This document shows, one piece after another, positions 1-64,000 of a stretch of 64,000 nucleotides of DNA. How positions within the stretch are numbered: position 1 is the stretch's first letter; each line of letters starts with the position of its first letter. The notes under the pieces are model-generated. The model was not told the origin of the DNA. It saw nothing but the letters and a program-made list of their open reading frames with translations, and did no database searches. Source of the stretch: Diphasiastrum complanatum (taxonomy: Eukaryota; Streptophyta; Lycopodiopsida; Lycopodiales; Lycopodiaceae); the NCBI GenBank assembly GCA_029204225.1, contig CM055107.1:8735472-8799471 (forward strand), read 5' to 3'. The position numbers were made by a program, and so were the translations under genes.

Positions 1-330
1 AAATATATTTTCCTCTTGATGTTCATAGTTAACTCCAACAAGGCTTGGTGGAGAGCTTGTTGTGTGTGGTGGAGGTCTTCAAGTTTGTGCTAGCCTTTAT
101 CTTGGGGCCGGCCTAGGAAAGCAATTTTTTGGGATTTCTCGGATTGCATGGTGGAGTGAAAGTGTAAATGGGAAATGAGATTTTGTTCAATGGAGTTTAG
201 TGGAATTGGTTGGGTAATTCAGGTAGTCAGTGCTCTTTCTGTGGAAGTGAGAGTGTGATGGTGGATAAAAAATCAAAAGAAATAAAATGATAAAAATATA
301 GAGAGAAAAAGATATAGAGATAGATAGATG

Positions 331-350
331 GGTGTGTGTGTGTGTGTGTG
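331..350. repeat. (GT)n microsatellite
   Basis: Ten GT dinucleotides, preceded by a short GATA-rich stretch. Confidence 0.95.
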
Positions 351-421
351 CGCACTAGTGAAGTGTGCCTATCGATGACGGACGGCCGATGGTGTATGTG
401 TGTGGGCGCGCGGGGGCGTGC

Positions 422-423
<2 letters not shown>

Positions 424-460
<37 letters not shown>
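424..460. repeat. (GA)n microsatellite
   Basis: About 18 uninterrupted GA units ending ten bases before the first of two CACGTG boxes. Confidence 0.97.
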
Positions 461-465
<5 letters not shown>

Positions 466-469
466 CAGC

Positions 470-490
470 CACGTGTTTTGTAGACACGTG
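470..490. promoter_or_regulatory. Paired G-boxes
   Basis: Two CACGTG hexamers (470-475 and 485-490) lie 15 bp apart start to start, and their flanks form an imperfect inverted repeat. CACGTG is the core bound by plant bZIP and bHLH factors. No gene start is recognised close by, so the role is unproven. Confidence 0.4.
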
Positions 491-794
491 TGGCCTATCT
501 AGTAGCTGAAATTTGATATTAAAATGGACGCTTGTCGAAAATCCGACGGCAGTTGGTCAAATTTGGGGCTGGCCTCCTCGGCCCTCGTCTGCCTGGTGGT
601 GGGGGCTCATTCACGAACTAACCCTTTTCGGATGGTTCATCATTACCGGCCCCATACCCATATGCATGCCATGCCCATCCATGTCCATGTATTTAGTTTT
701 TGGCTTTTTACCTGTGTGTGTGTGTGACGTTTTATGCCGGCAAAGCATGACATTTTTTACTGCTCTCTATAATAGTACTATATATATACATACA

Positions 795-817
795 TGTGTG
801 TGTGTGTGTGTGTGTGT
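795..817. repeat. (TG)n microsatellite
   Basis: Uninterrupted TG tract preceded by a TATATATACATACA stretch. Confidence 0.95.
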
Positions 818-824
818 TATAAAT

Positions 825-1625
825 AAACTACATCAACAATAGGGAATCATTTATTAATTAGTCAAGGTAAAATCAAAAACCCAAAATATTCACTTTTGGA
901 AGAAAAAAAAATTAAGCATATAACAGTAAAATCAGCATTTTAATTTCGAGAACATATAATCATTGCAAGACTAGACCCATGATTTCTAGAAACCCAACCA
1001 TAAAAATGGCTCGACCTCACCCTCATTTATTGCAAAATGACCAAATGAAAAGATTGGTGAAAACTGTCATTCTCTTATGTGAAGGATGGCAAATGCTATC
1101 CAATATGGCATGTATGGTCAAACTTTATGAAACTTCCTAGAAAAGCCAAAGCAATATGGAATCTTTTGTGAAAGTCTATACAAGTTTTTACGCAAGTCAA
1201 AGTGCCATAAAACTTTATGGTATAGGTGTTTTTATAAGCTCATTGGCTTTTACAAATTTTAAGTCTCTTCATAAATACACTATATCAACAACATAGAAGA
1301 CTTTGATGATTAATTAGGATATAATTACCTACCTTGAACACTTGTATATAAAAACAAAAGCTAAGTAGCCAACAATCAAAAGAACATCCGATGATTTCTA
1401 GGAACTAGAAACTTCCTTGGGAATCAAATGCACTTGATGATAAAATATATGATATTCATATCAATGATAGGGAATCCTTCAGTAATTAATTAAGGTAAAA
1501 ATATCCACATTGAGATAGTAGCCAACAATGAAAACATCAAATAAATCCAAGAGGAAAAATACATTCCAAAACTACATCAATGATTCCTAGAAATTCAGAA
1601 ACTTCATGGGAATTCTGAGAAGCTT
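825..1625. repeat. Degenerate tandem repeat, about 150-180 bp units
   Basis: Three diverged units are visible. Each starts with a form of ATCAACAATAGGGAATC followed by TTAATTAA..GGTAAAA (about 830, 1282 and 1460). Each later carries a form of GATTTCTAGAAA (about 980, 1392 and 1584). The last two units also share AGTAGCCAACAAT (about 1363 and 1518). No coding potential is seen. Confidence 0.55.
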
Positions 1626-1684
1626 GAAATACAAAAAAGATTCGGCAATGTATTTGTATCTATGTATGTAAAGCCATAGATTTT

Positions 1685-1694
1685 TATATAAATA
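1685..1694 (+). promoter_or_regulatory. Possible TATA box of the GDSL gene
   Basis: TATATAAATA lies about 290 bp upstream of the ATG at 1975. The distance allows a 5' UTR of about 260 nt. This rests on composition and position alone. Confidence 0.3.
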
Positions 1695-1974
1695 TGTAAT
1701 CTATAAGGCCATATGGCATAGAAGCTGAACGAAAGCAACAATCATACTTGTGTGTGCTCAAAGACTACTACTACTATAGTTTGCACTTCAGTTATTTGTA
1801 ATCCATAGAACGATTTGTGTGTGATGTGAGCTACTATAGTACCCACTTGAAGTACATCATCATCGCCAATACTAGAAACCTCACTCTTGCAACCATTTTT
1901 ACATGATTTGATTGAAGATATTCAGAAGTGACAATCATCACTAGAATTGAATTATCATTTGGAAATATACTATC

Positions 1975-3706
1975 ATGGACTTGTCAATGAAGGAAATATA
2001 TCAACTTTCAAAAATATCTCTACTTTTGATATTAACCGCCTGTACTGCAGGTATGTTGAATGTAGATCATGTACTGTTGATTTTATCTATTGTTGTAGAT
2101 GTACTTGTTGATTTTATCTATTGTTGTAGATGTACTTAGGTATGTAGAATGTAGATCATGTACTGTTGATTTTAACAATTGTTGTAGATGTACTTGTTGA
2201 TTTTATCTATTGTTGTAGATGTACTTGTTGATTTTATTAGAAGTTATATGTTGATGTGTCAACTAGCCTTGTGACATTGATCAACTTGAACTGTCAACTA
2301 CTTTGTTTAACCATTATGTACTTCCACTTTCAGAAATGGTGCATGGTGAGCAACTATTGCCATTGTTTGCTTTTGGAGACTCGCATTTGGATACTGGAAA
2401 TGCTAATAGCTCCATAATTTCACAAAAATTTGCATACGGTATTTCATGGCCTGGTTTTGCAACTGGACGCTTCTCAGATAGTTACACCCTCACTAATTTG
2501 ATTGGTATGCCTTCTCTTTTTAATCTTCTAGTTATGGCAATTCTCAATCTTTGAGACATTGTATGTTCTCACATAGATGTTATTTCTCCACAGTTAAGAG
2601 AATATTCTCTTCTGCTATTTCACACAAATACTTGGATGATTCTCGCAAGAATGCCATTAAAAGAGTGAACTTTGTTGTTGGTGGCAATGGAGTACTGAGC
2701 AATTTGGAGACGAGTTTTAGTATGCAAGTCGACCAACTCCAAAGCATTATACCACCCTACAAAGTTGCCCAAGCGAAGATTCCAGTAATTGTGTCTTTTG
2801 GAGCAGATAATTATATAAACCACCTTCAAAACAATGGCTCAATATCGGTACAAATTTCTATGTTCACGCTTTCCATTTTCCATATAGATACTCAACAGTT
2901 ACATATACACGTAAATGCAAGCATTTGAATCCGCCTTTATTTCATTGATTCTCCAGCAAAGAGGAGTTGATTGTTGATTATATATGTATCAGGGATTGTC
3001 ACCTTTGGTCGTTGAAGTAGTTGATGAGATCATCAGTAACTTGCAACGACTTTACAACATGGGACTGAGAAGATTTGTGGTATCGAATCTCGGGCGCCTC
3101 GATTGCTTACCTATTGAGACGGCTTCTCTATCCTATAGCCAGTGCAGAACATAAATACAACCTTTGATAGCATTTCACAACCACTTATTGGTGCAACGTA
3201 TTAACACAATGCTGGTGAATCTATCAGACGCAGAATTTGTCATCTTAGATCAAAACAAGGCATTCTCTTTTGTCATGGACAACGCGAGTCTACTGGGTAA
3301 TTTGAGACCTCCATCAACACCTTCACATCTACCTACCTTGATAATGTGTTAGCAAAATTTAGTCAATCCATACCATGCAATTTCTTTATATGCAAGTGTG
3401 ATATACAGTATTGTGAAAAATGCTAGGCAAAATATCATTCTAGCTTAATACTTGTATGGGGAGAACTTTTCATGTATAAAATGCTTCTAACACATTCTGA
3501 TCCATAGGCTTCACATATGCTCTTGTGTAGGTATCAAGGAGGTTTTCAAGCCTTGTTGTATGGCAAAGACAGAGCAAGCTAAGTGTGGAGAGATAGGTAA
3601 GCAAGGAGAGCCTCTATACAATCTTTGTTCCAATCCACAAAACTATCTATTTTGGGATGACAAACATCTCACTCAAGCTGGATGGCAAGCAATCACCTCT
3701 GTTTAG
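1975..3706 (+). pseudogene. GDSL esterase/lipase, five exons, one nonsense codon
   Basis: Homolog of secreted plant GDSL esterases (At5g03610 type), which hydrolyse acyl esters, probably in the cell wall. Exons read 1975-2050, 2334-2504, 2594-2847, 2993-3296 and 3531-3706; all four introns start GT and end AG, and phases agree throughout, giving about 326 codons. Exon 1 encodes a hydrophobic signal peptide. Block I reads FGDSHLDTGN, so the catalytic Ser is kept while the usual L after it is H. Block II is VVGGNGV. Block III reads FGADNY where the family has GND, so the oxyanion Asn is not obvious. Block V (WDDKH) keeps the Asp and His. An in-frame TAA at 3152-3154 (about codon 221) would remove block V. 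Everything after it stays in frame, so the inactivation is recent or this allele is null. The alternative of a miscalled base cannot be excluded. Confidence 0.85.
2051..2239. repeat. Minisatellite inside GDSL intron 1
   Basis: Two 89-bp units (starting 2051 and 2140), each beginning GTATGT(T/A)GAATG, are themselves built of 30-31-bp subunits of the form GTACTTGTTGATTTTATCTA plus TTGTTGTAGAT. The first unit starts on the splice donor itself, so the donor sequence is repeated at 2140. Confidence 0.85.
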
Positions 3707-4724
3707 ATTAAATAACAAGTAATTTGAGCTTATTTCCTAAATGTGTATTGTAGCACTTTCAAAAGTGCCTACTATGTATTATCATTGGTAATTTAATGCT
3801 GAAATTAGTCTATTTTCATTTATTTTGTTGTGTTTAGAATAATGATAATTCTCAAATCAACAGATTTTGTGTGCACATTGTTTTTTCAAATTTGAATCAC
3901 CTTTATAATAGACTTAACATTCATAGTATTACTACTATGTTTGCAATTAGCTTATACTTTTTGTATCATACGTTTAGTACTCAACATTCTACTCGACCAA
4001 AGTTGTCATACACAAAGTCCATTGCTCTTGATAGTCCCATATTGTTAAGACAAGTTTAGAACATGTCTTCAGAACATTCTACGAAATGTATGAATCTCAG
4101 ATTAGTTTGTCACCTACAGTCAAGCTTTTTATCTTACTAATACTATGATTTATGATCCTATTTGTTACATACTTTTTTGAGATCACAACCTCATACATTA
4201 GTGTAGTTGTTGTTCTTGATACATAATAACTCACAATAATGATGGTAAAGTCACCAATATAAAAATGTGAACCTACTCATTATTATCTAATCTACGAATC
4301 CTATCATATCTCTTACCAAAAAAAAATTGCAAAAGTTTTTGAGTAAACAATTTGCAATTTATTAAATTTGCTTATTTAGACAAAATAGGTACTTGTACAA
4401 TGAAGCTTGCAAATGAGATTTAAAATTCAAATTTTTAAATGAATTAACAAAAAATTGTAAATTCCATAGTAGATAAATGATAAAAGAAAGTGCATAGACA
4501 TGGACTCAAGTATTTAATCTTTGGAGACTATATCTATTAAGACATAAAAGAGATATTGTAATATATATTTATTTTATTGTTTAATCGTTTATATTATGAT
4601 TTTTACATTGTGTCATTATATTCAGTTTATTTTTTGATATAATCGCTTGTGCAAATGGAGAGCTGTTTATTGATTTTATTGATGTGAAAAATGCACTCAA
4701 AAAATGCAAATTTCAACTAGAACT
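3707..4724. other. Intergenic, no gene seen
   Basis: AT-rich sequence after the GDSL stop. Short frames only; no recognisable protein, RNA or repeat. Confidence 0.6.
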
Positions 4725-5760
4725 CTGGTGACAAACTGATAAAAATCTCGAACGATTTGCGAACAGTTTCACGAAACTCAAATTATTTCTGTTCGAGAAT
4801 AATGCATGTTTGATCAATCAAGCTCTGTAACACAACAAAACAAAACGAGACAAAATCTAGACGAAAATGAAATGAAACAAAGCGAAGCGAAGCGAAACTT
4901 AAACGAGCTTTGACATTGATTTATGCTGGAAGCATAGAGATTGTGAAATGACACGAAACGAAACGAAGTGCATGCATTCGCGAAAAAATCAATCAGGCTC
5001 TGTAACGAGACAACACGAGATGAAATGAAATAGGACGAAACGAAATGAAACTTAAGTGAGCTCTGAAATTAATTTACGCTTATAACCAAGTGATCGCGAA
5101 GCGAAACGAAGTGAAACACAAAGCAAAAGCATTTGCGAACAAAATCAGTTCGTCGAGAATTCAGATATGATCAGTGGTCACTACCGACTATATCATTCTT
5201 ACAATCCTTCAGAGTGTAGACAGACACTGCTGATCTACGTTAACAAGTTAATATAGCATTCAACGAAATCAAACCAATGTGTGGAATGGAATAAACAAGC
5301 GAATCAGATACACGAATAGTAGCAGACAAAAATACATTCGAGATCATACAATCATACAGATTAATATTCGCATAACAGCTACAATATTATCTATTGATCT
5401 TCTGATTTCTCGAGCACTGTGCGACAGAACACACAGTGCATTGGCGTGAGAGAAATACAATTCTCTCATGAATAATGTCTTGCTTACTAGCAGACTTCTG
5501 GATCTACAGATTCTCTACAAAATTGTCTCGCTCACAGGCGGACTTGTATTTTGTATTTTTTGTCTTCTGATTTCTTGTCTTGCTTACAGTATTATGCATC
5601 AAACAGAAAGTATATAGTTCGCGAACTTTTTCGTGTCGCATCACGTAACTTCCAGATTAGAAGAAGTAAACATCTATAACTAATCACGAATTACAAGAGT
5701 GGCAGATTAGCCACAATCTAGAGTACTTCTGCTGATGTCATGATGTCTAATCAAATATTT
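4725..5760 (-). repeat. LTR-like 3' end of copia copy 1
   Basis: The homology with copy 2 begins near TGATAAAAATCTCG and runs about 1 kb. Inside are two diverged units of about 175 bp (about 4815-4990 and 4991-5150), each beginning AATCA(A/G)GCTCTGTAAC and rich in the pentamer CGAAA. Exact LTR ends were not found. Confidence 0.55.
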
Positions 5761-5986
5761 GTACCCCATGGTACTTGGCTAATCTTTTTGGTCGTTTGTG
5801 GAGCAATAAGGATTTTGTGTCATGAAACAATTTTGTGTTGTGTGCCACGAAATTGTTCTCGAACAGTTTCATTTCTTGTGTCTTTTTTTGTCAAAATCAG
5901 AGTAGAGAGCTAGCAAGGCTTTGGCACTAGAAATATTTTGTTTCTTCAGCTCCCTCTCAAAGCATGATAGCTTGATGACTCCAAGA

Positions 5987-6886
5987 CTAGTCTGGATTCG
6001 TGCAGAATTGGCTCATCCTGAACACGACATAAGCAATGTCAAGACGTGTGTTATCTGCAAGGTACATCAATAATCTTATCAGTTTTCTGTATGGTGTGAG
6101 CTGCATCAATTCTCTCTCTTCTTTAGTCCTTGAACAATTTTCGTTCGTCAGTACTGTTCCTACAAGCATTGGAGTATTCGCTTCTTTGCAATTCAGCATC
6201 CCGAAATCTTCTAGGATTTTTTGGGTATATCTGGACTGATGAAGGTACAATTCAACTCCCTCATAGTCCATGTCAATCTGTAAGCCAAGAAAACACCTGG
6301 CTTCTCCCAGGTCTACAATCTCAAAATGTTTTGAGATATCATCCTTCACTTCAGCAGTAAGCTTCTCACTCTTGCAAAGTATCAGAGTGTCATCCACATA
6401 CACAGCCACAATGATGATCTTCTCATCTATAATTCTTATATAGACATTGTAATCAGCCATTAGTGGCTTAAATCCCAAGGATTTCAGGGCCTAATCTTTC
6501 TTTTTGTACCATTGTCGAGCTAACTGCTTCAAACCATAGATACTCCTATGCATTCTGCATGCATAATTAGGAAGTAAATTCGAGACATATCCTGGGAGTT
6601 AATTCATGTAGACTTCTTCGTCTAGCTCACCATGCAAGAAGGTTGTCTTCTCGTCCACAATGTGAATCCTGAGGTCATAAGTAGCTGCATATGCAAATAG
6701 TAAACATAGGGATGAATGTTTCACAACAAGAGAGAAGGTCTCAGAATAATCAATACCATATCTCTGAGAGAATCCCTTCGCTACAAGTCTTGTCTTATAC
6801 TTTGAGACATCTCCATCTGGTCCATACTTTAGCTTGTATACCCATTTGTATTTTACAACCTTTCGCTTATCTGGTAATGGCTGCAA
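5987..6886 (-). pseudogene. Copia reverse transcriptase relic (copy 1)
   Basis: Reverse transcriptase of the first copia element, which would copy element RNA to DNA in virus-like particles. It starts with the KYKWVYKLKYGPDGDVSKYK block and LVAKGFSQ, and holds the catalytic YVDDTLILC motif. Two in-frame stops split it near 6601 and 6491; in copy 2 the same positions read CAA codons, so each looks like a C-to-T change. The frame ends after MSQFCTNPD with no RNase H domain. Confidence 0.85.
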
Positions 6887-7195
6887 CGTCCATACCTAGT
6901 TCTTCTTCATGGATTCCATCTCCTCATTCATGGCTTGGATCCATTTGTCCTTCTCTGGACATTCAATTGCCTCATCGAATGTCTGTGGTTCGGCACTGAA
7001 TCCACGGAACTCTTTTGACGTAGAAGCAAAGTTGCTTGGCACATATCTTACTGGCACTTTTCGTTGTCTTGTCGACCTTCTAGGAGATCCTCTTGGAACT
7101 GCAATGCCTTTGTCTTTGTCTGCTCTGTTAGGTCCAGAACCTTCTCAGTTTACAAGAACTGTAGCAGAAGGCTGCCTCTCGAATCTTTCGTCTTA

Positions 7196-7595
7196 AATCA
7201 CAAAAAATTGAATATCTCAAATTCTATATGCAATTTTTAAAAACTTGATATATCTTTTTGTAGCCTCCAGTGAGACCTTCCTAATGCGCCAAAAATCATC
7301 TAATTCTAGTAAACCAAGTGTGAAAATAGAACTGATCAAGTACATAATCCTATATTGAGTTTTGACCTACAAAAGGGCAATTCTACACATGCAAAAATGC
7401 TGATTTTTGAGTAGAAATCAATCTAGCATGCTCTAGCATTGGTAACTCCTCCAAATCCTTGCTAAAGATGGCTGATCCTTTAATAACTTGAAACAAAAGA
7501 GCTTTGATACCATGTAAAGAATTTTAGATCATTCAAGATCCAATCCATGTCCCTAATCTTTGGTTACAAAAGGAACAAACCAGCAATCCTGCCAA
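7196..7595 (-). mobile_element. Patch of a different copia element (LTR end, PBS, leader)
   Basis: Read on the minus strand, this patch starts like the end of an LTR (TTCTACATTGG..TAACCAAAGAT..GGATCTT), then ATTCTTTACA, then TGGTATCAAAGC, a primer-binding site near-identical to the initiator-Met tRNA complement, and then a leader. The same order occurs at 39740-40150 in the intact copia element of this window. It sits between the integrase end and linker of copy 1 and replaces host-element sequence that copy 2 retains. Confidence 0.75.
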
Positions 7596-8680
7596 TGTAG
7601 AAAAAACTTCACAGTTGATAGGATCATCGTCGGCCATCATTCTGCTCTCATCAAACTTGACATATCTGACTGTCTTCATAGTGTTTGTCTTTGGCATGTA
7701 GACTATGTAGTATGACGAATTGTTGTCATATTCTACAAGATATCTATGTTCAGCTTTCTCATCGAGCTTCTTTCGAAGCTTATCAGGAATATGTTTATAA
7801 TCTGCACAGCCAGAGATTCTGATGTAAGTTAGATTGGGTTTTCTACCCCACCATAATTCATGTGGTGTCATGTGAGGGACACCAGATTTTCCTATCATGT
7901 TCTGAATGTACGCAGTTGTAGCTACTACTTCAGCCCACAGTACTCTTGGAGCTTTTGAATAGGCCATCATGCATCTGGCAGCTTCCATTAGAGTCCTATT
8001 CTTTCTTTCTACAACACCATTGTGCTACGGTGTGTAAGATGCAATCCTTCTGTGAATGATACCACGATCATTGTAGAAGTTAGTGAAGCAATAAGAGATG
8101 TATTCTCCACCTCGATCTGTTTTGATCTGCTTCACTTTATTACCAGTGCATCTCTCTATCCAATTCACATACTCTATGAATTTTTCAAATGCTTCTTACT
8201 ATAGTCATCAATAAAGATAATGTAATATTTTGAGCCTCCTACTGAGATCACATTGAAAGGCCCACAGATGTCAGAATACACTAACTCTAGAATCTTGATT
8301 GTTCTGTAGGAGTCCTTGACAAATGGAGTGCGTGACATCTTACCCTTCAGACAAGCATCACAGGTGATCGAACTAGTTGCATTCAAGATGCTCACCCCTG
8401 TGATTGCTCCATGATGACTTGTTTGGTATAGTGCATCGAATTCATATGGCATAGTCTCATGTGGCATAAACTGTCTGACGAATCATCATGAGTCTGATGC
8501 ACTTGATCTGCAGACAGGCATACCTTTAGGTAATACAGATTGTCTTCTCTTCTAGCTTGAGTGATTAGGGTACTAGTACTTGCATCAACAATGTTGCATA
8601 CTTCGTTTGAGAATGTCACACGCATCCCTGCATCAGCTATTCTTGCTACAGATAGCAAGTCCTGCTGTAGTGTAGACATG
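7596..8680 (-). pseudogene. Copia integrase relic (copy 1)
   Basis: Integrase, which joins element DNA to the chromosome. The GAG-pre-integrase stretch (about 8680-8400) is followed by the catalytic core with VYSDICGPF and FIDDYSK (about 8300-8180) and by a C-terminal part (7988-7596) with TTAYIQNMIGKSGVP, TPHELWWGRKPN and ISGC. Several frameshifts separate these parts. Confidence 0.8.
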
Positions 8681-8823
8681 AACAGAACATCTTCGAGTCA
8701 TCTGTCTCTGCCATTCGTATTGAGCCACAGTGAACCAATACCATTCACTTGGTGTTTGGATTCATCTCCAAGAACAATGAATCTTGACGGATCTGCACTT
8801 CAAAAATTAGACATGATTTGTCT

Positions 8824-9120
8824 TTATGTTACGAAGTGTGAGGTAGCTCTTGAGTCTAGAATTAACACATGTGTATCAAGTGTTGATGCTGCACACATGT
8901 TTTCACATATGTAGGCGGTCGAATTATTTATGTTCGATCTTTCTTCACTCATTTTCGAGCTCTCTGGCTCCTCGACAGAGGACAAACTATTATTCTTCTT
9001 CTGTCTGCTTTGTGCTGATTTGTTTATTGGGTTCAGGCGGTAGTCCATGCCTGCGTGACCCTTCTTGTGGCACTGGATACACTCAATTTTCGGATTGAGC
9101 CAACACGAATTGATAGTAAC
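8824..9120 (-). pseudogene. Copia gag zinc knuckle and protease start (copy 1)
   Basis: A zinc knuckle CIQCHKKGHAGMDY lacks its fourth ligand Cys. After a Ser/Lys-rich linker comes the protease motif ILDSRATSHFVT, where the Gly of the usual DSGATSH is Arg, so the protease would be inactive. The upstream part of gag is lost. Confidence 0.8.
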
Positions 9121-9937
9121 ATGATGACAAAAAAAAAAAAAATGACTTGAAGACCTATTTTTTTTAAATTTATTAAATTTTTTCAAAAAGTATCCAAATT
9201 TAAAATGCTTCAAAAAAATATATTGTAATGGTAAACAAATGTTGTATTTTGCAAGAAAATAATTTAAACTACAAAAATTTGGTCAATAGATTTTTATAAA
9301 TAACTTAAAATTAGATTATATTAAATAATAATACTATTTAAAATAAAATCATTAGATACACAACCACTAAAATACCAAAAAAAAAATTTGCTTACTAAAA
9401 ACAAAAGTTATAGTTTTTTTTTTTTGAAATTTTAAAAGTTTTCTAAATTACAATTCTTGTATCAAAAAAAATATTTTTAAAATTATGTTAAAAATTTGAA
9501 TCAATATTTTTTAAAATTTTAGATTTTCGAAAATCTTTACATACACCCAAGTAAGTTTATTAAAAATTTGAACATTAAATAAACGCAAAGAAAATTACTT
9601 TACAATAATCGAGATTAAATTATTTGTGATAATATTTAAATCACCCTGAAAAAAATATAATTTTTTTTTTCATTTTCTATAATTTTTAACAATATTTTTT
9701 TTACAAAAAATATCATAATAAAACATCTAAAATTAAAATATTGTAAACTTGACAAATCATTACAATTTTAATTTTTGGTTTTAATTATCAATGTTAAGAT
9801 TTTTAAAATATTTCAAATTTTAAATTTTAAATCGTTAAAAAATAAATTTAAAAAGATTAAATCAATAAAAAAAAATTCAAAACACAATACATCAAAAAAT
9901 ATAAACACAATTATTCTTTAAAACAAAAGAGAATTTT
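9121..9937. other. AT-rich block
   Basis: About 800 bp dominated by A and T runs, clearly poorer in G and C than either side. No gene is seen. It lies just past the methyltransferase relic's stop and could include its 3' UTR. Confidence 0.6.
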
Positions 9938-10647
9938 TTATTTCCAAAAATCATCGATGTCATTTACATCTTTTTCTTTTGCTTTTTCTTGAGTAGCCAC
10001 TATATTATCAAGCGGCACCTCTTCTACAATTTCCTCGACTACAGTTACTACATTGTAATCTTGAACCAAGACATCAGTAAATTCTCCTGTGTCGTTTACT
10101 TTTTCGCTAGCAGAAGGCTGAGGTTCCTTGGACAAGGGAATTATTATATACTCGTTGTCCAAACTCTTTCCCACTTTAGATAATTCATCTGGCAAAATTG
10201 AAAGAGATTTCATTCTCATTTTTATAAAATCAACTAAATTAGTATTTAAATCTACTGCAGCAACATGTCTGCCTTTCTGAACAGCACATGCGCTCGTAGT
10301 GCCGCTACCGTTAAATAAATATAAAACCTAATCAGCTGGGTGAGAAAAAATATCAATTAAATGATTAATTAATTGTTGTGGCTTTTGGTAGGGACAAGTC
10401 GGCGATGAAGAGTATATAAGATCTTTTTCTTAAAAATTTTAAAATTTTTCTACAATCACCCTCCTCAACAGAGTAAAAGCACGGTTGATCATCGACACTT
10501 TTGGGAAGGTAGGTCTCTAATGGATCTTCTTCCGCAATGGTCTCACCCCATGTCAATCTCTCCTTGTCCCTTTTTTTCTGCTTTTGCCTTCAGAATATGT
10601 TTCTTGAATTGCTTTGGAAGGGCTTTGTTTTTTTTGTCTTCGGGAGA
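9938..10647 (-). pseudogene. Class-beta N4/N6 DNA methyltransferase relic
   Basis: Looks like a DNA methylase N-4/N-6 family enzyme, which methylates cytosine N4 or adenine N6 using S-adenosylmethionine. A good acceptor (TTTTTCCTTTTCAG) precedes the segment at 10647. A basic stretch (LPKQFKKHILKAKAEKK) leads, past a frameshift at a 7-T run (10571-10577), into LTWGETIAEEDPLETYLPK and the block CFYSVEEGDC, which in this family precedes catalytic motif IV. The next readable frame gives EKDLIYSSSP, then motif X as PYQKPQQLINHLIDIF and motif I as VLYLFNGSGTT, with QKGRHVAAVDLN as motif II. The target-recognition part between IV and X is missing. A TAG (10330-10328) interrupts the frame just before motif I. 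A long acidic tail follows to the stop at 9938. The family call rests on motif order; two frameshifts and one stop make it a relic. Confidence 0.7.
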
Positions 10648-10855
10648 CTGAAAAGGAAAAAAGCTATGCTTAGCATGGGAGACAAAAGATATAAAATAAA
10701 ATAGGAGACTTAACTTATCAAAAAAATTAAATTAAATAAAGAAAAAGCTATGCTTAGCATAGGAGACATAGAATATAGAAAAGAAACAATTAATAAGCAC
10801 CTATGCTAAGCATGGGTGAAATAAATACCATGTCTCTAAACAAAATAAAAAAATC
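10648..10855 (-). other. Intron-like gap between H3-like and methyltransferase segments
   Basis: Non-coding, T-rich on the minus strand, ending in a good splice acceptor. Contains three near-identical palindromic words of the form GCTATGCTTAGCATGG at 10663, 10747 and 10801 (last one inverted at its centre). The matching donor is not clear; the likeliest is a weak GT near 10866. Confidence 0.5.
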
Positions 10856-11140
10856 AAAGAATTTGACTTGGAGGTCCTCATAGGCAATATGGAGGGCTTT
10901 CAGGGTTGTTATGTTCCAGCGAACATCATGTGAGAGGGACCTTGTTACCAGTCTCACAGACCTGTAGAAAGGAGCACCATGAATCTAAAAATTCGTGGTC
11001 CTCTGAAGTCTCCTGATATCCCTTAACCATGGTCTTCTGGGCCGACCTACTCTCCTACCAGTGCCCACTGCCCATTGTAGAGGAGGGCGAGGAGGCGGGG
11101 CAAATGTGGTAAGGCGGGCTGTCTGCTTGGTACGGGCCAT
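10856..11140 (-). pseudogene. Divergent histone H3-like segment
   Basis: The predicted protein starts MARTKQTAR, the exact N-terminus of histone H3. It then has a short, Pro-rich tail unlike the normal K9-K36 region, followed by an H3-like fold. RPRRPWLRDIRRLQRTTN aligns with the alpha-N region (RPGTVALREIR...). After an in-frame TAG (10987-10985), IHGAPFYRSVR aligns with alpha-1, and DVRWNITTLKALHIAYEDLQ with the alpha-2 helix. The alignment from LRDIRR to VKFF needs no gap. The H3 C-terminus (loop 2 and alpha-3) is not found. The divergent tail and fold recall CENH3-type variants. In order it precedes the methyltransferase relic on the same strand and may be its first exon; that link is inference. 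Confidence 0.65.
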
Positions 11141-11389
11141 TGCAAGGTAGGGTATCAATATGACGCGCCAACGAGCAGAAAAAGCAGATATTCGACAGGG
11201 GAGACGCGTGATGGCGATATGAGCGATGGCGTATCAATATGATGCGTGGGCGGGCCAGCTGTATTGGTATGTGGGTCCTTTGGCGCGTGATAGCGATATG
11301 CGTCTAACGGGGAGCGGAAGTGAATAAAGGAAACTAAGGAGAGCCAGAGAACGAAGAATTAAGAAACTGAAATAAGACCCGAAAATGTC

Positions 11390-11397
11390 CTTTTATA
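11390..11397 (-). promoter_or_regulatory. TATA box for the minus-strand H3-like gene
   Basis: TATAAAAG read on the minus strand, about 250 bp upstream of the ATG at 11140; mirrors the plus-strand TATA box. Confidence 0.55.
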
Positions 11398-11451
11398 CTT
11401 GCAGAACGTCCCATCATATTCGCATGTTCGATGTGACACCTCCACTCCCCG

Positions 11452-11723
11452 CACATGTGGTCACACATGTGGTCACACGCACCCGTCACGTGTCAGGATA
11501 TCAGCGGTTCGTACGATCAGACGGCTGACATGCACGTGCGAGGACATGTGGCGACATCAAGACCACACACGTGTCAGAAGACAACTGGGGCGTACGATAG
11601 TACAGTTGGCATTCACGTGCGAGGACGTGTGTCAGGATCTGAAGTGTACACGTGTCATTCATAATGATTTTGCCGTCGTTTCCACACGTGTGGCAATTTT
11701 GACCGCACGTTACAAGACACGTG
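11452..11723. promoter_or_regulatory. G-box array, 81-bp period
   Basis: Seven CACGTG hexamers start at 11487, 11533, 11568, 11614, 11649, 11685 and 11718, preceded by two CACATGTG (11452, 11464). Spacings alternate 46 and 35, giving an 81-bp tandem unit that also repeats CGTACGAT and CACGTGCGAGGAC. Such arrays would bind plant bZIP or bHLH factors; CACGTGTC is an ABRE-type core. Confidence 0.8.
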
Positions 11724-11749
11724 TACGGTTCAGATGCTCTGTATTAGAC

Positions 11750-11757
11750 TATATATA
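11750..11757 (+). promoter_or_regulatory. TATA box for the plus-strand gene
   Basis: TATATATA about 230 bp upstream of the ATG at 11986. Confidence 0.55.
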
Positions 11758-11985
11758 TGAGTGTCATTTCTGTAATTCAGTTTCGCATATTGAGTCCATT
11801 TAACCGACCCGCTCCAAATTTGTTTGTACAATATCGCTACCACGCACCAAGCAAAGACATCCATAGTTGCACTGATTCCCTAGCGCGTGGTTCCGATATT
11901 CGAATTCGCGTACAATGCATATCGCCATCACGCACCCACGCTTACCTCATTTATGTCCCCTTGCTAACTGGCGCGTCATATCGAT

Positions 11986-13461
11986 ATGGCCTCCTCGTCT
12001 GCTAGTTTGACCTATGATAAAACTCTTAGTTCTTTCCTAGCTGATGCTGAGGTTAGCGATAGATAGGCCCATTTTTTGTCCTATTTCGATTTTCAGTTTG
12101 ACATAGAGAGATTTGTTATTGAGCATAGGGAAATTTTTCCTAAACTGTACAAGGATTTTTATGAGTGCTTGCAACAGGGTACCCTTCTGATGGATGGCCT
12201 GAGATTTGTGCATTTCACAGATTTGGCTCATGCTCAGCCAAGTGCCAAGCAAAGGCATGATCGTAAGTTTATCAAACTTATCGATCTGTTTAAACGTGTC
12301 ATACCCTTTGAGGAACACAATCGAGTATGTCGCTTCGTTCAGGAGGATATGGCCTTCGTGTTTTTCTTATCTGCTCTTATCTCTGATGAGGTTGAATCTT
12401 CTAGGTTGTCCATGATTGGTTTGCCTGCCCCTACCACTCGTGTGGATTCAAAGGTTTTCATTACTGATGAGATTTTAGGAGATGTAGAGGAGGCCAGGCA
12501 AGCAGAACAATATGATCCTGCCAAGGCTTGTTCTTTGTCTATCTCTCCGTTATCTACCGCGAGCAAGATTGACCAGAGCAGAACCCTGATGGAACTTCAT
12601 GTGTACCATATGGACGATGTTGCATTCTTATCCATTAGCGACATCGGAGACGTAATGGATCTCGGAGAAGATGAGATATTATCTCTTATGTCAAGGATGA
12701 TTTCTGAATTTAAAGATTTTATTGACTTTGATGATGACGACCTCATAGATGGCATCGACTATGAGGACCAGGTAGAATGGGCAAGTGGCACAGATGCCCT
12801 TCAAAGGATGCTATCTAAGAGCAGGGCATATGAGGCTAATATGCCCAGTGAAGAGGAGTTTTTGGCTTTTCAGAAAAAGTATCCGCCACCTTACACATAT
12901 ACTATTCCAGTTGACCAGCAATCCACCATTATTGCTGGTCACAATTTAGATGCTGCTGATATGATCCAAGCTGACGAGGAGGATTTGGTAAGTACACATT
13001 CTCACGAAAATCATTTATTATTTAACGTGTAATTGATGATTGATCTATTAGTTTGACTAACACTTGATTATGTGTTGTAGGATATCATTGAAGTTGATGC
13101 CTTTGCTAGCAGACATGGAGGATAGAGAGAGAGAGAGAGACAAGGCAGGAGACAGAAGGATGCCTCGTTGGCTCATTATTTGAAACATATTTTAAATAAC
13201 AAAATTTGTGTTCTTCATGAAAGGTTTTTTGTGAATGCGAGAACTTTAATCATGGCCATCAAGGCCCTATCTTATTTTTCCCAAGGGCATAAATACCCAA
13301 ACAAAATACATATAGAATCATTTTTGTCAAAAGAGATGTTGCTCTTAAAGTGTCTATTACGTGCCAGAAAATGTTCCTATGAGATTCTCTACTCTGGCAA
13401 TTCTATTTGGATATATAGATTTGAGCAAAAGGTGATCCACTCGATTTTTGAATCCATATGA
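11986..13461 (+). pseudogene. Unrecognised acidic protein gene, two exons, two TAG codons
   Basis: No family is recognised. Exon 1 is 11986-12987 and exon 2 is 13081-13461. The 93-bp intron has a textbook donor GTAAGT, a CTAAC branch-like site and a TTGTAG acceptor, and phase is 0. The ATG sits in CGATATGGCC, mirrored by the start of the opposite gene. The frame of about 460 codons is open except for TAG at 12064-12066 (codon 27) and TAG at 13123-13125. The first third is rich in hydrophobic and aromatic residues (FDFQFDIERFVIEHREIF). The middle is strongly acidic (FIDFDDDDLIDGIDYEDQ). Then comes FLAFQKKYPPPYTYTIP. Exon 2 runs through a GA repeat into a basic, hydrophobic C-terminus (LKHILNNKICVLHERFF). 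The open length and clean intron show a real gene; function is unknown and it could be transposon-borne. Confidence 0.65.
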
Positions 13462-14814
13462 TAGGAAAAAGTTCCTTCATGACCACACAACAAAAACGGT
13501 CCTTAGAGACAATGAAAAAAAATGATTGTACTCTTTTTCATTTAATGTATGTGAAATTTGAGAATTTTTTATCACACGTGTTTGATCTTTATTGAATGTC
13601 ATCAATCTAATTTTGGCTTATAAATTTACATGCTTTTTTGAATCTTTGATATTCAGTTGATCATGTTGTATATCGAACTTGAGCTCGTCTGTAAGACCAT
13701 TGGAATAGCTGAATGATGTAACTATTTTTTGAGGATGCATTTCTTTACAGTCTCCTGACTGTTTTGAGCACATTCATTATCATAAACACTTGGTTCACTT
13801 GCTTCAAGGCTGTACAAATTTCGACGAAGTACAGAATATCCATCAATAGTCACAAGTTTAAAACACTCATACTTACACTTAACACCTTAACCCATCCCTC
13901 TATACATATCCTTTCTCAGAACCATAGCAATATTGTGAGCTCAAAATCCTCTATCAGAAAATAACTTGGAACTTCAAAAAATAAATCATAACTCAACAAC
14001 TCAGGTCAGCAACATCATGTTCTTACTTACTTCCCTTAGTCCTCTCTCTAATAGACTCTTCTACATAAGCATATTAAGGTACTCAGAGACTCTCTTAGTT
14101 ATCGTTCACATAACATCACAAGCTGAAACAACTCAGGTCCATCAGCAATTGAGTTAGATGCAGGCTCAGCATCATAACCCATCACCACAGCAAAGTAGCA
14201 GAATATCAGAGCTAATTCTCCATAACATAAGCTCAAAATTCAAGATGATAGCAGCATAGTAGTAAATTAGCAACTCAGCAAAACCACCTATGAGTAGCAC
14301 TCTTCACTCTTCTAAGTTTTTTCTTTTTGTTCAACGTTTTGGGCCTTCTTATAGATGGTGGTGGTGGAAGACCACCCTTCACCTTGCCATGTTTTCACTT
14401 TTCAGGTATTTTTCTCCTTTTCAACATGTGGAAAATTTGGTGGAGCCCATCACATCAGCCACTTGCAAGAATATTTTTCTAGAACTTTCTCATTCCAAGA
14501 TGATATAGACACTTTGCTTCTCCTTTTGACATGTGGCAAGGGTGAGATGTCACTCAATGTGATGTCACTAAAAAAAAACTTTTAACATATTAAGCTTTAA
14601 CCTTAACATTTACAAGGGCCAATAACTTTTCGTTAAATGGTTTAGCCCGGTCGGCCTCTTTGATATTTGTCTTGTCGACTTTTCCCTGCAACTACAGTTT
14701 CAATACCGTAAATTGTTATTTTTCTCTTAGTGTATTTAAGTACATGTTTTTCACTTGTTGATGGAAAATCTAAATGTGCAAAATTGAACAATTCAAAAAT
14801 TCCAGTAAAATTCT
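13462..14814. other. No gene seen
   Basis: AT-rich spacer after the two-exon gene. Open frames of up to about 75 codons show no motif, splice context or similarity to other parts of the window. Confidence 0.55.
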
Positions 14815-15705
14815 GATAATGAACTGATAAAATCTCTCGAACGATTTGCAAACAATTTTGCGAAACTGTTCTGATCACGAATAATTTCTGCTCGAGAAGA
14901 ATTCACGATCCAATCAAGCTCTGCAATGAAACGAAACGAAACTAAACAAAACGAAACTAGATGAAGAGAAGAATTCACGAAAAGATCAATCAAGCTCTGT
15001 AACGAGACGAAACAAAACAAAACAAAACTATACGAAACGAAATGAAATTTAAGTGAGCTCTGAAATTAATTTACGCTTATAACCAAGTGATCGTGAATCA
15101 AAACACGAAGCAAAAATATTTGCGAATAAAAAACAGTTCGTGTAAAATTCAGATATGATTGCTGGTCACTGCCGACTATATCATTCCTACAATCCTCTAG
15201 AATGTAGACAGACACTGTTGATCTACGATATAAATTATTATAGCATTCAACAAAATCAAAACAATGTGGGAAATTGAATAAACAAGTGAATCGGATACAC
15301 AAATAGTAACAGACAAATATTCATTTGAGATCATACAATCATTCAGAATAATATACGCATAACAGCTACAATACTATCTATTGATCTTTTGATTTCAAGC
15401 ACTATGCAACAGATTCACACAATGCATTGGCATGAGAGAAATACAATTCTCTCACGAATAATGTCTCACTTACTAGCGGACTTATGGATCTGCTGATCCT
15501 CTTAAAAAATTGTCTCGCTCACAAGCGGACATGTATTCAGTATATTTTGTCTTACAATATTATGCATCAAGCAGAAAGTATACAGTTCGTGAACTTTTTT
15601 GTGTCGCATCATGTAACTTCAAGATCAGAAAGATGAAACATCTACAACTAATCATGAATTACAAGAGTGGCAGATTAGCCACGATCTAGAGTACTTCTAC
15701 TGATG

Positions 15706-16365
15706 TCATGATATCGACTGATGAAGGTACAATTTACCTCCCTCATAGTCTCTGTCAATCTGTAAGCCAAAGTAACACCTGGCTTTTCCCATATCTATAA
15801 TCTCGAAATGTTTCGAAATATCATTCTTCACTTCAACAATAAGCTTCTCACTCTTGCAGAGTATCAAAGTTTCGTCCACATACACAACTACAATGATGAT
15901 CTTCCCATCTGTAATTCTTACATAGACATTGGAATCAGCCATTAGTGGCTTGAATCCTAAGGATTTCAAAGCTTGATCTTTCTTCTTGTACCATTGTTGC
16001 GCTGACTGCTTCAGACCATAGATACTCCTATGCATTCTGCATGCATAAGTAGGAAGTGAATTCAAGACATAGCCTGGGGGTTGATCTATGTAGACTTCTT
16101 CATCTAGCTCACCATGCAAGAAGACTGTCTTCTCATCCACAATGTGAATCCTAAGATCATAAGCAGCTGCATATGCAAATAGTAAACGTAGGGACGAATG
16201 TTTCATGACAAGAGAGAAGGTCTCAGAATAATCAATACCATATCTCTGAGAAAATCCCTTCGCTACAAGTCTTGTCTTATACTTTGAGACATCTCCATCT
16301 GGTCCATATTTTAGCTTGTATACCCATTTGCATTTTACAGCCTTTCGCTTTGCTGCAACGTCCAT
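15706..16365 (-). pseudogene. Copia reverse transcriptase fragment (copy 2)
   Basis: A 219-codon open frame with the same blocks as copy 1: CKWVYKLKYGPDGDVSKYK, LVAKGFSQRYGIDYSETF, the QPPGYV and IYGLKQ blocks, and VVYVDETLILC. The catalytic motif reads YVDE instead of YVDD, so one of the metal-binding Asp residues is changed. It is cut off after YLHQS by the deletion. Its frame start does not correspond to a natural start; in the element it is an internal part of the polyprotein. Confidence 0.85.
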
Positions 16366-16919
16366 GCCTAGTTCTTTCTCATGGATTCCATTTTCTCACT
16401 CATGTCTTGGATCCATTTGTCCTTCTCTGGACATTCAATTGCTTCCTCGAATGTCTGTGGTTCGTCACTTAATCCACAGAACTCTTCTGATGTAGAAGCT
16501 GAGCTGTCTGGCACATATCTTGTTGGCGCTTTTCATTGTCTTGTCGACCTTCTAGGAGATCCTCCTAGAACTGCAATGCCTTTGTCTTTATCTGCTCTTC
16601 TAGATCCGGAACCATTTTGGTTTACAAGTACTGTAGCAGTAGGTTGACTCTCAAAGCTTTCTTCATCTGATTCGTCACTCGAATGTGAAACGACTCGAAC
16701 ATCTTTGTCTGAGTGTTCATCCTCTGTTCCCTCTGTCACAGTTAGCAAATCATAGTACTATCTTTCAAGAACTTCAAAACTGATAGGATCATCGTTGCCC
16801 ATCGTTCTTCTCTCATCAAATTTGACATCTCTGACTATCTTCACAATGTTTGTCTCTGGCATATAGACTCTGTACTATGATGAATTGTTGTCATATCCTA
16901 CAAGATATCCCTATTCAGG
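16366..16919 (-). pseudogene. Copia integrase C-terminus and linker (copy 2)
   Basis: Contains the Ser/Glu-rich linker (VRVVSHSSDESDEESFESQ) and, upstream of it, the short conserved part also seen in copy 1 near 7600-7750. It is missing from the corresponding place in copy 1, where a foreign patch lies. Confidence 0.7.
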
Positions 16920-16923
16920 GTAT

Positions 16924-17970
16924 CACCCATTGTGGTTGTACCCAAGAAAAATGACAAGCTTCGTATCGGTATTGACCTCAAGAACCTTAATGCGGTTACG
17001 AAGAAAGACCATTTTCCCTTGCCCCTAACAACCCAAATATTAGAGGAAATGGCAGGAGCTGAAGCTTTCAGCTTCTTGGATGGTTCAGCGGCTATTTCCT
17101 TGTTCAAATAGCCCTTGAAGATAAACATAAAACGACTTTTGCCACAGAGAGCGGCGTTTACGCTTATTACGTTATGCCTTTTGGCTTATGTAACTCCCCC
17201 TCAACATTCCAATGGGTCATGCAACTGGCTTTTCAAGATCTGTTACATCGGGTCGTGGAGATTTATCTCGACGATCTAGGTGTACATTCTTCCGCTGCTA
17301 CACACCTAGACGCCTTGGAGAAAATCTTCATTTGTTGTCATAGGTTCGGCATCTCACTAAACCCTGATAAATGCCAAATATGGGTCACCCATGGGGTTGT
17401 ACTCGGGCATATAATATCAAAGGATGGAATTTCTACCGACCCATCAAAAATCAGGGTTATCATGGAAATGCCCCTACCTGCAATAGTGAAGGAAGTATAT
17501 GTCTTCCTCGGTCATACCAACTACTATCACATCTTTATAATTGACTATGCCAGCAAGGCACGTCTCGTTTATTTAGTTGTGGCAGATCCTCGCTGGACCG
17601 AAGAACGAATTAAGGCCTTTGAGGAGTTGAAGACAACACTCACAACGGCTCCCATACTCCGCTCACCAGATTACATGACATACTTCCATGTGCATACTGA
17701 TGCAAGTAAATATGCCATTGGGGGTCTTCTTGCACAACCAGGCGAGTATGGCAAGGACTTTCCCATACGTTTCTTAAGCAGGCAACTGGTGCCTGCTGAA
17801 GTAAACTATACCACTACCGAGAGAGAAGCATTGGCAATGGTCTATGCGGTACAACAACTATGACATTATTTATTAGGCTAGACCTTTGCTTTCTACACAG
17901 ACCATCAAGAACTCATATATATCGTTAATAAGTCCTGTAAGACGGGATGAATAGCTCGATGGCTACTAAT
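16924..17970 (+). pseudogene. Gypsy reverse transcriptase and RNase H
   Basis: A first block (VVPKKNDKLRIGIDLKNLNA, FPLP) is followed by a frameshift near 17090. MPFGLCNSPSTFQ follows, then YLDDLGVHS, where the catalytic motif reads YLDD. The RNase H region starts with FHVHTDASKYAIGGLLAQPG and includes TTTEREALAMVYAVQ. Stops at about 17863 and 17881 and at 17948 interrupt the RNase H; two are TGA where CGA would be expected. Confidence 0.85.
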
Positions 17971-19418
17971 TTTGGAAGAATTTAATTTCTGTATAGTCGT
18001 TCGAAAAGGGTCCCAACATTTCATGGCGGATCACCTTTCCAGACTACCAAGTGCTGAAAAAGCAACTGCACCAGTCAACGATGATCTTCCTGATGCATGC
18101 CTTTTTCAAATCAATGCCACATCCCTATGGGCTGAGGAAATCACTCAGTTTCTCACAACAGGCCGACTAAAAGAAGGCTTGTGTACAACGAAAAAAAGAA
18201 ATTTTTTAATAAAAGCAGTGCCCTTTCAGTTAATTGCGGGAAAACTTTACAAAAGGGGCGTTGACGGCATTATTCGACGATGTGCCTATGAATCTAAGAT
18301 ACGACTGATAATATCCTAGGCTCATGAGGGCATCGGAGGTGGCCACTTGTCTGTTGAAACCACAACGAGGATTATCCTTCGAGCAAGATTGTGGTGGCCA
18401 TCTTTGTTTAAAGACACGTTTGCTGTCATTAAAGCATGTGATGTCTGTCAAAGAGCAAAGCAAAATACCAAAGCAGACTTCACACCATTGACTCCCATTA
18501 TAGAAGGTGAAGCCTTCCATAAGTGCGGGATTGACTTTGTTGGACCCATTAGTTCAGCAGCCAAACATACCCAAAGCTCGATATATCCTCATAGCCATAG
18601 ATTACGCCACTAAGTGGGTAGAGGCCCGAGCAACGAAAGATGCCAACGCAAAAACAATTGCACGTTTTCTTTACGAAAACATTATTACCCATAATGGTTG
18701 TCCCATGGAACTTGTTAGTGATCGTGGCACGCATTTTTTAAATGTTGTCGTTGATAATCTCCTACGCCATTACCTTGTCATTCATAGAAAAAGTACACCG
18801 TACTATCCTAGGTGTAATGGCCAGGCTGAATCAACTAACAAGACGATCTGTAAGATTCTAACCAAGATAGTTGAAACCAGTCGCTCTGATTGGGAAACAA
18901 AACTTTTCTCAGCTATCTGGGCTTATCGCACCACCCTGAAGAAAGCCACTGGGTGGGTAACCCCTTTCCACTTAGAATACGGTCAAGAAGCGGTAATGCC
19001 CGTAAAATTTTTAGTACCTTCGCTACGAGTTACGGAGGCTTTTTCAATAGATCTCTGTGAAAAAGCTTCCATTGAACAACAAGTCAAAACCAGGCTATTT
19101 ATGTCAGCCCAGTTATGTGAGACAAGACTAATATCTTATCGCGCACAACTAGTTAACAAATGATGCCAAAAAGCCTGGCATGACTGTCACCTGCGCAATA
19201 AAGATCTACATTTAGGTGACCAGGTACTTCTTTATACATCAAAGAAGCACCCCAGCAAGTTGAAGTTCAGAAGTGAAGGGCCATACGTTATTAACAAAAT
19301 ATTTTCTAATGGTACAGTCCAGTTACAAACACTTGACGGGACACTCCTAGACGCTGTCGTGAACGGTGATCGTCTACGGCGGTACTACGAAGAGTTGTTC
19401 TTTGTTGACCCAATTTAG
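17971..19418 (+). pseudogene. Gypsy integrase
   Basis: After VVRKGSQHFMADHLSRLP (the end of RNase H) come the zinc-finger block (HEGIGGGHLS, CDVCQRAKQ), the catalytic core (GIDFVGP, IAIDYATKWVEARAT, ELVSDRGTHF, TPYYPRCNGQAESTNK) and the C-terminal block ending NGDRLRRYYEELF. One TAG (near 18317), a frameshift near 18560 and a TGA near 19163 interrupt it. No chromodomain follows. Confidence 0.85.
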
Positions 19419-19461
19419 GATCTTTTCCTTTGAAAAAAAAAATTATTTTCTTTCCTTGTAC

Positions 19462-19989
19462 ATCTTGCCTATTGTTTCATCTCCCCTTTCTTCATCACCT
19501 CCTAGTCAAATATTGGGCCCATCAAAAGGTCCAGTTGACACCCACAAAGCCCGACGGGACGAAATCCTCCAACAACTCCACTCCCCCAGTGCTACGTATA
19601 ACTTATTATTTCCGCCTCCTCCTAAATCGTTCACCCCCGCACCTCTCTCCCCAGATCACTCCATCCCCAACCTCCCTAGAACTAACACAGACATTGGAGC
19701 TGATGATGACTTCCTGGTTGACTGACCGGAGACAAGAAGATTCTCGCCCAGGCCAGACACGGGTGCAGGTGAGCCGTCAACAAGCAAGCGAGCAAAAGAG
19801 AAAGAAACGGGCACCAAGGCCCTCGATGATTATCTGGAAAGGCCGCCCCAGCCGCATAGGACAATTTCCCCTACCCGGCCTAGAAGTAAACTGGCAGATA
19901 CAAGGGAATTAGAGCGATTTGAAAGAAAATACCCTCCCAATATGAGGGGCGGCAAAGAAGATCCAAGCTTAAGAGAATGCATAGCTTGA
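19462..19989 (+). pseudogene. ORF downstream of gypsy integrase
   Basis: Open frame with a single TGA (19723-19725) ending at 19987-19989. Pro- and Ser-rich first half, basic middle (STSKRAKEKETGTK), then ELERFERKYPPN. No family is recognised. It could be an extra 3' ORF of the gypsy element. The end faintly resembles FLAFQKKYPPPY in the two-exon gene at 12 kb, which may be chance. Confidence 0.4.
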
Positions 19990-21540
19990 GCAAATTGTTT
20001 CATTTTAGTTTGGGATTAGATAAAGTTTATGTTTAGGTCCACAATTTACATCAGATATGATGCCAATTTGTTGATCTAAACATGGTGAACAATGATGTAG
20101 TAGTAATTTTACTTGAATTGGATGAGGACACATATTTCTTCATATCAAGATAGTTGTTTGATCAAAATCAATAATAAAGATCTCAATCTCCCATAACATT
20201 ATTGGTTTTCCACATGATCATGTCAAATTGTTTGTTCATATGTGCGTACGTTGTTTGCATAGAAGCTAATTTATGAAGGGATCAAAAGGAAGTAACGATG
20301 AGATACAAAAGTGTTTTTGCTCACTATTCAAATGTCAATTTGTACTTCATTACTTTGTATTGCACTTGCTATTTTATGCAGGGTTCTCAAAAAGATCATA
20401 TTAGCCTACTCACTAAAGATAGGCTCATCATTGAGGGTGAGATATTTCAAGCAAAGTTCGATGAAATGCTTCACAATAGGCCCTTGTCGGAAAGTCATGT
20501 TTCTATCCGTGTGTGTGCATGTAGTGGGGCTATTTCCTTCCTAGCCTTAACCCAAGATCCAAGCAAACAAGCATCAAGGAGATGAAGTTAGTCGTAACGC
20601 AGAGGTTCGATCTCGTGGGAGCGATAACATATCTCATATTACAGCATGAATGTAAGATCCACATCTAACTCTAACATCCATTAACCCTAAGCATTAACAC
20701 TACACCATTAACCCTACGATCCACAATGGAGATAGCTTACTCTTTCTCTCTCTCCCTTTCTCTCTCACAAAAAGTATAAGAAATAGCAATTCCCATAATA
20801 TTCGAATCCAACAATTACCAAATATAACACAAGCATGAGAGATAGAGGAAAAGAGTTAGAGAGCAAGGACATTCACAAATCCATTCCATAAGAGAACCAA
20901 TCTGCTTGTATTGAAATGAGGATGCAAACATGATTTTCAAAATCGAATTTGGGACTACTTCTAGTGGAGAGGAGGACCTTGGCCTCAAAATCCTATTGGC
21001 CCATTTCTACCTCCCTAACTATTCAAACTTAAAAAAAGAGTGGGAACCCATTCAAAATTGGAGGGAACCAATTTGAATTTGAATTTGAATCAGTTTTGGT
21101 GGGAGTCCCAACTTTATTCACTAGCTTGACATTTAGGCTTTGCAATATTAAAAGTCCCACAAAAAGGACTAAAGTTCTTTTATTGACTTCCTAATTATCA
21201 AATAACTATGTGATCATCGGGTTGGACTTACACACGCAGGGTGCCAAATCCCTCTCACTTATTAGCTAGGGTTAGGATTGCTTCAAGATCCACAAACCCT
21301 CCAACAGTATCCCTCACCAAAATTGGTGGCGGTCCCACGACACCTGCCTCGAAGCTTGAATGCAAATTTTCAATAATAGCCATATGGGTCCGGTGGCCAT
21401 TCATGATAACCTTTTTCATTGACAAATGGGTAGTTGGCGCCATCCAAAAAAGCATCCCAAGATAATGCTTGTTGATGTTGATCCTTGTAGATAGGTGTGC
21501 CAGCTAGCAATCCAAGGATTCTTTCTCTTCTATTGCACCT
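19990..21540. other. Mostly non-coding spacer
   Basis: Contains one possible exon (20382-20585) and otherwise nothing recognised. The segment near 21280 contains CTAGGGTTAGG, too short to count as telomeric repeat. Confidence 0.45.
20382..20585 (+). pseudogene. Possible isolated exon, unrecognised
   Basis: A polypyrimidine-poor but plausible acceptor (ATTTTATGCAG) precedes an open frame starting GSQKDHISLLTKDRLIIEGE. No partner exon, family or donor was found, so this is weak. Confidence 0.2.
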
Positions 21541-24510
21541 TATGATGGAGTCAAGAAATCAATATACACTACAAATGACTTTGAATGTCCTATTGAAGGC
21601 ATAGGGAACATTCCCTTGAAGCTTGCATCCTCTAAAGTTCTTTCTCTCTCTAAAGTTCTTTATGTACCTAAGCTTACTAAGAATCTTATTAGTGTTGGCC
21701 AATTGCTTGACAATGGCCTTGATGTAAAATTCAATGTTGATACTTGCACTTTCAAGAAGAATGATGAGATACTTGCATTAGGATCTAGATTTGGAGGCAT
21801 CTATAAACTAGATCCAAATGAGTATGTGAATGCTTGTAATGTTGCTCTTGTGAACAAGCTCTCTATGGAGGAATTATGGCATAGGAGGTTGGGACATCCC
21901 AACTACAAATCCATGCTCTCTATGATCAAAGAAGCCAAAGCTATTGGCTTGCCAAAGTCATTCTCCTAGAAGATCAAGCCTTGTGAGGCTTGTGCTATTG
22001 CTAAATCTCACAAAAAGCCATTTACAAGACCTTCTATCAAAAGCAAGCATCCTTTGGAGTTAATCCACTCGGATGTGCATTTCACATCAACTACAAGCAA
22101 GGGAGGAGCCACTTGTTTTGTTACTTTCATTGATGATTTCACAAGATTCACTTGGATATATCTTCTTGCTTCTAAATCTATGGTGTTTGATCATTTCCTT
22201 ACTTTCAAAGCTTATGTAGAGAAGCAATTTTTATTCAAGATTAAAGCTCTTAGAAGTGATGGAGGTGGTGAATATATCTCCAATAAATTTCAAGATTTTT
22301 GTGAGCTTTAAGGCATCAAAAGAGAGTTCTCTTGTGCCTACTCTCCATCTCAAAATGGAGTGGCCGAGAGAAACAATAGATCTCTATGTGAATGTGCAAA
22401 ATCTATGAGAATTGAGGCATCTTTGCCCAAAGATTTTTGGGGAGAAGCCATTGATTGTGCAAATTATCTTTGCAATAGGCTCCCACATATAGCTCTTGGA
22501 GGAAAGTCACCATATGAAATCTTATATTTGAAGAAGCCTAAGGTTGATCACCTTAGAATTTTTGGATGCATATGATTTGTCCATATTCCCTTGGAAACAA
22601 GGAAGAAGGAAGATGCTAGTGCATGCAAAGAGATCATGGTTGGATACTCATCCACCAAGAAGGCCTATAGAGTCTTTATACTCTCTACTTCTCAAGCTAT
22701 AAAAAGTAGAGATGTTGTCTTTCATGAAGATGAACACTCATCTTTTGAAGAGGCCGAGATCAAGAAGTCTATGGATGCATCACCAATTATTGATTTTGAA
22801 GACAATCATGATGTGATGGGGTCGAGATTTGAAGAAGACTCTCCTCATATTTTCTCACCAAGAAGATCCATGAGAGATAGATCCGAGCCTAAGAGGCTCT
22901 CATATGTTGACAAAGGCAAACAAGTGGATCTTGATTCCACTAATTATGTTTTTTATGTCTCTCATGAAGAGCCAAAGAATGTACAAGAGGCACTCAATAC
23001 CAAGGAGTGGTATGATGCCATGAAGCAAGAGTATGATGCATTGATCACCAACAATACTTGGGAGCTTGTGGATCCTCCATCCAACAAGCATGTGATTGGT
23101 TGCAAGTGGGTATTTCGGATCAAGTTCAATCATGATGGCACCATCAACAAGTATAAAACAAGATTATGTGCCAAAGGATTTGCTCAAATCCATGGCCTTG
23201 ATTATGAGGAGACCTTTGCACCCGTTGCAAAGATGGTGACAATAATAATTCTTATTTCTCTTGCTTGTTTCTTTAAGTGGAAGGTGTTCCAATTAGATGT
23301 ATCCAATGCTTTTCTAAATGGTTATCTTGAGGAGGAGATCTATATGGAACAACCTCAAGGATTCATCAAGGATGAGTCCAAAGTGTGCTTGCTCTTCAAA
23401 AGTCTTTATGGACTCAATCAAGCACCAAGATCATGGTATTCAAGACTTAATTATTTTCTTATCTCACTAGGATTTACTTTTAGTGACTATGATCCTTCCA
23501 TGTATCTAAAGTTTGTTGATAGCAATATTGTCATTCTTCTAATTTATGCTGATGACGTTATTCTTTGTGGAAGTTGTATCAAGCTAGTTGATGAAACTAA
23601 GCTAGCACTTGGATGTGAGTTTAAAATGCAAGATCTAGGAGAGATACATTACATCCTAGGCCTAGAAATTGATTTTTACGAAAATCATGTCTTTATATGC
23701 CAATCTAGATATGCTCACTCTATGTTGAAAAAATTTCATATGGAAAATTCTAAGAGCATAGATACTCCAATGGAGCAAATTGTAAAAGATCCTAATAAAG
23801 GTGATGAAAGATCCTTTGAGGACATCACACTTTTTAGGAGTCTTGTAGGCTCCTTGATTTGGCTTACAATTACTAGGCCCGATCTAAGTTTTTGTGTGCA
23901 CAAATTGAGTCAATTTATGAAAGATCCTAAGATCCATCATTGGAAGATGGCCAAGAGGATTCTAAGATATGTATCTTCATCTTGTGATTATGGTCTACTT
24001 TATAAAAGTGAAGATCTATCCATTGTTGGCTACTCGGATTCGGACTTTGCAGGTGACAAGATGGATCGAAAGTCTATTAGTGGATACACTTTCTTTCTTG
24101 GAGGCAACCTAATATCTTGGCTTTCCAAAAAGCAAGATACTATATCTCTCTCTTCATGTGAGGCTGAGTACAAAGCACTCACTACAACTACCAAAGAGGT
24201 GCTTTGGATCAAGAGGTTATTAATGGAGCTAAAGTGCATCAAGGAAGATGATCTACCAATGATCCAGTGTGATAACATCTCGGCCCAAGCTCTTGCCAAT
24301 AATCCCATATTTCATACAAGAAGCAAGCACATAGAAGTGGCACACCATTTTGTGAGAGAAAAACTTATTGGAGGAGAAATCTATTTGGAGCATGTCAACT
24401 CGTCCTCTTGTATTGCCGATCTACTCACCAAGCCTTTGAGCAAAAGTGCTTTCATCAAGCATAGATCTAATCTTGGAGTTATATCAAGATCAATGCTTAT
24501 ATCTTCATAG
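21541..24510 (+). pseudogene. Copia pol (integrase, RT, RNase H)
   Basis: A protease tail and KVLYVPKLTKNLISVGQ lead into the pre-integrase block ELWHRRLGHPN. The integrase has HSDVHF, FIDDFTRFTW, ALRSDGGGEYIS and the PSQNGVAERNNRSL block. From 22591 to 24510 a single 639-codon frame remains open: WELVDPPSNKHVIGCKWVF, YADDVILCG as catalytic motif, LDVSNAFLNGYLEEEIYM, SDSDFAGDKMDRKSISGY and the RNase H block SLSSCEAEYKAL, ending ADLLTKPLSKSAF. Three stops lie before it (21967, 22309 and 22573). The RT/RNase H part is complete by sight; integrase and gag are not. Confidence 0.9.
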
Positions 24511-24525
24511 ATAATTTTTTAGGAG

Positions 24526-25190
24526 TGTGAAGAATTTAAAAAGATTATCTATGTTAGATATAGGGGTCTTATGTTTTTTACATCAAGCATCTAGGTGTAG
24601 GATGTTGATAGGAACAAATTTGGCATAGATGGCAAATTATGCATTTCCATTTGTAATGCCACTATTAAGCCGAAATAGAGTAAGAGGCTAAACTCATGCC
24701 AATTAGAGTGCAGACAAGTGTAATGCCTTTGTTTGATGAATTCTAAGAGGTCCAATAGGATTTAGAGGTGGAACCATGTGAGGTCCAATAGGAATTTGAG
24801 GTGTGCTTGAATATAGTCCAATAGAATTAAGAGGTGCATGGATCAATGGTCCAATAGAATTAAGAGGTGACAAAGTGTGGTCCAATCATAGTTAAGCATA
24901 GTGGTAGCTCGTGGATCTACTAGTATCATTGTACTCCTCATTTTGGATCGAATTGATTTGGTGATTGTGTGGATTTTGAGTGTCATTGAATTTCTAGCTT
25001 TCTCTCTCTACCCGAGAGCTCATGATGGTTTTTCTCTCTCTAACCAAAGAGAGCAGCTTGTTTTTACTTAGAATATTTTTTGAATACTTCCCACACGTGT
25101 GAGTGAGAGCTGGAAGTGATTGAATGCATGTAGTAGTGTGTTTTTGCCATAGGATCTAAGATTGATCTTGAATCTCAATCTAGTCTGGAT
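24526..25190 (+). repeat. 3' LTR of the 21.5-kb copia element
   Basis: Starts TGTGAAG just after AGGAG, as in the intact copia element at 44546. Contains a minisatellite at 24749-24890. Its end lies somewhere near 25190, by analogy with GGATCTTAAGGATCTGAAATC in the intact LTR. Confidence 0.5.
24749..24890. repeat. Minisatellite in LTR
   Basis: Five units of 30-34 bp, each with a form of GGTCCAATAG(A/G)ATT.AGAGGTG, start near 24749, 24781, 24816, 24848 and 24877. Confidence 0.8.
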
Positions 25191-25255
25191 CTTGGTGCAT
25201 CTACACACCTTAGGAGATCACAAGTACATGTTGTGGACAATCCACACGTGCAAAA

Positions 25256-26574
25256 TCAACAAGTTTTGCCTTCGATTGCTTTGCAGGGCACCCTATTCAT
25301 CAAGTAGTTTGCACATACAAGAGATTCACCCCAAAAAGATTTGGGAAAACAAGCATCCAATCTTAAAGCCATAGAACATTCACATGATGTTCTATTCCTT
25401 CTTTCAGCAACTCCATTTTGTTGAGGGGTGTAAGGACAAGAAGTTTCTTTATGATTTTCCACAAACAACTTGAACTTTACAAAAGTATCAAATACTTGAG
25501 ACTTGAAGGAAAGTAAGAACACCAACAATATCTTGGTAGTCATCAATGAAGGTTAAAACCATGGATGAGCCTCCATTAGATTTGGTGCTAGCAATATGCA
25601 CATGCGAGTGTACGAGTTCAAGAGGTTGAGGTGACTTTGTGATGTAGTAAGGAAACACCTTCTTCCCAATAGACCTAGGTAGGCCTAAAGCATACTCCTC
25701 CTTGATCATAGCCTCCACGGAACCCGAGTTGACATGTCCAAGTCTTTTGTGCCATAAAGTAAAGGTAGATATCTTGCTCTTCTCAGCCAAAATGACAATA
25801 TTAGCATCCACAAATGCATCCAACTTATAAAGTTTGCCAATTCTAGTGCCCCTAGCAACTATCTTACCCTTATTCTTGATTGAAACATTCATTTGAAGCA
25901 AAATCAACATCGAAACCATTGTCTACCATTCGGCCAACACTTAGCAGATTCTATGTTATTGTAGGAATGTACAAAACACCTTCTATGTTGATCTTTTTGG
26001 AAGATCCTAAGAAAATGGAAATGCTACCAGCTCCTTCAATCTTACAAGCTTTATCATTTGATGTATAGATATATTTTATAGGTCCATCATTAGATAAGAG
26101 AGAAGAGAAAAACTCCCTTTTGCTAGTCATGTGTGAACTAGCATCCGAATCGATCCACCAAGGATCTTCTCCTTTGAATCTTGTTGAAGAAAATATGGAC
26201 ATCATGAGGGAGATCCTTGATAGGATCACCTATGAAGGCTAGCTCTTTGTTCAATTCCTTCACTCTTAAGACAAAAGTATCTGCACTCTCTCCTTTATTT
26301 TGATAGCTTTTATATATTTTATTCTTCAAAGCTAACATCCCTCTCTTAAGAGTTCATTAGCAACATTCATTTTTATACAATGTAGTGCAACATTGCACCT
26401 CTTCTGGTGTTTGGTCTTCTCTTGAGGATGGATAGGTTCATCCTCCTCTCCATTTACAATATCCATTAGATCTTGCATGATCATGATGGATTCCATTCTA
26501 ACTTTCCATATGGAATGGTTAGTTTTGTTAAGCCTCTCATTAGTGTCCAAGAGGAATGCATTTGAAGATGCCAT
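25256..26574 (-). pseudogene. Copia gag-protease-integrase relic
   Basis: Gag starts MASSNAFLLDTNERLNKTNH and continues NHSIWKVRMESIMIMQDLMD, much like the gag of the intact copia at 40415. The protease reads WWIDSDASSHMTS, with the active-site Gly as Asp. The pre-integrase block LWHKRLGHVNSGS, VHSHVHI, FIDDYQD and the block TPQQNGVAERRNRTS show an integrase with frameshifts near 26340, 26140, 25930 and 25520. Confidence 0.85.
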
Positions 26575-27468
26575 CTCTTCTCCTAATCAAGGACTTGACA
26601 AAATAAAGGTTACTTCTATTGATTGAAGATCTACCTTATCCCACTTCTTAGGGACCTGAAAAGATTAGTAATAGAATTCCTATAAAGATCTAATAATGAT
26701 CTTGAACAAAATCAAATCATAGAATACTAGAAACAATGCACTTGCTTGATTGAAGTAGACAAAACTAGTAGAATTGCCCCTCTTTCTATAAAGAGCATAA
26801 AAGCTTCAAATGATCTGATCAAGAGTGAATTTTAACAGCCTAATATCCTTCCAAAATCACTTGCAAAATATCCAAATGGAACTTAATGAGGATGCAACAC
26901 AATCTACTATCCAATCACAAGCAAAAATTGATCAAAATTGATGAAAAATTGATCTAATTTGATGCATAAGTCAAGCAATGATTGGCAAGCAACGGTTGGC
27001 AAGCAATGGTTGGACTAACCAAAATCACTTTAGGAGGTGTCCTCAACACCTTAGAATAGCCTTGAATAGTCCCCAAATCTCTGATCTTCCCTCTCCTTGA
27101 ATGCTAGAAAGCCTCCTCTATGAAATCACCTCCAAAACTCGCTTAGACATCAATGCTTGGAGCAAGCAAAACTTGCTATCTTGGTAATGTGGATTGAATT
27201 CAACTTTGCCTCTGGTTTTAGACAGAACTAACACGTCTCCTGGCTAACGCACCAATGTTGGAAGAAATAAGGACCCGAAAAGCATAGGAATTCCCACAAA
27301 GAAAGCACCTACAAATGAAGTCACACAACACCAATCTATAATGGATTTGACTCACTTTGAGTTCTAGAATCAATACTAGATGCTAAGATCCAATCTACAC
27401 AAGATTTAGATCAAAAATTGTGATCAAATTGATTGAAAAGCAAGGATCTAGCTCATTTTAACATTTAG

Positions 27469-27480
27469 GATCTGATACCA
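27469..27480 (-). promoter_or_regulatory. Primer-binding site
   Basis: TGGTATCAGATC on the minus strand directly follows the LTR end TTTTCACA. It matches the 3' end complement of initiator-Met tRNA as far as TGGTATCAGA. Confidence 0.75.
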
Positions 27481-28151
27481 TGTGAAAATTATAGCAACTA
27501 CGGATTCTAAAACACTTCAAATGATGAGAAAAATAATAGATTATGATTCCATAATGTTAGCACAAGTTGCACCATCAAAATCCATCAAAAATTTATGTTT
27601 GTACCTCACTAAATGGCCCAAATCCTTGAAGAAGCCTTCACACGCGTGAATGTACGGCCTTCCCACAATCTGAGCACTATACACCAAACCTACATTCAAT
27701 CCTCTAGTGATTACAAATCACAAGAACTCAAAGAATCATGAACATAGAGAGCAATTGCACCAATATGAGAGGAAAATCATGAATTTTCTTGATTGATTTT
27801 GGTGAGAGATCATCACCTATATATACATGATCCATCATGATTTTGGGCAAGTATGAGTAGCCCTAGACCTATCCCTAATGCTAATTTTGGTGGATCTTTC
27901 ATCCCTACCAAGTTAGGATTGGAATCTTGGAGATCCCTCAACAACGTCAAAGTTACCAAAAATAGCTCCTACTTTTTCTCTCTTGTATCTAAGAATGATT
28001 TGGACTCATTCCAAAGGTTCTATCACTTAGGTCAACTTGAAAATGGAGCCCTATGCTATTTTCCACGTGTGACAAGCCACATCATGACCATCTAACTATG
28101 TACAAGTCATATGACCAAAACCAGTCAAGCTAGAATTGTGATTTTTTTACA
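27481..28151 (-). repeat. 5' LTR of the minus-strand copia element
   Basis: Bounded by TGTGAAAATT (27481) and TTTTTTTACA (28151), which form short inverted ends. The primer-binding site abuts the left end. The right end is inferred from the inverted end and from the resumption of an RNase H frame at 28160. Confidence 0.6.
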
Positions 28152-28157
28152 GTCAAC

Positions 28158-28695
28158 CTATGTATCTACTATGGTGACGTTGATTCATCCGATATCCCTA
28201 CTCTTCATGGATATACAAATGCAAATTGGATAGGCGATGTTGACACCAAAAAATCGACTTCTGGATTTGTCTTCCTACTCAATAATGGTCCGATATCTTG
28301 GAACAGTCGGAAACAAACCTCCATTCAAATGTTATCCACAAAATCTGAATACACTGTAGTCTCTCAAGCTACCAAAGAGACAATATAGTTGAGAAATTTA
28401 TTGTCTGATATTGGTCTCAGACAATCTACTCCAACCATGATACAATCAGATAATCAGAGTGCTATTGCATTATCTATCAATCCTAGATTTCATTCTAGGA
28501 GTAAGCACATCAAAATCAGATATCACTACATCATGAGCATGATACTCAACAAGGAGGTAAGTCTAAAATTTTGCAGAACCATGTACATGACAGCTGACAT
28601 ATTTACAAAGGGATTGAATCAGGAAGCACATAAGAATTTTTGTGCTATCTTGAATTTGCAAATCAAAGCATTCAAGGATCCAGATTAAGGGGGGG
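28158..28695 (+). pseudogene. Copia RNase H relic and polypurine tract
   Basis: Frame with GYTNANWIGDVDTKKSTSG, ISWNSRKQTS, IQSDNQSAIALS and RSKHIKIRYHYI, one TAG near 28386. It ends at 28686 and leads into the polypurine tract TTAAGGGGGGG before the LTR. Confidence 0.85.
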
Positions 28696-29915
<1,220 letters not shown>

Positions 29916-30219
29916 TGTGGTCCCTTCACAAGCTCATCTAGATTTGATCTAGATTGATCTTAATCTGAAGTAGATTGATATATCGAGTAATCTGACAACC
30001 AATCCCTCTTGAGGATCAGATTAGGATCCACTCTTGGTCCTTTTTGTACTTTTTGCACAGAAGCAATATTCAAGGATGCATTACGTATTTCCCAGCCTGT
30101 CAGTGGGTAACTTAAATCCGATACTCAGCTACATGCATGCACTAGCCATGCAACCATCTACAGCTCAAACATATCAGGATTCAGCACAGAGAGCAATCCT
30201 ACTACTAACTACTGAATCA
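29916..30219. other. Spacer, nothing recognised
   Basis: About 300 bp with repeated GATCTAGATTGATCTTAATC-like words and no gene. Confidence 0.5.
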
Positions 30220-31757
30220 AAGAACAATCAAGAACTAGAATAGCCACTAAAACCAAAACCAGATTCAAAAAACAAGAAACAAGATTCCTAACAGCATTTA
30301 ACAATCTAGGAATCAAGAAACATACATTACTTGATGCCTAAGTTATCCAAGAACATCAAGAACTAGAATGTCAAGACTATGCAAGACTTACACCACATTT
30401 CCAGCCTCTATAGTTTACTTGAATGCTGATTTCTACAAGATTCCACAAGCAAGAATTGAAGCTAATCCACAACTAAGCAAGAACAAGAAACAAGAATCTA
30501 GTTAATTCACAAGCAAGAAATCAAGCATGCTCATAGAAATATCACTCAAGATCATTGCCATGAACAAGAAGCTTAGTCATCTTCAAGAACTCATGGAGGA
30601 TCCTCTTTATTAGTTCAAGAGAACTTGAAAATATGATCAAAAGCTCCCTCACAAGAGAGGGGGGCCCTTAAATAAGCAAGAAGGTTGCCCATGTGCCAAT
30701 TCCACTAAATTAGAAATTACATGTGGAATTTGCCCTTCCACTAGAGGTCACCATCAAAAGGTGGCTCACTCTTACTATCTTAATGGAGTCTACATTTATT
30801 ACAACTATTCAAGGAAATGTCACTAGCTTCTACATGGTCATTCCTTCTTTGGGATACACCATGTAGGCTCACATAGTTAATCACTATCTGCTTAGCTAGT
30901 ATTTCCTCCGCTCTCATGCTCGGCTCTCAGATTCTTCGACTCTCTTCCTTCTGAGACCTCCTCGGTCATGGGTGAGAGATAACTTGTGTCTTTAGCTTGG
31001 CTCAATACTAGAGAATCGGCTAACATTATCCACCCCTAATCTGTTGCAGGACCCATTGCAACACCGGTGATCTCTTCCGCTTGGCACTTGAAAAAGTGTG
31101 GATTTTTGTTCGCTTCCGTAAAGCCAGGTGCTTATTATCCGCAAAATTTATTCGCCAAAATTGGAAGTCCCTCAATTGGCCGCTACATACCAACCCTCTT
31201 GAGCACTTCTTGTGAATCATGTTCGCCTCGTCTTCGTGATGTCTGCTTTCGCTTGCTCATCTTTCGGCCCAGGGCTTCAAAAACTTGGAAGCGGAGCTTA
31301 CTTCCAAAATTAAGGGGCCTTAGATATTCTCTTATTTTTTCTATGAAGCCCATTTCCTGCCAGTCTTCCACCATGGTCACATAGTGTGACGACATGAAGG
31401 CCGCTCTGTAGTATAGCCTGGCCATCATCTCATGGTGGTCTTCTAATTGGAGGGCTGTGTTTGGGTTGATCTCAATGGGATCCAAACCTCAATCCAAAAA
31501 CATTCTTGCTGCATCAGAAAGGCCATGGATCTGCAATACTCGGCACTTTCCTACACGCAGATATCGGCACTCGACTTGTATTTGTGTCCGAAGTCTAGTA
31601 GCTGTAGCCTCAGATCATCCGGGGAGGTTCTCTCTGTAATTTCTGGAATGACTGGCCAGTTTACTAACTCTACTTGAGGCTTTTCCACCGGCCATGGGTT
31701 TCTTCGTTTGAGCGGCATGTAAAAAGGATCCACTCGATTCCATGCCGGTGCCCTCAA
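30220..31757 (-). repeat. Dispersed repeat family P, copy A
   Basis: Shares its order of blocks with copy B at 57340-59860: CAAGAACATCAAGAA.T.GAATGT, GACTTACACCACA, CCACTAGAGGTCACCATCAA plus AAGGTGGCTCACTCT, TACATGGTCATTCC, GTTGCAGGACCCA(T/C)TGCAAC and CTTGGAAAA-type blocks. On the minus strand it carries coding relics. The element type is not known. Confidence 0.7.
31026..31757 (-). pseudogene. Unrecognised protein relic in repeat family P
   Basis: Three frames join with frameshifts. The first starts MRAPAWNRVDPFYMPLKRRN (31757-31551). The second, upstream of MDPIEINPNTALQLEDHHEM, also reads VLQIHGLSDAARMFLDWGLD, and continues EMMARLYYRAAFMSSHYVTM to a basic KMSKRKQTSRRRG. The third ends SPVLQWVLQQIRGG. 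The composition is protein-like, and LQWVLQ recurs in copy B. No family is recognised; a retroelement gag or 3' ORF is possible. Confidence 0.45.
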
Positions 31758-32022
31758 ATATTCCTAGAGTCGCCTGTTATCCTTCAGATATTTGCTCCGC
31801 CATTCTAGCTGCGGTTGTAGTGCGGCAACGATCTCGGCCCTGGTGGAGTATTGGCTTTGATGGTGAATGTTGTCTCTCCCTTTAACTCTTTACAAGTAGT
31901 GCAATGTTTCCATGCAAGAAGGCTCTTACCCCCTTTCTGCCAGAAAGAACTAAGAGAAGGACATTGGCAAATGTTTTGGACCACATGAGAAAAATCTAAA
32001 AAAGAACAAAAACAAGATTATT

Positions 32023-32137
32023 TGCTTAACCACAATGCTTCTTGGTTTCCAAGGGGAGGCTCGAACTTGCGACCAAAGAAACTTCGGATGGCAACCTAAC
32101 CAACAAAGCCAATCCCATTGGGTGCTTAACCACAATG
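32023..32137 (-). mobile_element. Tiny tRNA-derived SINE with 15-bp target duplication
   Basis: An 85-bp insert (32038-32122) is flanked by perfect copies of TGCTTAACCACAATG (32023-32037 and 32123-32137). On the minus strand it has a box-A-like GGCTTTGTTGGTTAGG and a box-B-like AAGTTCGAGCC, the spacing of a tRNA gene. There is no tail beyond the tRNA-like head, so it is a minimal SINE or a retrotransposed tRNA. Confidence 0.75.
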
Positions 32138-32877
32138 AAAAAATGTAAAGAAAAAGGGTATCTTGTTTGGCTAGTTCTTACTGGAGAAAGAAAGAAATTG
32201 GTTCAACGTTTCAAAAGGTTAAACAAAGATCCCAAAAGGTAGACATAACAATATGATATTTTTACCAAGAGAACCTAGAGAGATGATATGAGTTTAATTC
32301 TTTTTTCAGTAGTGGCCAAACTAAGGCCATCAAGAAGAGACTCTATAGTAATTGCAAGGAGAAGAGGACTTGATATAGGGTGACCATGTCTAATTCCACA
32401 AGGATTGGGGAAGGATTTGGAAATCATTCCATTGAAGTGGATCTTAGAGAAAGTTGTGAAAGAAAGAAACTTTGTGATGGTAATAAACTAGGCAAGAATA
32501 AGGAGTCAATAACAAGAAGTGAATACGCATTCAAAACTAATTCTTTCAAAGGCCTTCTATAGATCAAGACACGCAATAAGAGCTTTTAGATTTTCATGGA
32601 GTGAGTGCTTAGATATCATGTTTCAAAATCTCTTATAGTCCGTTGAGCTTTATAGAGAGATCCATCTTGAAATGTTGACAAACCTTCAAAGTGGTAAAGC
32701 AAATGCATTAGACCAATATCAAAACAATGACAACACTAACCAATATCGAATGTGTATGTATGCTCATTGGAATAGTGTACTATTACTATGTAATATAAAA
32801 CTATATTTTATACTATCAATCACTAAACTTTTCCAATTGATGCATTTATCATAAATACTTTGCAATACATTCAAATG
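32138..32877. other. Spacer, nothing recognised
   Basis: AT-rich sequence between two tRNA-like inserts, with short frames only. Confidence 0.5.
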
Positions 32878-32960
32878 CTTCTTGGTATCCAATGGAAGGC
32901 TCGAACTTGAGACCAAAGAAACTTTGGATGTCAAGCGTTAACCAATTGAGCCAACTCCCT
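32878..32960 (-). repeat. Second tRNA-like insert
   Basis: Closely similar to the insert at 32038 in the same orientation: GAGTTGGCTCAATTGGTTAA as box-A region and CAAGTTCGAGCC as box-B region. No clear target duplication. It does not fold into an obvious tRNA (the ends do not pair well), so it is scored as SINE-like. Confidence 0.6.
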
Positions 32961-35612
32961 TGCAAAAGCCCATAGTGAGAGCAAAAGCACATAGTGATAT
33001 CACATTTGGCAAATGGAGGAAATGGCTTTAGAAAAAAAGTGCTTTAAAAAGAACCAATTTTAAAACAATTTGGGTGGTCATGGCGCCGGCGCCTCGGCCA
33101 CCCAAAGATCTCTGAAAAAAAATCTGCAGATGCCATGCTTGTCTTGCGAGGGCCGTGGCGCCAGTCTTGCGAGGGCCGTGGCTGCAAAAAAATTTGCAGA
33201 CGCATAGACGTTGTCAATGCACATGATAGGGATGATTGTGTGACCATTATGTCATAACTACCGTATTTTTTCCACGCTTTTGCCACATTTTTTTCAGACT
33301 TTCGTTGATTGAATAGGTCTGAACTGTTTTGAGCAATTGCATAGGTCTGATTCATGTGAGCAATTGTGTGTGATCCAATTGTGTCTGATTCGTTTGAGAA
33401 ATTGTGTCTGATTCGTTGATTGAGCAAGTCTAATTTGTTTGATAAGGTACAAATTCTCGTTCCGAGCATTGAGCTTTGGTACATTTCGTTTCGAAAGTAC
33501 GAAACGGAACGCGATCAGTACATATGGAACGAGCTCCTCTCTCATGAAAAGTAATCTGCGAATCCATAATCTTTTCGGGATCTCACCTCTCAGATTTGCT
33601 TCTGAATTTGTGAATCTGTGAAATTCTACTATTGCGATCCCACAATTTTCAGGAATCATTTGCCTCACTGATCTGAGAATCTCTGAGAAGTGAGCATTAC
33701 GAGGATTAAGAAAATCTTTTGGTCGTTCCAGCCGGTGAAGACTGAGATGAATGTAGAGAAGTGAAAGGCCATGTGCTGCAAGCATTGAGTGTTTCTACAT
33801 ACTTTTACCTCAAATCTTTGAAGAATGGAATGACAATGATGCGTCATCAAATAGTGAAACGTGCCAGTCTATGAAGGATTGTCCAGGAAAGACACATTGC
33901 AAATGATATATTCTCTATGGTTACTATTTGAAGAGGATCAAGCACAAAATTTGGGTTAATTGAATTTTAAGAAATAATAAAAATAAATTGTACTTTTGTG
34001 AGCGGTCCTCCTTTATGAGATAGGAATCTTTCTTTTGTTCTTGAATCTTAAGATTTATGTGGACTGGAACGAAAACAAATTGAATTATTTTTGGAGAAAG
34101 TTGATCAAATTGTTGCAATGTGAAAACTTCATAAGGCTATATTTAGATATGAATTAGCACGAAAGGAGGCCTGCCAATGCATGTTCAAAGTTAGGTGGAG
34201 AAGAGAAATGATTGATAGTATAAGCTCCTACAACTTAAAATGTTAAAAAAACACAAACAAATCACTATGATAACTTAGCTAACCCATACTTTCCTATTTA
34301 GCAAAAACTTTAATAAACACATTTGCCTAAACATCAAAGAAAAGAAAGATAATTTTTCTTTTTCAATTGAACAATGTCATCGTTATGGCAAGGCCTTTGT
34401 GGTATGATACCACAATGTTCTTCTTTCAATAATGGATGCTGGGTAAACAAGTCTTTCCAATCTAACCAAATTGCTCTTTATGATCACTTGAACGTGTATG
34501 TCATTGCAGCTATTCCCTTTCTTTTGGATTAGATATTCTTCTTATCATGAAAAATTTTTCTTGTAAACAAATTTTTCTAGATTTATTTTCTTTTTTGGTC
34601 ATAGCTATTACCTTATTGATAAGGTGTAGATTTTAATCTCTCTCTTGAATCTAGAAGATAACAACATGTGAAAAGGCTCTATCATTAAACACTTAACCCT
34701 TTCAAATCAAGTCTTCTTTCAAATCATGAGTTGTCTCGTCATTTTTTTATTCTAAAAATAGTATTGAAAAAGAGCTATAAAGTTAAGGTTGAAAATTCAA
34801 TCTTAAATGGCTCAAAGCATGGGTCACATATTCACCTTTATTTCTAAAATCATGAAAAGAACCTTGCAAGAAGATACTTTTACTCTTGACTATCAATTAA
34901 AAAAATTTCATGGATTTGAGAAAGGCTTACTCCGTCGCACTTTCCCTCTTTGCTCAAAGTTTATAAATTTTTCAAGGTTTCTTCCCCTTTGTTTCAAATT
35001 GAATCTATCTTCTTGGGCCCTCTTTTTATCTCATATTAGCTCTTGCTTCCTTTGAAAAGCTCAACAAGATAAAAAGAACCTTGAGCAACATGTAGCCACC
35101 CTTGATTTTTTTAACTTTTAAGGTTTTTCATATGCTCTAGTTAGTTAGCACAACTTCAGTAAAGAACTTTTTCTAACATATTGTGTAGTCTATTCTTGAA
35201 CCAAAACAAAAGAGAACACATCCCACTAGTATGCATTTAAACCACAATTTATTTTGTTATGTTTCACTCTAATTGCTCAACTATTATCAAGATGCTTTTG
35301 TAATCATATGCTACATATTCAAGAATTCCCATCCTTTTTGGACTCTTTGGTTTCTTTATAAGATTTCACAAATATTATTTCTTTCTTTTATTTCTTGTGT
35401 TTGTGGCTATTTAATGATTCGTATCATTTGTAGTTGTTATCATCCTGAAATCCTTAAACTACATGTTCAAACTATTATTGGTTAGTAAAGATCATTGGTT
35501 TTACATGTTTGCAATGGTCGTTGTTTTTGCACTTTTTACGATAGAATTACTCTATAGTTTTTTGTTATAAAAATCTTTGGAAGTAAATTCATAATACTAT
35601 TGGAGATGGTGG
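32961..35612. other. Spacer without recognised genes
   Basis: Holds a local GC-rich patch (33080-33190) in which TCTTGCGAGGGCCGTGGC occurs twice, and a stretch of diverged short repeats around AATTGTGTCTGATTCGTT (33300-33430). A 163-codon minus frame at 33294-33785 has no recognisable domain and is not scored as a gene. Confidence 0.45.
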
Positions 35613-35906
35613 TGTAAGAACCACCAAGTGAAGATCTACAGGATTCCAATCACATGCAAACCAAAAGGACACCTATGGAGCGTGAACCACCCAACCAATA
35701 TGGAGAGGCTAGTCAATACCCTAACCAATCCACCCCCAAGCCACAATGAAGAACACAAGAGAGGAGAGGAAAAACTGGCTCAAGAATCACAATTCACAAT
35801 AGGAGGATGGGCGAGTTTCCACTAGACTTATTCTCCTCAAGAGAGAGAGAATATTCCCTTTAGGATCCCCATACAACCGAAATTGAGCTATTGATCTCCT
35901 ATTTCT
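35613..35906 (-). repeat. 3' LTR of the chromovirus
   Basis: About 290 bp, nearly identical to 47256-47546, starting TGTAAGAACCACC in plus orientation. The other end does not show a clean CA; similarity ends near GATCTCCTATT. Confidence 0.7.
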
Positions 35907-35910
35907 ATCT

Positions 35911-36578
35911 CTAGAAATGAAAACTAGGGAAATTCTTCTTTATGCTTTCGACCCTTTCCCACGAATCATCATCCTTAGTCCGGCCCTTCCACCTGATCAA
36001 GCACTCAGAGATAGAACGATTTCTCAATTGTTTATCTCTGGTTCTGAGTACCTTTTCAGGTTCCAAAGGAACACTAAGCGATGAGTCCTCCAAATGGGGA
36101 AGATCTTCCTCTGAACCAACTACTTCACCTTCATGCAAACTTAATTTTAATCGGCTTACATGAAACACTGGGTGAGCTGTAGTCTTGTTTGAAGATCTAT
36201 TTTGTAAGCTAAAAAACCAATTTTCTTTATACTCCGAAACGGTCCACAATATCTCGTAGACAATTTATAATGCTTCCCTGTACTCATAGTCTTAGAATCC
36301 TTAGGTACTCTAAGATATACCCAGTCATCAACTTTAAGATCTCTGGGAGACCTCTTAAGATCGGCATAGTGCTTAGCTCTATCCTGAGCACTCCGGATAT
36401 AATCACGGGGCACTTGCAACATTTCACGCATATCATGTAAGAAATCTGCAACTTTCTGGATCTTAACAGACTTTGTCTCCACATTTACCGGAGATCTAGG
36501 TTGAAAACCGTACATTAGCATAAACGGACTATAACCAGTAGCAGAATGTTTCCTACTGTTATAAGCAAACTCAATCAA
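35911..36578 (-). pseudogene. Chromovirus integrase C-terminus and chromodomain
   Basis: Integrase end (FAYNSRKHSATGYSPFML, DWVYLRVPKD, KLSTRYCGPF) with a frameshift near 36200, then HPVFHVSRLK. A chromodomain follows with VLRTRDKQLRN, CLIRWKGRTKDDDSWER, the fold that in chromoviruses directs integration to methylated-histone chromatin. The frame runs to a stop at 35911. Confidence 0.85.
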
Positions 36579-36734
36579 AGTAATGTAATCTTCCTAATGA
36601 TATTGCTTGTGAGACACATAAGTTCTCAACATATCCTCCATACTCTGATTAGTTCTCTCAATCTGGCCATTTGATTCAGGATGATCAGAAGAACTAAAAC
36701 TAAGCGAGGTTTCAAGCTTATGGAATACAGCTGA

Positions 36735-37432
36735 TCAAAAGTGACCTGTAAACTTAGGATCTCTATCACTAACTAAATCACTTGGCAGTCCATAAAGCCT
36801 AAATAATATTTCCACAAAGATTTGGGCTAAATCTGAAGCCTTAGCAATTGACTTGACTAGTATAGAAGTAGCTAACTTTGTCAACCTGTCCACCACAACC
36901 CAAATAGAATCATTTTGGCGTTGGGTTCTTGGAAGTCCAACCACAAAATCCATAGATATACTTTCCCATCATTCTGAGGGATATCTAGGGGATGTAATAG
37001 CCCTCCAGTCTTTAAGCGTTCAGCTTTGGCTAACTGGCAAGGTCTACACTTAACCACATAAGACTTGACAAATGGCTTGAGTTTCGGCCAACGAAACTCT
37101 CTTCTGACCAAATCCAAAGTCATGTGTATACCCGGATGACCTGCACAGGGAACGTCATGACATTCATAAAGAATCTTTTTCTTTAACTCATCATCCGTCG
37201 GTACACAAATTTTTCCATTCCAAAATAGTAACCCACCTCAGATAGAGAACTATTCCGCTATCTTCTTATCTCTCCTAGGAACCTGAGACCCCTGTGAGTA
37301 AATCTCTATTCCATTCTCATTTTTTCCTGTCTCCACCATCTTCCAGATGGGACCAAAATGGAAATATGATTCACATTTTCCTCTCAGTGAAAGATATAGA
37401 TCAGTGGAAATTTGGGTGAAAGAAAGTTCATT
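36735..37432 (-). pseudogene. Chromovirus integrase zinc finger and core
   Basis: The HHCC block includes CHDVPCAGHPGIHMTLDLVR and CRPCQLAK (about 37160-37020). The core starts MDFVVGLPRTQRQNDSIWVV and includes DRLTKLA and SDRDPKFTGHF. Several stops and a frameshift near 36960. Confidence 0.85.
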
Positions 37433-38870
37433 TTATTCACCAATCCGACTAAGTGCATCTGCAACTTGGTTAGAGCTGCCCTTGACATATCGGATCTCAT
37501 GGTCAAATTCATGCATAAGCTCAGCCCAGCGAGCTTTACGACCCCTTAGATCGTTCTGATTACAAAAGTACTTCAGAGGTTGGAGATCTGTATACACTAT
37601 AAACTGACTACCATAAAGGTAATGCCTCCAGGTTTTAAGTGCATGTATCACAACAAATAACTCTTTCTCCTGAGTTGTATAACGCAACTGAGGCCCCATG
37701 AGTTTCTTGCTTTCAAACGCTATCGGCCTGTCCTCCTGTAGAAGAACTGCCCCTATCGCCAAATTACTTGCGTCAATTCGCATGACGTAAGGTAAATCAA
37801 GATTCTCCATCTGTAAAATAGGAGCTGAAGCAACCATTTGCTTGAGTTTCTCAAAGCATTGGTTCAATTCATCATTCGACTCAATAGGCTCGCTAGGTTG
37901 ACCTCTCTTTTTCTTTTTATTAACTCTGCCTTTAATCAAGTTATTTAAGGGTGCTGCTACTTTAGCATAATCCTCAATTGACTTACAAAAGAAAACTGTA
38001 AAATCGAGAAAAGATTTAACTTCTCTAACCGTCTTCGGTATTGGCCAATCAAGCACTGTCTTGACCTTACTCTCGTCAATCTCCAACCCACTACGGGTGA
38101 CCTTATGAACGAGGTACAACAACTCATGCTTAAAGAACTCACATTTAGATTCCTTAGCGTAGAGTTTCTCTCATCTGAGAATATCTAAGATAGTCTTAAG
38201 ATGACTCAAATGCTCCTTAAGTGTTCTACTGTAGATGAGAATATCATCTAAGAATACAACCACAAACTTCCCTAGATATGGACAAAAAAAATCATACATC
38301 ATCTGTTGGAATGTAGTTGGTGCATTCGTCAACCCAAAAGGAAGCACGAGAAATTCATAGTGACCGAATCTCGTCCAAAAACCAGTCTTCTACATGTCAT
38401 CCAGATGAATTCTAATATGATGATATCCGATTCTAAGATCTATCTTTGTGAAGTATTTAGCTCCACCTAATCGATCTACCAGATCATCCATACGAGGCAA
38501 AGGATTTTTTTTTTTAATAGTTACTTTATTCAACCCTTTGTAGTCCACACACATCCTGAAGCCTCCATCTTTCTTTGCTTTCAGAAGAACAGGATTACCC
38601 CAAGGCGACTTATTTGGCTGAGTATGACCCTTCTTCAGGTAATTTTCAATTTGCTTAGTAATCTCTACCTCTTCTTTCTGAGAAAACCTATAAGGTTGTC
38701 TAGAGATAGGGTGACTACCTGGAATTAACTCAATCTTATGGTCAAGCAAGGCGGTATTCCATGAGGTAATTCTTCTGGAAATACATCTTTGAATTTAGAC
38801 AGTAACTTATTTTTCTCAATTTGCTCCTGATCTAAGTCTACCGAGTTCAGAATTTTTGACAATTCACAAC
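37433..38870 (-). pseudogene. Chromovirus reverse transcriptase and RNase H
   Basis: [31 protein letters not shown], then [28 protein letters not shown] and the catalytic FLDDILIYS (about 38250). The RNase H part (YVMRIDASNLAIGAVLLQED, YTTQEKELFVVIHALK, HEIRYVKGSSNQVADALSR) is open to a stop at 37433. A stop and a frameshift lie between 38122 and 38390. Confidence 0.9.
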
Positions 38871-39163
38871 TACTTAGATGCATTTCAGATAAATCCAAAA
38901 TTGGCTTGCCACAAACGACTTTCTGAACACCTCCTTAAACTCAAACCATGTGGTAGGTTTAGGTTGTAAGTCACACCACCACGACAAAGCTTTACCAGAG
39001 AAGAACAAAATAACACTCTCAATCTTTTTCCCCTCAGGAATCCCGTGTAATTTAAAATAACCGGTCCACTTGGTTAACCAGTCATTCACAATTTCAGGTT
39101 TTTTCTCCTTTTGCTCTCCCAAAAATGGTTCAAGCTGAAAGCCCAAATTCGAAATAGACAAAG
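38871..39163 (-). pseudogene. Chromovirus gag, downstream half
   Basis: SISNLGFQLEPFLGEQKEKK, then WLTKWTGYFKLHGIPEGKK and ALSWWCDLQPKPTTWFEFKE, the core of a retrotransposon gag. The frame runs directly into sequence just before the reverse transcriptase, so the rest of gag and the protease are deleted. The upstream half continues across the copia insertion at 45196-45356. Confidence 0.8.
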
Positions 39164-39813
39164 TGTGAAAGATTCAACTAGTTTCATCACATTTTGCAAT
39201 ATTTCCATATTTGGCATATTGGAGCCAAAACTTGTTTTAGACTTAGAGGTTGACTTTTCAAAGTTAATTAGTCTAAATTTCATTTGAATAAACACTTTTT
39301 GAAAGTGTGGGAAAGATAGAATGTGAGTTTGAGTAGATTCAATTCGAATAAGTTGGGTACATTGAATCTAGACCCAAAATTAGTAGGGTTAGCATTTTGG
39401 TGGGAAAGCCAAGTGGCCAAATAGGGTTTGGACCTGCTATAAAAGGATGTAACTCATGGAGAGAGTCATCTTCTCTCTTCTCTATCTCATTTCATGCTTA
39501 TACATGGTTCTCTTGGGTTCTACTATCCATTGGTGCACTATCTTGGTAATTGCTTGCCATTCTATGTGTAGAATGATCTATATTTGTTATTTTTGGATCC
39601 ACACGTGTGAAATACAGTAGCTTGCTGGTTTTGTACGGACAGCAACAGTACATAATCATTTCATTCAAGTTTGATCAAGTTCTATTAGTATTTGCATCTC
39701 AAATTGTGTGTAGATGCTAATTTTTCTACATTGGTGAAATTGGTAGTGTATTTCTCTTTCTAACCAAGGATCATTCAAGTAGATTGGATCTTAAGGATCT
39801 GAAATCTTTCACA
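39164..39813 (+). repeat. 5' LTR of nested copia
   Basis: TGTGAAAG..CTTTCACA, 650 bp, with a TATAAAAGG box at 39438-39446. Confidence 0.95.
39438..39446 (+). promoter_or_regulatory. LTR TATA box
   Basis: TATAAAAGG, repeated at 44820-44828 in the other LTR; likely drives element RNA. Confidence 0.7.
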
Positions 39814-39825
39814 TGGTATCAGAGC
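39814..39825 (+). promoter_or_regulatory. Primer-binding site
   Basis: TGGTATCAGAGC immediately after the LTR; complementary to the 3' end of plant initiator-Met tRNA. Confidence 0.9.
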
Positions 39826-40414
39826 TTGTGTTTCAGGTTATGAAGGAAGAAATCAAATCTATCAATGATTTGGTGAAGATATCAAGTCTAGAGCATGCTA
39901 GAGAGGATTCTACACCAAAATCGGATTTTTTGCTTTTGTAGATTGGATCTTTTGTAGATCAAAACACTAAATAGGTCAATATACTTGTTCAATTCCGTTT
40001 TTTGAATTCACATGCTGGATTTGGCCGATCTTTGGATCATTGGTTCAGCCTAAGTGGGGGCTTATAGATTGCATATCAGATTTTTAGCATTTGCATGTAC
40101 ATTTGGAATAGTCAATTTTTTGTGCTTTTGTCAAAACCCTAATTTTGATTGGATCTCTAGATAGTGAGGTTGCTAGACTTTATTTGAGTGTGTTTCAATC
40201 TTAGGAACTGTCAAAAGTCATTAGATTGAGGATAGATCATAGGTTGATCAAAGATTCCATGATTTTATGTGTTGATTTGCTTGGATAAGTGCTAGAAGAG
40301 AATTTGTGAGATAGTTTCAAATCTTGGTGATTTCTTTTGAAAGCATTTGTTGTTGTTCAAAGGAGTGCTTTGTGCATTGAAGCAGGTTGAAAGAGAAGAT
40401 CAGGTCATTGCTAC

Positions 40415-42769
40415 ATGGCAACCTCAATTGGAGTCATGTTGGAAGCCAATGATAGGCTTACCTCAAGTAACTATTCATTATGGAAAGTGAGGATGAAGTC
40501 ACTTCTTGAGATGAATGATGTTTTGGATATTGTTGTAGGTTTGGAGGAGAGACCAGCAACACAACAACATCAATTGAGGTATGACAAGAGGGCCAAGAAG
40601 GCTCTACACATGATAAAGATGAATGTTACCAATGAACTTCTCAAGGAAGTTGGTAAGTGCACATCATCTTTGGAAGCTTGGAATTCATTGAAGAAGCTTT
40701 ATGAATCCAAGTCTACTTCTAGAGTGTTGACTCTAAGAAGGCAAATCTTTTCTTGTTTGCAAAAGAATGAAGAAAGTCCAAGTACTTTTGTTTTGAAAAT
40801 GAAAGCATTGAATGATGAGTTAGCTTCCATAGATGAAAGCATTAAGGAAGGAGAGCTTATTCAAGTGATTCTTAATGGCTTGTTGGATGCTCATGCTAAC
40901 ATTGTTCAAAGTATTGCTATTCAAAAGACTTTGCCAAGTTTGATGGATCTTCAAGAGATCTTGATCAATGAGAAATATAGGCTTCAAGCAAGAGGTGGAT
41001 CTACATCGACACTTCAAGAGGATGATATGTTCACAAAGGGCAAATTCAAGGAAAAAACCAAAAGCAAGTGGTCTAAAGGGCAAGATCAAGTGGATGCTTC
41101 TTTAAGTGGCAAAAAGAAGGATAGATCAAAGCTCAAGTGCTTCTATTGTGACATCAAAGGACACTTTGCAAGTGAGTTCTACAAGAAGAAGAGAGATCAA
41201 GGAGAGAAGCAAGGTAATCTTACTCTTGATGAGGATGGTTTGGATGTGCAAGATGCAAATGATGATGCTTTTGTGATGTCTTTATGTATGCTTGCTAATG
41301 ATGGAGATCTAGATCCTTGGTGGATTGATAGTGGAGCAAGTTCACACATGACCTTTCACAAAGAGTACTTCACTTCTTTGTTGGCATATGGAGATGACAA
41401 GAGGGTGATCTACACGGCCAATGATGGTGAGTGTGCAATCAAAGGGATTGGCACAATTCCAATTTCTCTCTCTACAAATAGGAATGTTTATTTGGAGAAT
41501 GTCTTGTTTATTCCATCTATTACCAAGAATTTGCTTAGTGTGAGTCAAATGCTAAGTAAGGGCCTCAAGGTGGAGTTTGATGAAGATGCTTGTTTGATCA
41601 AAAGGAAGGATGTCTTGATTGGAAAAGGTAAAAGGCAAGGAAAGTTGTTCAAACTTGATGCTTGTGTTATTGCTAACCAAGTTGGATGTGTTGCAAGGGA
41701 GCAAATTTCTATTCAAGAGGTTTGGCACAAAAGGATGGGACACCTCAACTTCAAGTCATTGGAGGTAATGGCAAGGAAGAAGGTTGTGATTGGTCTTCCA
41801 AGTTCCTTAAGTAATGACAAGCATGTTTGTGAGTCTTGTGCTTTGTCTAAGTCACATAGACTACCTTATACTAGATCTATTTCTAGATCTACAAAGCCTT
41901 TTAAACTTGTACATTCGGATATTCATGGATTTACTACAATTAGCAACAGTGGAGCTAAGATGTATGTAGCATTCATTGATGATTTTAGTAGATTTTATTG
42001 GATCTATCTACTAAAGAGCAAGGATGAAGTGTATGATGTCTTTGTCAAGTTCAAGAATTCAAGGGAGAACCAATTTTCCACAAAGATCAAGTGCTTGAGA
42101 GGTGACAATGGTGGTGAGTACATATCTAACAAGTTCAAGGCCTTTTGTAATGAGCATGGGATCAAGAGGGAGTATACAACATCAAGGACCCCACAACAAA
42201 ATGGAGAGGCTGAAAGGAAGAATAGGACTTTATGTGAAAGTGCTAAATCTATGAGGTTAAGTGCTAATCTTGACAAACCATTTTGGGATCAAGCTTTGTT
42301 GTGTGCCAATTTCTTGTGCAATAGGTGGCCGAGTGCTATTTTGGATGGAAGGACACCTTTTGAGATGCTATTCAAGAGGAGGCCGAGTGTCAACTTTCTA
42401 AGAACCTTTGGATGCACATGCTATGTCAACATTACTCTTGATGATAGGACCAAGGAGGATCCATCTTCAAGAAGAGGTATTTTTGTTGGATATAGTGAGG
42501 TGAGTAAAGCCTACAAGGTTTACATTCCTTCTACTAACAAAGTGATTGTTGGTAGAGATGTCATTTTTTATGAGGGAAACATTCCAAAGGTGTCTTCAAG
42601 CATGATTGATGGTAAAGTAGATGGATCTAACATTCTTGATGTTGATGAGAAGGATCCTACTTTGGATGGTGGTGATGATGGACCTTCATCAAGTCAAAAG
42701 CCAAGGAGAACATCAAGAAAAAGACAAGTACCTTCAAGGCTCACATATGATCAAAAGGTAAGCAAGTAG
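40415..42769 (+). CDS. Copia gag-protease-integrase, open frame
   Basis: A 784-codon frame starts ATGGCAACC at 40415 after a 590-bp leader. Gag (about residues 1-240) begins MATSIGVMLEANDRLTSSNY and holds a zinc knuckle CFYCDIKGHFASEF whose last Cys is Phe. The protease has WWIDSGASSHMTF near residue 305. The pre-integrase block VWHKRMGHLNFKSLE and CESCALSKSH are followed by the integrase core with HSDIHGF, FIDDFSRFYWIYLLKSK, LRGDNGGEYISNKF and TPQQNGEAERKNRTL. The last third has LCANFLCNRWPSAILDGRTP and a linker ending VPSRLTYDQK. A frame change at the 3' end stops it before reverse transcriptase. Confidence 0.9.
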   Translation: MATSIGVMLEANDRLTSSNYSLWKVRMKSLLEMNDVLDIVVGLEERPATQQHQLRYDKRAKKALHMIKMNVTNELLKEVGKCTSSLEAWNSLKKLYESKSTSRVLTLRRQIFSCLQKNEESPSTFVLKMKALNDELASIDESIKEGELIQVILNGLLDAHANIVQSIAIQKTLPSLMDLQEILINEKYRLQARGGSTSTLQEDDMFTKGKFKEKTKSKWSKGQDQVDASLSGKKKDRSKLKCFYCDIKGHFASEFYKKKRDQGEKQGNLTLDEDGLDVQDANDDAFVMSLCMLANDGDLDPWWIDSGASSHMTFHKEYFTSLLAYGDDKRVIYTANDGECAIKGIGTIPISLSTNRNVYLENVLFIPSITKNLLSVSQMLSKGLKVEFDEDACLIKRKDVLIGKGKRQGKLFKLDACVIANQVGCVAREQISIQEVWHKRMGHLNFKSLEVMARKKVVIGLPSSLSNDKHVCESCALSKSHRLPYTRSISRSTKPFKLVHSDIHGFTTISNSGAKMYVAFIDDFSRFYWIYLLKSKDEVYDVFVKFKNSRENQFSTKIKCLRGDNGGEYISNKFKAFCNEHGIKREYTTSRTPQQNGEAERKNRTLCESAKSMRLSANLDKPFWDQALLCANFLCNRWPSAILDGRTPFEMLFKRRPSVNFLRTFGCTCYVNITLDDRTKEDPSSRRGIFVGYSEVSKAYKVYIPSTNKVIVGRDVIFYEGNIPKVSSSMIDGKVDGSNILDVDEKDPTLDGGDDGPSSSQKPRRTSRKRQVPSRLTYDQKVSK

Positions 42770-42987
42770 TTTCTGGAAATTATGTTGCTTTCTTAACCTC
42801 TTTGGATGATCCTACAAGTGTAGATCAAGCAAGGAAAGAAGAGGAGTGGCAAGAAATGGATCTTGAGTATCGATCTCTTATGAAGAATAGAATATCTTTT
42901 GGAAGATCTTCTTGTGTACATGGAGCTATGCAAGTGGATTGATGTTATCTTTCTGTAAAATCAAGTAATGGATCTGGAAAACAAATT

Positions 42988-43977
42988 TTGTTCAATGACT
43001 TTGATGGTCAAGTTGAAGATCAAGAGGTTGATCTCAAAGCACTTCAACTAGTCAAAAGGGAAGTTGGCAATTTGGAGCTAGTGAAGAGCATCAAAGGAGA
43101 GGTAATTGGCAAAGGTGTTATGGATCTGTTTTTGCAGCATATTGAAAACTCAAGTAAGGTCAAAGGAGCAGCAAGGAAGTGTTGTTCAAGTTTACTTTAC
43201 TTGTTCTATCTCATGTTTGAGCAATTTCATGTGGATGTGTGCAAATTGTCAAGATATGGTAAAACTAGCTACATTGGTGAGCATTGTTTTGATGTTGGAT
43301 TTGTACTAGAATTCTTGGCTGATTTTGCTGATGGAAATGAAGCTATTGGAGGTTCATTATGTCACTCATCCATGGCTAAGTTCTCAAGTGTTGAGCTACT
43401 TGGTGTCAATACTTGGAGATTGTCAATTTTTGGTGAATTCATGGTCATTTTCTTGTGTCAAGTAGATCTTGAAGATGGACTAGTGCAAACTACTTGGTTT
43501 ATGGAGTCATGTGGTGCTATATTGGCATCATTAATGTACTCACCTACTCATGGATTTCCAAGGTTTGGTGGTTTCTTGTGGCAAGATGAAGATGGAGGCT
43601 CATTCATGGAGTATCATGGTGGATACAAGGCAACAAAGGACAAAGGAGGAGGAGACATGCAAGCAAAAGTTGATCACTCACATTTATTGTTTGTTTGCTG
43701 TATTTTTCTAGAGAGTTTAGAGTTGGAAGCATGGTGGAATCATTTCATTTACATTCTATTTGATTCTTCATGTTCTAGTCACATTTTTACATGTAAAATT
43801 GATGTAAGAAATAGTGAAGCATCCCAAGTGGACACTATTCTCTATATCAATTATGGTTGTTTCTATTTTGAGCATTACATGATCATTGAAAGGAGATCTA
43901 TTCTTAGGAAGAAGATCATTCTTATGATGGATCAAAGTTCTATTGGCAAAAACTATGCTAGGAGCATTGGAAGCTAG
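42988..43977 (+). CDS. Unrelated 329-codon ORF in place of reverse transcriptase
   Basis: The region where copia elements encode reverse transcriptase contains no RT motif. Instead an open frame runs from MFNDFDGQVEDQEVDLKALQ to KNYARSIGS. It is Cys- and aromatic-rich, with hydrophobic parts (CCSSLLYLFYLMFEQF). No family is recognised. It could be captured host sequence, or a filler that happens to stay open. The RNase H frame resumes within about ten bases of its end. Confidence 0.45.
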   Translation: MFNDFDGQVEDQEVDLKALQLVKREVGNLELVKSIKGEVIGKGVMDLFLQHIENSSKVKGAARKCCSSLLYLFYLMFEQFHVDVCKLSRYGKTSYIGEHCFDVGFVLEFLADFADGNEAIGGSLCHSSMAKFSSVELLGVNTWRLSIFGEFMVIFLCQVDLEDGLVQTTWFMESCGAILASLMYSPTHGFPRFGGFLWQDEDGGSFMEYHGGYKATKDKGGGDMQAKVDHSHLLFVCCIFLESLELEAWWNHFIYILFDSSCSSHIFTCKIDVRNSEASQVDTILYINYGCFYFEHYMIIERRSILRKKIILMMDQSSIGKNYARSIGS

Positions 43978-44550
43978 GAAAGCGAGTTTTGAGGTACATC
44001 ATTGGAACTCGAGATTTTGGCATATTGTATGAGGGATCATCACCTAATCTTTTTGGATTTTTAGATTCGGTCTATGCTGGAGATGTTATGGATAGGAAAT
44101 CCATTAGTTCTTATTGTATTTTCATAAGGTGATGGAGCTATATCATGGATGTCAAAGAAACAAGCCACTATCTCATTGTCATCTAGTGAGGCAGAGTACA
44201 AAGCTCTTACACATTGCACAAAGGAGATGGTATGGATCAAAAGGATGATCAAGGATCTTCACTTGCTGGATTTTTCAGAGAGCCCAATCATCTTTTGTGA
44301 CAATCAATCAGCCCAAAGAATGGCATCCAATCCTATCTTTCATGCTAGGAGCAAGCATATTGAGATACAATATCATTTTGTGAGGGAGCGAGTCATTGCA
44401 AAGGAGGTGGAACTTCAACATGTGTCTTCAAGGGAATGTGTAGCTGATATCTTTACCAAAGCATTGGGAAAAGACTTGTTCATGAAGCATAGGACTTCAC
44501 TTGGAGTATTATCAAAGTCTATGCTAAAACTAGTTGAAGAGGGAGTGTGA
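43978..44550 (+). pseudogene. Copia RNase H remnant
   Basis: KRVLRYIIGTRDFGILYEGS, then after a frameshift near 44130 an open frame MSKKQATISLSSSEAEYKAL, FCDNQSAQRMASN and ADIFTKALGKDLF to the stop at 44548-44550. The stop overlaps the start of the 3' LTR. Confidence 0.85.
44536..44545 (+). promoter_or_regulatory. Polypurine tract
   Basis: GAAGAGGGAG directly upstream of the 3' LTR; primes plus-strand DNA synthesis in this class. Confidence 0.75.
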
Positions 44551-45195
44551 AAGATTCAACTAGTTTCATCACATTTTGCAATATTTCCATATTTGGCATA
44601 TTGAGGCCAAAACTAGTTTTAGACTTAGAGGTTGACTTTTCAAAGTTAATTAGTCTAAATTTTATTTGAATAAACACTTTTTGAAAGTGTGGGAAAGATA
44701 GAATGCGAGTTTGAGTAGATTCAATTTGAATAAGTTGGGTACATTGAATCTAGACCCAAAATTGGTAGGGTTAGCATTTTGGTGGGAAAGCCAAGTGGCC
44801 AAATAGGGTTTGGACCTGTTATAAAAGGATGTAACTCATGGAGAGAGTCATCTTCTCTCTTCTCTATCTCATTTCATGCTTATACATGGTTCTCTTGGGT
44901 TCTACTATCCATTGGTGCACTATCTTGGTGATTGCTTGCAATTCTATGTGTAGAATGATCTATATTTGTTATTTTTGGATCCACACGTGTGAAATACAGT
45001 AGCTTGCTGGTTTTGTACGAACAACAATATTACATAATCATTTCATTCAAGTTTGATCAAGTTCTATTAGTGTTTGCATCTCAAATTGTGTGTAGATGCT
45101 GATTTTTCTACATTGGTGAAATTGGTAGTGTATTTCTCTTTCTAACCAAAGATCATTCAAGTAGATTGGATCTTAAGGATCTGAAATCTTTCACA
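44546..45195 (+). repeat. 3' LTR of nested copia
   Basis: 650 bp, equal in length to the 5' LTR and differing by about 20 scattered substitutions. Confidence 0.95.
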
Positions 45196-45356
45196 CAAAC
45201 CTCTCACTTTATTTAACAGTACTTCCATTTTTTGATCAGTAAAGTGTTCATATTGTTTATTGCATTAAGCGCTTGGCTTAATGATTGACAAATTTGTAGA
45301 TAGGTAGGCATTGGCACCTGACCATCGAGAGCTGCATTTGCATTATCGTCTGCCAT
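45196..45356 (-). pseudogene. Chromovirus gag, start
   Basis: Minus-strand ATG at 45356 begins MADDNANAALDGQVPMPTYL. After one frameshift near 45235 the frame reads DQKMEVLLNKVRGL and meets the copia insertion; the other half resumes at 39163. Confidence 0.7.
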
Positions 45357-47255
45357 ATTGATTTCTTGACATGCAAAATTTGCATAAATTAGTCAAGATC
45401 CAATCATCAACTAATAAGTGAAACGTTCAAAACCTTCATAACTGGCTGATATCATTCAGCAAGGTCTTTTACTTATTTGTGCAAACTTTTGCAAAATCAA
45501 TATCAGAACAATTAAGCAACAACAACTTTTTATGACCAACCACTAGCTTTTACAAAAAATTGAGATTTTCGAAATCCATTCGAAATGGACCAATGTGAAA
45601 ATTGATTAATCAGATCGATTTTGCAAAAACACGGACACAGTCACAAATCAATATCATTTCGAAAGATCCTACATGGAACTTCTTGACCTGCCCTGACTTT
45701 TCCAAAAAAGTAAAAAAATTTCGTAAATAGCCTAGTTGCTAGGAAATTTGATTTTTGATCTAGAATTGCTAAAAATAGTCACATGCAAGAATTCTACTGA
45801 TCAAAATCACTGGTTACGTATGCATCATGCATTTAAGCATGCATGCAGGTCTATCCATACATTTCCATCATCAAAAGGGCACTATACTGCAGTACAAGCA
45901 TGCATGCAAACAGTTGTTCTTCTTGAGAATTTGTCAATAAAAGTAATGAAATACTTTGCATCTAGCAATGAAGGAGTTTGCATAGGTCCACATATATATA
46001 TATGAACAACAGAACAATTCCAAAATTTTGCAAATTTTAGTTCAAACATTGCCAAACTTCAGACGGCCATAACTTTCTCTACATGACACCAAATTGGTTG
46101 TTGTAAAGCACGGTACGGAGGGAGAGTGGGTCTACAAGTCACTTGCCATGTCACCCTACACCTCTAGCTTCACATGTGCAAGCAATAAATGCTGGAAAAA
46201 CAGGTAGGAGGGCGCACTTTTTTGGAGAGGTATCAGCAAAAAACACATCCCAGCCCCAAGAGCCTTGGATCAGAGGTTACAAGCACTCTACTAAGGTCCA
46301 TTAGAGAGGCATAGAAGCTTCTAAAAGGTCCAGCAAGCAATCATAAGCCCAGATCATGCAAAAAATGCATTTTTGGCCTCCTCCAACAAAAAAAACTTCA
46401 ATATGTTGGTGTCTAATGTACATCTATCCAAATTAGATGCATTATGGCTCAAATCAGAGGCAATTCAACATATATTTCAGCTTGTAACAAGAACCAACAG
46501 GTTCAGACCCCCAATTGAGAGGTATTCATGCTCAAAAATCATCAAAAAATACTCTATTTTTGAATGTTTTGAGTCCCCTAATGGTGTCTAATCCCTACCA
46601 GAATTCATGAAAGCTTAGGGAGAGCTTCATTACATCTCTGAAAACGTCCATACCAATTCTTGGCTGAGAATTTTGAGATCTACCCCCAAATTAGTCCAAA
46701 AATCATCAAAAAACCTTGTTTTTGACCAATTTTGACCCAAATTCATGGGGGAAATCCACAAATTCGTGCCTTCAAATCCAAGTCCCTATAACTCCATTGC
46801 ATGCAAGCACTAAAAGTTCTCATTCAAGTCAAACATGGTTTCCATAGCCCATTTAAAACCCAATTTTTGGTCCAAAATCACTATCTAATCAACCTTTTGA
46901 CTTTTCAACCAACATGCAATCATTAAATTCTATAATAATTGACTGTAAAACAGCAAGTACAATCTGGAAAATGTACTACACCAGGTCCTATAATCAATTC
47001 CTTGCAAAAACCATCAATTCTAGGTGAAAAATTCACTAAATTCATCAAAAATCCTATGATTTCCATCAAAATCCATGGAATAAATCCACAATTATGATCT
47101 TTAGGCTGAAAGTACATCAAGGATCTGAGAATCCACCTACTTGAAATTGAATCAACACCTGGAAGAAGAAGCAAAGAGCTACAGCAAAAGAACTGCAAAA
47201 TCCAAGATCCTCAACCTACACCTCCTGGTAGATGTGTTCCAAGCTCTAATACCAT
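45357..47255 (-). other. Chromovirus leader
   Basis: Nearly 1.9 kb between the 5' LTR and gag ATG, with no conserved coding. A primer-binding-like TGGTATTAGAGC (minus strand, 47254-47243) follows the LTR after one or two bases. Confidence 0.65.
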
Positions 47256-47546
47256 TGTAAGAACCACCAAGTGAAGATCTACAGGATTCCAATCACATGC
47301 AAACCAAAAAGACACCTGTGGAGCATGAACCACGCAACCAATATGGAGAGGCTAGTCAATACCCTAACCAATCCACCCCCAAGCCACAGTGAAGAACACA
47401 AGAGAGGAGAGGAAAAACTGGCTCAAGAATTACAATTCACAATAGGAGGATGGGCGAGTTTCCACTAGACTTATTCTCCTCAAGATAGAGAGAATATTCC
47501 CTTTAGGATCCCCATGCAACCTAAATTGAGTTATTGATCTCCTATT
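47256..47546 (-). repeat. 5' LTR of the chromovirus
   Basis: Near-identical to 35613-35906; its inner end TTCTTACA is next to the primer-binding site. Confidence 0.75.
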
Positions 47547-48199
47547 CTTGCATTAAAACAGTCTTCACCATGCATGTGCTCCTATGTCCAATTATAGGTC
47601 TGGGCCCTTATATGATTATTAATTATTTAATACGACCACATCCGGAATGACGTAGCATAACTAATAACCACATACAACTGGAGTGACCGGCTATCCACGT
47701 CAGCAATAATTCTGATTCCCTTGTATAGGACGTGGACATAACAGGTGGTTACTAGTCATCTTGCATCGGTATTCTTGAAAAAAAATTGTGTTCAGAAATG
47801 ACTCAGTGATTTTACAAGTATATGCTCTAGTAATGTTCATTATTTGGACATAAATTACATGGCTTACAAGGTAGACTTGTTGTGTATTGCCATTGTATTG
47901 GAGGAAAATACCTTGAGACTAAGAACTTTGGTGGTCGTGGCGTATTGGATACAACAATCTTGGGAAAACGCATGGATTATCCATGCAACAAAATCGAGTT
48001 ATTTGCAGCAATGACAACTCGTGGTGCTTCAGATGATCTGTTGTCATTGTACCTTGTGCAAAGTTTTGGCTCATTGAGCTATTACATCTTAGGTAGTATA
48101 TTGTCATCTGTGTATGTCGCTAAGACTATTTTATGTCATTCACAAGCCATCAATAATACCAAAGACAAAATTGTTACTGAGTTTTGCAATATTGAAGAT

Positions 48200-48295
<96 letters not shown>

Positions 48296-49094
48296 TGGGT
48301 GTGTGTGTGTGTGAGTGTGTGTGAGTGTGAGATGTCTTCCAAACAATAAATTTCTAGGGTAGTGTGAAGATGTTATTGAATGTTGCTTTGTATTCAAAAT
48401 GTCCACAACGACACCAACATTTGGTGTGGTTCTAGTGAATAGGATGGCATGAATTGGAGATGGCGACTTTAGAAGGTCATGGGCTTGCTCTGACCACGTT
48501 AGATGAGTACATGGTTGGACGACTATGGGAGCACATGTTTATGTATGTAGGTGTTGAATCTCATGGTCAGGAGCAATCATGTCTTTTTCATTGGGGGCAA
48601 AGTCCTCAAATACACACAAGTCAATATGTATTCAAGAAATATTAATATGAAAACAAAGGCATCTGTTGCAAGTGAAAGAATGCATCAACATTAGATGAAG
48701 CTTCATAACATTTCAGGTTTATAAGGGCATGGTGGGCTAGTGGAAAGGTTGCAAATGCCAATCTGCCAGTAATGGATTGTTGGTTGAGTTGCTGGAATGA
48801 ACTGGTGGAATGTGCACTATACACAGTGGAGACATTTGTTGGTTGGGATAAGATTTCTTTTTTATTACTTTGGGCACACCATCTGGACAATTCGTCAAAC
48901 CAAGCCAACGAGTAGTAGGGTCATATGTATGGATTGGCTTGGACCAGGATTGGACAAGTGTAAATTACAAGTCAAGAATAGCTCAAAGGGAATCACTCTT
49001 TTGTGTATGTTAATGCATTGCTACATCAAAAGTTTTGGAAAAAAAAGTTCCATGCCTCACAAGCTCGCTCACGGTTTTGAAAAAGCTCGCTCGG
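47547..49094. other. Spacer with one undefined open frame
   Basis: An open frame from 47882 (GKYLETKNFGGRGVLDTTIL) runs into the GT microsatellite at 48204. Before the repeat it is about 107 codons and unrecognised. No other gene is seen. Confidence 0.4.
48204..48330. repeat. (TG)n microsatellite
   Basis: About 85 bp of pure TG followed by interrupted GTGTGAGTGTG repeats. Confidence 0.96.
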
Positions 49095-49412
49095 CCAAGC
49101 TCACTCGAACTTCACACTCAAGAAAAAGTGGAGCCATCAAGGCTCACATATCAAGGCAAAGGGCAACAAGTTGAGGGTATCTCATCCACCTCTTATGCTT
49201 TATCTAGTTTTGAAGAACCATCTAATGTTAAAGAAGCACTCAACTCCAAAGAATGGTATAAAGCTATGTTGGATGAATATGATGCCTTGATTGAGAATGA
49301 AACTTGGTTGCTTGTTGATATAATACCTCAAAGGAATGTAATAGGATGCAAGTGGTTATTCAAGCTTAAGTTTCATGCAAATGGGAGTGTTAACAAACAT
49401 ATAGACTTGCAA
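49095..49412 (+). pseudogene. Copia reverse transcriptase start, fragment
   Basis: PSRLTYQGKGQQVEG, then SFEEPSNVKEALNSKEWYKA and NVIGCKWLFKLKFHANGSVN, cut off at about 49412, where a different copia element begins. Confidence 0.75.
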
Positions 49413-49569
49413 GAGGATGAATCATGAAATCCAGGACTATCAAATCTTGAAGTTCAACAATGACAAGAAGAAGAAGTAGCCAGATCAACAAGCTCATGCA
49501 GCCGACACCAAGTAGAAAATCAAAGACTCGATGAAGAGCAGGAAGTCTTCATGGTGAGCCATTACCACG

Positions 49570-51810
49570 TAGAACGATCTGAGGAAGGGTTCTCGATTCT
49601 GGAGCAACACAACATATGACAAGCCATCAATAATGGTTTATCAATTATTCGGCCTACAACACCAAAAAATGTTCACCTTGGAGATAGCAGCTCGCACAAG
49701 ATTAAAGGTGAAGGTATTGATATGAGAATAAATTTTCAGAATGGACTGTCAAAGCTAATACCAAATGTATTGTATGTCCTGAATCTGACAACAAATCTGT
49801 TGTCGATCAATCAAATCACAGATCTAGGACATAAGGTAGAGTTTCAGATAGATTCCTATCAAATTCATGATAAGAGTAGGACTCAGAAAGAGGCAAGGAT
49901 ATCTCTATAAGCTTAGTCATTGTGATTCTGTAATTGATCGTGCTTTAAGCAATTCGGCATCTATTAATAAATTATCAATTTGAAATTATAGACTTGGTCA
50001 CCTTAATCATACATCAATAGGATACATGTCTAGACATTCTTCAATTCTTGATTTAGACTATCGAATTGTTGACCTTGTTGTCTGCCAAAGCTGTATCATA
50101 GGAAAGCAAGCAAGAAGGGCATTTAAGTCAAATCAAGATCATATTTCCAAAGATTTGTTAGACATTGTACATACTGATATATGTGGCCCAATGCAAATAC
50201 CATCACTGCTTGGTGTTAAATTCTTTATTACATTCATAGATGACTACTCTAGAAGGACTGTTGTATATTTTCCAAAGCACAAATCTGAAGCCTTCCAATT
50301 CTTCAAGAAATACAAAGAAAATGCTGAGTTGTAGACAAACAAGAAGATCAAAGCTCTTAGGAATGACAACGGTGGCGAATACATCTCAAATGAGTTCAAG
50401 GATTATTGCTCAGCCAACGACATCGAGCAACAGTTTGTTGCTTTCTATTTTCCACAATCAAATGTACTGGCAGAAAGGAAGAACAGGATCCTGGTTGAGT
50501 CTGCCAAGTGCATGAAAAGTCATGCATCATTGCCCAAGTCATTCTGGCAACATGCTGTATCGACAACAGCTTACGTGCAGAACCAATGTATAACTAAAGG
50601 CTTACCTGACAGCGAAACTCCTCATGAATTTTGGACATGATTCAAACCTTCATTAAAACATTTGAAAGTATTCGGATGCACTGCTTATTCTCATGTCCCA
50701 AAGGACAATAGAAAGAAATTAGATGAGCATTCATTCAAGACAATTTTTGTTGGTTATTGTGCTTATGATGGAATGTACTGACTGTATAACATAGACACCT
50801 ATAAAGTTTTTACTAACAAGGATGTGACTTTCATAGAAGATCGGTTTATTGATTTGAAAGGCCAGGATCAGATGCAGTCTACAATTTATGTCATGACAAT
50901 TGACTCTTCTCGGAAGACATTTTCTATTTCTTCCTATAGTCACCCAATACATTCAGATTCAGAAGAAGAACAAGAAGCTACAACTCAGGAGTAGCCAAAT
51001 CAGCCAAATCAGTCGAATGAGCTGAAGCAACCGAATCAACCAACACAAAGTCGAATTTCACAGCCAGAAACTTTGACCAGAAGATCAACAAGAACTTGAA
51101 TTCAGCCTGCTCGATACACTGATGAGTTCGCTCACTATTCTATTCAAGAGCCATCCACAGTTGAGAAAGCTATGTCACAGGTCGATTCAGATCTCTAGAA
51201 AGAAGCAATGGATAAGGAGTACAATTCACTACTAAGGAACAATACATGGACTGTCACCAAGCTGCCAGCAAATAGAAAGATAATCGACTGCAAATGGATC
51301 TTTAAGATCAAATACAGAGCAGACGACATTATTGACAAAAGAAAAGCTCGACTCGTGGCCAAGGGGTTTTCTCAAATTCCCAATATCGACTACTTCAAAA
51401 CATTCAGCCCAGTCGTCAAGCACACCTCTATTCGACTGCTACTTGCTAATGCTGTTGGAACAGATCTTGAGGTATACCAGATATATGTACAAACGAAATT
51501 CCTCAATGGAGTTATCGAGGAGGACATCTACATGATCCAGCCAGAAGGCTACATCCTCAATGGTTGAGAAGACCAGGTATGCAAACCCCACAAAGTTTTG
51601 AACGGTCTGAAGCAATCATCCAGAGCATGGTTTCATTGTATCAACACGTTCTTGATCGATCATGGATTCCAACCTAGCTTTGCAGACTATAATATATATT
51701 TCAAAGTTGTTGATCAATTCTTTGTCATGATCACACTTTATGTGGATGATACATTGTTGTTTGGAAACAATATTGCTCTAACAAAGGAGATGTTAAGGGT
51801 GATCAGGCAA
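49570..51810 (+). pseudogene. Copia pol relic (protease to reverse transcriptase)
   Basis: A protease VLDSGATQHMTSHQ at about 49580, then YVLNLTTNLLSINQITDLGH. The integrase has VCQSCIIGKQARRAFK, HTDICGPM, FIDDYSRRTVVYF, ALRNDNGGEYIS and LAERKNRILVESAKC. The reverse transcriptase follows with DCKWIFKIKYRADD, LVAKGFSQIPNIDYF and ITLYVDDTLLFG. It is cut at about 51810 by an inverted junction. In-frame stops at about 50332, 50638, 50780, 50992, 51097, 51196 and 51565 mostly fit CAA/CAG/CGA/TGG origins. Confidence 0.88.
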
Positions 51811-52000
51811 AAGCCTTGCCATCCCTAAGCTTCCATTTGGAAATGGCTTGCTCATTGACACCAAAAAGTAGTTCGGTTCCAACGACTATTTCCCAAAGCT
51901 CCTTGGCCATCACTACTACCCTCATCTTGAATTTCCATAAGTGGTAGTTCGAACTATCGAGTTTGTTTACCATTAGAGTAGACTGTGGTTGCGAATCCAT
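51803..52000 (-). pseudogene. Copia gag start (family K)
   Basis: Minus-strand frame MDSQPQSTLMVNKLDSSNYH, then WKFKMRVVVMAKELWEIVVG, the typical start of a copia gag. It is broken off at the junction near 51810 with the plus-strand pol relic. Confidence 0.75.
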
Positions 52001-52145
52001 CTAAAATTTCAGGATGAGTGTAATGCAGATAATAGATTAGTATGACTGGAAACGATTATAGAAAATGTCTACACTATATCAAAAAAAATCGTTCTGATAA
52101 TGTAAACTCTAATATCACCTCCAAGAATCAGAGTTATTGATTACA

Positions 52146-52157
52146 ACTCTGATACCA
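52146..52157 (-). promoter_or_regulatory. Primer-binding site (family K)
   Basis: TGGTATCAGAGT on the minus strand directly follows the LTR. Confidence 0.85.
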
Positions 52158-52565
52158 TGTTGGGATTTGATAGGTGGATCAACCGACAATGCCTGTTGCA
52201 GCAAATGCAGCAACAGAGAATCCTCGGTGCATGAAACTAAGTTTATTGATTTAGAGATCAGATTGACTTTGAAGTCTTGAAGTCGGTTCTACTTGATTGA
52301 TTGTAGCTTTGAAGTTGATGGATTGACTGAGTCGATTCCCTAGCCATGCACATATACCTTGAATACAAATTTTAGCTTTGCGGAAGCATATTAGGTGAGG
52401 CAGTCTAGAGTGATAAAATTGACAACGCTATCAGTCATACAGAACAATATAATCTACTAACAATGAATAACCAGAACATGAATAAAGATCAACATTTAGC
52501 ATACATGACCTAGATTATTGGAACATTGATTGATTAGTCATATAGAAAATACAATCTGAATGCAG

Positions 52566-52613
<48 letters not shown>

Positions 52614-53132
52614 ACAATACAATTGTGCTCTGCATGTTCATGGATCATGAAGCTTAGAGCTTGCTTTGAGCTTCTTGCTTACTTCTCTGCGTGTGTGTTC
52701 ACATACACATGGCTAACTGATTAAAAGATTGAGTAATTTACAAACAGGATTAAGGCACTACATGTTGTTAGCAGTTGCACTCGGACAATATATGATTCAG
52801 TTGGAGATTTTGTCCAGTCGTGACAAAAGTACTGTTGAGCCACCAAATCGACTTTTGAAAAGATGTCGAAGTCGAAGACTTCGATGTAGAGGAAGTCGAT
52901 GACGTGGAAGTCGATCATGTTTTTTACAAGAGCTTTGTTCAGACTTCGGGCAAGGAAATCGGGCTCAAGAAAATGTGACACCTTCGAAAAAATGCGACAC
53001 CTTCGGGTTTTTCACCTTTTTCGCCATGACTTAAAACATATTCTACGACTGTAGGAATATTTACAACAACGTAATGAATGGATCTAGATTAGTAGAGATA
53101 GAGATAGGGATGGAGAGGATAGAAATCCAACA
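52158..53132 (-). repeat. Copia LTR (family K, copy 2)
   Basis: Inverted copy of the LTR at 28696-29915, with the same ends (TGTTGGATTTC and CAAATCCCAACA on the minus strand). Here it is a 5' LTR with primer-binding site and gag start. The microsatellite inside is AC/GT, not CT. Confidence 0.88.
52567..52609. repeat. (AC)n microsatellite in LTR
   Basis: About 21 AC units at the same LTR position as the CT tract in copy 1. Confidence 0.96.
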
Positions 53133-53796
53133 CCACCAAAAAAAAATTCCTCATCTTCCGATTGACAGTTTGCTCAATATTTGTTTTGATATGAATGCCT
53201 TGGAGGTTGCAACTACCGAGATGAGCGTATTTTGCACCAAGTCAATCATGACATTGTTGCAACAACCACCTAATGATGAGGGTGGGTGATACCACCATCT
53301 TGGAAAGATGGTGTTATATCTTTCCAAGATGCTAGATATTTGGGAGATCTTTGGTAGCCCTTTGGGCACCTCTATGACATTGGTAGCTTAAAATACGGTC
53401 CCCTCACAAATACCAAGCCTGCTTGTGTGGTGGTGGCTACATGCATCTAGGGTGGTTGCATTTGGATTTTGGATGCAATTTCAGATTTTTTGCATTTATA
53501 TTGAGAGTTTTTATTCCATAATTCAGCAGAAGATTTCAGAGTATCAACTAACTCTCCAAGCCAGGAAGAGGATCCATCCATCAGAGGTGAAAATTTTCTC
53601 TCTTATTGCCCTTTAGCCTCTCGCAATCGTTTGCTAGATTAAGTTCTCAGTTCATGAAATTTTCTATTAAAGTTTGAAGGTGATAATTTGATGTGATGTG
53701 TGTCTCTAGGTCGTGAGCCTGCATCTCATATGCAACAGCTAATATAACTGATCAACTTTGCATTGCTCGTGATTTGATGGGTAGAAGCTGTAAGCG
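53133..53796. other. Spacer with one hairpin
   Basis: No gene. A perfect 13-bp inverted repeat ATCTTGGAAAGAT / ATCTTTCCAAGAT lies at 53297-53309 and 53318-53330 with an 8-bp loop. No poly-T tract follows. Confidence 0.5.
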
Positions 53797-54192
53797 TTGG
53801 CAAAACATGCAATTGGCCTACTAACTGTGATCCTAGCATTTCTTGTGGTATCGCATCTTTCTGCCTTGGGCGCTGAAGCTGACACAAGCAACATCTGGTG
53901 CAGCCCCATAATACTAAAACCTGGTGATCATCGCGCTCAAAACATTAAGGTGGTTACTATTAAAATCATACATAAGACGTTACCCAAGAAAGGCCCATAC
54001 AAATGTAGCTACGCGGTCAAAGGATCAAGGCGTATTTACGGACGCGGAAACTGCCACACTCTAGATTGTACTTCCTGCCTCAATGATCTATGGAACTTGT
54101 CATTTGCCTCTTGCGGCCACATATACAGAGCTGGGGGCCGAGGGATACTAGATGGCAAGTGCGATATACGTTTTGAGAGTTACAAGTTCTGA
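53797..54192 (+). pseudogene. Gnk2/ginkbilobin-like secreted protein, start codon lost
   Basis: A 131-codon frame encodes a signal peptide (LLTVILAFLVVSHLSALGAEA) and one Gnk2 (DUF26, stress-antifungal) domain. Matches to ginkbilobin are the block YGRGNC, DCTSCLNDL, FASC, and a C-terminal DGKCDIRFESYKF. Such secreted proteins bind mannose and inhibit fungi in gymnosperm seeds. The Cys motif is C-x4-C-x2-C instead of C-x8-C-x2-C, and seven Cys are present. The frame opens with TTG (53797) two codons after an in-frame TAA; no ATG lies in frame anywhere. The TTG sits exactly where ATGGCA-type starts occur, suggesting an A-to-T loss. Non-AUG initiation is possible but not shown. Confidence 0.8.
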
Positions 54193-54594
54193 GCAAAGAC
54201 TCAAGAGTGATCAACGCCTGAAAGTTGTGCTCAGCTGGATACAAATTGAGTAAATTGCCGTAGCAATAGCTTCCTGAGTTCACATTAAACGAATGCTGCG
54301 GTAGTCATACTTTCCTGGAAGACAAATTTTGATTTACAGTAGGCTTTTATTATGCGCTATCGCTCAAGAGTCAATGTATTAGCTAATTAATCTGTAATTG
54401 TAGGCTGGGTTGCCTTCAACTTCTATATATGGAACTTAGAATCAACTATAGTGAAACACATTAATGTTAAGAACGAAGGAGCATCGTTTTGAGATAGAAT
54501 GTGCTTTGAACAAAATTCTATGAAAGATGTCAAAAATTTTGAGTAAAATATACATGTGAAATAAGCTTAACAAAGTTGGAAAGGATACATTATA
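54193..54594. other. Downstream flank of the Gnk2-like gene
   Basis: AT-rich; a plausible 3' UTR of up to about 250 bp, no clear polyadenylation signal chosen. No other gene. Confidence 0.5.
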
Positions 54595-55280
54595 TTCAAC
54601 ACAAAAAGTACAAAAGCAATCACAAGCAATAATTTTTCATCTAAAATTACTAAAGTATTATTCAATAGCAATAAACAAAACATCTCTTTATGTGTTAAAA
54701 AATCACAAATTTTGTAACAATAATTTAGAGATGGTGCTTACTTTTTATTCACAAGTTGAACACATGGAGATGATGATGCAATGTATATATCACAAAAAGT
54801 ACAAAAGTAATCACAAGTCTTAAGTGTTCATAAAAAAATAATAAAATATAATTCAAGGTCAATAAACAAAACATTTTTCTTATGTGATAAAAAATCACAA
54901 ATTTGTAAGAATGATTCGAAGATGGCGCTTGTCTATTTATTCGAATGTTAAACAAATGGAGATGATGCAATCTATTCATCACCAAAAGTATAGAACCAAT
55001 CACAAGCTCATAATGTTCATAAAAAAAAAATTATTTGAAAGCAATAAAAAAAACATCTATTCAAGTGATATTAAAAAATGACACATATTTGATTCCAATG
55101 TTGAGATCGATGGTGCTCATACTTGATTCCAAGGTCAAAATTGGACTCATATCTAGAATTGGAAGGAATGTACCAAGTTATTTTTTAATTCAAAATCACA
55201 TTCACAAATTTTGTAAAATTGATTCAAAGATGGCGCTTATCTTTAAATTCGAAATTTAAGATGGCACTCATATCATTATA
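54595..55280. repeat. Tandem repeat, about 190-bp units
   Basis: Units start at about 54604, 54795 and 54982, each with a form of AAAAGTACAAAAG.AATCACAAG. Each also carries CAATAAACAAAACAT and GATGGCGCTT. A fourth, strongly diverged unit follows to 55280. Confidence 0.8.
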
Positions 55281-55299
55281 GATGTAATCACAACTACAT

Positions 55300-55640
55300 A
55301 CAGTGGCATTTTGCCACACGAACCCGGGAATTAGCAGCCGAAATTTTGCCATTTTTTCACGTGACTCATCCACGCGTGGTACATCCACACCAAAAACTTT
55401 CAGGCAACCCTGCCGATAAAAAATGAGTTGATCGTGGGTGCGGCACGATCAATTCATTTTTTGGGTGTGGCACAACCACACGTGGTTGTGCCACGCGTGG
55501 CTCTGCCACGCCAAAATTATTTAAAATTCTATTTCGTTTTATATCGGGTTTTATAAATTGGCGTGGTACAACCACGCAAAGTGATTAAATAACAACCTTT
55601 TCATGTAATCTAGAAGTTTGCCACGCGCGGCAAAATTATA
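55300..55640. repeat. Cluster of nested palindromes
   Basis: A 19-bp inverted repeat (55418-55436 / 55444-55462, one mismatch, 7-bp loop) is followed by a 24-bp near-perfect palindrome GGCACAACCACACGTGGTTG plus TGCC (55469-55492). GCGTGGTACAACCACGC and GCCACGCGCGGC follow. GC-rich words CCACGCGTGG recur. The ends carry ATTTTGCCACAC- and TGCCACGCGCGGCAAAAT-like words, as in a foldback element. Confidence 0.6.
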
Positions 55641-57339
55641 GATAACAAAGATTGTCGAGCATCTCAAGAATGAACTTTTATTTATCTATCTATCTCCAAA
55701 TTACTTTGTAGAGAATTTAGGATATTTGTGCATATCCAAGTTTCTGAGAGATCCATGTCATTTCAAAGTTGATTCATGTATATAATTGAGATATTGGTCT
55801 TCGAGTCAACCACAAAGAAATTGTAGAAATTTGGTCCAACGTGCTTCGACCAATTGTTCCAACTGAGCGCTCCACCAAATGTTCTACCTGAGTGTCATGA
55901 CAAAGTGCTCTCACAGAGTGCTATCATCACATCGATTTCAGTCGAATCTCTTGATCGAGTTTCAACGAAATCTTTCAACCAAGGGATTCTAGCCGAAGCA
56001 ATTACCCAAAGACACAACCGACGACGTTAATTTGAAAATAAAGTGAACTTAATTACCTACTGGGCTTTGCGAGCCAATGCTAGACCTTTCTTGCGATCTA
56101 GGAGAGGTGCCACCGGTGGCCAATGTGGTCGATCATCTAACGAAACCATTTCTACATCCATAGTAAAAAATACATAACAAACGACGTCAAACAACAACCA
56201 CAAAATTTATAAGTTGCAAGAAGTAAAGTTAACAAAAATATGTTTGTTTAAGTAGAAGATTCATAGCATGGTTAATTTTGGTAGTGAAAAACAATCTATT
56301 TTGACGAAGAATATGCACTCCCAAAATTTGAACCTAAATTATCAAGCAATGGTATCAAGGGATTATATTTTTTTCAATAGAAAGGACTCTAAGCTTCCAG
56401 AAAGAACTCTAAGCTTCCAGAACAAAATGCTAGAGATAAAACAAAGCTAAAACATGGATCACTAGAAGCACAAATGCATTGCACATTCTTTGAGGACTCG
56501 TTACATAGTGTACATAAAAGATCATCTGTCCTATAATCTAAGTAGAAAGCTAGGATAAGATTGAGCAAATAATGAGTGTCAACCTCATCATGAGTACGGT
56601 CTTTTATACTTTTGATGGGCTCAAGCATGTATAGTTATTAGGTTTTCACCTAAATTATTGATAACGTCACTATATATCAACATACATTTTATCTCACATC
56701 ATCCAGATACGAAGACGATCATCATCACATCATCATCAGCTTCCAATTCTCCAACTTTATTTTAATATTTTGTGTCTAAACTTCAAAAACCTGGACATTC
56801 TTACTGAGATCAGCTGTATTTTATTTTTGCAGGTGGCCCGTGTTTGACAACCAATGTCAAAGAGATTGATCAAAGAGATCTTTGGATATCATGACAGAGA
56901 AAATGCCATAGAATAAGTAACAAATCATGATGGAGCATATACACAAAAAAAATCCGAACATTGAATATTTTCTAAGCCATGAATGTTGGCCAATCATTTC
57001 TTGAGCACAACAAATTTTCAATCTTGTTCACAGATCCTCTGCTCCAGAGGACCTGTTTACTATGGTTTCTTTTCTTGCTACTTCTTCAGAATCGTTTCTG
57101 CCTGTTATCATGCTTCATGGCATTCATTAGATGGTTTCTTGATTTTACGATGCCAACCCAAGCAGAAGGGACAGAGTTTTTGTTATAGTATAATTCTTTT
57201 GTCCTGCCTGTCAAAGGACTACTCAGGTACGTCACTCTTGAATGCACTTACATTCTACATAGAGATGCAAGCCAAGAACGCTCATTCACAGATCAACATG
57301 CAAACCAATAAACGTTCTACATATTCTACAGCTACCTAC
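55641..57339. other. Spacer, no gene
   Basis: Only short frames. A 20-bp tandem duplication (AAAG.ACTCTAAGCTTCCAG twice) lies at 56381-56420. Confidence 0.5.
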
Positions 57340-57984
57340 TCTTAAAATGAACTGAAACAGAGCCTGCATTTTACTAACACTAGGCTACACTTGCATAAAT
57401 TGACAAAACAAGAAACAAGAACTAATCTATAGCATTTCAAGAATCAAGAAACCAACCAGCCTTTTGATTCTTGGACACCCCAAGAACATCAAGAATTGGA
57501 ATGTTAGAGAATATGCAAGATTTACACCACAGATCCAGCATATTTAGTTTACCTGAATGTTGGTTCCTACATTAATCCACAAACAAGAAAAGAAACTAAT
57601 CCACTCTAAGAAAGCAGCAAATCTAATCCACTCTACAATCCACAACCACACACAAAAAGGAGGAAAGGGCAAGATCATAAATGCATCAGTCAAGAAACAA
57701 GCATGATCAAGGAGCTCAATGGTTGCACCAAACTCGTGAAGGCTCTTCTCATTTCAGCATGGAGTTGATACAATTCACAAAAAGCTCCTCTTCACAAAGA
57801 GGGAGTCTCTTAAATAAGCAAGAGAGCTCCTTAGGTGGCATCCTAGTGGAATTTCCACATTTCACAAATTACAAGTGGAATAATGCTCTCCACTAGAGGT
57901 CACCATCAAAAGGTGGCTCACTCTACTTTCTTTAAGAGGGGTCTACTTGCATTTATTACATTTGCCTAGAAGTACTAGTTCCTA

Positions 57985-58348
57985 CATTAGAGGAGTTTTG
58001 AGCTCCAAAAAGACCCTTTAAGAATTCGTGCAAGATGTAGTTTATATTATTAAAATATTATAACACTAATACTTTTGACTTGCCATAACTTTTTAATCGT
58101 AGCTCAAAAGTATTCATGTAGCATATCATTGGAAAGCCCTTGTTGAGCGCTTTCCAATGCACGAAACTTCGCTAAATTCGGACTTACCACTAAAAAGTTA
58201 TGCCATTTTTAGTGTGGACTTAAAAAGTTACGTTACGTAGATTTCAAATTTGAGTATTTTGATTGGTCCATGTGTAAGAAAAACTTGAGAAAAAATATAA
58301 AAAGAATCTTTACAAAGGGTCTTTTTTGAATTTAGAACTCCTCTAATG
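57985..58348. mobile_element. MITE, copy 1
   Basis: 364-bp element with terminal inverted repeats: CATTAGAGGAGTT and, through two or three mismatches, AAAAGACCCTTT, about 36 bp in all. No coding. The empty site is preserved in repeat copy A (CTTCTACA/TGGTCATTCC at 30834/30835). Confidence 0.85.
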
Positions 58349-58489
58349 CATGGTCATTCCATCTTCTGAGATTCACCATGAGGCTTACACGGTTCTTTCT
58401 TGTCTTTCCTAGCTAGTATTTCTCGGCTCTCAGTCTTCATTAGTCTCGTATTAGTCTCGGTCTAAGGTGAGAGGTGCTCTTGAGTTGTT

Positions 58490-59843
58490 TTGTTCGAGTG
58501 TCTTGGGGATTCATCAAAATCAGCCAACATCATGTGTTGCAGGACCCACTGCAACTCACATTGGATGATGTCGATCCGCTTTTGCATTGGCGTCTTCGAT
58601 TGGTACTTGGAAAAGCGTAGATCTTCATTTGCTTACATAAAACCAAGTGCTTATTGTCGTCGGTCTTTATCAAAACTGTTTTCGCAAATTGCCACAATTT
58701 AACCAGAATGTCTTATTGCTTCAATTGGTTGACATTCTTAAAATTGGAGAGCTCTCAGCAACTTCACAACTTGTATGCTCGAGTGCTTTCCATGTATCTC
58801 TTTGTTTTGTCACTTGTATCTGTCATTGATGGTTTCATCTTTGGTTTCTTGGTAGGTACTGACTTCTGGGAGGTCTGTATCCTTCGTGTGCTTCTGGGTG
58901 TTTCCGTGGTTCTTCTCTCAGTTGAAGTTCCAGTCTTGTCGATGCTCTTTTCTGATAGATAGCACAAATCTTGGCTATCAGTCTCAATGGGATGGACTCA
59001 TCAACAAGAAATTGGTGGTAGGAACAGATTTGGATGGACAGTTTGATAACGCTAAGGAAACATGATGAAGGCTTGGTGACAAGATGAAGGAACTGCTAGT
59101 TCTACAGTTGCAACCTTGGATCCTTGCAATGTCGAGCTTTGATCACCACTTGCCAAGTGAGGGGTTCACTTTATTTGCAGGTTCACAATGTCTTCATGTT
59201 TCTTTTTTTGCGGCTCTTTCTTTTGATCCATTACTTTTGGATCTCTTTGGGCTTCATAAGAGGGGATTCAACTATCATTGCTCTAGAGAGTTTCTTTTGA
59301 TCAAGGTTGTTCTGACTCATCTGTTGCTTAAGTTTTGTCCTTTCCTCCTCAGCTTCTTGGATCTTTCTCTTTATTTGTTCTGGCTGCTTCGCCTCATTAG
59401 AGGAGTTTTGAGTTCCAAAAAAACCCTTTAAGAATTCGTGCAAGATGTCTTTTTTATTATTAAAATATTATAACACTAATACTTTTGACTTGCCGTAAGT
59501 TTTTAATCGTAGCTCAAAAGTATGTCATGTAACATATCATTGGAAAGCCTTTGTCGAGCGCTTTCCAATGCACCAAACTCCGCTAAATTCAAACTTACCA
59601 CTAAAAGTTATGCCATTTTTAGTATGGAATCAAAATGTGGACTCAAAAAGTTAAAGTTACGTAGATTTCAAATTTGAGTGTTTTGATTGGTCCATGTGTA
59701 AGAAAAATTTGAGAAAAAATAAAAAAAGAATCTTTACAAAGGGTCTTTTTTGGATTTAGAACTCTTCTAATGGCTTCTACATCTTCGTTTGGCTGATCAT
59801 CCATTGTAGGTGGCAGTTGGTCTCCACAGGACATTTGCAATGA
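58490..59843 (-). pseudogene. Unrecognised protein relic in copy B
   Basis: Minus-strand pieces: a coiled-coil-like stretch QPEQIKRKIQEAEEERTKLK (about 59400-59260), a basic Thr-rich stretch (TSQKSVPTKKPKMKPS, near 58850), and the end ELQWVLQHMMLADFDES (near 58550). LQWVLQ is shared with copy A. Many frameshifts; function unknown. Confidence 0.4.
59395..59772. mobile_element. MITE, copy 2
   Basis: 378-bp element, about 90% similar by eye to copy 1 and in the same orientation, with CATTAGAGGAGTT..TTCTAATG ends. It contains a small internal insertion (TGGAATCAAAA) near 59620. No clear target duplication. Confidence 0.85.
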
Positions 59844-59860
59844 TCTATCAGCTGCTTCGG

Positions 59861-60416
<556 letters not shown>

Positions 60417-61389
60417 TCTGTTGGTGTGGATGTTGGCACTTGTAACCGTTCATGCTCAGGATTGGCTCGGCGTGTGGATCACGTACTTAAAACATGTTGA
60501 ACATGTAACTGGACTAAAGATTGAACAAATTTTAACTAAATTTGTTTCGATCTTGCTGTAGTTGACTCGAAGATGCAAATGACAATGAGACGCATGAATC
60601 ATCTCAAACTTGACATAGATGTCTGATATGTCTCAAAAATTTGAAACTGCTATACAAGGTTATCTGAAGATGGATAGATGAATGAAAATGTGTTCTTGAG
60701 ATGCTCTACGGAAGACTTTCGTGCAGTTGCTATTCCTCATGCAAAAATCGATCACACAAAATAGGTGAAGAGAAACAAGGGAATAAACAAACATTATAGA
60801 GAGTGAGTATTGCATAGTACTTGTTGAACAAAACTCGCATACATCGACATTGATAAGTCACCTTGATAGTTGGGATAGTTTATTTGTTTTGTAGAGTAAT
60901 GATATGTACTCTGATATGCCCTTGTCAAAACAAGACAGGGTTGATGACACAAAAATCTACCATTAGTGATAGCGGATGTTGTAAAATATAGCTTGAGATG
61001 CAGGTATGGGTGAGGTACTATGTCCTGAGGACCTCACTGAACAAGAGATTCAGAACCGAATATCTAAGTGGATTTCTGAATCGTAGATTTGTTGTGTATT
61101 GGCACATTGGAAATCTTATCTGCATGTGAAAAGACAAATAGATTTGAATTTGTAGAAGGGGAGAAAAACCGTCAATTCCATGTGGAGGTTGCTCTTGGTT
61201 GGACATTGTAGCAGATGATGGAATATCGGTTTCACTTTCTTTCGACAAGGGCTTATCTCGTATTGTCTTTTTGCATTATGGCGCTGGCGTATTGGACGGT
61301 GATGTAGAAGTTTACAAGAAACTTCTCGATTGAGCAGCAGGTTTAATTGTTGGGTGTTATGGTGCTCGTGTTGTGTTGTCGTGAGGATC
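60417..61389. other. No intact gene
   Basis: Lies downstream (minus strand) of the gag relic. Short minus-strand frames show no RT or integrase motif. Confidence 0.5.
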
Positions 61390-62424
61390 CTATTGTAATT
61401 CATAATTGACGTGATGGGTAGGTGGGATCTTAGCGTGTTGCTTTGTACAGTCTTTGAAACTGTGTTTTCTTATACAGTCGGGACACTCAGGATGGTACTT
61501 GGTCTTGACTAGACAATCAACCATGAAGTGGCCAGTTTCACCACAAATGAAACATTTGGTGTGCAATGGCCCTTGTATAACAGCATAGCCATCTTGTATG
61601 GCTAGTGGTTCTGGACTTGTTGGTGGATATTCATGATAAGGCAAGGCATGTCTTGACTGTGACGGTTGTTCTTCATATTGTTGGACTGTATGTGCTTGAA
61701 TATGTCGATATGAAGGACAAGCATCAGGAGGATGCATAGCCCGGCAGTGTGGGCACCATATTGTTGTTCGTCTATAAGGTACCTATGCAGGGTTTGGCTG
61801 ACCAGGCATATTGTTTTGGATAGACTTTAGGGTAGCTTGAAACTCATTGGTGAGTTTCTCCAGTTGTAGTTGGTGTTGCTTATTAAGCAACTCCAACTGG
61901 GATTTCCAAAGCTGATATCGGGTGTCCTCAATCGGCTTTGACTCATGGACAAGAGCACGTGGTGCTCGCCTTTCCCTGGATTCGTCAACATCTGACCCTT
62001 TGTCTTCTTCCTTGATGGCATCAGACATAGCTAACTTGAGGCTCGTATATTCGTCATCAGATTTAAGCTTCCATCTAATCCATCTAGGAAGGCCAACTAA
62101 GAACCAGATGATGAGCATCTGTTCGGAGGGCTGTTCTTGTACTTGACTTTTGAGGCATTTGAAATGCTTGATATAGTCTCGTACACGTTCATATTTTGTC
62201 ATTTTGATGTTACTCAATTTCACAAAAGGGCTCTCGATCAAGCGAAAGGGCTTAAAACGCTTGACAAAGGACTCTTTCAAAACTGACCAATCTGTCTTTT
62301 TGTCACGATCAAGTTTGGAAAACCAATCACGTGCTTTAGCGATCATGGTCATCGAAAACAGTTGGACCATAGCATCGGGAGATGTTTCGCCATACACATC
62401 ACATGCATTCTCAAATATTTGCAA
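61390..62424 (-). pseudogene. LTR-retrotransposon gag (gag-only relic)
   Basis: Gag-like helical core: MVQLFSMTMIAKARDWFSKL, KESFVKRFKPFRLIESPFVK, VRDYIKHFKCLKSQV and WFLVGLPRWIRWKL, then coiled coil LELLNKQHQLQLEKLTNEF. After a TAG near 61783 the same frame continues IWCPHCRAMHPPDACPSY and a true zinc knuckle CFICGETGHFMVDC plus CPDCIRKHSFKDC, and ends at 61390. No protease, RT or integrase follows, so it is a Ty3/gypsy-like gag remnant or a gag-only (TR-GAG type) non-autonomous element. Confidence 0.75.
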
Positions 62425-64000
62425 AAATCTTTGAGGGTCCGAACTACCGTCAAACTTTGGTAGATCTAGTTTTGGTGTACGTCTTTCAAGATGAGCTCCG
62501 TGGGTAGCAGGGACTCCATTAAGGTTGGTTCTGACCGTGAGGGCTCAGCACCAGAAAAATGGGGTCGTGCGCATGAGGACTCGGCTCTATCAGGTTCTTG
62601 TCCATCGAACAGGTTTGTGGATGGCTCTTGGAGTTCAGCTCTCATTCGGCAGAACCTATGACGTCTGATTTGTTCAGCTTCAGGGGACTTGATAATCGTC
62701 TGGGACTTTAGGATTGTTTTGTTGGTCCATTGGGTACTGGTGAGTTTTTTATTGTTGTTTGGATTTTTTGAGTTTTTTGTGTTTTTGGAAGTTTTTTTTT
62801 TTTTTTTGGGTTTTTGCGGTCCCCTACAGTTTATGGTTACGGTGGGGTTGCGGTCATTTGCGATTATAGCGGTTGAAGGTGGTCGTAGGTAGTCATAGGG
62901 CCGTAGGATTGCGGTCTGTTGCGACCTAATGTGGTGCAGCGGGCTGATTGCGGTGTCAGCGACTTATTGCGGATGTTGTTAGAGGGTTGTCTGTGGGTGG
63001 ATGGAATGGTAATGATTGCGGGTGAAGGGTCTGTGTGCAGGCGTAAGATGGCGTTTGCGGATGAGTTGGAGCGGTTGCGTGCTTCACGGATGCAGGGTGG
63101 AGATTTGTTTGCAATGGAGTGCGGAGGGTGGTGTGGTTGCGGGTGTGTGCAGAGGCAGTGTGAAGGGGAATTGATGTGGAAGGATGCGACGGAAACGGAT
63201 GGAGGTGGAGCGGTGAGGGTTGTCGAGGGCAGTTGTAGGGTCGTAGGATTTCGGTCTTGGGTGGTGATTTGCAGTGGTGGACGGGTTCGACGTGTCGAGA
63301 TGGATGGCAATGGTTTTCGGTGGGCGGCAGTCCCTACGGGTTGCGATGGGTTGCAGTGCTATGCAAGTGTGGGTAGAGGGTGGCCTGTGGCGGTTGAAGG
63401 TGTCCGTGGATAATTGTAGGGCCGTAGGATTGTGGTTATGGGTGTATGACGACAGTCTATAATCGGTGAGTGTGGATTGTTGCGGCTGTTGCGGGGCAAT
63501 GCGGAGGGAGGGTGGTTGTGATAGTTGATGGTTGGGATGGTTGCGGTTAATTGTGAAGGTGAGGAAGGGGGTGTAATGCAATGTAGGCGAGCAGTGGCGG
63601 TGGTACTGTGGTGCGTTGTTGTCAATTGCGATACATTGTGGTGAACGTGGCTGAAGGTTGTCATAGGGTGAATGAGGACGGTCTATAATGGGTGAGTGTG
63701 GTGTTATGTGAATGCTTGCGGTGTTGGCGGTGTTTGCGATGGTATGTTGTTGTAGGGTGAGTGCAAGGGTGCGATAAAATGCGATGGAGTGTGGTCTCAA
63801 CGAGCGAGGGCAGGTGTTGTCGTGTATTGCCGTTGGTTATGTCTGAGGATGAATTGGTGGGATGCGTTTACAACGACGGAGTGCGGGTGGATAAGGAGCT
63901 GGTCCGTCGGTTGAGATCTGAGTGACTTCCTTCAGTTGAGATCAAATAGCTCACTCCAGTTGCTATTTTACAGAGAGCTCCGTTTGAGATCTGAGTTGTG
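62425..64000 (-). repeat. Repeated G-skewed leader upstream of the gag relic
   Basis: From about 62800 to 63830 the plus strand is rich in G and T. Diverged repeats of AGGG(C/T)CGTAGGATT.CGGT occur near 62896, 63236 and 63418, and ACGGTCTATAAT.GGTGAGTGTGG near 63452 and 63690. Frames of up to 238 codons in both strands follow from the lack of stops in skewed sequence and are not scored as genes. Confidence 0.55.

Follow-up and report, generated by a model that had tools for sequence, protein, structure and literature searches.

The locus and its two repeats

The window, meaning the whole 64,000-nucleotide stretch analysed here (C16:8735472-8799471), carries an H3-like coding start beside a decayed DNA methyltransferase, set among the following features.

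9118..10852, minus strand: methyltransferase repeat, cut short at 10852 by comparison with 12 of 20 copies, with its 3' end TCATCATGTT at 9118
9938..10647, minus strand: degraded reading of a class-beta N6/N4 methyltransferase, preceded by an acceptor-like CAG at 10650-10648
10852..10854, no strand: junction of two repeat families, from comparison with genomic copies
10854..11140, minus strand: H3-like coding start, with a MARTKQTAR tail and the fold up to the second helix, truncated at the junction
10854..13737, no strand: internal fragment of the H3 element, cut on both sides in the window
11141..11985, no strand: region of the divergent promoter separating H3 from PO, in the same repeat in L030-L032
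11986..13032, plus strand: PO, a 348-codon frame with a TAG at 12064-12066, head-to-head with the H3 gene

The H3-like frame opens with an ATG at 11140 on the minus strand, its opening residues being MARTKQTARLTTFAPPPRPPLQWAVGTGRRVGRPRRPWLRDIRRLQRTTNF, and the stretch around the first two helices of the H3 fold follows ungapped in the same frame as MARTKQTAR, down to approximately 10854. The original prediction, which described a minus-strand MARTKQTAR frame with an ungapped match to the H3 fold, is confirmed in both respects; it did not mention that an in-frame TAG at 10987-10985 interrupts the frame between the MARTKQTAR part and the fold stretch. On the same strand, an acceptor-like TTTTCAG ending at 10648 precedes EGDC, PYQKPQQLINHLIDIF and FNGSGTT, which lie in different frames and in the class-beta order that had been predicted. 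Both readings fall under the Pfam cut-offs, the H3 fragment matching Histone at 17.5 bits (E=0.005) and the methyltransferase frame matching N6_N4_Mtase at 16.6 bits (E=0.008). Nevertheless, these weak matches are not chance, because better-preserved copies in the same genome score highly: the H3 copy L033 reaches 75.6 bits against a Histone cut-off of 26.4 (E=5e-21), and an intact-frame methyltransferase relative, L020, reaches 46.2 bits (E=7e-12), above the N6_N4_Mtase cut-off. Profile searches of these relatives therefore bear out both of the family assignments. In L020, ADIPYGF in the preceding exon and DLFSGSGTT after it place a D-P-P-Y-type motif before the FxGxG motif. The L020 profile match, with DIPY and DLFSGSGTT, is a likeness to class-beta N6/N4 methyltransferases of the CcrM and MboII type, from which the methyltransferase here differs in belonging to a multicopy repeat of a plant-like genome and in having decayed in the window. 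An Rfam search of window positions 9000-14000 gave no match.

The shared strand, the small distance and the acceptor-like site in the window are what favour a chimeric gene, in which an H3 domain would tether the DNA methyltransferase to chromatin, as one of the two readings originally proposed. Copies from the genome holding the window (1.74 Gb, 5176 contigs) argue against it in several ways. Firstly, DNA similarity of the 20 fetched methyltransferase copies (L009-L028) to the window never extends beyond 10852 towards H3, and no DNA similarity to the H3 exon was found in any of these 20; 12 reach 10852, and the bases just upstream of this point in those 12 are one common sequence belonging to their own repeat. 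Secondly, among the matches listed, only one of 130 methyltransferase places has an H3 place within 10 kb, this being the window itself, with about 0.2 expected by chance; pairs within 60 kb number three among the matches listed, two of them near a single H3 copy on C6. Thirdly, the H3 frame contains its TAG, and the methyltransferase is broken by frame changes. On the other side of the junction, the window is colinear from 10854 to 13737 with three (L030, L031 and L032) of the four copies fetched for the adjacent plus-strand ORF, the H3 stretch included, while in the fourth, L029, colinearity begins at 11577. In other copies the H3 gene runs past 10854 into the remainder of the histone fold, so that the complete fold is present in relatives, with stops or frame breaks in some.

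Comparison of the copies shows that two broken, unrelated repeats meet within the presumed intron-like gap, at 10852/10854. The acceptor-like CAG is indeed present, but it is part of the methyltransferase repeat. Separation of the two parts in homologs had been named beforehand as grounds for rejecting the fusion, and among the fetched copies the H3 and methyltransferase parts are separate; it is the second reading originally offered, two adjacent relics, that agrees with two repeat families meeting at this point. On these genomic comparisons the fusion is already refuted as a conserved gene, and a chimera acting as a chromatin tether is extremely improbable. A protein database search with an H3-methyltransferase composite returned no match. 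In a genome rich in repeats, adjoining mobile elements can pass for a striking gene fusion, and it is the comparison of genomic copies that decides.

The methyltransferase frame itself has at least 150 scored matches among 2186 first-look candidates in the genome search. Similarity to the window ends between 9109 and 9118 in 15 of the 20 fetched copies, and this constant 3' end, combined with variable 5' ends, may reflect LINE-type 5' truncation of the repeat. Relative to the copies that span 10398/10399, about 515 bp are absent from the window at that point. The complete repeat has several further exon-like frames upstream, as well as a serine-rich frame on the opposite strand (L018:2287-3348, L020:1487-5089, L010:9082-9687). 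A ParB-like domain upstream of the methyltransferase was seen by eye alone and was rejected after Pfam, NCBIfam and PHROGs gave no match. Three occurrences of a near-palindromic ATGCTTAGCAT motif lie at window 10658-10813, in the intron-like part of the repeat. A fragment of a copia-type retrotransposon occupies window 5987-9105; it breaks off within gag, near the point at which the methyltransferase repeat starts with its 3' end.

An inverted-repeat element carrying H3

The H3 part of the window is very likely a fragment of a multicopy inverted-repeat element of about 9 kb, carrying H3, the head-to-head PO and a large gene, TP, as judged from the arrangement of their copies. Approximately 845 bp separate the opposed start codons of H3 and PO, and related motifs in inverted orientation lie near both; the motif GGCGCGT(C/G)ATA(T/G)(T/C)GATA has three exact matches in the window, all within 11141..11985 and facing both start codons. 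Scored copies number at least 150 among 4914 candidates for the H3 gene (besides 13 near-canonical H3 loci), at least 124 among 8622 for PO, and at least 129 among 13781 for TP, these candidate totals representing a loose first look rather than copy numbers. The shares of places that pair within 10 kb, all of which are lower bounds, have consistent orientations: at least 59 of the 136 H3 places used have a PO neighbour, on opposite strands in 57 cases; at least 41 of 112 PO places have a TP neighbour (40 on opposite strands); and at least 36 of 136 H3 places have a TP neighbour (34 on the same strand). At least 19 loci hold H3, PO and TP together.

The ends of the element are sharp, with matches to the left end beginning at base 1 in 38 of 40 scored, and matches to the right end finishing at the last base in 40 of 40. 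These ends are imperfect inverted repeats, reading CATTA(C/G)AGGAGTT and on, as in TIR DNA transposons; a fourth frame is located at the left one. On C10, 9,063 bp separate a left end from a right end, and a PO place lies in this interval. None of the five H3-element copies tested has a target-site duplication, the copy C12a sharing five of eight bases, and TP matches no known transposase family and has no solved relative by sequence. TP may be the transposase. No Pfam match above the cut-off was found for PO, TP or the fourth frame. The protein database contains one relative of PO, at 88% identity on a 1311-base contig, and an AlphaFold model of PO from its single sequence was unusable (mean pLDDT 34).

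Large DNA viruses are known to have histones, DNA methyltransferases and shared promoter motifs, as would be expected were the repeats fragments of an endogenous large DNA virus. However, scans of viral contigs for the methyltransferase, PO and TP, of a kind that finds close relatives, were empty; the H3 unit has its sharp inverted-repeat ends some 9 kb apart; and no viral core gene was noticed in the fetched loci, without a search by name. Such a viral origin is very improbable.

Three further ends resembling the inverted repeat of the H3 element (CATTAGAGGAGTT) lie in the window at 57985, 58348 and 59772, and possibly belong to short non-autonomous relatives. A second TP subfamily (L009:7321-7890) is 49% identical to the TP of the H3 element over the aligned part, and is a very abundant repeat, with at least 150 scored copies among 9921 candidates, all of those listed at 88% identity or more.

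A divergent histone under constraint

The best view of the encoded protein comes from L033, in which the H3 frame is open for 364 codons from its methionine, with the Histone match in the first 125 residues. Its best solved matches are H3.Y, H3mm15 and H3.3, over residues 2-124 and from the first methionine (best E=1.1e-20), making it an H3 rather than another core histone, and full-length from the N-terminus to the end of the fold. When the fold is compared by itself, its alignment to H3.3 is ungapped (query 5-89 to chain 48-132). In the protein database, the element-borne protein matches only five histones, all of them general or distant.

Across the 13 H3 copies, including that in the window, K4 is always present and K9 always lost, being replaced by L in 12 and I in one. 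No copy has K at positions 14, 18 or 23; the K27 position is R in 12 copies and K in one; and the K36/K37 stretch is missing from all of them, with the residue assignments from about K23 to K37 being approximate, because of a 12-residue gap in the tail alignment. Within the fold, all 13 have R in place of K53 and K56, and S in place of K79. Among the 12 copies reaching these positions, K115 and the fold contacts H113, R116 and T118 are invariably kept, C110 and D123 are each kept in 11, and K122 is replaced by Q in 10. Residues R2 and R8 are variable among the copies, and many copies contain stops. As the conserved modifiable tail lysines are mostly absent, with K4 kept, this is therefore a divergent H3 variant and not a canonical H3. 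It shares with H3.1, H3.3 and H3.Y the MARTKQ start, the ungapped alignment to the H3.3 fold and the H113, R116 and T118 residues, but unlike them is multicopy, with a shorter tail that lacks K9, K14, K18 and K23, and with R at positions 53 and 56 and S at position 79. The unusual tail, a TNLLIP stretch and a W after the loop-1 arginine are features we take to be reminiscent of CenH3 (CENP-A). However, loop 1 is not lengthened, given the ungapped alignment to H3.3, and both H3.3 and H3.1 score slightly higher than Cnp1 against the element-borne fold.

Selection was estimated from 11 copies, a set that excludes the window and L040, the 3' part of which is unrelated. Across the fold (codons 35-125), dN/dS is 0.170 (bootstrap over codons 0.102-0.284), compared with 1.01 and 1.10 for the same bases read in shifted frames, and 0.177 when all 13 copies are used. 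The tail is not demonstrably selected, because the value of 0.43 for codons 1-9 has a bootstrap interval of 0.11-1.46, and that for codons 10-34 is 1.17. Beyond the fold, dN/dS is 0.67 for codons 126-215 and 0.50 for codons 216-365. Eight of the 11 copies were taken from the H3 list, mostly for their open frames, which biases the estimate towards conservation; in the three chosen through PO alone, dN/dS across the fold is 0.108. In the fold, variation affects the third position of 42 of 91 codons, compared with 42 of 182 first and second positions (Fisher p=1.6e-4, with columns that are non-independent); this excess remains when CpG and CHG sites are left out, and is absent past codon 125. Single dN/dS values need care, since shifted frames of PO and the methyltransferase gene range from 0.25 to 0.93. 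Those for PO (0.48, with 0.43 and 0.75 in shifted frames) are uninformative for selection, as are those for the methyltransferase exons, in which coding frames span about 0.40-0.78 and shifted frames 0.25-0.93, with frame 0 noncoding in one exon. Additionally, dS in the fold (0.27) exceeds the divergence of neighbouring stretches (0.07-0.14, for regions past codon 125), and dN in the fold (0.045) is only about two-fold below that of those stretches; given this high dS, true selection on the fold may be weaker than 0.17 implies. Taken as a whole, the substitution pattern indicates that protein-level constraint very probably acted on the H3 fold during divergence of the family.

This constraint bears on whether the H3 is passive cargo, a host gene captured by the element that contributes nothing to the element's life cycle. 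Capture of host genes is frequent among plant DNA transposons, and such an origin is consistent with the stops in many copies and with the loss of the codon-position signal past codon 125. Yet passive cargo should drift, and against this stand the low dN/dS of the fold, in the PO-chosen copies as in the full set, and its third-position excess. Hence H3 as a mere passenger is unlikely. A C-terminal domain on the H3 protein was considered but is not claimed: the region is open in several copies, but its dN/dS of 0.50 compares with 0.60 and 0.78 in shifted frames, and it has no codon-position signal.

Possible roles of the element-borne histone

Plants silence mobile elements through H3K9 methylation, which is linked to non-CG DNA methylation, as well as through H3K27 methylation. 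An H3 without the corresponding lysines may have an anti-silencing role, evading lysine-based repression, although we propose this only tentatively. The gene would be expressed from the divergent promoter, and its product would pair with host H4 and enter nucleosomes, perhaps mostly on the DNA of the element. Chromatin containing this H3 could carry neither H3K9 nor H3K27 methylation, nor the usual tail acetylations, with H3K4 methylation still possible. Consequently, both H3K9-linked DNA methylation and Polycomb silencing would be weakened, and the element would stay active.

These observations would also accord with a structural or targeting role, whether the histone packaged DNA in a transposition complex, acted as a decoy for H3K4 readers, or steered insertion to K4-marked chromatin. 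The invariance of H113, R116 and T118 wherever present, and of K4 in every copy, is in keeping with such functions. However, nothing favours them over anti-silencing, and none would need the systematic loss of K9, K14, K18, K23, K53, K56 and K79; we consider a role of this type possible but doubtful. The explanation in its entirety, combining the two-repeat junction, the H3 element, selection on the fold and anti-silencing as the likeliest single role, has in our judgement an even chance of being correct.

Core histones encoded by genetic parasites are already known from viruses, including the H4 of bracoviruses and the histones of Marseilleviridae and Medusavirus. The element-borne protein is similar in being a core histone of a parasite, but is set apart by being a single H3 within an inverted-repeat element. 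In searches of an open-access library, no report of a transposon-encoded histone was found.

A functional parallel may be VANDAL, plant DNA transposons that carry a gene directed against silencing, encoding the VANC proteins (PMC10398659, PMC5735166). VANC acts by binding DNA motifs within the element that encodes it, whereas the candidate factor here is a histone, and anti-silencing has been demonstrated for VANC, while for the element-borne H3 it is conjectural. Plant transposons are known to counter silencing with DNA-binding proteins, and an element that supplied its own nucleosome component would be using another approach. It is conceivable, if some way from probable, that this family encodes a silencing-proof, K4-bearing nucleosomal H3 without K9, K27 and almost all other host-marked lysines, and that, with at least 150 copies of this type and at least 126 other divergent H3 loci in the genome, replacement of the host histone is a general strategy of such elements. 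A K4-only H3 would in addition offer a natural experiment on the lysines that H3 must retain in order to function.

Two other groups of H3 loci occur in the genome. Among the matches listed, canonical H3 is represented by 13 loci at 98-99% identity. A second class of dispersed H3-like loci, with at least 126 members, is about 43-56% identical to canonical H3, and none of these 126 coincides with the 136 window-type H3 places used, among the matches listed. An example is the following locus.

C1:87422806-87423192: second-class H3-like locus, the first 180 bases of which are L066

One second-class locus opens with MARTKQTARPKS; it has K4, and its residues 9 and 10 are P and K. One of the 126 has a TP relative 4.35 kb away on the same strand, with 0.26 pairs expected by chance within 12 kb, and its same-strand H3-TP layout matches that of the window-type element. 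The second class may also be element-borne. Separately, a 601 aa predicted protein, P0005, has a C-terminal H3-like domain and is encoded on a 32,956-base contig.
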